Shown: positions 1 through 64,000 of the stretch, piece after piece | How the letters are laid out: every line of letters begins with the position of its first letter | Position numbering within the stretch: position 1 is the first letter of the stretch | Origin: Holothuria scabra | Taxonomy: Eukaryota > Echinodermata > Holothuroidea > Aspidochirotida > Holothuriidae | Assembly (NCBI GenBank): GCA_037179385.1 | Contig: CM074179.1 | Coordinates: 9,548,001 to 9,612,000 of the forward strand | Length of the DNA: 64,000 bases | Direction: 5' to 3' | Program-made: the position numbers and the translations under genes | Notes under the pieces: generated by a model | The model's input: the letters and a program-made list of their open reading frames with translations, nothing else | Database searches by the model: none | What the model was told of the DNA's origin: nothing

Positions 1-1040
1 CTATTCAGCGGACCTTGCAATGGAATCAAACGAATTAAATTATGAATGGAGTCAAAAACATTAGTATGTTTTCAATTCCGTTGCGTAGTTCTTCCGAAAA
101 GAGGCAAGACCATTTACCTCTAATTTTAGCAATACCTTTTATCTGGTAATGTTCTAATCACTTAGCAATTTGGGATTTTTTTCCTTTGAAGTGGAACTTT
201 CATTTCAAAGGAAAGCTCACCATAACGACCGTTTCATCTCTAGTTTCAAGTTTGGTAAATGCCTCCATTTCCGGCTGTCTGAGGGGTCAGAATTTCTTAA
301 CAATTTCCTGTATTCTCCGCGCCAACTGATGGTGGAGTCCCGCTAAGAAAATGTTTTGGTCGAACAGATTACTGAACAGAGCAATGCATGCCTGCAAATA
401 ATTCTTCGTTTTGGGAAAGTGTTAGTATTTTGAAGTGAAAATGTTATGGCGAAAGAAAGCTCAAATAACAACTGCTTTGTTTCTAGTTACAAGACCGATA
501 AATGCCATTCACTGCTGCCTCGGCGTTCTCAATTTAAAAAAAAATTCTGTACGCTCCACTTAGACTTTCTAACAGGATTACATTTTTCGGACAAAAAAAC
601 ACAATTCTGCCCCTCCCAAACTGAAACGTTCTCGTACACTCTTAAACGGTTGGGCAAATATTTTAACCAACTTTTTACCAACTCTGGGCACGTATATGTC
701 CAGACCAACATTTGGCAAATTTTACCCAACAGCCATTGGGTAATAGCTTTACCCAATGGTTGGTAAAGATATTAACCAACTTTTTATCAACTCTGAGCAC
801 GTATATGTCCAGACCAACACTGGGCAAATTTTACCCAACAGCTGTTGGGTAATGGCTTTGCCCAGTGGTTGGGTAAAAAATTAACCAATAAAGCTACCAC
901 AGAAATTACCCAAGAAGGACCTTCCCCAACGTTGGTAAAATGCTTTCTATTTATTGGTAAAATTTATGAATCAAGTTGGGCAATTGCGTCCTTTGGGGGT
1001 TATTTAGTACCAATAAAAGTAGATTCTAAAAATGGGCTGT
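1..1040. repeat. Diverged short repeats, no gene
   Basis: Two adjacent copies of a roughly 110-bp unit lie at about 646-755 and 756-890. Each contains the phrase GTATATGTCCAGACCAACA and inverted ACCCAA/TTGGGT words that would fold locally. A second, weaker direct similarity links about 183-320 with 433-560. Open frames here are short and overlap these repeats on both strands, so I do not call a gene. The family is not recognised. Confidence 0.5.
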
Positions 1041-2206
1041 GAAGCTGTCTATGTGTTAAGTCCTTATCAGAGGATAAGGAAGCCCATTTGTTTTTCAGAA
1101 TTTGAAATGATGGCTAACAAGTTGTCAAGGAGTTAAAACAGAAAACCAAGACAAAAGGTTTTAAGTTTCTAGAAAAGTTTTATTTATCTCCATGCTTTTC
1201 AATGTAGCACTTATTGAACAATCCCTTTCATATACAAACTTTATAATTGACAAAGTAATGTAAAGATTCTTAATTTTTGCAGTTTAATTAGATATCCATG
1301 CCATGGTAATGTTGTATGTGTGGTTGATGCTTCACTTGGCTTTTATATACTAGAAGAGGAAGCAGGGTTAAATACCATCTTTACACAAGCAATAGTGCAT
1401 ATAGACTATTCTATATGCATGGATAACTGCTTCCTATCAATTATGATATGAAGAATGAACAAAATATCCTGTTACAACATTAGCTTAGTTACACTGGAAG
1501 TTTGGAATCCTTATTTTACCACTGTTTCAAACAAAGCTGCAAATATCCTTTAACACAATATCAAAGATAAGACACATTGTGCTTGCACCAATCAATGTTC
1601 CAGCTTTCTTTTCAGCATGCCCCACCAGTTCCCATATGTACCCTCCTCATCCTTCATTCCCCACCCAGTCCCTTGAGTGACCTATTTGATTTCGGTCTCA
1701 ACATTTTTTGTAGCCAGTCTTCTTTGCTAACATCACATTTCCTTCTTGACCATATACAGGCAGTGTTTTCTTGCACCCTTGCTTGGCATCTCAGCAGGCC
1801 TCAAAAACACCAAACAAGCAATAAGCTGAAACTCACCATCAACTTTGAAACTCACCATAAAATTTGTAATGACTTCCTTTCCCCATCTCTTCACCTCCAA
1901 ACCCATTTTTAAACTGCTAACAAATTTAACCCCAAGTCTTACTCTAGGACCTCTGAAACTTTCTGCGAAACTTGTCCTTTTCCTACTCATTCAGTTCTAT
2001 ATGAAAAGTACCATTGTTTGCTTTCCTAGTTATTTTTTTTTTCATGGATGAATCATTAAACTGGTGTCAAGGAATTCGTGTATGAAACTGAAAACTAAAA
2101 ATGATTTATTTCAAACACAATTGCAGTACATAATTACAATGACAAAGCATGTTTTTCTTTTCTTTTAAATTAACTCAAATAGTCTTTCCAACCTTTCCAC
2201 CAAATG
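1041..2206. other. No recognised feature
   Basis: AT-rich sequence with short frames only. I see no domain, splice-bounded exon or repeat here. Confidence 0.5.
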
Positions 2207-2554
2207 TTAAGAGAAAAAAGTGTCAACTTCACATGAAAGATCACTCAAAACAGGTGAAAAATAAGGAACTTCAACAAACAGGAACTCATTTGGAGTGTAT
2301 GAAAGCTCGGATGCTTCTAATGGCGCTTGGAATGCTTGCATCAGCAAATTCGTAAATGATGTTGGCCAAGAATTTGTATATCGATTTAAAACAGATGTCC
2401 ACAGCTTAAGGAGTGAGGACTGTGGCATTGCATATCTCCCCAACATTACATACACTTGCGTAGGAGCAAGGAGACTACCTCTGCAGACAATGAATGGTTG
2501 CGGACAAAGTGATGCATCAATTTTCCTCGCATATTCCTCAATGTTGGCAACTTC
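2207..2554 (-). CDS. Probable C-terminal exon of the SAM/C2H2-type gene
   Basis: On the minus strand a good splice acceptor (CCATCTGCAG) at about 2555-2564 is followed by an open frame to a stop at 2207. The frame opens EVANIEEYARKIDASLCPQP and includes FIVCRGSLLAPTQVYVMLGR. From memory, this proline/glycine-rich stretch resembles the C-terminal end of a multi-copy invertebrate and fish protein family with SAM and C2H2 domains, whose upstream exons would be those at 6.07-8.12 kb on the same strand. No second copy is present because copy B begins downstream of this point. The last third is less convincing and could be readthrough. Linking it to the upstream exons is inference. Confidence 0.4.
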   Translation of the reverse strand, partial: EVANIEEYARKIDASLCPQPFIVCRGSLLAPTQVYVMLGRYAMPQSSLLKLWTSVLNRYTNSWPTSFTNLLMQAFQAPLEASELSYTPNEFLFVEVPYFSPVLSDLSCEVDTFFS

Positions 2555-3345
2555 CTGCAGATGGATAGAAATTTTTGAAGAAGTTAAATGAAGCGCACTC
2601 TCACAGTTTTACTACTTCTTGTACTCTTTTCACCTTAAAATGAAACTATTCAAATGGACACTCATAAATTTTAACTCCTAAAAGGCCAGATGCACCACTG
2701 GCTTAAGGTGCAGTTTTGCCTCTGGTATTAATGCTTCATCAGAAATAAAAAGTTCTTCAACAATCTTCAAGATAGTTTCAAGATTAATTGATATCGTTGA
2801 AAAAAAATAGAGCTGTACTACATATCTGAATTTTACTTTCCTCTACAAATGTCCTCAGGATTGGGATACAATTATCAAAGGACCATTTAAATGACTGGTT
2901 TTATCAAAACTCTTTGACATTACAGTATGACTAAAAACTTGGTAAATATATACTTATATGCGAAGGTCAGACGTCACTACCTGGTGGAATACTGCATCCC
3001 ATCTCACACACATGGGACCTTTGATTAAACATTGTTACTTTTATTCTCCGTTTAGATTATATAATGAACCATTTAGAATTGTGTACAATAAGCAATTAAA
3101 AATATCATGGCTTAAGAAACCAGAATGCAAAAAAAGATTGAGGTTTCGATGATACATAAATGTTCTGTTTCAAAGAGTGCCATCATGCGCAATTATCGTC
3201 TCATTCAAATGTTATTCTGGCATGTTCAAAATATAATTTTGTCATTCCAGATGACCTTTTGACCTTCATAAAAGCCATACATAGCTAAACATACAAACAA
3301 CACACAGACAAATGGACAAACAGCTACCTCGAAAGATCATACTTA
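2555..3345. other. Probable intron, no recognised feature
   Basis: AT-rich and without convincing coding frames. If the exon at 2207-2554 belongs to the gene at 6-8 kb, this is intronic. Confidence 0.4.
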
Positions 3346-4350
3346 AAAAGGTTTCCAGGCTTTGACCCCTCGAGACCCAAGATGATCTTTCACATCTGTC
3401 AAAAACAATGGGGACCATCCTCTGACCATAATGCATCCACATACCCCCTATCCAAGCTTCCTACCTTGAGATATCGCGTTAACATGGTTTTCAGACTTTG
3501 ACCCCCGACGACCCCAGATGACCTTTGTCCTCCGCCAAAAACAATAGGGACCATCTTCTGACTATAACGCATCCACATACCAAATATGAAACCTATTCAA
3601 GTTTCCTACCTTGCGATATTATGTTAGTACGATTTTCAGACTTTGACCCCTGTGACCCCAGATGACCTTTGATCTCTGCCAAAAACCAGAGGAACCATCT
3701 ACTGACTATAACGCATCCACACACCAAATATGAAATCTATCCAAGCTTCCAAACTTGAGATATTGTGTTGACAAGATTTCAGACTTTGGCCTCCAGTAAC
3801 CTCAGATGACCTTTGACCTCCTTTAAAAACAATAGGGACCATCTTCTGACTATAGTGCATCCACATACCAAATATGAAATCTATCCAAGCTTCCTACCTT
3901 GAGATATTGTGTTAACGAGATTTTCAGACTTTGATCCCCAGTGACCCCAGATGACCTTTGACCTCTGCCAAAAACAATAGGGATATCTACTGACTATAAC
4001 ACATTTACATACCATATTTGAAATCTATACAAGTTTCCAACCTTGAGATATCGTGTTAACAAGATTTTCAGACTTTGACCCCAGGTGACCCCAGATGACC
4101 TTTGACCTCTGCCAAAAATAAAAGGGACCATCTACTGACTAAAACACATGTACATTTCAAATATGAAATATATCCAAGTTTCCTACCTTGAGTTATTGTG
4201 TTAAAAAGGTTTTCAGACTTTGACCCCTGGTTACCCCAATTGACCTTTGACCTCCACCAAAACAATAGGGTTCTTCCTTTCAATATGGCTCATCTATGCA
4301 CCAAGTTTGGAAACTGTCAGATATTCCTAACTTGAGATATCGTGTTAACG
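3346..4350. repeat. Tandem repeat, period about 145 bp, about 7 units, each with a DR1-like motif
   Basis: The word CAGACTTTGACCCC recurs at about 3359, 3490, 3637, 3779, 3925, 4070 and 4216, a spacing of about 145 bp. Each unit carries the phrases GATGACCTTTGACCTC, CCAAAAACAATAGGGACCAT, CATCCACATACCAAATATGA and TTGAGATATTGTGTTAACA. The core TGACCTTTGACCT is two nuclear-receptor half-sites spaced by one base (DR1) in reverse orientation. Units differ by scattered substitutions. Minus-strand frames through the array are by-products of the repeat. Confidence 0.85.
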
Positions 4351-4980
4351 AGCAAAGTGTCACAAACACACACACACCTACACACATACATACACACGCC
4401 ATCATGAATGCATAGGTTTCTCTTATCATCAAAACCCAAAAAACACAATATATTGTTACCTTTTCCAAGGTAAGCAAATATTTACAATAATGCAAAGTTA
4501 AACAGGGTGCCATTATGATATCTGTACAAGAAAAAGTACTTACAGGCACGACATTAATGAAAGAATTGACAGTTTCCTGTCATACACCTTTCTTTCCCAT
4601 ACTCCTTCCACCCTTAAAGATGGCTGCTACTAAGAAAAAGGCAATATTTTTCCTCTCATCTGTAAAGAAATAAACGCGATTATGCTTGTCAAAATAAAAT
4701 TCTTCACTTTTGAGTGAAGTTTTATTTGAATTTCTATCATGATTGTTAGACTATTGTAACATACATACACAAAATTCAATTCTGGAAGAGCTCATACAAT
4801 AATGACATTTCTTGACAAAACTTTCAATGGCACAAGTAGTAAGCTCTACCAGGACTTCAACCAATTTCTGCTGAACTACTTCTAAACCAGAGTGGCCACA
4901 AAAGCTTATTCAAGTAACTAACTAAAAACAATGAACCAGAAGTTGGGTACTGTTAGAGAGAACAATATCCTCCAACACTA

Positions 4981-5014
<34 letters not shown>

Positions 5015-5415
5015 TAAAATAAATATTAAAATAAAAAAATTACCCATCCACAACTGTCTATGGCTTCTCTTTGTGTGGTCAAAATCATAGTTTATTGCTG
5101 AAAGTCACATCCTGGTGAGTATACAAGACTATTCTATGTAATCAAAACACTCCTAGTTCTTACTGTGTAATATGAGCTACTCTGCACCTTTTGAATTTTG
5201 AAACACAGATATCAATCAAATAGAAGTCACCAGTTGTGAGTTTTGTTATTTCCTTTGTAAAGCTCATACTTGGAGTAAGAGAATTTTCTCTTTAAAGGCC
5301 ATGGTGACATAAAATGACATAGTGTGAAATTCGAGCGTTAAAAACACTGCATATTTTCAATTCCCATCAAATACCGACCATTTTATAGGAAAATTTTTCT
5401 TTTGCTTTCTTTTAT
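4351..5415. other. Non-coding; contains a (CA)n microsatellite
   Basis: A dinucleotide CA run lies at about 4985-5012. Otherwise the stretch is AT-rich with no recognised exon or element. Confidence 0.6.
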
Positions 5416-5639
5416 GAATAATTTATGACATAATAAGAAGAACATACCAGACGGGTAAGCCCATTATTTCTTTCAACTTTCATTTAAGAGGTACCCAGAG
5501 CATTTTTGTGCCAACAGGCATTTCTTTTGGTAGTTAAATTTGTCCTCTTAAAAAATATATATCCCTTATCAAACTGTGAGCTGTCTGATTATTAATTTTG
5601 AGATAGTTCTTACAAGGCTAACATTAAAACATGTAATGT

Positions 5640-5882
5640 CAGTTAGATGAGGTTAAACAGCCCAGTTTCCAACCAATCGGTTCAAGTCTAGCTGGCCACA
5701 ACCTTTTTAAGTCGTGGTCCACTAGTAATTGCTTTCCCTTATTACTCTGTTGGTTATGCAGAGCATCTCACACAACAGTAGCAGGTTTCATTTTGAAAGT
5801 CTTTGATATGACCCTACTTGGGGTTGACTGTGACATCCTGCGTGCCAATTGAATGTTCAACCACTAGGCTACTGCCCCGGTA
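5640..5882 (-). mobile_element. tRNA-derived SINE (copy A)
   Basis: Read on the minus strand, the element starts near 5882 with GGGGCAGTAGCCTAGTGGTT. This contains a perfect RNA polymerase III A box, TAGCCTAGTGG, at 5861-5871. About 35 bp further a degenerate B-box-like region (GATGTCACAGTCAACCCC) follows, then the phrase GGTCATATCAAAGACTTTCA, which resembles the conserved central domain I recall from metazoan SINEs. The distal end is not sharply defined, so 5640 is approximate. No target duplication was identified. Confidence 0.65.
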
Positions 5883-6066
5883 ATACACCGTGCACTCCAC
5901 ATCATAATTTTGGCATATGTAGTAAATGACTAAGATTTCTAAACTTTGAAGGGGCATATTTATCTTAAGTTCATGGCACAAGATATTCAAATAATTCCTA
6001 AATATACTTATTGTAGGGACTAAATTCTATGAACTACAAAGTGGAAACACCTATTTTGGTGGTGTA

Positions 6067-6273
6067 TCAACACACCAAGCTGTCCCTGTCACCAACTGAC
6101 ATTGAAGCAATGTACTTTCCAGAGGTTAAGGTACTAAGATCAACTTGCAAGTCCAGGCTTTCCTGCCAATTAAACTGTTGGCTGTACTCCAGGATGGTGC
6201 TTGAATACTTGTTCCACTTTTCATACATTTTCTGATCTTTTTCCGGGAAGCGTGTTGCAAAGTCTTGTTCAAT
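6067..6273 (-). CDS. Exon of the SAM/C2H2-type gene (copy A)
   Basis: The minus strand has an acceptor (ACTCCTTTCAAG) just above 6273, followed by an open frame to a stop at 6067-6069. It begins IEQDFATRFPEKDQKMYEKW and continues with SSTILEYSQQFNWQESL. The opening is the kind of segment I recall from SAMD3-like and related multi-copy proteins, after a basic repeat-containing helix, so it plausibly joins the exon ending at 6864. The same frame is intact in copy B. The exact role of the family is unknown to me. Whether the gene is functional is doubtful because an upstream exon has a frame break. Confidence 0.5.
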   Translation of the reverse strand: MEQDFATRFPEKDQKMYEKWNKYSSTILEYSQQFNWQESLDLQVDLSTLTSGKYIASMSVGDRDSLVC

Positions 6274-6863
6274 CTTGAAAGGAGTGCAAGTTGATTTATT
6301 TTTAATATCTAGTTATAATACTTTCCTTGAACGATCCTTCGTAATTATTTTCCAAATTATGGAAACACTAATTAAGTGTTAACTGATTATTACATCGATT
6401 TTAGTCTAACATATACTGGCTAAAAATTGATGCCTCTATGTCAGAAATGTTTGATAATTGATAAGCAACAGAATTGCTTTGAATTCATCTGTCATTCCAA
6501 TTGTACTACTGGAGGAAAACTTAAGGTCGATCTCAATTCTTAATGAAACACATCTGCCTAGATGTTCAAATCAAGATACTAATGAATTTACTTTAGCAAT
6601 TTTATTAAAAATTTCAGTGGAAGACACTAAGTTTTTCATTCCAGGCAATAGCAATGAGCACAAACTCTTCATGCAATCAATGTGTGGTACCAAGGTAGCA
6701 AGGACACTCTTCCAAGTGCTATTGCCCCATACGGTACCAACCACACTATAAATTTTAGTTGACGCTTCGTAATACTGCTGCTTCCCCCCCCCCCTCTTTC
6801 CATATGAAGTAAATTCAATCAATTATTCCTATTTCGTATTACATTATTACCCCATGAATGGAA

Positions 6864-7163
6864 TTACACCCGCCATTCTATTTCCAACAAGTGTGGGAAC
6901 TCCTTGATAATGGTACTGATGTTACTGCCAGAAGATTGAATTTTTCGTCTCCTGAAATCAGCTGTTTTTTTCATCATGTGTAATGTGCAACTTTCTCTGG
7001 TGGATCTGTGTTACTCTTCAGCCATTCCACCATCATAGTTTCTTCTGGGGTCACCTGTGGGTCTTTTTTAAAAAATGAATTCAATTTCAGCAAACCCTTA
7101 AATGCATATGGCTTAGTTGTGGGCAATAAAAGTAACAATCTTTTCATGTGAATCTTACAATAG
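6864..7163 (-). pseudogene. Frame-shifted exon of the SAM/C2H2-type gene (copy A)
   Basis: Minus-strand frames encode LLLLLPTTKPYAFKGLLKL, then FFKKDPQVTPEETMMVEWLK. After a frame change near 6978-6985 they encode KKTADFRRRKIQSSGSNIST and IIKEFPHLLEIEWR. The two halves read as one protein segment (a basic helix followed by a short hydrophobic stretch), so the frame change is a lesion or an unseen splice. Copy B shows the same frame change, so it predates the separation of the copies and is not a simple read error. A donor-like GTGTAA follows near 6868. Confidence 0.45.
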
Positions 7164-7191
7164 CAGCAGGGACTCAGCCAGGGTCTAATGA

Positions 7192-7986
7192 TTAGGGGGG
7201 GGGGGAGCACAAGATCTTAAATTTGGAGAAGTCAACCCCTCGAGATGTGCCAGTGCAATCAAGTTGGAATGCTTCTTTTTCATTAATTTGCAGCGGTGTA
7301 CCAGTTTTCCTATATACAACTGATTTCATATGATACCCTAGCAATTTTTCCTCTGGCAAAATGAGTGCCCCTCTCCGAAGGAAATAAAGTTTCTGTGCAT
7401 TCTCAGTGCTAAGCCCTTTAAACGGATCTTTCAAAGTTTCAAATGCCTGATGCAATTGTTCCTTACTGACATCAGTGGTCAGTTCTATGCCATTATTTGC
7501 TAAAAATACAACTCCCTTTTGAGCTTTACAAACTAAACAGTTTATGACATCTTGTACAACAGCAATAATTCTAACAACATAGGATGATGGAAGGTTCAGA
7601 GATTTCAATCTAGCTGTGAAAATGGCAGCAGAGTCACTATCATATTGTGAATTTTTGTTTTGTTCTCCTGATATTTCTTCATCAGCAATTGGTGCATCCT
7701 CTTGTGGTTCATCATCAGAAACTCCATCTTCATGACTGAAGGGATCTCTATGCTCTATTAAAGCAGCCCCCTCTAATGGAATGTCTCTTCTCTGGGTTGT
7801 ATGTTTTGAGATAAGGTGTTTCTTATAGCAATAGAATGTTTCAAATGTCAATTTGCAATTGCCCTGACTGCAGATTATATTTGAGCTGCATTGAGTATTA
7901 AGTGAGTGAGCATGCCTAAAGTGGAAAAACAGATCTCTGACGTCACCGTTTAAGGTGCGCAAACATTTAAAACATGTGAAGGTCAT
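7192..7986 (-). CDS. C2H2 zinc-finger exon of an uncharacterised SAM/C2H2-type gene (copy A)
   Basis: A 264-residue open frame on the minus strand. Residues 1-62 hold two degenerate C2H2 fingers: FTCFKCLRTLNGDVRDLFFH with a following FRHAH, and CSQGNCKLTFETFYCYKKHL ending in H-x3-H. An acidic, low-complexity linker (about residues 75-110, rich in D and E) follows, then a helical region of about 150 residues without a named fold. The end in a proline run comes from a polyC tract at 7194-7203 and is probably not the true exon end. The exon lies directly below a SAM-domain exon. Combined SAM and C2H2 domains suggest a protein- or nucleic-acid-binding protein of unknown role. The region is longer and more intact than in copy B. 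Confidence 0.55.
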   Translation of the reverse strand: MTFTCFKCLRTLNGDVRDLFFHFRHAHSLNTQCSSNIICSQGNCKLTFETFYCYKKHLISKHTTQRRDIPLEGAALIEHRDPFSHEDGVSDDEPQEDAPIADEEISGEQNKNSQYDSDSAAIFTARLKSLNLPSSYVVRIIAVVQDVINCLVCKAQKGVVFLANNGIELTTDVSKEQLHQAFETLKDPFKGLSTENAQKLYFLRRGALILPEEKLLGYHMKSVVYRKTGTPLQINEKEAFQLDCTGTSRGVDFSKFKILCSPPP

Positions 7987-8011
7987 TGTGTTGTGCTACA
8001 GTGCTGCTAAC

Positions 8012-8121
8012 CTCCTTTCTCCAACCTTTCAGAAGTTTCACTCTGAGGCCCAGTTTTGGAATAAGTTCTTTTATGTGATCCTCTTCTATCAATGCCAATA
8101 CCTCTGTGTCTATATTATTTT
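8012..8121 (-). CDS. SAM-domain exon (C-terminal half of the domain), copy A
   Basis: On the minus strand a strong acceptor, TTCTTTTTCTAG, precedes NNIDTEVLALIEEDHIKELI, then PKLGLRVKLLKGWRKE, and a GT donor follows at about 8010. The pattern (acidic EED-h-K-E-L-I, P-K-L-G, R-h-K-L-L-K) is the C-terminal helix of a sterile alpha motif, a protein-interaction domain. The N-terminal half of the domain should lie in an exon further upstream, which I did not find. The first ATG of the longer open frame is intronic. Confidence 0.65.
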
Positions 8122-8329
8122 CTAGAAAAAGAAAAAGAATAACACATGTTGTTTGCAAAAACTCTGATGACATTAGCCAACATGTAAATGTACACATGGA
8201 AAATGACCACCATCCACTATCACAAGTATCACTGATTTCAATACGCTTGAATGAAAAAGAAGAAAAACAGCAAGTTCATATATTGGGTCATGTATATACT
8301 GAAGTCATAACCTAACTGAAGGCTTTATT

Positions 8330-10480
8330 ATTTTCACCAAACCTTTGCTTAACAAATACTGGAGATAAAAGTAGGTCTATGTGTGTGAAAAAATTTGTCC
8401 CTAAATAGAGTAAAAGTAAAAAATGAAGAAGAGAAACTAAAACCCATTAAGGCAAAGCCAAGCCTATGGACAGGGTAGCCTTGGCCTAGCTGGGCAATTT
8501 ATAAATCAATTCAACACTATACAGTATCAATTCTTTTCTCTTGTGTACATTTTGCATTAACATAATTTTAATTCAATACTCATAGTTTTGCAGCCTGTAT
8601 ACACCAGATGGGCATTACAAAAAAAAACATAAATGTTAAAATCTAATCACCATGAAACTGCAGAAACAATAACAAAGTAGCATTGGCAACGCTACGCTAA
8701 AAAAAAAAAAAAAAAAAATTGCTGCAGGCCGTGCAAGGTTGATGGTTACTTCTACTTGGTTATATTAGCATATGTAGGGGAGAATGGAGCAACTCCAGCC
8801 TCCTTTACAATACTTTGGACAAAGTCATTTGTAAAAATCATTGGTAAAAATTTACAAATAAATTCTGATGTAAGTTTACAGCAGGTGTGCAACATAGCAA
8901 CACATTATAATTGAGAGAAGGAAGCTAAATGGTCATTTTAATACTATTTAATAATATATTGGGCTGGATTTACTCTGTTGGTTGTGGTGCATGTATCTCT
9001 GTCCCCTTATATAATTGAGTGTTTTCAAATCATACATATTTTAAAAAATATTTCAGGAATTGAGATTTTTTTTTACGTGACCCAATAACAAGGGAGCATT
9101 TAATGTTGCAATTAAGTACACATCATTGATAAGGGGTACATCTGGAATTGGTTTTTAGTGAATTTCAATTTTTGACAGTTAGTTGCAGACACGTCAAAAA
9201 CATATGCCAAGTCAAACAGATGAAAATATACCAACAGACCTGTGTCCAAAAATCACATCCAAGAATTTGTATGAGTTAGTACACTGTCATCAGTCTTGCC
9301 AAATATTTCACACTTTTCCAAATTATCAGCCTTATTTAGACATCACATTCAATGTTACTGCTTTTAATCCCACCTTCCCTCCAATATATGTCAATCATAA
9401 CAGTACTCTGTGAATACGTAAGGCGAATACTTTAGATGTTTTACCCTGATGAATTAATTAAGATGGGTGACAAAAAAGCAGATTCACAAGTTAGGCCTAG
9501 TTCATTCTTATTCATGAATGGCTCTTGGCAATCATTTTCTCTCAAAATTGTGAAATTTATGGCAATTAAACCCTTCTGCCCTAGTATATACAAATATTAT
9601 GTCTTGAAATATTCAGACACATAGGCTAGGCCTAGCTGGCTACTTGGAAGAGAAACAGCCTAATGTTAGGCCTGAAGAGAAATGTGTGAAATTTAGTCGT
9701 TTCCAAATTAATTTGGGTGACTGCTCTTTGCCTAGCCTAGCCTATATGGTTAATAAGAAACAAGACACATGTACAAGTCCATCCTTTTTTATATTTTTTG
9801 GCGGAAATCCTGACTTTACTTGTTGAAGAGGGCAGGAATTGCAAATGGTGCATAGTAGTAATACACTGACTCAGCACTGAGCTAGGATTGAGCTAGGACA
9901 GGCCTAACAACATTGCACTTAAATAACTGAGTGTCATAATGTACATATAGGCTATGCAAGCTACCGACCTAATTAGGCCTAAGCTGCTAGTACTAATCCT
10001 CAGTCACTTGTGTACAATGCTCATTACCTTAAGTGCACTGCAAGCTAACGTTAGGCTTAACGCGCTTCGCCCAGGCCTAGCCTGTGGCCTGCGCTAGAAA
10101 AATGGGACTCTCTTATCATTGAATTGTATGTTACGTGCAACCAATTTATTCTAAAGCAAGATGCGCCTTGAGCTTTCAATTACCTTCAAACACAGGCTTC
10201 AACTCCCCATTTTTCAAAGTAATCTGAGACCGGTGTTTCCATCTTACTGCTGGAGTCGTTGTAGGTGCCGGTGCAAGGCGCTGGCGCTTACGTACGTACG
10301 TACACGGGCTACGAGACACATAGTACGTGCCCGTGCTTACTTATCATACACTGTCAATGACTTCAATGTGTGCGGTGTACGCAACAGTTCTGGCGGGAAC
10401 TTTGGTCAAAAGACCAACGTTGGATAACTACTTTTACTAAAAATTGGTGGATCACGTTTGTACGGAGCTCCTAAAGTGCC
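8330..10480. other. Intergenic, no recognised feature
   Basis: AT-rich sequence with a 19-base polyA run near 8700 and scattered TAGGCCTA words. A CGTACGTACGTAC run sits near 10291. No exon or element is supported. Confidence 0.5.
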
Positions 10481-10491
10481 AGTCTGCATGT

Positions 10492-11385
10492 CATGATGGT
10501 GAGATAATTTATCTGACCAAGTTGTCATCTTTTCCTTAAGAAGTCGACATGTTTAAATAATTTATCTCACCATGCTAAGGAAGTTGGCATGGTGACATAA
10601 TTTATGTAACCATGTCAACATCCTAATTTAGGAAGTCGGCATAGTGAGGTAATTTATCTTACCATGTCAACATCCTAATTTAGGAGGTCGACATGCTGAG
10701 ATAATTTATGTTACCATGTCAACATCCTAATTTAGGAAGTCGACATGGTGAGATAATTTATGACACCATGTCGACATCCTTTGCTTAGCAAGTCGATATG
10801 GTGAGGTAATTTATGTTACCATGTATACACCCTGTACTCACAAAGTCGATATGGTGAGATAATTTCAACTAAGTACGTCTATGTATATGCACTCAGTGTC
10901 CGACACTGCATGCTGCATGTGGGCCAGGGTGCATTTCGTGATCGTACGCCGGGATTTTCTGTAAGTGTGGATATACAAGGCAAAGCAATCCGTAGGTGTG
11001 CGTATATACGTACAGTATACATACCTGTTATGCATACACGGACACCATACATTGGCAATGCGCGCACAAGTATATATAGTGCACGAAATGTACTCTGGCA
11101 TGCACACAGCCCAGACTTGGCTCCAGGGGGAGGGGGGCTTTTACGGCCAGATCAACAATAAAACATACGGGAAATAAGCAGTGCAACTCACTCACTTCGA
11201 TGCTTTCTCTTAAGTCATCTGCCCCCCTTTTGTAATGTCTGGATCTGCGCCTGGGGCAACTAGCTATACATAGACATATATAGTTGAGATTATCTCACCA
11301 TGCCGACTTCCTAAATTGGGATGTTGACATGGCAACATAAATTATGTCACCAGGTCGACTTCCTAAATTAGGATGTTGAACATTC
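10492..11385. repeat. Element with inverted clusters of a 52-bp palindromic tandem repeat (copy A)
   Basis: Left cluster: GTCG anchors at about 10583, 10635, 10687, 10739, 10792 and 10845 give a 52-53 bp period. Units have the form GTCGACATGGTGAGATAATT followed by TATG and then an inverted half ending ACCATGTCGACATCC, so each unit is itself an imperfect palindrome. After about 420 bp of unrelated sequence, about two units recur in inverted orientation at 11285-11385. The layout resembles a non-autonomous DNA element with repetitive, foldable termini. No transposase and no target duplication were found. Confidence 0.65.
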
Positions 11386-12217
11386 AATATGGCTGTATTT
11401 TGCCTAAGCAGATGGAGGTCACTTCCCTCAAATGACTCCTTACGGATTCCGAGGTCAAAGTTCCGGTGAAAAAGTTCTGGAGAAGTCTCCAGAAGCATTG
11501 CTGTATCAGTTTGTTTGTAGCTGAAAAATTCATGACACAGTAAACTGGGTTGCCCAGGCCTTTTAGGGCGTGAGAAAACACAAAACTGCCTACGGTAAAC
11601 TTAACGTAGTATATATTAGTCCGCCTAACCTAAACATCCAAAATGGTAACGTGTATATGGTAGTGCACAGGAAGAGTCTCACAGTTCGTTTGCTGGTTTT
11701 CACGAGAACACCAAAACAGGAACTAATAATGTAATGAAATCATAATTATAATATTTAAATGTAGTCTAGGAATGTAGTCTTGGAATATTAAAACAGCTGA
11801 TATCATTGACGGTGCAGGCGAAGTAGTCTTAAGTGTTCAGCAATGAATCTGTTTGCTAAAAACTTTTCAACAAAATATCATTTCAGATGTGCCGGACACA
11901 ACTTGGTGACGTTTCTGACAATGGCGCTGACTTTGGCATACGAGCTTTAGGAGCCCTCGAATGAACGGTTGGATTGTAGGCGGCAAAGCCCCAATAGGGC
12001 GATTTGCAAAAGTAATTTTGGGGGAGGGAGTGGTTACTCTTGGGTAATGGTTGCCAAAACGATCATGCAGAAATGAGACTATCATTTTTCCGTGTACAGA
12101 GCGTGTGTAAATGTTTCAAAATCTTTGGCAATAAAATATTCACTTCTAGTAGGGAAAAAACGTCAAATGGCAAAGTTATCAGAAAATCAGGTACATAGCC
12201 TCCATTATAGAAAGTTG
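11386..12217. other. Non-coding between repeat element and microsatellite
   Basis: No exon is recognised. The last 95 bp before the microsatellite (about 12124-12217) have no counterpart in copy B, where different sequence joins the array. Confidence 0.5.
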
Positions 12218-12919
12218 TCTTCTCCTTCTCCTTCTCCTTCTCCTTCTCCTTCTCCTTCTCCTTCTCCTTCTCCTTCTCCTTCTCCTTCTCCTTCTCCTTC
12301 TCCTCCTCCTCCTCCTCCTCCTCCTCCTCCTCCTCCTCCTCCTCCTCCTCCTCCTCCTCCTCCTCCTCCTCCTCCTCCTCCTCCTCCTCCTCCTCCTCCT
12401 CCTCCTCCTCCTCCTCCTCCTCCTCCTCCTCCTCCTCCTCCTCCTCCTCCTCCTCCTCCTCCTCCTCCTCCTCCTCCTCCTCCTCCTCCTCCTCCTCCTC
12501 CTCCTCCTCCTCCTCCTCCTCCTCCTCCTCCTCCTCCTCCCTCCTCCTCCTCCTCCTCCTCCTCCTCCTCCTCCTCCTCCTCCTCCTCCTCCTCCTCCTC
12601 CTCCTCCTTCTCCTTCTCCTTCTCCTTCTCCTCCTCCTCCTCCTCCTCCTCCTCCTCCTCCTCCTCCTCCTCCTCCTCCTCCTCCTCCTCCTCCTCCTCC
12701 TCCCTCCTCCTCCTCCTCCTCCTCCTCCTCCTCCTCCTCCTCCTCCTCCTCCTCCTCCTCCTCCTCCTCCTCCTCCTCCTCCTCATCCTCCTCCTCCTCC
12801 TCCTCCTCCTCCTCCTCCTCCTCCTCCTCCTCCTCCTCCTTCTCCTTCTCCTTCTCCTTCTCCTTCTCCTTCTCCTTCTCCTTCTCCTTCTCCTTCTCCT
12901 TCTCCTTCTCCTTCTCCTC

Positions 12920-12961
<42 letters not shown>
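12218..12961. repeat. Pyrimidine microsatellite (CTT/CTC)n, copy A, about 744 bp
   Basis: Composite array on the plus strand: CTTCTC hexamers (to about 12300), nearly pure CTC triplets (to about 12838) with a short CTTCTC interlude at 12606-12632, CTTCTC hexamers again, then CTT triplets (12915-12961). The purine strand is (GAA/GAG)n and abuts the 3' end of a minus-strand LINE, so it probably began as the LINE's simple-repeat tail. The long mirror-symmetric purine-pyrimidine tract could form triplex DNA. The poly-Pro/Ser/Leu/Glu/Arg frames across it are artefacts. Confidence 0.95.
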
Positions 12962-12962
<1 letters not shown>

Positions 12963-14178
12963 GGTAAAACATCCAAAAGGACAATTTTACACCGCGTACG
13001 TGCCGTGTGATCAGCCAGGCCCTCAAAGAGTTCATAATGAAATCCACCGTCTTTGGGTGACTTATGGCCCCCGCAATAAGACTCTCTGGGAGGTTATTCC
13101 AATCCCGAGTAGTATTAAGGACAAAACTGTTCTTAAAACAATTAGCCCTAGCGGAGGGGGGGGGGCGAAAGTTCAAAGCATGCATGTTACGAGAACAACG
13201 AGTAGGTTTACACAGATTAGACAGGGGGATGTTAGCTTGACCATAAATACCTTTGGCAAAAATTATGAGTCTGCAACGTCTGCGGCGGTCAGACAAAGTA
13301 TGTAGACCTAGATCTTTGAGGAGTGCGGTCACAGAGCCATCTTCACGGGAGTACTCGCCGGATATAAACCTAGCAGATCTTTTTTGTACTCCCTCCAATC
13401 TATCTTGGAGTGAAATCTAATGTGGATCCCAGACGGAACAAGCATACTCCAACAAGGGCCTTAGTAAACCTTTATAGGCCGCCAATTTAACATCTTTGGA
13501 ACAAAATGAGAGGTTCCTGCGTAATAGGCCTAAGATCTCATTTCCCTTATTACAAACAAGTTGGATATGTTTGCCCCAGCTGAGATTCTTAGTGATAGTC
13601 ACCCCCAGATACTTAATTGAATCAACCCTTGTCAGATTGGCCCCATTAAGAGTATAATTATAGATTATTGGGTTACGATTCCTAGTAACAGACATAACAT
13701 TACACTTAGCCGGGTGGAATCTCATACCCCAAGTTTTGGCCCACTGGTCCAAGTTTATAATGTCCTTCTGTAACTCACTGCAGTCACTGGGATTATTGAT
13801 GACCCTAAAGCAAACACAGTCATCAGCAAACAACCTAACTTCAGAAGAAGCAGCACTAACAATATCATTAATATAAGACAAGAAAAGTACTGGTCCAAGG
13901 ACAGACCCTTGAGGAACACCGGAAAGGACTGGAGCAGAAGCAGAACTAGTACCATTAACAACAACTGATTGTGAACGGTCAGTAAGAAAGTTATCAATCC
14001 AATTTATGGCTTGCCTAGACACCCCCAAGGAGAATAACTTCGTCTTTAGTAGTTCATGAGGAACTTTATCAAAAGCCTTCTCAAAGTCCAGGATGAAGAC
14101 ATCAACTTGTTTATTTTTATCTAAGGCGGAGGTCCAATCGTCCACAACAGACAGTAACTGTGTATCACAACTATGATT
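12962..14178 (-). pseudogene. LINE reverse transcriptase, 3' half (copy A)
   Basis: The minus-strand frame 14178 to 13417 starts in RT at HSCDTQLLSVVDDW, followed by ILDFEKAFDKVPHELL, GVPQGSVLGPVLFLSYINDI and the catalytic FADD box (LFADDCVCF). KYLGVTITKNLSWGKHI and LLRRNLSFCSKDVKLAAYKG form the thumb. After one frame break near 13400, the C-terminal tail continues (LEGVQKRSARFISGEYSRED ... RDWNNLPESLIAG) and ends near 12966, immediately before the (GAA)n tail. With the APE-type endonuclease at 24.9-25.6 kb this is a CR1/Jockey-group non-LTR element. The 5' half is displaced to 24.0-26.2 kb by an inserted block. Confidence 0.9.
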
Positions 14179-14245
14179 TTTAGTTGCGGTGCCTGCCACG
14201 CAGGCAGCCGCAACTATAGCAGTCGCCACAGGAGTCGAAAATTAG

Positions 14246-14455
14246 GAATTACCGCTAACTCCTCCGAGACGGGCGGTTCCATGGGTATGTGATGTTGTGT
14301 AAGTTGTGGGGAATGTTGTTTTACAATGTATATCATTTATTGAAGGTCGCTAACCTTTGGTAAGGGTGTTAAAATGGTTAATCGTGATTAAAAAATCGCG
14401 TGGGCGGTGTCTATTTTTAGAACAAGGATCACAGAGGTGTGTTATCAAGAACTGA
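14246..14455 (+). repeat. Dispersed 210-bp repeat, left copy (copy A)
   Basis: Similar to 22393-22603 in the same orientation. Shared phrases: CGGGCGGTT, CATGGGTATG, GGGAATGTTGTTTT, CGCGTGGGCGGTGTCTATTT and TCAAGAACTG. By eye the two differ at roughly a fifth to a quarter of sites, so they are old. The copy B counterpart is at about 41736-41945. Confidence 0.7.
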
Positions 14456-14610
14456 TTTGTTATTGGTTGACAATGTGTTTTGCATGGGGTTCAAGGAAGT
14501 AATCCTAACAGTAACGTTGTACGTAAATGGTATCTGGATCTGGATCTGGAAAAATACTGCACAACACTCCTGGTGGAGTCAAACGTGCAGGGTTGAGTGT
14601 GTGCATGTAG

Positions 14611-14905
14611 TTAGTCGTCCCGTCTGAGGATCCTCAAGGCTGCGCTCTTGAATTGCTTGGGGTCCTCGAGATCTGTAATGTTCTGGGGGAGTAGGTTCCA
14701 GTCTCTGACGGTCCGAGGAAAGAAACTGTATTTGTAGCAGTCCTTATTGGTTGCTATATTTGTAAAGCTATTAGAATGGTGATGCCTAGAGGGCCGCCGG
14801 GCCGGTTGTAGGTTGTTGATTGGCAAGGCTAGGAGGCCCAATCTGGCTTTGTGAAGAATTGCTAGTCTGGTAGGTAGTATACGTACGCGTTTCGTGTATT
14901 TGCGG
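14611..14905 (-). pseudogene. LINE C-terminal fragment, second family (copy A)
   Basis: The minus-strand frame ends SSNSF-type: RHHHSNSFTNIATNKDCYKY, SFFPRTVRDWNLLPQNITDL, then a stop at 14611. The YKYSFFPRT-x-RDWN-x-LP signature is the C-terminal tail of L2/CR1-type LINE polyproteins. The open frame continues upstream to 15258, but residues above about 14905 are not recognisable and are low-complexity. 5'-truncated insertion is the simplest reading. Confidence 0.75.
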
Positions 14906-15825
14906 AATTGGAGATATGACGATTTGGAATATGTCATCGGTAGTAAGGTGCTTCTATGTGATATATGTTCTATAGGACAAAAGGAATACAGGACTGAGTC
15001 GTATTGTGTATGGGTCGAGTAACAGTATATTGTGCTGTCACTGTGCTGGAGAGAACTTGGTGCGATAGAATGTGATAACAATGGTCTAACACTGGTTATC
15101 ACTGTTGGTCTAAAGAAGTGAGGCAAGGATAGGTAAGTTTTTTTTGGTAAAGTATTAAAGAAAGTGGGGGGTTTTAGTTTAACGAAAATTAGTAGAGTTT
15201 TGTTTCTGATTCGGTACGGTGTGGGGTGTAAGTTTATCGTAAGGTTTAGGCCGGCCAAGCCTAACGTTAGGCTTAGTTATACCGTGCCATGTTTCGGTAA
15301 GAGTAGGAACAGTGATACTAGTGTTGTTATGTAGGCTAGTACTATTAGTAGTATTTAATAGAAACATGTCATAAGTAGGCCTAATAAGTGATAAGAAGAA
15401 GAAGTAGTAGGCCTAGTATTGAGTTATTGGAGTAGGCCTATATTTCCAAGGATTTACCAAATAAAATATTGTTTTGTTTTCATGTGGAGACAGGCGTAGG
15501 CCTAGGCTAGGCTATTTAATGTTAATAGGCCTACTGTAGGCCTAAGTTGTTAAAGGCTAGCCTAGGCCTAACGATAGGCTAATATTAATAAAGAAATGAG
15601 TTATCATTTAGCTTTGCCTAACTTAGGCCTGGGTATAAGCTTACAAATGTTTGTAGGCTGTAGCCTGTAACTTTGTAAGTTAATGTGTCAGCTGAAACAT
15701 CTTAAAGAGTTTTATGTTGTAGATACATAGGTAATTTGTAAGAAATCATTGCCGTATTAACACACACCCAGATACATCTGATACACCATGCGTGGATCGA
15801 CTTTTGATGTTTCTAGATTTCATAC
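14906..15825. other. Non-coding, rich in TAGGCCTA words
   Basis: About 15370-15660 is dense in AGGCCTA/TAGGCCT and GCCTAGGC words. This compositional habit also appears at 9.6-10.1 kb and is probably a genome-wide simple repeat. No gene is seen. Copy B counterpart: 42396-43328. Confidence 0.5.
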
Positions 15826-16247
15826 TAGGGCTGTGAACATTTAGCAAAAGAGCTAAACGTTTAACCTCAAAAATTTGCGATCGTTTAGCGATTAATCGCG
15901 ATTAGCTTATCACAAAGAAAAAAAAATAATAATTTCAGTACAGTATGTAGTGAGTGATACGGATTGTAATGCAGAAATAATAATATATAGTTGATATGTT
16001 ACATAGTGGATTGGTACATGGTAAAATCAAATTATTCTGAAACTTTGAAGCCTACAGTACAAGGTTCAAATATGCCTAGTAGAATGTTCCATTTAACAAA
16101 AAATAGGGATCAGCAGAGTATACAAATAGATAAAAAAAAACCTGTCAAAACAGGTTTTGCGGTTTATTAATTGCTTGTAGCTTTGTATTAAACATTTATT
16201 CCACATGCGATCGTTTAGTGATTAATAGCTACACATTCACAGCCCTA
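15826..16247. mobile_element. hAT-type MITE with perfect 8-bp target duplication (copy A)
   Basis: The ends TAGGGCTGTGAA (15826-15837) and TTCACAGCCCTA (16236-16247) are a perfect 12-bp inverted repeat. They are flanked by TTTCATAC on both sides (15818-15825 and 16248-16255). The 8-bp duplication and TAGGG-type ends indicate the hAT superfamily. Subterminal words GATCGTTTAGCGATTAATCG and GATCGTTTAGTGATTAAT form a further inverted pair. At 422 bp with no coding capacity it is non-autonomous. Confidence 0.92.
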
Positions 16248-16255
16248 TTTCATAC

Positions 16256-17511
16256 TTGTCAAGTTATCACTAAAATTAATGTGACATGATTTCATGATTT
16301 AAAGAGTTCTACAGTAGTTTTTAGTAATACAGTTACAGTATGTCTCAGTTAGCCTAGCCGAGGTATATAAGCTCAGGTCGCAAATGTTTGTAGGCTAGTA
16401 GTAGCGTTGTGGCCATGATCCAACTTAAACCAAAGGCCTACCAGTGGGGTTAATTTTTCAGTAGTTTAAACTTCAGAGCTACAGTATTGGTACTAACTGG
16501 TTTCCTTTCCTGGAAGTGTCATACCTGCACATGCTTGTATGTACAGTACCCATATCCCTAACCATAGCCCAGTATTTTATCAGCCATTTACTATGGGTAT
16601 GCAGGCCCGTACTCCGTAGCCAGCCCATGTGGAGGGGTGGGTCTTTATTCCAAGATGTGGACCTTTTTCCAAATACGGAGGCGGCTGGCATGTGCTGTAA
16701 GCATGCAGCTGATAAGGGTCTAAGGCATGCTTCCCCGGAAAAGTTTGGAATCTGCAGATCTCCTGCAAGCGGAGCATTTTAGGGGGCTTTTGAACACAAC
16801 AGAAGTCCCTTTTCCCTAGGAATTTCAAATAGTACACCACCTTTGAAGAAGTGAACGGAAATTCTTCCTCAGTATGTCAAAAAATATTTCATAGCTGACC
16901 CTTCAAACACAGGGCTGGAAAAATGGACCTCTCTCAAGTTGGGGTGAATCGTTCGAACCTTCTGACCCCCCCCCCCTGACTACGGGCCTGGTATGTGACC
17001 CTTACCTTATATATTGCTATGTGTTCGTAACCCTAACCCTATACCTAGTCGTATTTTTAGAAGAAAAACATGATTCTCATCTGTCCTAAGTCGAACATGG
17101 GGGTATTAAGCTCTTGAAACACTGAAGACAGTTTAAAGTTGGCCAGGACTGAAGTTGCTATGACAGGAGGGACACCAGTTTTAGAATTCCAGATGGCCTT
17201 GTGTCAAGGAGAAAGCTATGTAAAACCCAGCCAGTACCAAAGGCTATTCTTTCAAGAGACTAGTCTTCTACTCTTCGTAACATCAGGAGCCTACTTTAAC
17301 AACCTAACTCGCTTCGAGGAATGCAACTGGTTGGATAAAGAAACAGACTAGGCTACCAGTGTTTGCTTTTAGGCTATACTGCTATACAGAGAGTGTTGTT
17401 TGAGTCTGCTCTGTGTGTAGCAGAGACATTGTTAGCCCAAGTCATCATACATCACTACAAGTTATCCTGCCATTCAGTGACCATGATTTCAGCTCAATCT
17501 TCTTGGGCGAC
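16256..17511. other. Non-coding
   Basis: No recognised gene or element. Frames of 60-90 codons overlap on both strands, without domains. A polyC run lies near 16969. Copy B counterpart: 43755-45011. Confidence 0.5.
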
Positions 17512-17814
17512 ATATTTCCACATGACTAGTGAATTTGTAGCATCAACATAGCTTTCACGGAAGACTGTGGCCGGTTTGACTAAACCAATTGGTAAGAAAC
17601 TGGGCTGTAAAACCCCATCTTACTTACATCATCATAGCAGGCAGGCAGTTAAAGCAGGCCAGTTGTTTTTCTTGAAGTTGCATAGCATTTTTTCTAATTG
17701 TGAAAATTCTAGACCCTCTTATTCATTTGGATTAAAATTGATAGTTGCTACCAATTACCAGTACAAGTTGTGAATACACTTTGGCCTTTTGGGGGTCCAA
17801 CTACATCAATTTTT
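17512..17814 (+). repeat. Flank duplication, left copy (copy A)
   Basis: About 303 bp, from ATATTTCCACATGACTAGTG to CTACATCAATTTTT. It recurs at 21420-21724 on the far side of the ribozyme-repeat array, about 97% identical by eye. Copy B has it once (about 45012-45316). Confidence 0.9.
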
Positions 17815-18958
17815 GTATACAGAAAAATGGCCGACTCTCCAAAAACTCAGTGACGTGTTCAAAGACCAACATGCTCGTGATTAAATAACCATGATGATAG
17901 GTTAAGCTCTTGATTTCGCTTTAAAATTCTTGCGTAATGTGGGAGGATATCACCCGGCAAAGAATAATTTAGCAACTTTCAGTGATGTTTTTAATAGGAA
18001 ACCCAAAGGTGTGAGTTTAAATGTTTTTTTTTTTTTTTTTTTTTTGTGACCTTGTTAGGTAACAAGCCATAGCATGGTGTGCTATTGCTAGACGCGTTTC
18101 GCCCAGAAAGATAATTTTCGGGGCTCATCAGTAGCAAGATGTATAACCGGTAGGCAATGGTGCCAGAGTGTCACGTATAAACTGGTAGGATATTATTCAA
18201 ATAAAACATTTGGAGCCCACGGTCGGGTCCAAAGTGCGCTAAATGAATAAGTGTAACTCTCGGTTAGCAGGTATGCCGGGTAAGGGTGTGATTCGGCTGG
18301 CTTGAAAGAGTTACGATGTGATAGCCCTTTTCGGTATAACCTTATCCCGGTGTTATTCGCGGGACCGACCGGTGTGTCGGAGGTTCCTATTAAAAAACTT
18401 TATTGGATAGTGGTAATCGAGAACATATGTAGGATAAATCGTGTTCTAATAATCAGAGAAATAGCTCAAACGCTCGGTAAGGTAATGCCGATGTTTGGCA
18501 GTTAGGCGTTGATGCTATTTTGATAAGTGCGGTGAGTGAGTTAGAGTACCCCTTGTACGCCCAGTTATGAGCGTGAAAGAAAATACCCTGATTTACGCAA
18601 TCTGATTGGTTGACACGTATGATAGATAAATCAACAATTTGAGATGTCGAATATCTGGTCATTTCGTTCTAGTTTGCTTTGAAAAAATTCGCCTCACAGG
18701 CAAATTATAGCACTGATGACACAGATTAGTGAATAGGATGCTCAGATAATTGTTACTCTATTCTCAAATATAAGTTGAGATACTGGGATGAACGTTCTCA
18801 AGTAAAAATACAGGAAATTGTTGCAAAATTATTTCGGATTTTAACCGTGTGTTTTACATTCTCGTGTATTACGAATGCAAGAGCGTTAGGTACGGTAGGT
18901 TTCGGTTATTTCAACCATGGTAGGCGGAGAGCATGTTAAGAATCGAATTGCCTTTTCC
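17815..18958 (-). mobile_element. Ribozyme-bearing repeat unit 1, inverted (copy A only)
   Basis: Reverse complement of most of units 2 and 3. Read on the minus strand it starts with the GGAAAAGGCAATTCG segment (18958) and runs through the hammerhead at 18080-18140 and an A-tract to GGCCATTTTTCTGTATAC at 17815. It lacks the first 72 bp (GTGAGACGGCCTTGACTGG ... CCATTAACC) present in the other units, because that segment is the centre of the palindrome it forms with unit 2. No RT or GIY-YIG domain is visible. A 69-codon frame is repeated in each unit, without recognisable motifs. Confidence 0.88.
18080..18140 (-). ncRNA. Type I hammerhead ribozyme, unit 1
   Basis: Minus strand. Stem I is TTGCTA pairing with TAGCAA (6 bp). 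The core CTGATGA is followed by stem II GCCC/GGGC, extended by GAAA/TTTC around an ATTATC loop, then CGAAAC, the self-complementary ACGCGT stem III, and the cleavage triplet GTC. All invariant core residues are present. The very short stem III is typical of minimal type I hammerheads in Penelope-like elements and retrozymes, which may act as dimers. Confidence 0.88.
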
Positions 18959-20181
18959 GTGAGACGGCCTTGACTGGTACATTATTGAATCCTAGACGAT
19001 CCTCAGGTTTGTGAAGCTTTTCCATTAACCGGAAAAGGCAATTCGATTCTTAACATGCTCTCCGCCTACCATGGTTGAAATAACCGAAACCTACCGTACC
19101 TAACGCTCTTGCATTCGTAATACACGAGAATGTAAAACACACGGTTAAAATCCGAAATAATTTTGCAACAATTTCCTGTATTTTTACTTGAGAACGTTCA
19201 TCCCAGTATCTCAACTTATATTTGAGAATAGAGTAACAATTATCTGAGCATCCTATTCACTAATCTGTGTCATCAGTGCTATAATTTGCCTGTGAGGCGA
19301 ATTTTTTCAAAGCAAACTAGAACGAAATGACCAGATATTCGACATCTCAAATTGTTGATTTATCTATCATACGTGTCAACCAATCAGATTGCGTAAATCA
19401 GGGTATTTTCTTTCACGCTCATAACTGGGCGTACAAGGGGTACTCTAACTCACTCACCGCACTTATCAAAATAGCATCAACGCCTAACTGCCAAACATCG
19501 GCATTACCTTACCGAGCGTTTGAGCTATTTCTCTGATTATTAGAACACGATTTATCCTACATATGTTCTCGATTACCACTATCCAATAAAGTTTTTTAAT
19601 AGGAACCTCCGACACACCGGTCGGTCCCGCGAATAACACCGGGATAAGGTTATACCGAAAAGGGCTATCACATCGTAACTCTTTCAAGCCAGCCGAATCA
19701 CACCCTTACCCGGCATACCTGCTAACCGAGAGTTACAGTTATTCATTTAGCGCACTTTGGACCCGACCGTGGGCTCCAAATGTTTTATTTGAATAATATC
19801 CTACCAGTTTATACGTGACACTCTGGCACCATTGCCTACCGGTTATACATCATGCTACTGATGAGCCCCGAAAATTATCTTTCTGGGCGAAACGCGTCTA
19901 GCAATAGCACACCATGCTATGGCTTGTTACCTAACAAGGTCACAAAAAAAAAAAAAAAAAAAAAAAAAAAAACATTTAAACTCACACCTTTGGGTTTCCT
20001 ATTAAAAACATCACTGAAAGTTGCTAAATTATTCTTTGCCGGGTGATATCCTCCCACATCACGCAAGAATTTTAAAGCGAAATCAAGAGCTTTACCTATC
20101 ATCATGGTTATTTAATCACGAGCATGTTGGTCTTTGAACACGTCACTGAGTTTTTGGAGAGTCGGCCATTTTTCTGTATAC
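18959..20181 (+). mobile_element. Ribozyme-bearing repeat unit 2, direct (copy A only)
   Basis: Begins GTGAGACGGCCTTGACTGG and ends GGCCATTTTTCTGTATAC. It contains an A-tract of about 31 bases at 19943-19972 and the hammerhead at 19845-19910. A 25-bp linker (TTTGATTTTCTTCTCCATC...) separates it from unit 3, giving a repeat period of 1,248 bp. The unit arrangement (inverted, direct, direct) is one known for Penelope-like elements, whose pseudo-LTRs carry hammerheads. No protein of that class is encoded here. Confidence 0.88.
19845..19910 (+). ncRNA. Type I hammerhead ribozyme, unit 2
   Basis: Stem I TGCTA (19853-19857) pairs with TAGCA (19899-19903). Core CTGATGA (19858-19864); stem II GCCC (19865-19868) with GGGC (19885-19888); GAAA then ACGCGT; predicted cleavage after C19898 in GTC. 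The core sequence is identical to units 1 and 3. Confidence 0.9.
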
Positions 20182-20206
20182 TTTGATTTTCTTCTCCATC
20201 TTTGAT

Positions 20207-21417
20207 GTGAGACGGCCTTGACTGGTACATTATTGAATCCTAGACGATCCTCAGGTTTGTGAAGCTTTTCCATTAACCGGAAAAGGCAATTCGATTCTTA
20301 ACATGCTCTCCGCCTACCATGGTTGAAATAACCGAAACCTACCGTACCTAACGCTCTTGCATTCGTAATACACGAGAATGTAAAACACACGGTTAAAATC
20401 CGAAATAATTTTGCAACAATTTCCTGTATTTTTACTTGAGAACGTTCATCCCAGTATCTCAACTTATATTTGAGAATAGAGTAACAATTATCTGAGCATC
20501 CTATTCACTAATCTGTGTCATCAGTGCTATAATTTGCCTGTGAGGCGAATTTTTTCAAAGCAAACTAGAACGAAATGACCAGATATTCGACATCTCAAAT
20601 TGTTGATTTATCTATCATACGTGTCAACCAATCAGATTGCGTAAATCAGGGTATTTTCTTTCACGCTCATAACTGGGCGTACAAGGGGTACTCTAACTCA
20701 CTCACCGCACTTATCAAAATAGCATCAACGCCTAACTGCCAAACATCGGCATTACCTTACCGAGCGTTTGAGCTATTTCTCTGATTATTAGAACACGATT
20801 TATCCTACATATGTTCTCGATTACCACTATCCAATAAAGTTTTTTAATAGGAACCTCCGACACACCGGTCGGTCCCGCGAATAACACCGGGATAAGGTTA
20901 TACCGAAAAGGGCTATCACATCGTAACTCTTTCAAGCCAGCCGAATCACACCCTTACCCGGCATACCTGCTAACCGAGAGTTACAGTTATTCATTTAGCG
21001 CACTTTGGACCCGACCGTGGGCTCCAAATGTTTTATTTGAATAATATCCTACCAGTTTATACGTGACACTCTGGCACCATTGCCTACCGGTTATACATCA
21101 TGCTACTGATGAGCCCCGAAAATTATCTTTCTGGGCGAAACGCGTCTAGCAATAGCACACCATGCTATGGCTTGTTACCTAACAAGGTCACAAAAAAAAA
21201 AAAAAAAACATTTAAACTCACACCTTTGGGTTTCCTATTAAAAACATCACTGAAAGTTGCTAAATTATTCTTTGCCGGGTGATATCCTCCCACATCACGC
21301 AAGAATTTTAAAGCGAAATCAAGAGCTTAACCTATCATCATGGTTATTTAATCACGAGCATGATGGTCTTTGAACACGTCACTGAGTTTTTGGAGAGTCG
21401 GCCATTTTTCTGTATAC
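20207..21417 (+). mobile_element. Ribozyme-bearing repeat unit 3, direct (copy A only)
   Basis: Nearly identical to unit 2. The main difference is a shorter A-tract (about 17 bases at 21192-21208). It ends GGCCATTTTTCTGTATAC and is followed directly by the right flank duplication. Confidence 0.88.
21093..21158 (+). ncRNA. Type I hammerhead ribozyme, unit 3
   Basis: Same structure as in unit 2: TGCTA at 21101-21105, CTGATGA at 21106-21112, predicted cleavage after C21146. The distance to the unit 2 cleavage site is 1,248 nt. Confidence 0.9.
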
Positions 21418-21419
21418 TT

Positions 21420-21724
21420 ATATTTCCACATGACTAGTGAATTTGTAGCATCAACATAGCTTTCATGGAAGACTGTGGCCGGTTTGACTAAACCAATTGG
21501 TAAGAAACTGGGCTGTAAAACCCCATCTTACTAACATCATCATAGCAGGCAGGCAGCTAAAGCAGGCCAGTTGTTTTTTCTTGAAGTTGCATAGCATTTT
21601 TTCTAATTGTGAAAATTCTAGACCCTCTTATTCATTTGGATTAAAATTAATAGTTGCTACCAGTTACCAGTACAAGTTGTGAATACACTTTGGCCTTTTG
21701 GGGGGTCCAATTACATCAATTTTT
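21420..21724 (+). repeat. Flank duplication, right copy (copy A)
   Basis: Partner of 17512-17814. It continues through a polyT run into sequence shared with copy B. Confidence 0.9.
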
Positions 21725-22392
21725 TTTTTTTTTTTTTTTTGTCTGTTACTTTTGTTCAGCGTTTTAGAATGTATGTTTTTACAAATTTAACGCTTTATAA
21801 ATAAATGAGTTTGAATTTGAATTTTTTGTAGCGCTACGTGGGTCTTAGAAATGTGGTGCCAGCGGACAACTGTGAGCTTCAATAACACAGACCCATGCTT
21901 ACACAACGGGTTATGCAATCCAGTAATATAGATCAGTGTGTTAGCCTTTTCATTCAGATATGGCATTGGGCTTTTTTGCAAAGGATAGCATCAATTTATT
22001 TTGTTCGAAAATAAGTTACAGTTACTTTTGTAAATATACAAATATAAGATAGTAGCAAAATATACCAGTTCAAAGAGAAGTGAATGCCTGAACCTTTTTT
22101 CTCATCAATTGTTTATGAGCTTATCATTTATGGCAATTGGTTACGAGGATTTTGCCAATAATAGTGTAAAGCTGCACAGAGTATAAATTGTTCATTGTCT
22201 TGTGATAGCAAGCACAGAGAAGTGGCCATTGATGGACTACTATTGATCCATCCAGATCACATAGTTACAGCCCTGGGAAGCTTTGTATATTTAGCGTGTA
22301 GACTAGTGTATATGGATAGTGTCTAGAACGCCTATTCCAGATACAGTCACAGCTTATGAGTTTAACAGGAAAGTCTGAAATTTGGCTTTGTC
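21725..22392. other. Non-coding
   Basis: Opens with the end of a polyT run, then AAATGAGTTTGAATTTGAATT, a phrase like some LINE 3' ends. No gene recognised. Copy B counterpart: 45317-45976. Confidence 0.5.
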
Positions 22393-22603
22393 TGCTATCT
22401 CCTCCAAAGCAGGCGGTTTCATGGGTATGGTGTAATGCAGGTTGTAGGGAATGTTGTTTTGTATCAAATAATAATTTTTGAAGATCGATTAGCTTTGTTA
22501 TGGGTGGTAAAATGGGTATTTTTCAACAATAAGTCGCGTGGGCGGTGTCTATTTTTAGAGAAAAGGCCACAGAGTTAAATTGTCAAGAACTGGCGAGGTA
22601 GCA
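22393..22603 (+). repeat. Dispersed 210-bp repeat, right copy (copy A)
   Basis: Partner of 14246-14455. It ends directly before a plus-strand LINE RT relic. The copy B counterpart is at about 45977-46188. Confidence 0.7.
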
Positions 22604-22639
22604 AATTACTCCAATATTTTAGAACTGGGATCGAAGTGT

Positions 22640-23310
22640 GCCTTGCAATTACAGGCCTGCCAGTTTAACCAGTATTGTGTGCAAAGTTATGGAATCTTTA
22701 ATTCAGGATAGTTTACTTAATCTGTCACAGCATGGGTTCCTGCCAAGCTGATCTTGTGTTACTAACTTTCTGAGCTTTTCTTCAAGACGTCTCTTCATCT
22801 CTTGATTCCGGTCTCTTCATCTCTTGATTCCAGGTATGGTGTTGACAGGGACCGCGGAGAGGGGGGGCTTTAGCCCCGCACTTATTTTGTTTTGGGCATT
22901 TTTGACTGCCTTAAACTGCATTTATTTTATTGGACATATTGGGCCGCTTCGATAATTAGCCCCTGCCCTTCAAAATTGATTCCGCAGCCTCTGGTTGATG
23001 TCATTTACCTTGACTTTTCAAAGGTCTTTGATAAAGTTCCATTAGGTACACTGATGGTTTAACTGCATCGTTAGCGCTTCAGGGCAATTGTGCTAATTGG
23101 ATAAATTCCTGGCTTCATGATAGATCTCAAAGAGTTGCTGTCAATGGTAATGTAATTTTTCTCCTTAATTTTCATCAATGATATCAATAGTTATCTTACA
23201 TATTATATCTTATAAGTAAGTTTGCAGATGATAATAAGCTTTGTAGGAAGATAAGCATTTTGGAAGATGCCTTACTGCTGCAGAAAGATCTGGATAGTTT
23301 GATCTGGTAG
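22640..23310 (+). pseudogene. Decayed LINE reverse transcriptase relic (copy A)
   Basis: Plus strand, in pieces. YRPASLTSIVCKVMESLIQD and QHGFLPS at 22640-22745 (with a stop) are followed by unrelated sequence about 22800-22990. Then VDVIYLDFSKVFDKVPL (about 22996-23045), NCANWINSWLHDRSQRVAVN (23085-23147), LIFINDINSYLTYYIL, and after a frame change KFADDNKLCRKISILEDALL. All the expected RT blocks are in order, but stops and frame changes make it clearly dead. It retains the uninterrupted LTR-element target ATGG at 23144-23147. Confidence 0.85.
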
Positions 23311-23973
23311 TAAGATCTGGTAGTAAGATCATTGTTCTCGAACTGTTATACCCCTCTCACTGGCTACTTGACATGCTATACTTCTCTGTATTTGGAATGA
23401 AAAAACTTAACTACTTAAGAATAACAAGGACACGCTAGAAAAGAATGAAAAAATCAATGAAAAAGAAACTACAATCTACATACAGTGTGCAGTGGCAGAA
23501 ATTATTTCGCTTTTATAAAGTGCCATCCTCCCCCCCCCCCCCGTCCTGCCCTCCCACTCCCTAGGTTGAAATAAGGAGTCTTGCCTGTGAGCTACAACTG
23601 GAAAACCAGACGTGGTCATCTCGACTTGCGCTAGTTCGTCACCCTCCATCTAATTACCAAGTACTGTAAAACCTACTGCTCAAGAAACCGTTAACACGAC
23701 AATATTGGAGTCGTAGCAGAGCATACGCCTAACTGCCTGCGTGGCAGGCGCCGCAACTTAATATCTAGGAATAACTAAGTTGTAACTAAGACACAGCTAA
23801 CCCCAAATCAACCACGACATTTTATCTAAAAATACACTTCTGCAACGACGTCATCCCGATATATTTTAACACCCAATGTCATGCTTAAAATCCAGCAAAC
23901 AGATCACTACAATTGACACTATCTCACGTTCATTCTGCATGCCAAAATGATGGATGACGTCACGTTTTGTTGC
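23311..23973. other. Non-coding end of the interrupting block
   Basis: Holds a polyC run near 23531 and, at about 23727-23757, an inverted relative of the block's left end (CTGCCTGCGTGGCAGGCGCC). No gene. Copy B counterpart: 52791-53424. Confidence 0.5.
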
Positions 23974-24000
23974 GGCACCGCAACTGGTCTAGACGTACGT

Positions 24001-25740
24001 CTTGTTTCTAAACGCATGCTGTTTAGAGGAAAGGCTGTTATTCGCTTGATAGTGATCCACCATATTTCAGCTGATAATATGCTCAAGTAGCTTACAACAT
24101 ATACAAGTAAGAGAGACAGGGCGGTAGTTGGATGGGAGAGAGCTATCGTTCTTCTTAAAAATAGGACAGATATTTGCCTTTTTCCAGTCCTTGGGGACTT
24201 GACCACTGTTGATTGATTGCTGGAAAAGATGACTGATCATTGGAGCAAGATCAGTAGCAAGTTTCCTCTCAGAACCCATGGGTGTATGTTGTCAGGACCC
24301 ATGGCTTTACTAATCTTAAGGTTTTGCAACAACTTTTCAACCCCAAATGTAGAGATGAAAATATCGGCCATTCTACTACCGATAGGTCTTCTGTAGAGGA
24401 ACAGAGTCGAAGGAGTCTCTGGTAAAAACACTACTGAACTGGCTATTCAAGGCTTCAGCCTTATCCTTATCACTATTAGCTATTTTACCGCAGACATGTA
24501 AGGGGGGGGGGATACTATGATTATCTTTCCTCTGACCATTAATATACCTCCCAAGGGGTTTGGAGTCATGAGTAATATCATCTATCATGCCGTTAATGTA
24601 TTTCCTATGAGAACTGAATACCTCCTTCTTAATACTAGCGCGAAGGTCAACCCACTTATTGTAAAAATATAATTTGTTAGTCTTCTTATACAAAGCATGA
24701 AGTCTGTTCCTTCTCTTTATTATCCTACAGATATATTCAGTGACCCAGGGAAGAGATTTCCTAGTTCTAGAAAGTTTGGACGGGATGTTTTTTTTCACAA
24801 TTCTCTCAAGAAAAGACTTAATGAGGAACCAGTTTTCTTCAATAGTGCGACTATCTTGTGTGCCATTTAGGTAACCAGTGGCGAAATTTCTGGTTTCATA
24901 CCTCATAGTGTCATAATCCCCATTGGAATACTGTCGGATAAGTCTACGTGGTTGCTTAGGCCTAGGGGAAAAGCACCTCAATTTACAAAAGATAATGTCA
25001 TGATCACTAAGCGGGTCAAAACTGCTGACTTCAGAGTACAGGTTGTGAGTATTAGAAATGACTAAATCAAGAGTATTGTTACCTCTAGTGGCAAATTTAA
25101 CAAGTTGATCTGCGGCAAAATCATCAACAATGTCAACAAGGAATTGACCATTACTGCTGGTGAGACAGGTCTCATTTTCCTTATTCAATCTAGTCTCCCA
25201 GTCGATGAGCCTAAAATTAAAGTCACCTAGTGTATGGAATGAGGGATTTCTATTTCTATGATTGATCGTAATGTTATGCAGTTGGTCACGAAGAAGAGAG
25301 ATGTGATCAACATGGGCGTTAGTATCCCTATACCAGGAAGCAACATAATGCTGACTCCCATTTATAGAAAAAGCAGCCCAAACTGACTCAGACCCATTGG
25401 AAAGAAAATTTTCACCAGTGGGGCTAGGTAATTTTTAATAAGCAGCATAGTACCACCGCCTCCAAGGGTGCGGTCATTTCTAAAACAGCATAATTCAGGC
25501 AATCTGGAAAAAGCTCCCTATCAGTAACTGAATTGTCAATTTTAGTCTCCTGCAATGCAACGATATCAGGTTCAGCAGAGTTAAGGAGGGACTGAGATCA
25601 AGTTTTTTCCCTCTCAGACCATTAATATTAATAGACATAAGGCTTATCTCCTTCCTACAATGTACAAAAGTGGGTTTATTTAACTTCTGTTGTGAAACAT
25701 TACCTTGAGAAATAACGGGGTCAAGAGCATTAAAGCTATT
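24001..25740 (-). pseudogene. LINE endonuclease and RT N-terminal half (copy A)
   Basis: Minus strand. APE-type endonuclease signatures in order: LQETKI near 25550, VASWYRD, LGDFNFRLIDWE at about 25215, and PLSDHDIIFC at about 25010. A linker follows (SLPWVTEYICRIIKRRNRLH), then the RT start: ISKAMGPDNIHPWVLR, DWKKANICPIFKKND, SNYRPVSLTCICCKLLEHII. The frame can be followed to KQHAFRNK near 24001, where LINE homology stops. The next expected residues (HSCDTQ) resume at 14178, so this is the 5' part of the same LINE copy. Frame breaks occur at about 24270, 24390, 25430 and 25600. A stop lies just after LEHIIS. Confidence 0.88.
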
Positions 25741-25742
25741 GC

Positions 25743-26171
25743 TTAGTACAAGATCACTACCTGCCTTAAATAAAAAGAGTTTGTTCTACGTGTAAAATTC
25801 CCGTTACCACACTTTGGACAAATCCATATACAATTTGTTGCCTGAACATTTTCGTACTGAGAGGTAGTAACTTGGGAACATCTATTGTGAATCCACAATT
25901 TACAGGTGTCGCACTCAATCGCTGGATCACAATGAAGAACATACTCAGAGCAGAGACCACACGGCGATGAACAATATCTACAAAACCACTTATCATCGGC
26001 GTTGGAACATTGAAGCTTTTTGTAAGTTCCAATACTAACATTGTAAGATGAAGTTAGTAAATCATATGAGAGTAAGCTTGTATGTGACGTCGTGTCAAAT
26101 AAACAACAGGAGCGGACCTTTCTTTTAAGAATGAAATATGCTGGAAGACAACTGACGAGGAGGGTGATCAT
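25743..26171 (-). CDS. LINE ORF1 with PHD-type zinc finger (copy A)
   Basis: A 142-residue minus-strand frame upstream of the endonuclease. Residues about 66-122 form a PHD-like C4HC3 finger: CRYCSSPCGLCSEYVLHCDP, then ECDTCKLWIHNRCSQVTTSQ, then WICPKC. PHD fingers are known in ORF1 of CR1-group LINEs, where ORF1 is thought to bind nucleic acid. The frame ends 3 bases before the region that reads into the endonuclease. The true N-terminus is uncertain because the first 20 residues look like chance sequence. Confidence 0.75.
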   Translation of the reverse strand: MITLLVSCLPAYFILKRKVRSCCLFDTTSHTSLLSYDLLTSSYNVSIGTYKKLQCSNADDKWFCRYCSSPCGLCSEYVLHCDPAIECDTCKLWIHNRCSQVTTSQYENVQATNCIWICPKCGNGNFTRRTNSFYLRQVVILY

Positions 26172-28735
26172 TGGTTCGGGCGGATTTTTAAATGTCCCTA
26201 GATTAGCTTATCACTGCATGCTCAGAATTGCCTGGTTTCATGCTCCTAGAACATTCAAGGAAATATCCCGAGGTGTATCGGCTTGAATCGCTGACAGCCA
26301 AAAACTGAATGTATAAAACTCCTGATAATGGAGGTGGAATGAAACCCAATTGGAATGTAAGAGTATAATTTGTTAGTGGGGATACAGCTATGTTGCTATT
26401 TACTAGCAAGTGACCATCCAATTGTGCATCAATTAACATAGCATACTTTGTCTTATTTAACCGGAAAATGCTCTTTTTCGTCTCGTTGGGAATGAATAAA
26501 AACTACTGTTGTTTTGTCTCTTACCTCGATTATTTCGAAATGTTGGAGCGTAATATGTTAGTGGTGATACGGCTATGTTACTATTTATTAGCAAGTGACC
26601 ATCCAAGGGCATCGATGAACATAGCATAGTTTGTCTTATTCAGGGGGAAAAATATTTTTTTCGTCTCGTTGGGAATGAATGAAAACTACTGTTTGCTCTT
26701 TCTCTAACCTCGATTATTTCGAGTACCCCTGTGCATTACTGAGAAAAAGGTTTTAAAACCCTATAGAGCGGCCAAAAATGTAGTTGGAAAAATTGAATGA
26801 AACCGGGGCTTGGCTTAGAGTATAGGTCAAGGAATCATTCCATGTCTATTATTTCTATCCCCAGCTCCTTCCTCCCCTTCCTGCCTTGAAAAATAAAACC
26901 CCTTTATACCATCTTTCGTACTTTCCATTTTAAAGTAGGCCTAACGTTTTAAATAAATCGAGAGACCACGACAGCGTGGTACATGCAAGATCTTATTAAA
27001 TTTTGTTTTCTTCGAGAGGGGTGGGGCAGGTGACGACAAATCTCGGTATTTAATTCGCCCAGGTAAAAAAAAAATACACATTTTGAGTTGAAATTGCATG
27101 GATGCTTGACTAAATATGAAACACAGTGCAATAATCTTATTGGCCAACACTTCTTCATCCAGGGGCGTCTACTTCAGGTTATATTTACTTCGGGTGGCAT
27201 TTATGGTCATTTAGTTGACTGTATTGACAGAGGAAAGAAATAATGTCGTCTATCAAGTTTGTTTAATTACAATATCTCGAAATTTATTCCGCAGAGAAGT
27301 TGCAAGATTAATTCCCCAAGTAATTGCTATTCGTCATAGTTTTCCTTAATTTTAATACTTCAAAGAGAAGAAGAAAAAAAAAAACTGTTCAAAGAAACTT
27401 TATCACATCTGTTGTCTTATGCGGTAAATTAAAATTCTGGAAACGGTTTGCCATTCACCTTATCTTAACATACATTATTTATACGTGCAAGGTACTTGTT
27501 CAATGCATGCTTTGCAGTTTTTAATATTGCCAACCTAAGCTTGAAAGCAAGTCCAATACGTGCCATAAAAGCAATCACCGACAGAAGTGGCAGCGGACTA
27601 GTTTGTCACTTCCTCGCCTGTGTGGGGAATGAAGAAGAGTTAAGGAAGTTTGTAGAATTTTACACAAATTGGTACCGTACCAAATTATTAATATCTTATT
27701 CTAATCGAAATGTGCTCATACACATCACCTACTGTAGTAAACTGCTATATAACACTGTGTTGGATTATCTTTGTCATTAATGTACAGCCAAAGCCAGTTT
27801 TTCAAGAAAAAAATGCTTAAAAAGGTTTGAAGCTTCACTGTTTCAAATCGGTGTTTACAATCGTTTGTTTAACTTTTTTATATCATTTTTTTTATTTAGA
27901 ATAAAAGTAACTTTCATTTGGTTAGACTATCCATTTCAAGTTCCATGCAATTTTTATCTATTTCGAGAAGTATTTTAGTATCTTAAATTTAGTCTGTTCA
28001 AACATCATGTAAAAATAAAAAGAAAAAAAAAAAAAATTAAAACTAAACACTAATCCTAATATCTACAGTTGATTTCTAGAATTGATATAAGTTATATTTG
28101 GTTAGACATAGCCATATGATACTTTATACGTATGGGTTGGTATCAAGTCATATTTTCATGGCTTGAAATGCCTATATCAAACTTGATGTGCATATCTGTC
28201 ATGGCTGCTTATAAACTGCGACTGATTGGACAGTGCCATATGAATGTTTTATTTTTCAATCTCAGGCACTGGCTTCTGTCAATGCTAGGTGATATCTTTA
28301 GCTTCATATGATCACAAAAACTTCCAGGGCAAAAGTTACCTATTCTTTCAAATCCATTCTTAGTCTCTTGGGTTCTTTTTTGAATTGTTCTCCTATGAAG
28401 ATAACAATCGTGTGTTAAGTAATGAAATAGCCTTTAGACGAAGATATCATACAACCTTTGTTCCTTTCGCCTTTGGCGAAGCAGCAGAAAATATTCCAAT
28501 ACTCCAATTTCGTGTTGAGATAATTCGTGTAGTTTTAACAAAACGATTACCAGGATTTGACTTAAGGTGAATTATCTGATGGAGAGGTGTACTGATAGGA
28601 CACATCCCTCCCTTGTGAGAAAAAAAATGTTTTGCATACGGAGGGAGGACTAGCCTAGGTGCAAATTGGTGCTACATGTGATGCTCAGTAATTTGATGGT
28701 CTCATTAATTATCCCCACAATAGCAGCTAGGCAAG
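26172..28735. other. Non-coding between LINE and lectin gene, with a 185-bp tandem duplication
   Basis: About 26358-26545 and 26546-26735 are two copies of a 185-bp unit sharing GTTAGTGG-GATAC, AGCAAGTGACCATCCAA, TTTTCGTCTCGTTGGGAATG and CTCGATTATTTCGA. The remainder is AT-rich and without a recognised exon. The open frame 27496-27780 is intact in both copies but has no domain. Confidence 0.6.
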
Positions 28736-28807
28736 CCTACTGAAGGAAAAGGCAAAGTTTTTAGAGAGCAAATCTTTTGCATATTTGACAACTGGCATAA
28801 CACTTAC

Positions 28808-28921
28808 TTTTTTTTTTACAGAAAAGTCCTGCTTCAAACCAGCAGAAGGCATCGTTGATGTTGGCATTATTAATCCGAAACACCACGCAGTTTTGAGTGT
28901 GATCTTTGTCATTTGGTTGGT
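28808..28921 (-). CDS. C-type lectin gene, third CTLD exon (copy A)
   Basis: Minus-strand acceptor TTTTACCCTCACAG, then a reading of QPNDKDHTQNCVVFRINNAN followed by INDAFCWFEAGLFCKKK, then a GTAAGTG donor at 28801-28807. The NCV, C-x-W/F and FC-K-K pattern is the C-terminal half of a C-type lectin-like domain with its conserved cysteines. Spliced phase 1 to the exon at 30633-30773, the ligand site reads WEPDQPND. The true stop should be in one more short exon below 28750; a plausible acceptor CCTTCAG lies near 28740 but is not decisive. Confidence 0.82.
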
Positions 28922-30632
28922 CTGTGAGGGTAAAACGGACGGAAGAAGGTAAGGTAGAAATTTCTTATTTCAGTTTCCGAACTGTTGTCATTGAAGACAA
29001 GTTCCTTAACGAGGTTTCGAAATGGTTAGACAGACACTTAGACATGTTGGTCATTAATTAGTTGGATTATGATCTCAAGCTTGCCCAGTGAATTTAAGAA
29101 GTGAGTTTGGCTAATTTCTGTTTACGGTGTGATCTATATCAAAATCAGCCGATTTTGAGAGCGAACAGACTTGTCGAGGTAAGTGGTAGACTATATTAAT
29201 TTTATAATTATTATTCCCAAGGACTATCGACAAGTAGTAATTATCTTGATCAAAATGAATAGGAAAAAAATAATAACAATGTAACACTAACGGCCTCCCA
29301 CAAATTCTCCGCAGATTAAGCGCACTCCAATCCAAACGGTAGGACGCTTAAAAAACACTGGATAACCATATATTTGCTGTGTCAGCTTCGCCGTGGTGCT
29401 TACTCCTTTGCGGCAATATATGTATTTTGATTGCAACTAAGCACAGCCACTTTCAAATGTTTGCTTCCTAATGCAGTAAACATTTAAACAATCAACCGAA
29501 TTCCTCCATTCTCCATGAAAATGACTCGAAATAAGCGCAGAGGAAGGGTTGAACTTAGAGCAAGTGTGATACAAGGACTTCACTGTTTGTGCAAAAGTTT
29601 TGATAAATAAATCGAATCACTTTTAAATGATATATTGCGCAATATTTTGTGTCATTATGCTTAAACTTTTCAAATAACATTTGTAGCTATCTTGTTGAAA
29701 ATTACTGCATACATCTTGCGCACAAAATGTGTTCACGCGCTTCTCTTTACGTGGTTATTTAAAGTACACGCACCTTCTAAACTGCTATGCTATTCAAGGA
29801 AACGAGACATTTAAATTTCAAAGGAAAGCAAGAGCAAGTCAAGTTGTACTAGGAGAACATGAAAAATACTGCGCAACGGACTACTTGGATTTTAAGAAAA
29901 AATAGAACATTTAAAACTTGAATACTGGTGGAAACTATGACAATAAGATTTGGATTAATCGGAATTCTCTCTCGAACCCTTAGTATTTACTTTCTCAAAT
30001 TCTGGAAGATTCACAGAAATTCCATTTCTGTAGATAATTCGTAGACTGAGTAAAATTAGATGAGTTTTAAAGGCAAGAAAAAAAATGTGACCTAAAATTC
30101 GAGATTTAACGGCTTTATTGTCAACCAATTGGTTTAAACCGGGTCAACTAAGGCCCTTGTCTTAATTGCGGTTCACTGGTTTGTCAGTTTCCTCACTACA
30201 TTTCATATGCTAAGCAACAATGAGAATAAAAATATGTTCTACTTTTAATTTCTTCGGTAAGACCCGGTCAAGATACAAATTAAACATGCCGCACATGAGT
30301 TATAATAGTGTGCGACGCTGGATGGGATGCCCCGTACCCTCTCTTAGTCAAATGTGCTTTGGAATAGCTTACTGCATGTCTTGTAAAGTCAGACATAATT
30401 GTAGTAAAATGCATATTCATTTGTCTAATTCAATATAAAATATATTCACGAATATTTTTCCAGCACTGGCTTAGTGCTTACACTAGCTGAAACGAACATG
30501 TTTGTCGGTTAGTTTGTACTGGATTGCAATTTAAACGACTTTTGACATAGTGACACTTGCACTTTTAAGTATATCTTTACTTGATTTGCCGTAAGAATAA
30601 AAAACTCAGTAACAATGTAAAGGAATACCAAC
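28922..30632. other. Lectin intron (copy A)
   Basis: AT-rich intron between the second and third CTLD exons. Open frames inside have no domain or splice support. Copy B counterpart: 58385-60092. Confidence 0.7.
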
Positions 30633-30773
30633 CTGGTTCCCAGGTCACAACATTAGGAGTATCGGTCAATTTCGTACCATCAGACCACACGAAGTCGCCT
30701 TCCTTTTCTCTGTCATCCAACCCAATATGAAGACTGGGCAACTTAACGTTACTGTCTCTACTACTTGCAATAG
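30633..30773 (-). CDS. C-type lectin gene, second CTLD exon (copy A)
   Basis: Minus strand, 141 bp, between acceptor ATATTGCAG and a GT donor at 30631-30632. It reads AIASSRDSNVKLPSLHIGLD, DREKEGDFVWSDGTKLTDTP, NVVTWEP. The IGL-D-D and F-VWSDGT phrases are the WIGL and F-W-S/T-DG core of the C-type lectin fold. Both boundary introns are phase 1. Confidence 0.88.
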
Positions 30774-31987
30774 CTGCAATATAAAAAAATAAACAAAAAG
30801 ATATAAAAGAAAGTACCATGCTTCTTGGAAAAAGTTACACGTCCATCACCAACAAGGCATTTGACTGGATTAGTAATTCTTTGAGGCCACAGGGTATGTT
30901 AAGGAAGGAACAAAGAATCATGTGTAAATGCATTGAAGAAATGGTAATTTGCTATTCAGCGGGCACGTTGCCTACAGATTCCTGCTGTCCCTTCCTTTCC
31001 AAGGAAAGGTGACGGACAAGAGAACTCCAATAGAATCGGGGGTGCAATGTTATTACTGGGTGAAAGGCAGTAAAATCTCTTTATTTGTGAAGTCTTTGAA
31101 CTGTTGTGTCGCAGTTGGCAAGTGCTATCATCAACTGTATCGCATACGGAAGGTAAAGCTATGAAGAATCTATCGGGCCTACGTATTTTTACGTCTTTTT
31201 CATTCTTTGATAATGATACTTAACTAGTACACTTTCTGTGATAACGTGTACACACTCTTCAAAAAATTAGAATAGTTCAAGTTTCAAAAAGTTGAAGTAT
31301 TCGTTTCTTTTATGAGCCGATTTTTACAAAATTCCAGCTCGTGGCACCGGATTGACTAGACTGGAAATTGTTTAGAAAGCTAACTGTCCATGACATGTAC
31401 CTTGCAATGTAATCTTTTTATTTCCCAATAAAGTGGCTTTGACAATGAGTGCCGGGGGGGTTCTGATTGGAAACTAAGAGTATTCATTTATAAGAAACCA
31501 AGGTCTGCAGGCCCTATGTACAAAGTAAAACATTTTACAATATTTAAAAACAGATGTTTCCTTCTTGGTGCTATTCAAAACAGAGAGATATTTACCCTCG
31601 CAAATTATCGATAAGTGAGGAAACAGGCGCTGTGTGCTGTAAAAATATTTCAAATTTATCAATTTTTTGCAACAATGCATTTAGCATTTAATTATGCTGA
31701 AAAATGTTAACAAAATGCTTCATGTCAGATTCAAAATGTCGTTTTGTTTGGGAATCGCACTCTATACACTCCAAAAGCAAAAATATAAAATCATTTTAAG
31801 TCTCTTCATATACTCATTTAGAAATCAGGAGCAAAAACATGTGCAAACCTTTCTGTTGTGGTTGGGAAAGGCCCCTTTGGAATTTTGGTTGCAAAGGAAT
31901 TTTGAAGATTCAAAACATTTAAGAATATTTCACATAAGTTACTAAGGTCGTGTTGTATGAATAAACACTAAATTGTTAATTATTTAC
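30774..31987. other. Lectin intron (copy A)
   Basis: Intron between first and second CTLD exons, with no other feature. Copy B counterpart: 60234-61403, which has a longer polyG run near 60874. Confidence 0.7.
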
Positions 31988-32123
31988 CTTCGGCAAACAT
32001 AAATCTCTTCCCTCGATGTTAGGTAGAGCAGTTTAGCACCGTATGACTCACATCTGAGCAGCTGGTGGCATCCGCGGTATATAATTGGTCCGTCTCAAAT
32101 TTGTAGCAGTGTCCATTAAACGT
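31988..32123 (-). CDS. C-type lectin gene, first CTLD exon, cut by the gap (copy A)
   Basis: Homologous to 61404-61555, but truncated at the N gap, and carries several indels near the contig end (about 32002 and 32053-32063) that break the frame. The GT donor at 31986-31987 is kept. The damage is at the last 100 bases of a contig, so read error is likelier than true decay. Confidence 0.75.
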
Positions 32124-32223
32124 NNNNNNNNNNNNNNNNNNNNNNNNNNNNNNNNNNNNNNNNNNNNNNNNNNNNNNNNNNNNNNNNNNNNNNNNNNNNN
32201 NNNNNNNNNNNNNNNNNNNNNNN
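32124..32223. other. Assembly gap, 100 N
   Basis: A run of exactly 100 N, the conventional placeholder for a scaffold gap of unknown size. It cuts the N-terminal lectin exon of copy A, and the sequence after it restarts at the beginning of the duplicated segment. Confidence 0.99.
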
Positions 32224-32444
32224 ATAATTTATGACATAATAAGAAGAAAATACCAGACGGGTAAGCCCATTATTTCTTTCAACTTTCATTTAAGAGGTAC
32301 CCAGAGCATTTTTGTGCCAACAGGCATTTCTTTTGGTAGTTAAATTTGTCCTCTTAAAAATATATATCCCTTATCAAACTGGGAGCTGTCTGATTATTAA
32401 TTTTGAGATAGTTCTTACAAGGCTAACATTAAAACATGTAATGT

Positions 32445-32688
32445 CAGTTAGATGAGGTTAAACAGCCCAGTTTCCAACCAATCGGTTCAAGTCTAGCTGG
32501 CCACAACCTTTTTAAGTCGTGGTCCACTAGTAATTGCTTTTCCTTATTACTCTGTTGGTTATGCAGAGCATCTCACACAGCAGTAGCAGGTTTCATTTTG
32601 AAAGTCTTTGATATGACCCAACTTGGGGTTGACTGTGACATCCTGCGTGCCAATTGAATGTTCAACCACTAGGCTACTGCCCCGGTAA
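32445..32688 (-). mobile_element. tRNA-derived SINE (copy B)
   Basis: Allelic copy of the SINE at 5640-5882, with the same intact A box and only a few substitutions. The distal boundary is approximate. Confidence 0.65.
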
Positions 32689-32871
32689 TACATCGTGCAC
32701 TCCACATCATTATTTTGGCATATGTAGTAAATGACTAAGATTTCTAAACTTTGAAGGGGCATATTTATCTTAAGTTCATGGCACAAGATATTCAAATAAT
32801 TCCTAAATATACTTATTGTAGGGACTAAATTCTATGAACTACAAAGTGGAAACACCTATTTTGGTGGTGTA

Positions 32872-33078
32872 TCAACACACCAAGCTGTCCCTGCCACCAA
32901 CTGACATTGAAGCAATGTACTTTCCAGAGGTTAAGGTACTAAGATCAACTTGCAAGTCCAGGCTTTCCTGCCAATTAAACTGTTGGCTGTACTCCAGGAT
33001 GGTGCTTGAATACTTGTTCCACTTTTCATACATTTTCTGATCTTTTTCCGGGAAGAGTGTTGCAAAGTCTTGTTCAAT
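32872..33078 (-). CDS. Exon of the SAM/C2H2-type gene (copy B)
   Basis: Allelic to 6067-6273, with the same frame, acceptor and stop. The few differences include one near the start (acgcttccc in A, actcttccc in B), which changes R to L. Confidence 0.5.
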   Translation of the reverse strand: MEQDFATLFPEKDQKMYEKWNKYSSTILEYSQQFNWQESLDLQVDLSTLTSGKYIASMSVGGRDSLVC

Positions 33079-33654
33079 CTTGAAAGGAGTGCAAGTTGAT
33101 TTATTTTTAATATCTAGTTATAATACTTTCCTTGAACGATCCTTCGTAATTATTTTCCAAATTATGGAAACACTAATTAAGTGTTAACTGATTATTACAT
33201 CGATTTTAGTCTAACATATACTGGCTAAAAATTGATGCCTCTATGTCAGAAATGTTTGATAATTGATAAGCAACAGAATTGCTTTGAATTCATCTGTCAT
33301 TCCAATTGTACTACTGGAGGAAAACTTAAGGTCGATCTCAATTCTTTAATGAAACACATCTGCCTAGATGTTCAAATGAAGATCCTAATGAATTTACTTT
33401 AGCAATTTTATTAAAAATTTCAGTGGAAGACACTAAGTTTTTCATTCCAGGCAATAGCAATGAGCACAAACTCTTCATGCAATCAATGTGTGGTACCAAG
33501 GTAGCAAGGACACTCTTCCAAGTGCTATTGCCCCATACGGTACCAACCACACTATAAATTTTAGTTGACGCTTCGTAATACTGCTGCTTCCCCCTCTCTT
33601 TCCATATGAAGTAAATTCAATCAATTATTCCTATTTCGTATTACATTATTACCC

Positions 33655-34790
33655 CATGAATGGAATTACACCCGCCATTCTATTTCCAACCAGTGTGGGA
33701 ACTCCTTGATAATGGTACTGATGTTACTGCCAGAAGATTGAATTTTTCGTCTCCTGAAATCAGCTGTTTTTTTCATCATGTGTAATGTGCAACTTTCTCT
33801 GGTGGATCTGTGTTACTCTTCAGCCATTCCACCATCATAGTTTCTTCTGGGGTCACCTGTGGGTCTTTTTTAAAAATGAATTCAATTTCAGCAAACCCTT
33901 AAGTGCATATGGCTTAGTTCAGGGAAATAGTTTTAACAAAATCTTTTCATGTGAATCTTACAATAGCAGCAGGGGCTCAGCCAGGGTCTAATGATTGGGG
34001 GGGGGGGCACAAGATCTTAAATTTGGAGAAGTCAACCCCTCGAGATGTGCCAGTGCAATCAAGTTGGAATGTCTCTTTTTCATTAATTTGCAGCGGTGTA
34101 CAAGTTTTCTATCCACAACTATATCATATTCTACAATTTTTCCTCTGGCAAAATGAGTGCCCTTTTCCGAAGGAAATATAGGTTCTGTGCATTCTCAGTG
34201 TTTAAATGGATCTTTCAAAGTTTCGAATGCCTGATGCAATTCTTTTTTACTGACATCAGTGGTCAGTTCTATGCCATTGTTTGCTACAAGTTCTTCACCG
34301 GCCTTTTCAGCTTCACAAACTAAACAGTTTTTGAGATCTTGTACATCAGAAATATTTCTAGCAACAAAAAAGAAGGAAGGTTCAGAGATATCAATCTAGC
34401 CGTGAAATGGAAGCAGAGTCACTACTATCATATAATGAATTTCCTTTTGTTCTTCTGGTATTTCTTCATCAGCAATTGGGGCAGCCCCTTGTGTTTTATC
34501 ATCAAAAACTCCATCTGTATGACTGCAGTGATCTCTTTGCTCTATTAAAGCAGCCCCTCTAATGGAATGTCTCTTCTCTGGGCTGTAAGTGTTTTGAGAT
34601 AAGGTAAGCTTCTTATACTCAATAGAATGTTTCAAATGTCAATTTGCACTTTCCCTTACTGAAGATTATATTTGAGCGGCATTGAGTATTAAGCGTGTGG
34701 GCGTGCCTAAAGTGGGAAAACGAATGTCTGGCGTCACCGTTTAAGGTGCGCAAACATTTAACACATGTGAAAGTCGTTGTGTCGTGCTAC
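33655..34790 (-). pseudogene. Decayed SAM/C2H2-type zinc-finger exons (copy B)
   Basis: Homologous to 6864-7986, but the 264-residue frame of copy A is broken here by several indels. Only a 79-residue remnant (34396-34635), including IRGAALIEQRDHCSHTDGVF, stays open. The finger region reads through disrupted frames around 34640-34770. Divergence from copy A is visibly higher here than in neighbouring intergenic sequence. That could mean relaxed constraint on one allele, an unresolved paralogue, or poor sequence near a contig start. Confidence 0.5.
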
Positions 34791-34801
34791 AACGCTGCCT
34801 A

Positions 34802-34911
34802 CTCTTCTCTCCAACCATTAAGAAATTTCTCTCTGAGTCCAAATTTTGGAATAAGTTCTTTTATGTGATCCTCTTCTATCAGTGCTAATACCTCTGTGTC
34901 TATATTATTTT
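34802..34911 (-). CDS. SAM-domain exon, copy B
   Basis: Allelic to 8012-8121. The acceptor is identical, and the domain reads EVLALIEEDHIKELIPKFGL followed by REKFLNGWREE. Compared with copy A, the 3' end differs and the GGTTAG donor seen there is lost, which fits decay of this allele. Confidence 0.55.
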
Positions 34912-37385
34912 CTAGAAAAAGAAAAAGAATAACACATGTTGTTTGCAAAAACTCTGATGACATTAGCCAACATGTAAATGTACACATGGAAAATGATCAC
35001 CATCCACTATCACAAGTATCACTGATTTCAATACGCTTGAATGAAAATGAAGAAGAACAGCAAGTTTATATCTTAGGCCATGTAAATACTTCACTTATAA
35101 CGTAACTGAAGGCTTTAGTATTTTCACCAAACCTCTGCTTAACAAATACTGAAAATTAAAGTAGGTCTATAAAGGGAACAAAACGATATATTGGACTTGG
35201 TCAATCCCCCTTTTTATTGAACCTGGGAAAATTGTGTCCCTAAATGGAGTAAAAGTAAGAAAAGAAGAAGAGAAACTAAAACCCATTAAGGGGCAAAGCC
35301 AAGCCTATGGACTCACAGGGTAGCCTTGGCCTAGCTGTGTAAGTTATTAATCAATTCAACACTATTTTCAATTCTTTTCTCTTGTGTAAATTTTGCATCA
35401 ACATAATTTTAATTCAATACTCATAGTTTTGCAGCCTGTACACACCAGATGGGCATTACAAAAAAACATAAATGTTAAAATCTAATCACCATGAAACTGC
35501 AGAAACAATAACAAAGTAGCATTGGCAACGCTACGCTAAAAAAAAAAAAAAAAAAAAAAAAATTGCTGCAAGGCCGTGCAAGGTTGATGGATTAGCTTCT
35601 ACTTGGTTATATTAAGCATATGTAGGGAGAATGGAGCAACTCCAGCCTCCTTTACAATACTTTGGACAAAGTCATGTTGTAAAAATCATTGGTAAAAATT
35701 TACAAATAAATTCTGATGTAAGTTTACAGCAGGTGTGCTTAACATATAGCAACACATTATAATTGGAGAGAAGGAAGCTAAATGGTCATTTTAATACTAT
35801 TTTAATAATATATTGGGCTGGATTTACTCTGTTGGTTGTGGTGCATGTATCTCTGGCCCCTTATGTAATTGAGTGTTTTTCAAATCATACATATTTTAAA
35901 AATATTTCAGGAATTGAGATTTTTTTTTACGTGACCCAATAACAAGGGAGCATTAAATGTTGCAATTAAGTACACATCATTGATAAGGGTACATCTGGAA
36001 TTGGTTTTTAGTGAATTTCAATTTTTGACAGCGTTAGTTGCAGACACGTCAGAAACATATGCCAAGTCAAACAGATGAAAATATACCAACAGACCTGTGT
36101 CCAAAATCACATCCAAGAATTTGCCATGAGTTAGTACACTGTCATCAGTCTTGCCAGAAATATTTCACACTTTTCCAAATTATCAGCCTGTATTTAGACA
36201 TCACATTCAATGTTACTGCTTTTAATCCCACTCTCTCCCTCCATATATATGTCAATCATAACAGTACTCTGTGAATACGTATAGGCGAATACTTTAGATG
36301 TTTTACCCTGATGAATTAATTAAGATGGGTGACAAAAAAAAGCAGATTCACAACTTAGGCCTAGTTCATTCTTATTCATGAATGGCTCTTGGCAATCATT
36401 TTCTCTCAAAATTGTGAAATTTATGGCAATTAAACCCTTCTGCCCTAGTATATACAAATATTATGTCTTGAAATATTCAGACACATAGGCTAGGCCTAGC
36501 TGGCTACTTGGAAGAAGAAACAGCTCTTAATGTTAGGCCTGAAAGAGAAATTTGTGAAATTTAGTCGTTTCCCAAATTAATTTGGGTGACTGCTCTTTGC
36601 CTAGCCTAGCCTATATGGTTAATAGAAACAAGACACATGTACAAGTCCATCTCTTTTTTATATTTTTTGGCGGGAAATCCTGACTTTACTTGTTGAAGAG
36701 GGCCGGAATTGCAAATGGTGCATAGTAGTAATACACTGACTCAGCACTGAGCTAGGATTGAGCTAGGTGATTACAGGCTTTCTTCAACCAACATTGCACT
36801 TAAATAACTGAGTGCGTCATAATGTACATATAGGCTATGCAAGCTACCGACCTAATTAGGCCTAAGCTGCTAGTACTGCTAATCCTCAGTCACTTGTGTA
36901 CAATGCTCATTACCTTAAGTGCACTGCAAGCTAACACGTTAGGTTTAACGCGCTTCGCCCAGGCCTAGCCTGTGGCCTGCGCTTAGAAAAATGAGACTCT
37001 CTTATCATTGGCAATCTGTATGTTACGTGCAACCAATTTATTCTAAAGCAAGATGCGCCCTCTTGAGCTTTCAATTACCTTCAAACACAGGCTTCAACTC
37101 CCCATTTTTTCAAAGTAATCTGGAGACCGGTGTTTCCATCTTACTGCTGGAGTCGTTGTAGGTGCCGGTGCAAGGCGCTGGCGCTTACGTACGTACGTAC
37201 ACGGGCTACGAGACACATAGTACGTGCCCGTGCTTACTTATCATACACTGTCAATGACTTCAATGTGTGCGGTGTACGCAACAGTTCATGGCGGGAACTT
37301 TGGTCAAAAGACCAACGTTGGATAACTACTTTTACTAAAAATTGGTGGATCACGTTTGTACGGAGCTCCTAAAGTGCCAGTCTGC
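34912..37385. other. Intergenic, no recognised feature (copy B of 8.3-10.5 kb)
   Basis: Colinear with copy A but with an unusually high density of 1-5 base insertions. No exon or element is supported. Confidence 0.5.
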
Positions 37386-37389
37386 ATGT

Positions 37390-38340
37390 CGCATGATGGT
37401 GAGATAATTTATCTGACCAAGCTTCGTCATCTTTTCCTTAAAGAAGTCGACATGTTTAAATAATTTATCTTTGACCATGCTAAGGAAGTTGGCATGGTGA
37501 GATAATTTAATGTAACCACGTCAACATCCTAATTTAGGAAGTCGGCATAGTGAGGTAATTTTATCTTTACCATGTCAACATCCTAATTTAGGAGGTCGAC
37601 ATGGTGAGATAATTTATAGTTACCATGTCAACATCCTAATTTAGGAAGTCGACATGGTGAGATAATTTATGACACCATGTCGACATCCTTTGCTTAGCAA
37701 GTCGGATATGGTGAGGTAATTTTATGTTACCATGTATACACCCTGTACTCACAAAGTCGATATGGTGAGATAATTTCAACTAAGTACGTCTATGTATATG
37801 CACTCAGTGTCCGACACTGCATGCTGCATGTGGGCCAGGGTGCATTTCGTGATCGTACGCCGGGATTTTCTGTAAGTGTGGATATACAAGGCAAAGAAAT
37901 CCGTAGGTGTGCGTATATACGTACAGTATACATACCTGTTATGCATACACGGACACCATACATTGGCAATGCGCGCACATGTATATATAGTGCACTAAAT
38001 GTACTCTGGCATGCGGACAGCCCAGACTTGGCTCCAGGGGAGGGGGCTTTACGGCCAGATCAACAATAAAACATACGGGAAATAAGCAGTGCAACTCACC
38101 ACTTCGATGCTTTCTCTTAAGTCATCTACCCCCTTTTGTAATGTCTGGATCTGCGCCTGGGGCAACTAGCTATACATAGACATATATAGTTGAGATTATC
38201 CCACCATGTCGACTTCCTGAGCAAAGATGTCGACATGGTGTCATAAATTATCTCACCATGCCGACTTCCTAAATTGGGATGTTGACATGGCAACATAAAT
38301 TATATCACCAGGTCGACTTCCTAAATTAGGATGTTGAACA
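37390..38340. repeat. Element with inverted clusters of a 52-bp palindromic tandem repeat (copy B)
   Basis: Allelic to 10492-11385. The right cluster (38190-38340) has one more unit than copy A, including GATGTCGACATGGTGTCATA. This shows copy-number change within the cluster. Confidence 0.65.
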
Positions 38341-39096
38341 TTCAATATGGCTGTATTTTGCCTAAGCAGATGGAGGTCACTTCCTCAAATGACTCCTTAC
38401 GGATTCCGAGGTCAAAGTTCCGGTGAAAAGTTCTGGAGAAGTCTCCAGAAGCATTGCTGTATCAGTTTGTTTGTAGCTGAAAAATTCATGACACAGTAAA
38501 CTGGGTTGCCCAGGCCTTTTAGGCGTGAGAAAACACAAAACTGCCTACGGTAAACTTAACGTAGTATATATTAGTCCGCCTAACCTAAACATCCAAAATG
38601 GTAACGTGTATATGGTAGTGCACAGGAAGAGTCTCACAGTTCGTTTGCTGGTTTTCATGAGAACACCAAAGCAGGAACTAATAATGTAATGACATCATAA
38701 TTATAATATTTAAATGTAGTCTAGGAGTGTAGTCTTGGAATATTTCAACAGCTGATATCATTGACGGTGTAGGCGAAGTAGTCTTAAGTGTTCAGCAATG
38801 AATCTGTTTGCTAAAAACTTTTCAACAAAATATCATTTCAGATGTGCCGGACACAACTTGGTGACGTTTCTGACAATGGCGCTGACTTTGGCATACGAGC
38901 TTTAGGGGCCCTCGAATGAACGGTTGGATTGTAGGCGGCAAAGCCCCAATAGGGCGATTTGCAAAAGTAATTTTTGGGGAGGGAGTGGTTACTCTTGGGT
39001 AATGGTTGCCAAAACGATCATGCAGAAATAAGACTATCATTTTTCCGTGTACAGAGCGTGTGCAAATGTTTCAAAATCTTGATCCCTGACAGCTGG

Positions 39097-40277
39097 AAAT
39101 GTCTTCTTCTTCTTCTTCTTCTTCTTCTTCTTCTTCTTCTTCTTCTTCTTCTTCTTCTTCTTCTTCTTCTTCTTCTTCTTCTTCTTCTTCTTCTTCTTCT
39201 TCTTCTTCTTCTTCTTCTTCTTCTTCTTCTTCTTCTTCTTCTTCTTCTTCTTCTTCTTCTTTCTTCTTCTTCTTCTTCTTCTTCTTTCTTCTTCTTCTTC
39301 TTCTTCTTCTTCTTCTTCTTCTTCTTCTTCTTCTTCTTCTTCTTCTTCTTCTTCTTCTTTCTTCTTCTTCTTCTTCTTCTTCTTCTTCTTCTTCTTCTTC
39401 TTCTTCTTCTTCTTCTTCTTCTTCTTCTTCTTCTTCTTCTTCTTCTTCTTCTTCTTCTTCTTCTTCTTCTTCTTCTTCTTCTTCTTCTTCTTCTTCTTCT
39501 TCTTCTTCTTCTTCTTCTTCTTCTTCTTCTTCTTCTTCTTCTTCTTCTTCTTCTTCTTCTTCTTCTTCTTCTTCTTCTTCTTCTTCTTCTTCTTCTTCTT
39601 CTTCTTCTTCTTCTTCTTCTTCTTCTTCTTCTTCTTCTTCTTCTTCTTCTTCTTCTTCTTCTTCTTCTTCTTCTTCTTCTTCTTCTTCTTCTTCTTCTTC
39701 TTCTTCTTCTTCTTCTTCTTTCTTCTTCTTCTTCTTTCTTCTTCTTCTTCTTCTTCTTCTTCTTCTTCTTCTTCTTCTTCTTCTTCTTCTTCTTCTTCTT
39801 CTTCTTCTTCTTCTTCTTCTTCTTCTTCTTCTTCTTCTTCTTCTTCTTCTTCTTCTTCTTCTTCTTCTTCTTCTTCTTCTTCTTCTTCTTCTTCTTCTTC
39901 TTCTTCTTCTTCTTCTTCTTCTTCTTCTTCTTCTTCTTCTTCTTCTTCTTCTTCTTCTTCTTCTTCTTCTTCTTCTTCTTCTTCTTCTTCTTCTTCTTCT
40001 TCTTCTTCTTCTTCTTCTTCTTCTTCTTCTTCTTCTTCTTTCTTCTTCTTCTTCTTCTTCTTCTTCTTCTTTTTCTTCTTCTTCTTCTTCTTCTTCTTCT
40101 TTCTTCTTCTTCTTCTTCTTCTTCTTCTTCTTCTTCTTCTTCTTCTTCTTCTTCTTCTTCTTCTTCTTCTTCTTCTTCTTCTTCTTCTTCTTCTTCTTCT
40201 TCTTCTTCTTCTTCTTCTTCTTCTTCTTCTTCTTCTTCTTCTTCTTCTTCTTCTTCTTCTTCTTCTTCTTCTTCTTC
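39097..40277. repeat. Pyrimidine microsatellite (TTC)n, copy B, about 1.18 kb
   Basis: Almost pure TTC triplets, about 390 units, with a handful of extra-T interruptions. CTC triplets, which dominate the allelic array in copy A, are absent. The left flank also differs from copy A beyond the shared word TTTCAAAATCTT. Confidence 0.95.
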
Positions 40278-40594
40278 TCGGGATTGAATAACCTCCCAGA
40301 GAGTCTTATTGCAGGGCCATAAGTCACTAAAGACGGTGGATTCATTATGAACTTTTGAGGGCCTGGTTGATCACACGGCACGTACGCGGTGTAAAATTGT
40401 CCTTTTGGATGTCTCACCGTGGATGTCTCACCGCTTCTTCTTCAAAACGGTGAGACATCCAAAAGGACAATTTTACACCGCGTACGTGCCGTGTGATCAG
40501 CCAGGCCCTCAAAGAGTTCATAATGAAATCCACCGTCTTTGGTGACTTATGGCCCCCGCAATAAGACTCTCTGGGAGGTTATTCCAATCCCGAG
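40278..40594. repeat. Inverted duplication of the LINE 3' end (copy B only)
   Basis: 40278-40419 is the reverse complement of 40448-40594, with about 145-bp arms, few mismatches and a 28-nt centre containing CTTCTTCTTC. Both arms are the last ~145 bp of the LINE, from ACTCTCTGGGAGGTTATTCC to the tail-adjacent ACATCCAAAAGG. Copy A has only the right arm. It could be a second, 5'-truncated LINE copy joined tail to tail, a repair-generated palindrome, or an assembly fold-back. Confidence 0.85.
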
Positions 40595-41668
40595 TAGTAT
40601 TAGGGACAAAACTGTTCTTAAAACAATTAGTCCTAGCGGAGGGGGGGGGGGGGGGGAAAGGTCAAAGCATGCAAGTTAGGGGAACAACGAGGAGGTTTAC
40701 ACAGATTAGACAGGGGATGTTAGCTTGACCATAAATACCTTTGGCAAAAATTATGAGTCTGCAACGTCTGCGGCGGTCAGACAAAGTATGTAGACCTAGA
40801 TCTTTTAGGAGTGCGGTCACAGAGCCATCTTCACGGGGGTACTGGCCGGATATAAACCTAGCAGATCTTTTTTGTACTCCCTCCAATCTATCTTGGAGTG
40901 AAATCTAATGTGGATCCCAGACGGAACAAGCATACTCCAACAAGGGCCTTAGTAAACCTTTATAGGCCGCCAATTTAACATCTTTGGAACAAAATGAGAG
41001 GTTCCTGCGTAATAGGCCTAAGATCTCATTTCCCTTATTACAAACAAGTTGGATATGTTTGCCCCAGCTGAGATTCTTAGTGATAGTCACTCCCCAGATA
41101 CTTAATTGAATCAACCCTTGTCAGATTGGCCCCATTAAGAGTATAATTATAGATTATTGGGTTACGCTTCCTAGTAACAGACATAACATTACACTTAGCC
41201 GGGTGGAATCTCATACCCCAAGTTTTGGCCCACTGGTCCAAGTTTATAATGTCCTTCTGTAACTCACTGCAGTCACTGGGATTATTGATGACCCTAAAGC
41301 AAACACAGTCATCAGCAAACAACCTAACTTCAGAAGAAGCAGCACTAACAATATCATTAATATAAGACAAGAAAAGTACTGGTCCAAGGACAGACCCTTG
41401 AGGAACACCGGAAAGGACTGGAGCAGAAGCAGAACTAGTACCATTAACAACAACTGATTGTGAACGGTCAGTAAGAAAGTTATCAATCCAATTTATGGCT
41501 TTGCCTAGACACCCCCAAGGAGAATAACTTCGTCTTAAGTAGTTCATGAGGAACTTTATCAAAAGCCTTCTCAAAGTCCAGGATGAAGACATCAACTTGT
41601 TTATTTTTATCTAAGGCGGAGGTCCAATCGTCCACAACAGACAGTAACTGTGTATCACAACTATGATT
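40448..41668 (-). pseudogene. LINE reverse transcriptase, 3' half (copy B)
   Basis: Allelic to 12962-14178, with the same RT motifs including FADD. It has extra frame breaks near 41090, 41505 and 40662, and a longer polyG run at about 40640-40656. Most breaks are single-base changes in homopolymers and are not shared with copy A. Confidence 0.9.
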
Positions 41669-42100
41669 TTTAGTTGCGGTGCCTGCCACGCAGGCAGCCG
41701 CAACTATAGCAGTCGCCACAGGAGTCGAAAATTAGGAATTACCGCTAACTCCTCCGAGACGGGCGGTTCCATGGGTATGTGATGTTGTGTAAGTTGTGGG
41801 GAATGTTGTTTTACAATGTATATCATTTATTGAAGGACGCTAACCTTTGGTAAGGGTGTTAAAATGGTTAATTTTGATTAAAAAATCGCGTGGGCGGTGT
41901 CTATTTTTAGAACAAGGACCACAGAGGTGTGTTATCAAGAACTGATTTGTTATTGGTTGACAATGTGTTTTGCATGGGGTTCAAGGAAGTAATCCTAACA
42001 GTAACGTTGTACGTAAATGGTATCTGGATCTGGATCTGGAAAAATACTGCACAACACTCCTGGTGGAGTCAAACGTGCAGGGTTGAGTGTGTGCATGTAG

Positions 42101-42395
42101 TTAGTCGTCCCGTCTGAGGATCCTCAAGGCTGTGCTCTTGAATTGCTTGGGGTCCTCGAGATCTGTAATGTTCTGGGGGAGTAGGTTCCAGTCTCTGACG
42201 GTCCGAGGAAAGAAACTGTATTTGTAGCAGTCCTTATTGGTTGCTATATTTGTAAAGCTATTAGAATGGTGATGCCTAGAGGGCCGCCGGGCCGGTTGTA
42301 GGTTGTTGATTGGCAAGGCTAGGAGGCCCAATCTGGCTTTGTGAAGAATTGCTAGCCTGGTAGGTAGTATACGTACGCGTTTCTGTGTATTTGCG
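42101..42395 (-). pseudogene. LINE C-terminal fragment, second family (copy B)
   Basis: Allelic to 14611-14905. A one-base insertion near 42384 splits the longer open frame, and the LINE-like tail is unchanged apart from A to T at KSAALR/KSTALR. Confidence 0.75.
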
Positions 42396-43328
42396 GAATT
42401 GGAGATATGACGATTTGGAATATGTCATCGGTAGTAAGGTGCTTCTATGTGATATATGTTCTATAGGACAAAAGGAATAAAGGACTGAGTCGTATTGTGT
42501 ATGTAGTAGTGTATGGGTCGAGTAACAGTATATTGTGCTGTCACTGTGCTGGAGAGAACTTGGTGCGATAGAATGTGATAACAATGGTCTAACACTGGTT
42601 ATCACTGTTGGTCTAAAGAAGTGAGGCAAGGATAGGTAAGTTTTTTTTGGTAAAGTATTAAAGAAAGTGGGGGGTTTTAGTTTAACGAAAATTAGTAGAG
42701 TTTTGTTTCTGATTCGGTACGGTGTGTGGTGTAAGTTTATCGTAAGGTTTAGGCCGGCCAAGCCTAACGTTAGGCTTAGTTATACCGTGCCATGTTTCGG
42801 TAAGAGTAGGAACAGTGATACTAGTGTTGTTATGTAGGCTAGTACTATTAGTAGTATTTAACAGAAACATGTCATAAGTAGGCCTAATAAGTGATAAGAA
42901 GAAGAAGTAGTAGGCCTAGTATTGAGTTATTGGAGTAGGCCTATATTTCCAAGGATTTACCAAATAAAATATTGTTTTGTTTTCATGTGGAGACAGGCGT
43001 AGGTCTAGGCTAGGCTATTTAATGTTAATAGGCCTACTGTAGGCCTAAGTTGTTAAAGGCTAGCCTAGGCCTAACGATAGGCTAATATTAATAAAGAAAT
43101 GAGTTATCATTTAGCTTTGCCTAACTTAGGCCTGGGTATAAGCTTACAAATGTTTGTAGGCTGTAGCCTGTAACTTTGTAAGTTAATGTGTCAGCTGAAA
43201 CATCTTAAAGAGTTTTATGTTGTAGATACATAGGTAATTTGTAAGAAATCATTGCCGTATTAACACACACCCAGATACATCTGATACACCATGCGTGGAT
43301 CGACTTTTGATGTTTCTAGATTTCATAC

Positions 43329-43746
43329 TAGGGCTGTGAACATTTTGCAAAAGAGCTAAACGTTTAACTTCAAAAATTTGCGATCGTTCAGCGATTAATC
43401 GCGATTAGCTTATCACAAAGAAAAAAAAATAATTTCAGTACAGTATGTAGTGAGTGATACGGATTGTAATGCAGAAATAATAATATATAGTTGATATGTT
43501 ACATAGTGGATTGTCACATGGTAAAATCAAATTATTCTGAAACTTTGAAGCCTACAGTACAAGGTTCAAATATGCCTAGTAGAATGTTCCATTTAACAAA
43601 AAATAGGGATCAGCAGAGTATACAAATAGATAAAAAAAACCTGTCAAAACAGGTTTTGCGGTTTATTAATTGCTTGTAGCTTTGTATTAAACATTTATTC
43701 CACATGCGATCGTTTAGTGATTAATAGCTACACATTCACAGCCCTA
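43329..43746. mobile_element. hAT-type MITE (copy B)
   Basis: Allelic to 15826-16247, with the same ends and the same TTTCATAC duplication (43321-43328 and 43747-43754). It is 418 bp long. Confidence 0.92.
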
Positions 43747-46237
43747 TTTCATACTTGTCAAGTTATCACTAAAATTAATGTGACATGATTTCATGATTTA
43801 AAGAGTTCTACAGTAGTTTTTAGTAATACAGTTGGTTGGTATGTCTCAGTTAGCCTAGCCGAGGAATTATATAAGCTCAGGTCGCAAATGTTTGTAGGCT
43901 AGTAGTAGCGTTGTGGCCATGATCCAACTTAAACCAAAGGCCTACCAGTGGGGTTAATTTTTCAGTAGTTTATACTTCAGAGCTACAGTATTGGTACTAA
44001 CTGGTTTCCTTTCCTGGAAGTGTCATACCTGCACATGCTTGTATGTACAGTACCCATATCCCTAACCATAGCTCAGTATTTTATCAGCCATTTACTATGG
44101 GTATGCAGGCCCGTACTCCGTAGCCAGCCCATGTGGAGGGGTGGGTCTTTATTCCAAGATGTGGACCTTTTTCCAAATACGGAGGCGGCTGGCATGTGCT
44201 GTAAGCATGCAGCTGATAAGGGTCTAAGGCATGCTTCCCCGGAAAAGTTTGGAATCTGCAGATCTCCTGCAATCTGGAGCATTTAAGGGGGCTTTTGAAC
44301 ACAACAGAAGTCCTTTTTCGCCAGGAATTCCACACAGTACACCACCTTTGAAGAAGTGAACGGAAATTAGTCCTCAATATGTCAAGAAAACATTTCATAG
44401 CTGACCCTTCAAACACAGGGCTGGAAAAATGGACCTCTCTCAAGTTGGGGTGGATCGTTCGAACCCTCTGACCCCCCGACTACGGGCCTGGTATGTGACC
44501 CTTACCTTATATATTGCTATGTGTTCGTAACCCTAACCCTATACCTAGTCGTATTTTTAGAAGAAAACATGATTCTCATCTGTCCTGAGTCGAACATGGG
44601 GGTATTAAGCTCTTGAAACACTGAAGACAGTTTCAAGTTGGCCAGGACTGAAGTTGCTATGACAGGAGGGACACCAGTTTTAGAATTCCAGATGGCCTTG
44701 TGTCAAGGGAGAAAGCTATGTAAAACCCAGCCAGTACCAAAGGCTATTCTTTCAAGAGACTAGTCTTCTACTCTTCGTAACATCAGGAGCCTACTTTAAC
44801 AACCTAACTCGCCTCGAGGAATGCAACTGGTTGGATAAAGAAACAGACTAGGCTACCAGTGTTTGCCTTTAGGCTATACTGCTATACAGAGAGTGTTGTT
44901 TGAGTCTGCTCTGTGTGTAGCAGAGACATTGTTAGCCCAAGTCATCATACATCACTACAAGTTATCCTGCCATTCAGTGACCATGATTTCAGCTCAATCT
45001 TCTTGGGTGACATATTTCCACATGACTAGTGAATCTGTAGCATCAACATAGCTTTCATGGGAGACTGTGGCCGGTTTGACTAAACCAATTGGTAAGAAAC
45101 TGGGCTGTAAAACCCCATCTTACTAACATCATCATAGCAGGCAGGCAGCTAAAGCAGGCCAGTTGTTTTTTCTTGAAGTTGCATAGCATTTTTTCTAATT
45201 GTGAAAATTCTAGACCCTCTTATTCATTTGGATTAAAATTGATAGTTGCTACCAATTACCAGTACAAGTTGTGAATACACTTTGGCCTTTTGGGGGGTCC
45301 AATTACATCAATTTTTTTTTTTTTTTTTTGCCTGTTACTTTTGTTCAGCGTTTTAGAATGTATGTTTTTACAGATTTAACGCTTTATAAATAAATGAGTT
45401 TGAATTTGAATTTTTTGTAGCGCTACGTGGGTCTTAGAAATGTGGTGCCAGCGGACAACTGTGAGCTTCAATAACACAAACCCATGCTTACACAACGGGT
45501 TATGCAATCCAGTAATATAGATCAGTGTGTTAGCCTTTTCATTCAGATATGGCATTGGGCTTTTTTGCAAAGGATAGCATCAATTTATTTTGTTCGAAAA
45601 TAAGTTACAGTTACTTTTGTAAATATACAAATATAAGATAGTAGCAAAATATACCAGTTCAAAGAGAAGTGAATGCTTGAACCTTTTTTCTCATCAATTG
45701 TTTATGAGCTTATCATTTATGGCAATTGGTTACGAGGATTTGCCAATAATAGTGTAAAGCTGCACAGAGTATCAATTGTTCATTGTCTTGTGATAGCAAG
45801 CACAGAGAAGTGGCCATTGATGGACTACTATTGATCCATCCAGATCACATAGTTACAGCCCTGGGAAGCTTTGTATATTTAGCGTGTAGGCTAGTGTATA
45901 TGGTAAGTGTCTAGAACGCCTATTCCAGATACAGTCACAGCTTATGAGTTTAACAGGAAAGTCTGAAATTTGGCTTTGTCTGCTATCTCCTCCAAGACAG
46001 ACGGTTTCATGGGTATGGTGTAATGCAGGTTGTAGGGAATGTTGTTTTGTATCAAATAATAATTTTTGAAGATCGTTTAGCTTTGTTATGGGTGGTAAAA
46101 TGGGTATTTTTCAACAATAAGTCGCGTGGGCGGTGTCTATTTTTAGAGAAAAGGCCACAGAGTTAAATTGTCAAGAACTGGCGAGGTAGCAAATTACTCC
46201 AATATTTTAGAACTGGGATCGAAGTGTGCCTTGCAAT

Positions 46238-46745
46238 TACAGGCCTGCCAGTTTAACCAGTATTGTGTGCAAAGTTATGGAATCTTTAATTCAGGATAGT
46301 TTACTTAATCTGTCACAGCATGGGTTACTGCCAAGCTGATCTTGTGTTACTAACTTTCTGAGCTTTTCTTCAAGACGTCTCTTCATCTCTTGATTCCGGT
46401 CTCTTCATCTCTTGATTCCAGGTATGGTGTTGACAGGGACCGCGGAGAGGGGGGGGGGGGGCTTTAGCCCCCGCACTTATTTTGTTTTGGGCATTTTTGA
46501 CTGCCTTAAACTGCATTTATTTTATTGGACATATTGGGCCGCTTCGATAATTAGCCCCTGCCCTTCAAAATTGATTCCGCAGCCTCTGGTTGATGTCATT
46601 TACCTTGACTTTTTCAAAAGGTCTTTTGATAAAGTTCCATTAGGTACACTGATGGTTTAACTGCATCGTTAGGGGTTCAGGGCAATTGTGCTAATTGGAT
46701 AAATTCCTGGCTTCATGGTAGATCTCAAAGAGTTGCTGTCAATGG
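46238..46745 (+). pseudogene. Decayed LINE RT relic, 5' part (copy B)
   Basis: Allelic to 22640-23147. It is cut at the VAVNG codons by the LTR retrotransposon, and the relic resumes at 52606. Confidence 0.85.
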
Positions 46746-47417
46746 TGTTACGGCTTGGTCGCAATTCAAACCAACAACAGCGAAAGACCACAGAAGAGCG
46801 AGATTAAAATCAACAACTTAATTATTATTCACCTCTTACTTCCTTAAATTCACAACAATTAATCTTAAATCTACTTACAATCTTTTACAGCTTACGGTAT
46901 CACTCTTTGTCCAAGGGGTAGTGTTGTTAGCGTCGATTGTACAGCAGCATAGCGTGGGACTCTGTTCCGCGAAGGCAGGATGAAGACTATAGTGATCGGT
47001 AAATGGCGACACAATTACAGCGTTAGGCGGCGAAACAGACGTCTGGTTTCTGTATTATCTGTGTATCTTCTGTTCTCTTCCCTCCTCTGTCACACTGCTT
47101 GCATGACCTTTTATATATCTGGTAGTTCTTCCAGAAAAGTCTGGAACTCACTCTAATGGAAACGTCTCGTTTGATCTCGTACAAAACAAACAACGAAAGA
47201 TCTGGGCTCAGTAACCCATAACCACAAGTTGGCTATTATTAGGCCATTACATCATACAGTAGTTTCCAGTGGGTGATCGTACATTCTCGTAACCGTGCGA
47301 ATGTTCTCTGGGGTTACCCGTTCAATATGCTTGAGAGAAAACGCCGAAGCTAGCACTTTCTAGAACTTTCCACTTGCTCGTCCGTGGATTCAATCTGGTT
47401 GATGTCGTCTCGTAACA
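46746..47417 (-). repeat. 3' LTR of the Gmr1-like element
   Basis: 672 bp, the same length as the 5' LTR and about 98.7% identical by eye, indicating a fairly recent insertion. It has the same TATATAAAAG box on the minus strand at about 47108-47119. Confidence 0.95.
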
Positions 47418-47432
47418 CCCCCCCCCCCTTGA
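47418..47432 (-). promoter_or_regulatory. Polypurine tract of the LTR element
   Basis: On the minus strand AAG followed by a run of G ends directly at the 3' LTR start (TGTTAC). This is the usual position of the plus-strand priming site. Confidence 0.75.
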
Positions 47433-47668
47433 AAGAGTTTTGGACGTCTAGGACAAAACTTAGGTTACAATATCTACAATATTACCTTATAGTAATAACT
47501 ATAGTATTACAGTATGCATTCCAATATCAAGTGGAAGGTGCTATCATAACATACAACTTGTCTTACAATATGATAATACATGAGTAGTAACATCATTAAC
47601 ACCCACTGTGCTGCAGGCAACATCAAAATTTCAAAATTACAGTACGACTTTTAATCTACTCCATCAGA

Positions 47669-48047
47669 TTAAGTTCTTGACAAAGCATCAGGCACAACAT
47701 TGTCTTTCCCTTTAATGTGCCTAATATCTACATTATTTGATTGTAGAAACAAACTCCATCTCATCAATCTCTGATTCTTGTTCTTCATCTTAGACAGAAA
47801 TGTCAGAGGATTATGATCAGTATATACAATAACAGGGAAACTAGTAGTCCCCAAATAAACATCAAAGTGCTGAAGACCAAGTATCAAAGCTAATGTTTCT
47901 TTCTCAATTGTAGAATAATTTTTCTGATGTCTGTCAAATTTCTTTGAATAATAACACACAGGGTGATCAACACCATGCTCATCAGCTTGAAGCAAAACTG
48001 CTCCTATACCATTGTCACTGGCATCAACTGCTAGCTTAAACTGTTTT
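47669..48047 (-). pseudogene. RNase H of the LTR element
   Basis: Minus strand. LAVDASDNGIGAVLLQ supplies the first catalytic aspartate. SKKFDRHQKNYSTIEKETLA holds the glutamate, and VIVYTDHNPLTFLSK the TDH block. RHIKGKDNVVPDALSR, ending at the stop, is the conserved terminal aspartate region. It lies directly before the non-coding segment leading to the 3' LTR, so RNase H is the last domain, as expected for a Gmr1-like order. Confidence 0.9.
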
Positions 48048-48829
48048 TCAAAGCAATCAACACTGGCGAACTCATTAGTGCTCTTTTCAATGATTCAAAT
48101 GCTGCCTGACAACTTTCTGTCCAAACAAACTTTTCATCTGAGAGCAAGCATACATATTCATTGATTAATGATTTCATTTCTGATCTTTGTTTGTCATCTA
48201 GATGACTTAACTTCTGATCAAGATTACTCAATACATCAGAGTTTTTTAACTTAATACACATGTCAGGAACATCATCAGCATTAATCTCATCATTATCAGT
48301 GAATTCTTGATCAACACTGATGATACACACTTGATCACATGCATCATTAACTTTGACATTCACATTATGTTCACTTTCATCCTTAGAAATGTCACAATCC
48401 TCTCTTTCATAATATTTTTTCATCATATTAATGTGACAAACTCTCTTCGATTTACGCTTGTCAGGTGTCAGGATGACATAGTCTGTGTCATTGACCTTTC
48501 TTTCAATGACATAAGGTCCTTGAAAGCGAGCTTGAAGTGGCTGACCAGACACAGGCAAAAACACTAACACCTTCTCACCAGGCTTAAACTCTCTTTCCAC
48601 AGTGGTCTTATCAAACCACGCCTTCATTTTCTTCTGAGAATTCCTCAGATTTTCTTGAGCCAGTTCACATGCTCTGTGAAAACGCTCTTTAAAGCGGGAT
48701 ACGTAATCAAGCAGATGTATGTTTTCACGTGGATCTGATAACCACTTCTCCTTTAATAATTTCAATGGTCCACGAACTATGTGTCCGAAGATGAGTTCAA
48801 ATGGACTGGAACCCAAGTGACTCCTGTAC
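48048..48829 (-). pseudogene. Integrase C-terminus fused to RT start and RNase H start (RT core deleted)
   Basis: Minus strand. The integrase C-terminal region runs from SSPFELIFGH through AWFDKTT and the chromatin-contact fold FKPGEKVLVFLPVSGQPLQ, then RFQGPYVIERKVNDTDYVIL. An acidic linker follows, then SHLDDKQRSEMKSLINEYVC, the usual lead-in to Ty3-type RT. At about 48137 this joins directly to FVWTESCQAAFESLKRAL, the start of RNase H. The whole RT palm, including the Y-x-D-D site, is missing, roughly 1 kb. A small frame-shifting deletion at about 48045-48052 ends the frame. Confidence 0.88.
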
Positions 48830-49165
48830 AGACTCCCTGACAGCAAACATTACAAATGGAATGCCTTCATCCCAATCTTTCTCATTGTCATGACAATATG
48901 TCTTTAACATATTTTTCAATGTTTGGTGAAACCTTTCTAAAGCTCCTTGGCTTTCGGGATGATAAGCCGAAGACTTAATTTGCTCTATGCTTAATTCATA
49001 CAACGTCTGTTGGAATACAGTTGACATGAAATTAGACCCTTGATCTGATTGGATCTCCTTAGGTAACCCAAACAATGTGAAAAATTTAAGTAAAGCTTGT
49101 AAGACTGTCCGAGCCTTAATATTCCTTAGAGGTATTGCCTCTGGAAACCTTGTCGAAGCTAACAC
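48830..49165 (-). pseudogene. Integrase catalytic core, second part, of the LTR element
   Basis: Minus strand. Contains the second aspartate in QSDQGSNF and the catalytic glutamate in HPESQGALERFHQTLK, so the DDE triad is complete across the frame change at 49163. An extra C near 48808-48815 breaks the frame again before the C-terminal domain. Confidence 0.88.
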
Positions 49166-51160
49166 ATTATGGTTAATATATACTGATGTCCTGCCCTACT
49201 CTTAGGTAGAGGACCTACACAATCAATAATGACTCTACTAAATGGCTCTTCAAAAGCAGGAATTGGCTTTAAGGGTGCAGCCGGAATATTCTGATTCGGC
49301 TTCCCAACCATTTGACATGAATGACAAGTCTTACAAAATTTGGCCACATCACTCTTAAGCTTAGGCCAATAAAAGTGATTTAGAATATTGTGGTAAGTCT
49401 TATTGACCCCTAGGTGCCCTGCAAATGGCATTTCATGAGCAATGCTCAGTATTTCCTTTCGATACACCCTAGGTACCCCAATTTGATGGTAAATGCGCCA
49501 CTCTTCATCTAAGGGTGCATCAGGTGGTCGCCATTTACGCATCAAAACACCGTTCTTAAGGTAAAAACACACTGGGACCTCTTTCGACTCATCCTCAGTG
49601 AGGGCACCAGCAATTAGTGGCTGAAGCTCTTCATCATGTTGTTGTTGGACTGACAACTGGTCTTTATGGAGTGTGTCAGACATGTTTCTTTCCTGTTCTA
49701 TCCCCTCACCATGTGTGGGGACAGGAGACTCACAATCCTGACGATTGGCCATAAAAGTTTGGCTGAGATCAAACCAAGAATCTTCACTTTCATCAATATT
49801 CCTTTCAGAGTCCTCTTTGGACTCTGACTCCACTTTTGGGAGTGTTGTTCCATTTTTAGGAACTAATTCCTCAATTTTAGAGGGCGGAGGCTTAAATTTA
49901 CCATCCTTCTTTTCAGAAATCATACCCTCACTTTTAGAGAGTGGATGTTCAAGATTATCATCCTTACATGATTCCTTACTTGTTTCACTTTTGGAAACTG
50001 GATCCTCACTTTTGGAGGCTGGATGTTTAAGATTATCATCCATAGGAAGCTTTTTTGACATAGCTCTCGTGACAGCACAGGCTGGGAATAAATCTGGAAA
50101 TTCCTTTTCTAATTGCTCTGTGTTGTTATAGTCACATGGTTTATCTGTCAAAATTGCATTGGCGACTACCTTTCCACCAGCTAGGTCATTGCCTAGCAAC
50201 AGAGATACCCCCTTTACAGATAGAGTAGGTCTGACCCCTACTATGACCGACCCAGAAACTAAATCTGACTTCAAATTAATTTTGTGAAGAGGGACAGAAA
50301 TAAATCCACATTCAACCCCCTGAATTAGTACATTTGCCCCTGTGGAAGTAGAGTCCGTTAATGGCAAAACTCCATCAAGAAGCAACGACTGAGTTGCGCC
50401 TGTGTCACGCAAAATTTTAATTTTGACGGGTGGATGAGCTGAATCCCCATCTAGGGAAATAAAACCCTCAGACACGAATGGAAGGTATTCTTCCTTAATT
50501 TGGTCGTTAGAATTAGGCCGTAAAGTCACGACTACCTCTGGAGAATTTTCTGCATTGGCTAAGGCATTTGGAGCTGTTTCAGTCTCCTTTAATTTTGCCA
50601 ATTGAAAGCAATTTGCCATTATGTGGCCCTTTTTGTGACAGAAACCACAAACTATGTCTTTAAAGGCAGCTTTATTTGAGCTGACCTGGTCGTTCTTTTG
50701 ACGACTAGAATCTGGTTGTTTTTTACCAGAATTTGTTGGAGAGAGGGAACCAGACAGAGATCCACTAATTTTACCTGCTGTGTCACCACTAGTGCCATTG
50801 CCATATTTTTTATTTGGCCTTTTAAACTGACTCTTGTTTTGAGTCTGACCTACTTTACCGAACTTATGGGTAAGTGCATACTGATCAGCTAAATTTGCCA
50901 CTTCTTTCAATTTGTCCGCCTTTTGTTCTTCAAGGTGAGTCTTTATGTCATCACTCACACACCGTTTAAATTCCTCGACCAGCATCAGTTGTCGTAAGGA
51001 GTCAAATGTGGAAACCTTTTTAGAATCACACCATCTATCGAAATGCCTTTCCTTTTGATAGGCAAACTCTACATATGTTTGTGTATCCGCCTTACGATAT
51101 TTTCTAAATTTTTGGCGATAAGCCTCGGGTACTAACTCATAGGCTTGTAATATGGCCTTT
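49166..51160 (-). pseudogene. gag C-terminus, protease and integrase N-terminus of the LTR element
   Basis: One long minus-strand frame, open from about 51160 to a stop near 49160. Counting from the internal Met at 50985, a CCHC zinc knuckle (C-x2-C-x4-H-x4-C) occupies residues 113-126 and the aspartic protease signature DTGA is at 194-197. A long serine/lysine/glutamate-rich linker with repeated SKSE words covers about 310-400. The integrase H2C2 zinc-binding domain covers about 510-557, and the first catalytic aspartate (IIDCVGP) is near 588. No RT lies between protease and integrase. A one-base change at about 49163 shifts the frame into the rest of the integrase core. Confidence 0.9.
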
Positions 51161-51805
51161 GACCTTATCGTAATCCATGCTGTCCTCTATTGACAGAGCG
51201 GAATACACTTCCTGGGCCTTGCCAGTAAAATTACTCTGAATGAGTATCGACCATTTATCTCTGGGCCACTTTAATTGTTCACCCAGTTTTTCAAAGTGGT
51301 TGAAAAATTTCTCCACATTATCCTCCTGAAATTTGGGCACAAATTTTACGTGCTTAGAGACATCAAACAGCTTAGTATCCATGCCTATTTTAGGTTCTGG
51401 GCCCTTTATGACCCCTAATTCCAGTTGTTTCAACCTAAATTCATGCTCTCTAGCCTCTTTCTCTCTTTCCCTTTGCATTTCCAATTCTTTCAATCTAACT
51501 TCTCTTTCCTTTTCTTCCCATTCTTTTTCCAATTCTTTCAATCTAACTTCTTTTTCCAATTCAAGCTTTCTCAATTCAAATGCATTGTCAGTTGGCACGG
51601 TCATGATTGTCTCAAGCACTGTAATTGGCAGAATACTTTCATCTACCAGATATTCTACAATGTATCTCTTAATCTCGTCCTTCCGCATTAATGACTGAAA
51701 TTCAACGCCATAGTGTTTTGCGACTTTTACAATCTCAGACTTTTTTAGTGAGTTAAGCTCCTCAATTGAGGGGCTAGCCACGAATTTATCTAAATCGAAT
51801 GGCAT
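51161..51805 (-). pseudogene. gag, N-terminal part, of the LTR element
   Basis: Minus strand from ATG at 51805. Residues about 1-50 resemble a short SAP-like helical motif. Residues about 75-135 form a long charged heptad-rich helix (repeated R-L-K-E-L-E), a likely coiled coil. About residues 150-215 read as a SCAN-like capsid segment (VKFVPKFQEDNVEKFFNHFE, then W-P-R-D-K-W and GKAQEVYSAL). Published work derives the vertebrate SCAN domain from Gmr1-like gag, which fits. An extra base near 51160 shifts the frame; the capsid continues in another frame into the next entry. Confidence 0.85.
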
Positions 51806-51933
51806 TTTGAGGTTGTGTCAAACACTCACAAACAACTAAGAAGTCTGGACAATACAGTTGCAAATTACAACGAAATTTCTCGAATTTTCTACCTGGTAGT
51901 ATAATTCTTTCCCGGATGTTAGGCCACCAATTC

Positions 51934-52605
51934 TGTTACGGCTTGGTCGCAATTCAAATTAACAACAGCGAAAGACCACAGAAGAGCGAGATTAAAATCA
52001 ACAACTTAATTATTATTCACCTCTTACTTCCTTAAATTCACAACAATTAATCTTAAATCTACTTACAATCTTTTACAGCTTACGGTATCACTCTTTGTCC
52101 AAGGGGTAGTGTTGTTAGCGTCGATTGTACAACAGCATAGCGTGGGACTCTGTTCCGCGAAGGCAGGATGAAGACTATAGTGATCGGTAAATGGCGACAC
52201 AATTACAGCGTTAGGCGGCGAAGCAGACGTCTGGTTTCTGTATTATCTGTGTATCTTCTGTTCTCTTCCCTCCTCTGTCACACTGCTTGCATGACCTTTT
52301 ATATATCTGGTAGTTCTTCCAGAAAAGTCTGGAACTCACTCTAATGGAAACGTCTCGTTTGATCTCGTACAAAACAAACAGCGAAAGTTCTGGGCTCAGT
52401 AACCCATAACCACAAGTTGGCTATTATTAGGCCATTACATCATACAGTAGTTTCCAGTAGGTGATCGTACATTCTCGTAACCGTGCGAATGTTCTCTGGG
52501 GTTACCCGTTCAATATGCTCGAGAGAAAACGCCGAAGCTAGCACTTTCTAGAACTTTCCACTTGCTCTTCCGTGGATTCAATCTGGTTGATGTCGTCTCG
52601 TAACA
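51934..52605 (-). repeat. 5' LTR of the Gmr1-like element
   Basis: 672 bp, bounded by TGTTAC and GTAACA. On the minus strand a TATATAAAAG box lies at about 52295-52306. I count about nine differences from the 3' LTR by eye. Confidence 0.95.
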
Positions 52606-52790
52606 ATGGTAACTTAATTTTCTCCTTAATTTTCATCAATGATATCAATAGTTATCTTACATATTATATCTTATAAGTAAGTTTGCAGATGATAATAAGC
52701 TTTGTAGGAAGATAAGCATTTTGGAAGATGCCTTACTGCTGCAGAAAGATCTGGATAGTTTGATCTGGTAGTAAGATCTGGTAGTAAGAT
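52606..52790 (+). pseudogene. Decayed LINE RT relic, 3' part (copy B)
   Basis: Continuation of 46238-46745 beyond the LTR element. It contains the FINDIN and FADDNKL blocks and the second copy of the ATGG target duplication (52606-52609). Confidence 0.85.
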
Positions 52791-53452
52791 CATTGTTCTC
52801 GAACTGTTATACCCCTCTCACTGGCTACTTGACATGCTATACTTCTCTGTATTTGGAATGAAAAAACTTAACTACTTAAGAATAACAAGGACACGCTAGA
52901 AAAGAATGAAAAAATCAATGAAAAAGAAACTACAATCTACATACAGTGTGCAGTGGCAGAAATTATTTCGCTTTTATAAAGTGCCACCCCCCCCGTCCTG
53001 CCCTCCCACTCCCTAGGTTGAAATACGGAGTCTTGCCTGTGAGCTACAACTGGAAAACCAGACGTGGTCATCTCGACTTGCGCTAGTTCGTCACCCTCCA
53101 TCTAATTACCAAGTACTGTAAAACCTTCTGCTCAAGAAACCGTTAACACGACAATATTGGAGTCGTAGCAGAGCATACGCCTAACTGCCTGCGTGGCAGG
53201 CGCCGCAACTTAATATCTAGGAATAACTAAGTTGTAACTAAGACACAGCTAACCCCAAATCAACCACGACATTTTATCTAAAAATACACTTCTGCAACGA
53301 CGTCATCCCGATATATTTTAACACCCAATGTCATGCTTAAAATCCAGCAAACAGATCACTACAATTGACACTATCTCACGTTCATTCTGCATGCCAAAAT
53401 GATGGATGACGTCACGTTTTGTTGCGGCACCGCAACTGGTCTAGACGTACGT

Positions 53453-55195
53453 CTTGTTTCTAAACGCATGCTGTTTAGAGGAAAGGCTGTTATTCGCTTG
53501 ATAGTGATCCACCATATTTCAGCTGATAATATGCTCAAGTAGCTTACAACATATACAAGTAAGAGAGACAGGGCGGTAGTTGGATGGGAGAGAGCTATCG
53601 TTCTTCTTAAAAATAGGACAGATATTTGCCTTTTTCCAGTCCTTGGTGACTTGACCACTGTTGATTGATTGCTGGAAAAGATGACTGATCATTGGAGCAA
53701 GATCAGTAGCAAGCTCTCTAAGAACCCATGGGTGTATGTTGTCAGGACCCATGGCTTTACTAATCTTAAGGTTTTGCAACAACTTTTCAACCCCAAATGT
53801 AGAGATGAAAATATCGGCCATTCTACTACCGATAGGTCTTCTCTGTAGAGGAACAGAGTCGAAGGAGTCTCTGGTAAAAACACTACTGAACTGGCTATTC
53901 AAGGCTTCAGCCTTATCCTTATCACTATTAGCTATTTTACCGCAGACCTGTAAGGGGGGGGGGGATACTATGATTATCTTTCCTCTGACCATTAATATAC
54001 CTCCAAAGGGGTTTGGAGTCATGAGTAATATCATCTATCATGCCGTTAATGTATTTCCTATGAGAACTGAATACCTCCTTCTTAATACTAGCGCGAAGGT
54101 CAACCCACTTATTGTAAAAATATAATTTGTTAGTCTTCTTATACAAAGCATGAAGTCTGTTCCTTCTCTTTATCATCCTACAGATATATTCAGTGACCCA
54201 GGGAAGAGATTTCCTAGTTCTAGAAAGTTTGGACGGGATGTTTTTTTTCACAGTTCTCTCAAGAAAAGACTTAATGAGGAACCAGTTTTCTTCAATAGTG
54301 CGACTATCTTGTGTGCCATTTAGGTAACCAGTGGCGAAATTTCTGGTTTCATACCTCATAGTGTCATAATCCCCATTGGAATACTGTCGGATAAGTCTAC
54401 GTGGTTGCTTAGGCCTAGGGGAAAAGCACCCCAATTTACAAAAGATAATGTCATGATCACTAAGCGGGTCAAAACTGCTGACTTCAGAGTACAGGTTGTG
54501 ACTATTAGAAATGACTAAATCAAGAGTATTGTTACCTCTAGTGGCAAATTTAACAAGTTTATCTGCGGCAAAATCATCAACAATGTCAACAAGGAATTGA
54601 CCATTACTGCTGGTGAGACAGGTCTCATTTTCCTTATTCAATCTAGTCTCCCAGTCGATGAGCCTAAAATTAAAGTCACCTAGTATATGGAATGAGGGAT
54701 TTCTATTTCTATGATTGACCGTAATGTTATGCAGTTGGTCACGAAGAAGAGAGATGTGATCAACATGGGCGTCAGTATCCCTATACCAGGAAGCAACATA
54801 ATGCTGACTCCCATTTATAGAAAAAGCAGCCCAAACTGACTCAGACCCATTGGAAAGAAAATTTTCACCAGTGGGGGCTAGGTAATTTTTAATAAGCAGC
54901 ATAGTACCACCGCCTCCAAGGGTGCGGTCATTTCTAAAAACAGCATAATTCAGGCAATCTGGAAAAAGCTCCTATCAGTAACTGAATTGTCAATTTTAGT
55001 CTCCTGCAATGCAACGATATCAGGTTCAGCAGAGTTAAGGAGGGACTGGAGATCAAGTTTTTTCCCTCTCAGACCATTAATATTAATAGACATAAGGCTT
55101 ATCTCCTTCCTACAATGTACAAAAGTGGGTTTATTTAACTTCTGTTGTGAAACATTACCTTGAGAAATAACGGGGTCAAGAGCATTAAAGCTATT
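53453..55195 (-). pseudogene. LINE endonuclease and RT N-terminal half (copy B)
   Basis: Allelic to 24001-25740. A 321-residue frame (53937-54902) keeps the endonuclease intact from the GGGGTMLLIK region through LGDFNFRLIDWE and LSDHDIIFCK. A second frame (53519-54034) carries the RT start through SNYRPVSLTCICCKLLEHII. Breaks differ from copy A: copy B is intact at 24.39 and 25.43 kb equivalents but has its own one-base loss near 54972. This complementarity suggests that many breaks are read errors, not old decay. Confidence 0.88.
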
Positions 55196-55197
55196 GC

Positions 55198-55626
55198 TTA
55201 GTACAAGATCACTACCTGCCTGAAATAAAAAGAGTTTGTTCTACGTGTAAAATTCCCGTTATCACACTTTGGACAAATCCATATACAATTTGTTGCCTGA
55301 ACATTTTCGTACTGAGAGGTAGTAACTTGGGAACATCTATTGTGAATCCACAATTTACAGGTGTCGCACTCAATCGCTGGATCACAATGAAGAACATACT
55401 CAGAGCAGAGACCACACGGCGATGAACAATATCTACAAAACCACTTATCATCGGCGTTGGAACATTGAAGCTTTTTGTAAGTTCCAATACTAACATTGTA
55501 AGATGAAGTTAGTAAATCATATGAGAGTAAGCTTGTATGTGACGTCGTGTCAAATAAACAACAGGAGCGGACCTTTCTTTTAAGAATGAAATATGCTGGA
55601 AGACAACTGACGAGGAGGGTGATCAT
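55198..55626 (-). CDS. LINE ORF1 with PHD-type zinc finger (copy B)
   Basis: Allelic to 25743-26171 with only two visible residue differences (CPKCGNG to CPKCDNG, FYLRQ to FYFRQ). All PHD ligand residues are kept. Confidence 0.75.
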   Translation of the reverse strand: MITLLVSCLPAYFILKRKVRSCCLFDTTSHTSLLSYDLLTSSYNVSIGTYKKLQCSNADDKWFCRYCSSPCGLCSEYVLHCDPAIECDTCKLWIHNRCSQVTTSQYENVQATNCIWICPKCDNGNFTRRTNSFYFRQVVILY

Positions 55627-58270
55627 TGGTTCGGGCGGATTTTTAAATGTCCCTAGATTAGCTTATCACTGCATGCTCAGAATTGCCTGGTTTCATGCTC
55701 CTAGAACATTCAAGGAAATATCCCGAGGTGTATCGGCTTGAATCGCTGACAGCCAAAAACTGAATGTATAAAACTCCTGATAATGGAGGTGGAATGAAAC
55801 CCAATTGGAATGTAAGAGTATAATTTGTTAGTGGGGATACAGCTATGTTGCTATTTACTAGCAAGTGACCATCCAATTGTGCATCAATTAACATAGCATA
55901 CTTTGTCTTATTTAACCGGAAAATGCTCTTTTTCGTCTCGTTGGGAATGAATAAAAACTACTGTTGTTTTGTCTCTTACCTCGATTATTTCGAAATGTTG
56001 GAGCGTAATATGTTAGTGGTGATACGGCTATGTTACTATTTATTAGCAAGTGACCATCCAAGGGCATCGATGAACATAGCATAGTTTGTCTTATTCAGGG
56101 GGAAAAATATTTTTTTCGTCTCGTTGGGAATGAATGAAAACTACTGTTTGCTCTTTCTCTAACCTCGATTATTTCGAGTACCCCTGTGCATTACTGAGAA
56201 AAAGGTTTTAAAACCCTATAGAGCGGCCAAAAATGTAGTTGGAAAAATTGAATGAAACCGGGGCTTGGCTTAGAGTATAGGTCAAGGAATCATTCCATGT
56301 CTATTATTTCTATCCCCAGCTCCTTCCTCCCCTTCCTGCCTTGAAAAATAAAACCCCTTTATACCATCTTTCGTACTTTCCATTTTAAAGTAGGCCTAAC
56401 GTTTTAAATAAATCGAGAGACCACGACAGCGTGGTCCATGCAAGATCTTATTAAATTTTGTTTTCTTCGAGAGGGGTGGGGCAGGTGACGACAAATCTCG
56501 GTATTTAATTCGCCCAGGTAAAAAAAAAAAAAAAAAAAAAAACACATTTTGAGTTGAAATTGAATGAATGCTTGACTAAATATGAAACACAGTGCAATAA
56601 TCTTATTGGCCAACACTTCTTCATCCAGGGGCGTCTACTTCAGGTTATATTTGCTTCGGGTGGCATTTATGGTCATTTAGTTGACTGTATTGACAGAGGA
56701 AAGAAATAATGTCGTCTATCAAGTTTGTTTAATTACAATATCTCGAAATTTATTCCGCAGAGAAGTTGCAAGATTAATTCCCCAAGTAATTGCTATTCGT
56801 CATAGTTTTCCTTAATTTTAATACTTCAAAGAGAAGAAGAAAAAAAAAAACTGTTCAAAGAAACTTTATCACATCTGTTGTCTTATGCGGTAAATTAAAA
56901 TTCTGGAAACGGTTTGCCATTCACCTTATCTTAACATACATTATTTATACGTGCAAGGTACTTGTTCAATGCATGCTTTGCAGTTTTTAATATTGCCAAC
57001 CTAAGCTTGAAAGCAAGTCCAATACGTGCCATAAAAACAATCACCGACAGAAGTGGCAGCGGACTAGTTTGTCACTTCCTCGCCTGTGTGGGGAATGAAG
57101 AAGAGTTAAGGAAGTTTGTAGAATTTTACACAAATTGGTACCGTACCAAATTATTAATATCTTATTCTAATCGAAATGTGCTCATACACATCACCTACTG
57201 TAGTAAACTGCTATATAACACTGTGTTGGATTATCTTTGTCATTAATGTACAGCCAAAGCTAGTTTTTCAAGAAAAAAATGCTTAAAAAGGTTTGAAGCT
57301 TCACTGTTTCAAATCGGTGTTTACAATCGTTTGTTTAACTTTTTTATATCATTTTTTTATTTAGAATAAAAGTAACTTTCATTTGGTTAGACTATCCATT
57401 TCAAGTTCCATGCAATTTTTATCTATTTCGAGAAGTATTTTAGTATCTTAAATTTAGTCTGTTCAAACATCATGTAAAAAAGAAAATAAAAAAAAAAAAA
57501 AAACTAAACACTAATCCTAATATCTACAGTTGATTTCTAGAATTGATATAAGTTATATTTGGTTAGACATAGCCATATGATACTTTATACGTATGGGTTG
57601 GTATCAAGTCATATTTTCATGGCTTGAAATGCCTATATCAAACTTGATGTGCATATCTGTCATGGCTGCTTATAAACTGCGACTGATTGGACAGTGCCAT
57701 ATGAATGTTTTATTTTTCAATCTCAGGCACTGGCTTCTGTCAATGCTAGGTGATATCTTTTAGCTTCATATGATCACAAAAAACTTCCAGGGCAAAAGTT
57801 ACCTATTCTTTTCAAATCCATTCTTAGTCTCTTGGGTTCTTTTTGAATTGTTCTCCTATGAAGATAACAATCGTGTGTTAAGTAATGAAATAGCCTTTAG
57901 ACGAAGATATCATACAACCTTTGCTCCTTTCGCCTTTGGCGAAGCAGCAGAAAATATTCCAATACTCCAATTTCGTGTTGAGATAATTCGTGTAGTTTTA
58001 ACAAAACGATTACCAGGATTTGACTTAAGGCGAATTATCTGATGGAGAGGTGTACTGATAGGACATGTCCCTCCCTTGTGAGAAAAAAAATGTTTTGCAT
58101 ACGGAGGGAGGACTAGCCTAGGTGCAAATTGGTGCTACATGTGATGCTCAGTAATTTGATGGTCTCATTAATTATCCCCACAATAGCAGCTAGGCAAGCC
58201 TACTGAAGGAAAAGGCAAAGTTTTTAGAGAGCAAATCTTTTGCATATTTGACCTCTGGCATAACACTTAC
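55627..58270. other. Non-coding, copy B of 26.2-28.8 kb
   Basis: Colinear with copy A. The 185-bp tandem pair is at about 55815-56192. A polyA tract near 56521 is longer than in copy A. Confidence 0.6.
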
Positions 58271-58384
58271 TTTTTTTTTTACAGAAAAGTCCTGCTTCAA
58301 ACCAGCAGAAGGCATCATTGATGTTGGCATTATTAATCCGAAACACCACGCAGTTTTGAGTGTGATCTTTGTCATTTGGTTGGT
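58271..58384 (-). CDS. C-type lectin gene, third CTLD exon (copy B)
   Basis: Allelic to 28808-28921, with the same splice sites and the same QPND, NCV and FC-K-K features. The visible residue difference is INNANINDAF to INNANINDAF with I/M-type codon change upstream (atcgtt to atcatt on the plus strand). Confidence 0.82.
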
Positions 58385-60092
58385 CTGTGAGGGTAAAACG
58401 GACGGAAGAAGGTAAGGTAGAAATTTCTTATTTCAGTTTCCGAACTGTTGTCATTGAAGACAAGTTCCTTAACGAGGTTTCGAAATGGTTAGACAGACAC
58501 TTAGACATGTTGGTCATTAATTAGTTGGATTATGATCTCAAGCTTGCCCAGTGAATTTAAGAAGTGAGTTTGGCTAATTTCTGTTTACGGTGTGATCTAT
58601 ATCAAAATCAGCCGATTTTGAGAGCGAACAGACTTGTCGAGGTAAGTGGTAGACTATATTAATTTTATAATTATTATTCCCAAGGACTATCGACAAGTAG
58701 TAATTATCTTGATCAAAATGAATAGGAAAAAAATAATAACAATGTAACACTAACGGCCTCCCACAAATTCTCCGCAGATTAAGCGCACTCCAATCCAAAC
58801 GGTAGGACGCTTAAAAAACACTGGATAACCATATATTTGCTGTGTCAGCTTCGCCGTGGTGCTTACTCCTTTGCGGCAATATATGTATTTTGATTGCAAC
58901 TAAGCACAGCCACTTTTAAATGTTTGCTTCCTAATGCAGTAAACATTTAAACAATCAACCGAATTCCTCCATTCTCCATGAAAATGACTCGAAATAAGCG
59001 CAGAGGAAGGGTTGAACTTAGAGCAAGTGTGATACAAGGACTTCACTGTTTGTGCAAAAGTTTTGATAAATAAATCGAATCACTTTTAAATGATATATTG
59101 CGCAATATTTTGTGTCATTATGCTTAAACTTTTCAAATAACATTTGTAGCTATCTTGTTGAAAATTACTGCATACATCTTGCGCACAAAATGTGTTCACG
59201 CGCTTCTCTTTACGTGGTTATTTAAAGTACACGCACCTTCTAAACTGCTATGCTATTCAAGGAAACGAGACATTTAAATTTCAAAGGAAAGCAAGAGCAA
59301 GTCAAGTTGTACTAGGAGAACATGAAAAATACTGCGCAACGGACTACTTGGATTTTAAGAAAAAATAGAACATTTAAAACTTGAATACTGGTGGAAACTA
59401 TGACAATAAGATTTAAATTAATCGGAATTCTCTCTCGAACCCTTAGTATTTACTTTCTCAAATTCTGAAGATTCACAGAAATTCCATTTCTGTAGATAAT
59501 TCGTAGACTGAGTAAAATTAGATGAGTTTTAAAGGCAAGAAAAAAATGTGACCTAAAATTCGAGATTTAACGGCTTTATTGTCAACCAATTGGTTTAAAC
59601 CGGGTCAACTAAGGCCCTTGTCTTAATTGCGGTTCACTGGTTTGTCAGTTTCCTCACTACATTTCATATGCTAAGCAACAATGAGAATAAAAATATGTTC
59701 TACTTTTAATTTCTTCGGTAAGACCCGGTCAAGATACAAATTAAACATGCCGCACATGAGTTATAATAGTGTGCGACGCTGGATGGGATGCCCCGTACCC
59801 TCTCTTAGTCAAATGTGCTTTGGAATAGCTTACTGCATGTCTTGTAAAGTCAGACATAATTGTAGTAAAATGCATATTCATTTGTCTAATTCAATATAAA
59901 ATATATTCACGAATATTTTTCCAGCACTGGCTTAGTGCTTACACTAGCTGAAACGAACATGTTTGTCGGTTAGTTTGTACTGGATTGCAATTTAAACGAC
60001 TTTTGACATAGTGACACTTGCACTTTTAAGTATATCTTTACTTGATTTGCCGTAAGAATAAAAACTCAGTAACAATGTAAAGGAATACCAAC

Positions 60093-60233
60093 CTGGTTCC
60101 CAGGTCACAACATTAGGAGTATCGGTCAATTTCGTACCATCAGACCACACGAAGTCGCCTTCCTTTTCTCTGTCATCCAACCCAATATGAAGACTGGGCA
60201 ACTTAACGTTACTGTCTCTACTACTTGCAATAG
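60093..60233 (-). CDS. C-type lectin gene, second CTLD exon (copy B)
   Basis: Identical by eye to 30633-30773, including both splice sites. Joined to 61404-61555 and 58271-58384 in phase 1, it gives an uninterrupted C-type lectin domain of about 130 residues. Confidence 0.88.
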
Positions 60234-61403
60234 CTGCAATATAAAAAAATAAACAAAAAGATATAAAAGAAAGTACCATCCATCACCAACAAGGCATTTG
60301 GCTGGATTAGTAATTCTTTGAGGCCACAGGGTATGTTAAGGAAGGAACAAAGAATCATGTGTAAATGCATTGAAGAAATGGTAATTTGCTATTCAGCGGG
60401 CACGTTGCCTACAGATTCCTGCTGTCCCTTCCTTTCCAAGGAAAGGTGACGGACAAGAGAACTCCAATAGAATCGGGGGTGCAATGTTATTACTGGGTGA
60501 AAGGCAGTAAAATCTCTTTATTTGTGAAGTCTTTGAACTGTTGTGTCGCAGTTGGCAAGTGCTATCATCAACTGTATCGCATACGGAAGGTGCTATGAAG
60601 ACTCTATCGGGCCTACGTATTTTACGTCTTTTCATTCTTTGATAATGATACTTAACTAGTACACTTTCTGTGATAACGTGTACACTCTTCAAAAATTAGA
60701 ATAGTTCAGTTTCAAAAGTTGAAGTATTCGTTTCTTTTATGAGCCGATTTTACAAAATTCCAGCTCGTGCACCGATTGACTAGACTGGAAATTGTTTAGA
60801 AAGCACTGTCCATGACATACCTTGCAATGTAATCTTTTTATTTCCCAATAAAGTGGCTTTGACAATGAGTGCCGGGGGGGGGGGGGGTTCTGATTGGAAA
60901 CTAAGAGTATTCATTTATAAGAAACCAAGGTCTGCAGGCCCTATGTACAAAGTAAAAACATTTTACAATATTTAAAAACAGATGTTTCCTTCTTGGTGCT
61001 ATTCAAAACAGAGAGATATTTACCCTCGCAAATTATCGATAAGTGAGGAAACAGGCGCTGTGTGCTGTAAAAATATCAATTTATCAATTTTTTGCAACAA
61101 TGCATTTAGCATTTAATTATGCTGAAAAATGTTAACAAAATGCTTCATGTCAGATTCAAAATGTCGTTTTGTTTGGGAATCGCACTCTATACAATCCAAA
61201 GCAAAAATATAAAATCATTTTAAGTCTCTTCATACTCATTTAGAAATCAGAGCAAAACATGTGCAAACCTTTCTGTTGTGGTTGGGAAAGGCCCCTTGGA
61301 ATTTTGGTTGCAAAGGAATTTGAAGATTCAAAACATTTAAGAATATTTCACATAGTTACTAAGGTCGTGTTGTATGAATAAACACTAAATTGTTAATATT
61401 TAC

Positions 61404-61555
61404 CTTCGGCAAACATAAATTCTTCCCTCGATGTTAGGTAGAGCAGTTTAGCACCGTATGACTCACATCGAGCAGCTGCGGCATCCGCGGTATATAATTG
61501 GTCCGTCTCGAATTTGTAGCAGTGTCCATTAAACGTGTACCAATGTTCTGGGCAA
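61404..61555 (-). CDS. C-type lectin gene, first CTLD exon (copy B)
   Basis: Minus strand, 152 bp. After acceptor TTAACTTTAG it reads CPEHWYTFNGHCYKFETDQL, YTADAAAARCESYGAKLLYL, TSREEFMFAE, then a GTAAAT donor. The C-P-x-x-W, CYKF, A-x-x-x-C and L-hydrophobic-REE blocks are the N-terminal half of a C-type lectin domain. A signal-peptide exon is expected upstream. The frame also stays open to an ATG at 61620 with a hydrophobic leader-like stretch (MELMLIIYNFCSLLNII), so an unspliced start there is possible. Likely product: a small secreted lectin, with innate recognition as the usual role of the family. Confidence 0.88.
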
Positions 61556-63060
61556 CTAAAGTTAACTTTAATGATGTTTAGGAGTGAACAGAAGTTATAT
61601 ATAATTAGCATCAATTCCATGAATACATTTAGTGAGATAGCTGACTAATATTTCCAATACGTACCCGGGAAAATGTTCACTAACAGATGAAGTGCATTAA
61701 AAATTTTATGGGGTGTTGTTCCTGACTGTGTTCCTTACAAAATATGATCATTTCTTCATTTGGAATATTGAAGACAAAGAGTTACGGTATCAAATATTAA
61801 AGACTCTTTAACTCAAAATTTCAATGGTCATGATATGGAACTCTGAAATTGCCATAAAAGCCTCCGACCGGAGGGGTGACATTTCCCTGTTTAAATTTTC
61901 TACAATGAGCTAGGGAAAAGTAGCCGCATTAAATGTCAACGGAACATATGATTATTGACCCTCTACAATAATTAAGTTAGGATACAGTGCGTATAAACAA
62001 TATGAGTCGTAAACATGAGTTTTGGTGCTAGTAGGAAAAGACACTTGCTGGTCTTTTCAACGTGAAAAGTAATCAGCTATTAGACTAGCGAGGTGCGAAA
62101 TTGAAAAACTTTTCCTGAGTTGTAAGAGTATTGCTAGATATATAAATCAGAAAAGATATTTATGGGTCTACTGTCCCCAATAGCGTAGCTAAGATTGTGT
62201 CATTTGGAGGGTTTTAGAGAACGACATGTGAGAAACGTCTTAGGGGAGAAAGAAAAATGGCTGTTATAGGTCTGCAGATGCAGAATGGTGCAACTTTTGG
62301 GCCTAAAAGGTATTCAAATTAATAATAATTATGTGATATTTGCAATTATTTTTATTAAGGTTAGGTTATGGGAAGGGGGGGGGGGGGACTTCAACCTCCA
62401 AAACTATCTCCGTTGCTACGCACAAACTTCCCCTCATTTTAAGCTGACCAATTTATCGAAAAGAAATTTCCCGTTTCATTGGTGTTTAAAATTTCTAAGA
62501 TAGAATGGGAGCTGGAAATATCGAAATTATCTTTCACGGTCTGTAAAATCTCTTTGTATTCTCATGATAGTTTCATTTGATTGTCCATGCAGGGTCATTC
62601 TATTCATTCTTTTTCTAAGAAGGTATGCTCATGTCTAAGGAGGGTTTCCTTTTTCAGATATTGGGGGCAGGTAATAAAAATATAAAAATATTCTTCCAAC
62701 CAAAATTTACTTGGAAGATGCTTATGAGCCCATTGGAGAAACCGGGAGACTGAACGCTGGTTTTGAATCTCATTCCCTTGAACATGGCATTGAACACGGT
62801 TCTCGTTTTTTAAGGGGTGGGCAAGGGCGGATAAAAGGAAATTTGTTTGGGGGGGCGGGGAACTCAACTTGAGACCTAGACGTCTCAAATAGTATCAGGG
62901 GATGTCGTGCAAACATGTTTTTTGGGGGGGAGGGGGCGGAGGGGGATGAGAAGTGGTGACTGACTTCCCAAAGGACTATCTAAGCCGAGCGCCACCATCA
63001 GTTTGCGCGGAGAGGAGTCGTTTTTGAGCTTACCATTGCAATAAAATCTTCATTTTAATA
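61556..63060. other. Single-copy flank, upstream side of the lectin gene
   Basis: Several polyG runs (near 62376, 62849, 62924). No recognised exon; a signal-peptide exon or promoter of the lectin would lie on this side, but I cannot place it. Confidence 0.45.
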
Positions 63061-63062
63061 AA

Positions 63063-63295
63063 GAAAAAAAAACCAAATTGCAAAATGATCAGAAAACTAT
63101 CAGAAAAAATGTACTGGCTCCTTTACAGGAGGACGTGACATTTTATCATTTTCTTTGTCGCAAAGTATAATCTCCACTAAAAAGAATAGACCAGAACCAC
63201 ATTTTGTTTAACATGAAATGTCACGTCCTCCTGGAAAGGGGCCAGTACATTTCTTCTGATAATTTTCTGATCATTTTGCAATTTTTTTTTAAGAA
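63063..63295. repeat. Fold-back inverted repeat
   Basis: The left arm (about 63063-63145), with AATTGCAAAATGATCAGAAA and ATGTACTGGCTCCTTTACAG-GAGGACGTGACAT, is matched in reverse at 63212-63295 (ATGTCACGTCCTCCTGGAAA ... CTGATCATTTTGCAATT). The loop is about 65 bp. Arms of about 80 bp with few mismatches suggest a fold-back MITE. Confidence 0.85.
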
Positions 63296-64000
63296 AATTT
63301 TATTTTTGGGAAACTGAAGACCATGCTTTGCAAATGTTTAAAAGCAAGGGGTGTGCCCCTCGGCCCCTATGGCCAGCCGCTAATGGGTGGGGGTTGATGT
63401 GACCAAATAAAGACTCCTAAGCGGATAGAACGTCTTGTCGATTCCATTTCGTGTTTGTTGGAATGCTTTTCTCACGTAATAACAATATTTAATTGGAAAA
63501 TTCCCACTCTTATGCAACTTATCGATCTGAAACGGGTTTTTTTCACGGTTGAGACAAATCGTTAGTGAAGAAGCGAGCAAATCTTTGTTATTTTAGAAAA
63601 AAATTGTTGCAATAAACAGTGCAAGATTTATTCACAAGCCTATCAATAAGAAGCACAGGAAAACAAGGGCGGCGACTCCCTCGATTGCCGCAGAGCGTAC
63701 TAAGAAACTATCTGCCTAAAATACGCCCGTGATCAAGGGAAGTGGCCCTTTCCGGGTTATCTAACGTGATACCATGGCAACTGTCAGGAGCGTATTTCAT
63801 AAAAAGGTAGAAAGGCCTATTATAGAAGTATAGAAAATTAAAATTTGTCTGATTGCCTTACAGGGGCCGAGGGTAAAGCTCCTGAAAAAAAAAAACATCA
63901 ACCGGTGGAGTAGCTAAGGTATTTTACGGAGGGGTGGGGGATGGGGGCAAGCACCAAAATTTCCGATTTATTTATTTTTTTCAGTGTGAACACCATTTGT
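63296..64000. other. No recognised feature
   Basis: No coding or repeat structure recognised. Confidence 0.5.

Follow-up and report, generated by a model that had tools for sequence, protein, structure and literature searches.

A hammerhead-bearing, non-coding 1.2-kb repeat of Holothuria scabra is probably a non-autonomous Penelope-like retroelement

The role of the minimal hammerhead ribozymes carried by Penelope-like elements (PLEs) has been called a mystery (PMC7761336). For the Anolis element, the passages of the source that deal with insertion describe reverse transcription that starts inside the RNA, a minimal RNA that extends 3′ of the start, and a protein that cuts and extends both DNA strands; insertion in vitro was unaffected in ribozyme mutants, which counts against the mechanism proposed below (PMC11167929). 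In Adineta vaga, Penelope copies are reported to have inverted plus direct terminal repeats with tails, and for their endonuclease-deficient relatives priming from exposed chromosome ends or breaks is described (PMC3846280). Here we describe a locus of Holothuria scabra, within a 64-kb stretch of DNA that was analysed as a whole (the window), in which inverted and direct copies of a 1236-bp unit each carry a predicted hammerhead of this minimal kind. We conclude that the unit is probably a non-autonomous Penelope-like retroelement, and that its insertion most likely used the reverse transcriptase (RT) of a PLE located elsewhere in the same genome.

The insert extends from 17815 to 21417, the same limits as in the original prediction, and is composed of three near-identical units. 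Three copies of a 1.2-kb repeat had been expected and three are present, but they are not all direct. Unit 1 (17815–18959, minus strand) is inverted and is joined head-to-head, at 18959/18960, to unit 2 (18960–20181, plus strand), which is followed head-to-tail by unit 3 (20182–21417, plus strand), the reference unit, numbered 1–1236. Unit 1 is 5′-truncated at about unit position 97 and its outer end is the 3′ end of the element, GTATAC; unit 2 is 5′-truncated at about unit position 26 and ends at unit position 1236. The insert is bounded on both outer sides by this same element end, in opposite orientation. Any two units of the window differ at 2 to 4 bases in ~1140 (0.2–0.35%), and the cut sites of units 2 and 3 are 1248 nt apart. 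Two parts of the unit recur in the comparisons below: the head, at unit positions 1–80 (20182–20261, plus strand), and the tail, at 1190–1236 (21371–21417, plus strand), which contains the 3′ end of the element, where RT would start. Translated in all six frames, the unit matched no Pfam family, in agreement with the prediction that it lacks any recognisable protein.

The pattern CTGATGA-N-CGAAAC-N-GTC has three exact matches in the window, compared with a maximum of none in 100 dinucleotide shuffles, and the core, stem II, ACGCGT stem III and GTC that had been predicted are found in each unit. The motifs span 18083–18137 in unit 1 (minus strand; pattern match 18091–18131), 19853–19903 in unit 2 (plus strand; pattern match 19858–19898) and 21101–21151 in unit 3 (plus strand; pattern match 21106–21146), with predicted cuts at 19898/19899 and 21146/21147 in units 2 and 3, respectively. 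Stem II is GCCC/GGGC with an inner GAAA/TTTC, and stem I, in which no internal loop was seen, has the lengths originally given, unit 1 having 6 bp and the other two units 5 bp. Judged from sequence and predicted fold, the window units carry a minimal type I hammerhead. The description of it as full goes too far: stem III is a loop-less palindrome, ACGCGU, which can pair completely only with a second copy and forms one pair at most in a hammerhead monomer; for this reason the ribozyme probably acts as a dimer, a minimal form working in pairs. Fold computations for the unit 1 motif gave −7.8 kcal/mol for the one-pair monomer hammerhead, compared with −15.0 kcal/mol for the monomer minimum free energy (MFE) structure, which is not a hammerhead, and −35.1 kcal/mol for the double-hammerhead dimer, compared with −30.0 kcal/mol for two monomer MFEs; the best cofold (−35.8 kcal/mol) is a structure other than the double hammerhead. 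Single-strand folding of the three motifs is modestly better than that of shuffles (z −1.7 to −2.0). With an E-value threshold, the Rfam covariance models placed Hammerhead_HH9 weakly at all three sites (25.4, 21.6 and 21.6 bits; E 0.0037, 0.065 and 0.065), far below the gathering score of 52 bits for that family, and at gathering thresholds there was no match in the window. The complete lack of covariance-model matches that would have refuted the original prediction was therefore not observed, although the margin is weak. Stronger support for the predicted hammerhead than these scores comes from the copies of the motif across the genome. A looser descriptor found one extra match in the window beyond the three sites, with a long stem II, at ~34660; it was not reproduced in 100 mononucleotide shuffles and was judged to be a chance match because of its loops.

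In the 1.19 Gb of the genome searched (31 contigs), the exact pattern occurs 129 times and a reversed-pattern control once. The 41 distinct motif strings among the matches listed form families with compensating differences in stem II: at its second pair, 17 of these 41 strings have C-G and 19 have A-T. In all, 146 of 164 stem II cells are paired, compared with 128 on average, and never more than 140, in 2000 shuffles, which ignore relatedness. A 121-base hammerhead query matched all 40 of the candidates that were scored (40 of 428), on 17 contigs. Twenty loci were fetched with a query spanning the cut site, a choice that would have missed any copy beginning precisely there. Their 5′ ends are variable, 17 share a 3′ end at unit positions 1233–1236 (the exceptions being L028, L033 and L035), and the exact tandem junction of tail and head, 1236/1, is found in 10. 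By eye, the junctions are AT-rich at several loci. Nine pattern matches in viral contigs were, by eye, without hammerhead stems; an Rfam search of those contigs at gathering thresholds gave none, a result that says little because the window motifs also miss the gathering threshold. A stricter hammerhead pattern had no match in prokaryote genome contigs.

Tandem hammerheads 2.7 kb apart led to two loci, L042 and L043, which both contain RT frames. The RT motifs of these frames look Penelope-like; the Pfam family RVT_1 was weak in L043 and was not seen in L042. A 265-aa RT query gave 146 matches in the 144 scored of 1935 candidates, several of them in long open frames, and RT frames are present in L042, L043 and L044–L053, L044 being a copy within L043. 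These partner frames are 620–724 aa long (~700 aa), and RVT_1 on the RT frames (E 2e-6 to 3e-6) stays just below its cut-off, the best score being 28.1 bits against 29.6. The exact hammerhead pattern is found in eight of the ten loci L044–L053 and is absent from L046 and L047. In L051 and L052 the element is ~3.6 kb long, and in L052 the hammerhead core lies 57 nt downstream of the end of the RT frame and is followed ~210 nt later by the start of the tail. A search of solved structures (PDB) with the partner RT gave no match, and an AlphaFold model of the RT frame was too poor to use (mean pLDDT 39.9). The partner RT frame looks like the Penelope type, an assignment made from its motifs and from the organisation of hammerhead, tandem and tail rather than from a tree.

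The partner is apparently endonuclease-free, as judged by Pfam and a motif scan. No Pfam endonuclease was found in ORF2 of L046, L052 and L053 or in the upstream frames of L051 and L052, and no GIY-YIG-like motif in the six frames of L042–L056. In two more distant relatives, L055 and L056, a further frame (208 and 236 aa, respectively) lies upstream, and these two and L054 end without a visible GIY-YIG-type domain; the upstream region of L052 has shorter frames only, 21% alike in a doubtful alignment. The suggestion that related full-length elements with RT and GIY-YIG domains might be found in the same genome was borne out for RT, in elements that share modules with the unit, but not for GIY-YIG, which was not found in the partner.

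At ordinary BLAST settings, three stretches of the unit are similar to L051–L053: unit positions 913–1024, which contain the hammerhead and the next ~55 nt (88–89% identical), positions 1190–1227 of the tail (38 nt, identical), and positions 2–80 of the head (95% identical, seen in L051 and L052). Under looser scoring, unit positions 882–1227, from the hammerhead to the tail, align as a whole at 69–70%. The head, hammerhead, post-hammerhead and tail stretches are also less variable among copies, with differences in 58 of 5101 base comparisons among related copies, the A-run left out, compared with 494 of 18531 for unit positions 100–880. The originally suggested link to Penelope is supported by these hammerhead, tail and head modules, which lie in elements of the same genome that have an RT frame of Penelope type, as judged from its motifs. 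A stem-loop at the junction of tail and head folds no better than shuffles (z 0.5 to 1.2, five sequences). Folded as a circle, the plus strand of the unit reached z −4.7 (60 shuffles), with 56% of its bases paired, and the minus strand z −3.2 (24 shuffles), while one of eight other window stretches reached z −3.9 (8 shuffles each); in view of that control stretch and of the 56% plus-strand pairing, a viroid or rod-like circle is not claimed.

The unit could instead be a large animal retrozyme, that is, a non-LTR element defined by its ribozyme and spreading via circular RNA with any available RT. This would agree with the type I hammerhead, the tandem units, the lack of a detected ORF product and the GC content of 40%, and LINEs or PLEs are among the proposed mobilisers of retrozymes in the part of PMC7229834 that treats them. 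As had been anticipated, however, 1248 nt is large compared with the ~170–400 nt given there for animal retrozymes; stem III has a single pair and no loop-loop partner was noticed; and it is tail and head, not the ribozyme alone, that unit and partner have in common. We regard a retrozyme as unlikely and retain the non-autonomous PLE.

The insert is flanked by a direct duplication of 303 bp, with a left copy, X_L, at 17512–17814 and a right copy, X_R, at 21420–21722, which differ at 6 of 301 aligned bases. Both align with a single copy at 45012–45316, an insertion-free version of the locus in the second contig of the window. The original prediction had foreseen neither this duplication nor the empty copy nor the inverted unit. 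A scaffold gap of 100 N (32124–32223) separates two similar stretches of ~27 kb in the window, which differ by 0.6 to 3.1% (four stretches measured) and are taken to be duplicate contigs, haplotypes or paralogues. A further insert-bearing copy of the locus, L019, lies at C1:15.93 Mb and has the same breakpoints in units 1 and 2. Between L019 and the window the flanking duplicates show no difference (0/303 and 0/304); left and right differ by 2%, and the units of L019 differ among themselves by 1.8–4%; this divergence of duplicates and units means that the insertion is not very recent. The near-identity of the window units is probably due to later homogenisation or to assembly.

Direct duplications of 22–412 bp adjoin the insert in 6 of the 20 fetched loci; those that did not touch the insert or that lay in simple repeats (L018, L023, L025, L026 and L030) were excluded from this count. 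They measure 22 bp at L029, ~30 bp at L022, 104 bp around a composite insert at L027, 180 bp at L037, 303–306 bp at the window locus and L019, and 412 bp at L024, where the duplication is present three times around two copies. The other 14 loci had no duplication adjoining the insert at the settings used, and none was found in the flanks of L042, the sole autonomous copy covered. The arrangement of X_L, insert and X_R might be an artefact of assembly or of segmental duplication rather than the product of an insertion, since the window consists of two similar contigs joined by 100 N and its units differ by 0.2–0.35%, compared with 1.8–4% in the second copy. The same arrangement is nevertheless found again at C1:15.93 Mb, with X_L and X_R identical to those of the window, and long adjoining duplications recur at the unrelated loci L024 and L037, so that we consider such an artefact very improbable.

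The insert begins and ends with inverted copies of one sequence, and these 1.1-kb ends might be taken for the terminal inverted repeats of a fold-back DNA transposon. Among the 20 loci, however, inverted head-to-head copies occur only in L019, which is the same insertion as that of the window, and in L022; the remaining loci contain single or direct copies, mostly with one 3′ end and with differing 5′ ends, and the duplications range from 22 to 412 bp in length, all of which leaves very little room for a fold-back transposon. The idea that the hammerhead belongs to an APE-type LINE, the unit being an internally deleted copy of it, looked convincing, as L018 (APE endonuclease and RT) and L022 hold LINE RT frames between unit pieces, but it can practically be discarded as the autonomous source: a query across the LINE/unit join of L018 matched as a whole only at L018, the other matches (40 scored of 310 candidates) covered either the LINE part (to ~355) or the unit part (from ~355), which occur separately, and the overlaps at unit positions 552–563 (L018) and 517–525 (L022) look like the target duplications of LINEs nested in unit copies.

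A mechanism can be proposed for the unit as a non-autonomous PLE. Tandem copies would be transcribed as multimers, in which neighbouring hammerheads would pair via ACGCGU and cut after GUC to give unit-length RNAs. A cut after unit position 965 would leave the junction of tail and head intact inside each of these RNAs, which, with tail and head joined, could be circularised. The partner RT would recognise the joined tail-head region and begin copying at GTATAC, with an exposed 3′ end of DNA as primer. Tail and head adjoin only in a tandem or circular RNA; the conserved site therefore probably spans that junction, and this would give the ribozyme a role. In the window, a break with 303-nt 3′ overhangs may have allowed each 3′ end to prime one copy, after which the two cDNAs would have been joined head-to-head and fill-in would have duplicated the 303 bp. 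Priming at both ends of a break with long 3′ overhangs would account at once for three features: the occurrence of one element end at either border, the head-to-head joining of units 1 and 2, and the duplicated 303 bp. Taken together, we suggest only tentatively that an endonuclease-less Penelope-like RT and its non-coding passengers spread through the genome by priming where the DNA already has a staggered break, so that tens to hundreds of bases of the target become duplicated; that the recognition site in the RNA is split across tail and head, so that only tandem-derived or circular RNA is a substrate; and that the dimeric hammerhead cuts the multimers while keeping this site intact.

A non-coding hammerhead family of 1.2 kb that shares tail and head with an apparently endonuclease-free Penelope-like partner was not found reported in the pertinent portions of PMC11167929, PMC7229834, PMC3846280, PMC7761336, PMC6155905, PMC8490949, PMC6431247, PMC7936874, PMC6515669, PMC5718144 and PMC12910113; the phrase nonautonomous Penelope exists in PMC6685494. 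By retaining the hammerhead, tail and head modules, a non-coding passenger indicates which sequences are required in cis, and it makes the tandem or circle hypothesis testable. The range of insertion modes known for these telomerase relatives would, if true, be enlarged by a partner that apparently has no endonuclease, whose copies are dispersed and whose target duplications are long.

The hammerhead-bearing PLEs, namely Penelope/Poseidon, Pen2a_Av of Adineta vaga and PAc of Anolis, resemble the unit in their minimal type I hammerhead, in having tandem as well as inverted-plus-direct copies with one tail end in common, and in AT-rich junctions, noted by eye at several loci of the unit, and their RT start inside the RNA is one that we also infer for the unit; they differ in that the unit is non-coding and its partner has no detected GIY-YIG domain. 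Canonical PLEs have a GIY-YIG endonuclease, whereas the partner resembles the endonuclease-deficient PLEs in having no detected one. Among these, Athena likewise has an RT without a detected endonuclease (PMC3846280), and Terminons, like the unit, contain hammerheads (PMC6431247). According to the sections of these two sources on their distribution, Athena and Terminons are largely confined to chromosome ends, whereas the 40 scored unit copies lie on 17 of the 31 contigs, and some of these copies, as a further difference, have adjoining flank duplications. The animal non-LTR retrozymes are also non-coding and tandem with a type I hammerhead, but in the account of PMC7229834 they are ~170–400 nt long and have canonical tertiary contacts, compared with 1248 nt and a minimal hammerhead here. 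Up to 412 bp are duplicated in the flanks of the unit, compared with 8–10 bp or none in the A. vaga Penelope copies treated in PMC3846280, where those with a similar inverted-plus-direct arrangement have 9–10 bp or none. The Pen3a captures between Penelope terminal repeats of A. vaga are, as far as they are described, similar in that DNA free of its own machinery was moved between element ends, while the unit studied here makes up an independent repeated family and has a defined length of 1236 bp.

The three hammerhead-bearing units of the window (17815–21417) are nearly identical, differing from one another by 0.2–0.35%, whereas in L019 (C1:15925500–15935400), a genomic locus holding the same insertion, the between-unit difference is 1.8–4%. 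Conversion or assembly polishing is suggested as the cause of this disparity. Each unit contains an A-run of variable length at approximately unit positions 993–1012 (numbered on unit 3), which is located inside the unit, after the hammerhead, and not at its 3′ end. The run is 29 nt long in unit 2 (window 19944–19972) and shorter in units 1 and 3. A loose hammerhead descriptor gave a fourth match in the window, at ~34660, with a CTGAAGA core and a long stem II, which was judged to be a chance occurrence.

Units at two other loci are interrupted by LINE insertions, at L018 3424–7953, with an apparent target duplication of unit 552–563, and at L022 3033–5961, with an apparent target duplication of unit 517–525. 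The two sites are ~35 bp apart in the unit, and by eye the LINEs look related; a site preference of this LINE is possible. At a further locus, L024 (2230–4858), two truncated units alternate with a 412-bp flank that is found three times, in an X-E-X-E-X arrangement (X, flank; E, element), as if a later unequal exchange had expanded the duplication.

Regarding the layout of the window, one ~27-kb region is represented twice, by contigs on either side of a scaffold gap of 100 N at 32124–32223 (5418–32123 and 32224–61536). These contigs diverge by 0.6–3.1% over the four stretches measured and are probably uncollapsed haplotypes or paralogues set in tandem. Long pyrimidine microsatellites (CTCCTC and TCT) occupy matching places in both, at 12222–12921 and 39102–40278. 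The second contig carries an LTR element at 46740–52605, which we take to be Gypsy-like and which the first contig lacks; its LTRs are 98.4% alike, and it contains integrase and SCAN matches (Pfam).

Elsewhere in the genome, matches to a reverse transcriptase assigned by its motifs to the Penelope type are evenly spaced, every ~3.3–3.6 kb, in contigs C28 (only 62.7 kb long), C24 and C17 (25.03–25.05 Mb), and this regularity suggests that the Penelope-type elements lie in tandem arrays.
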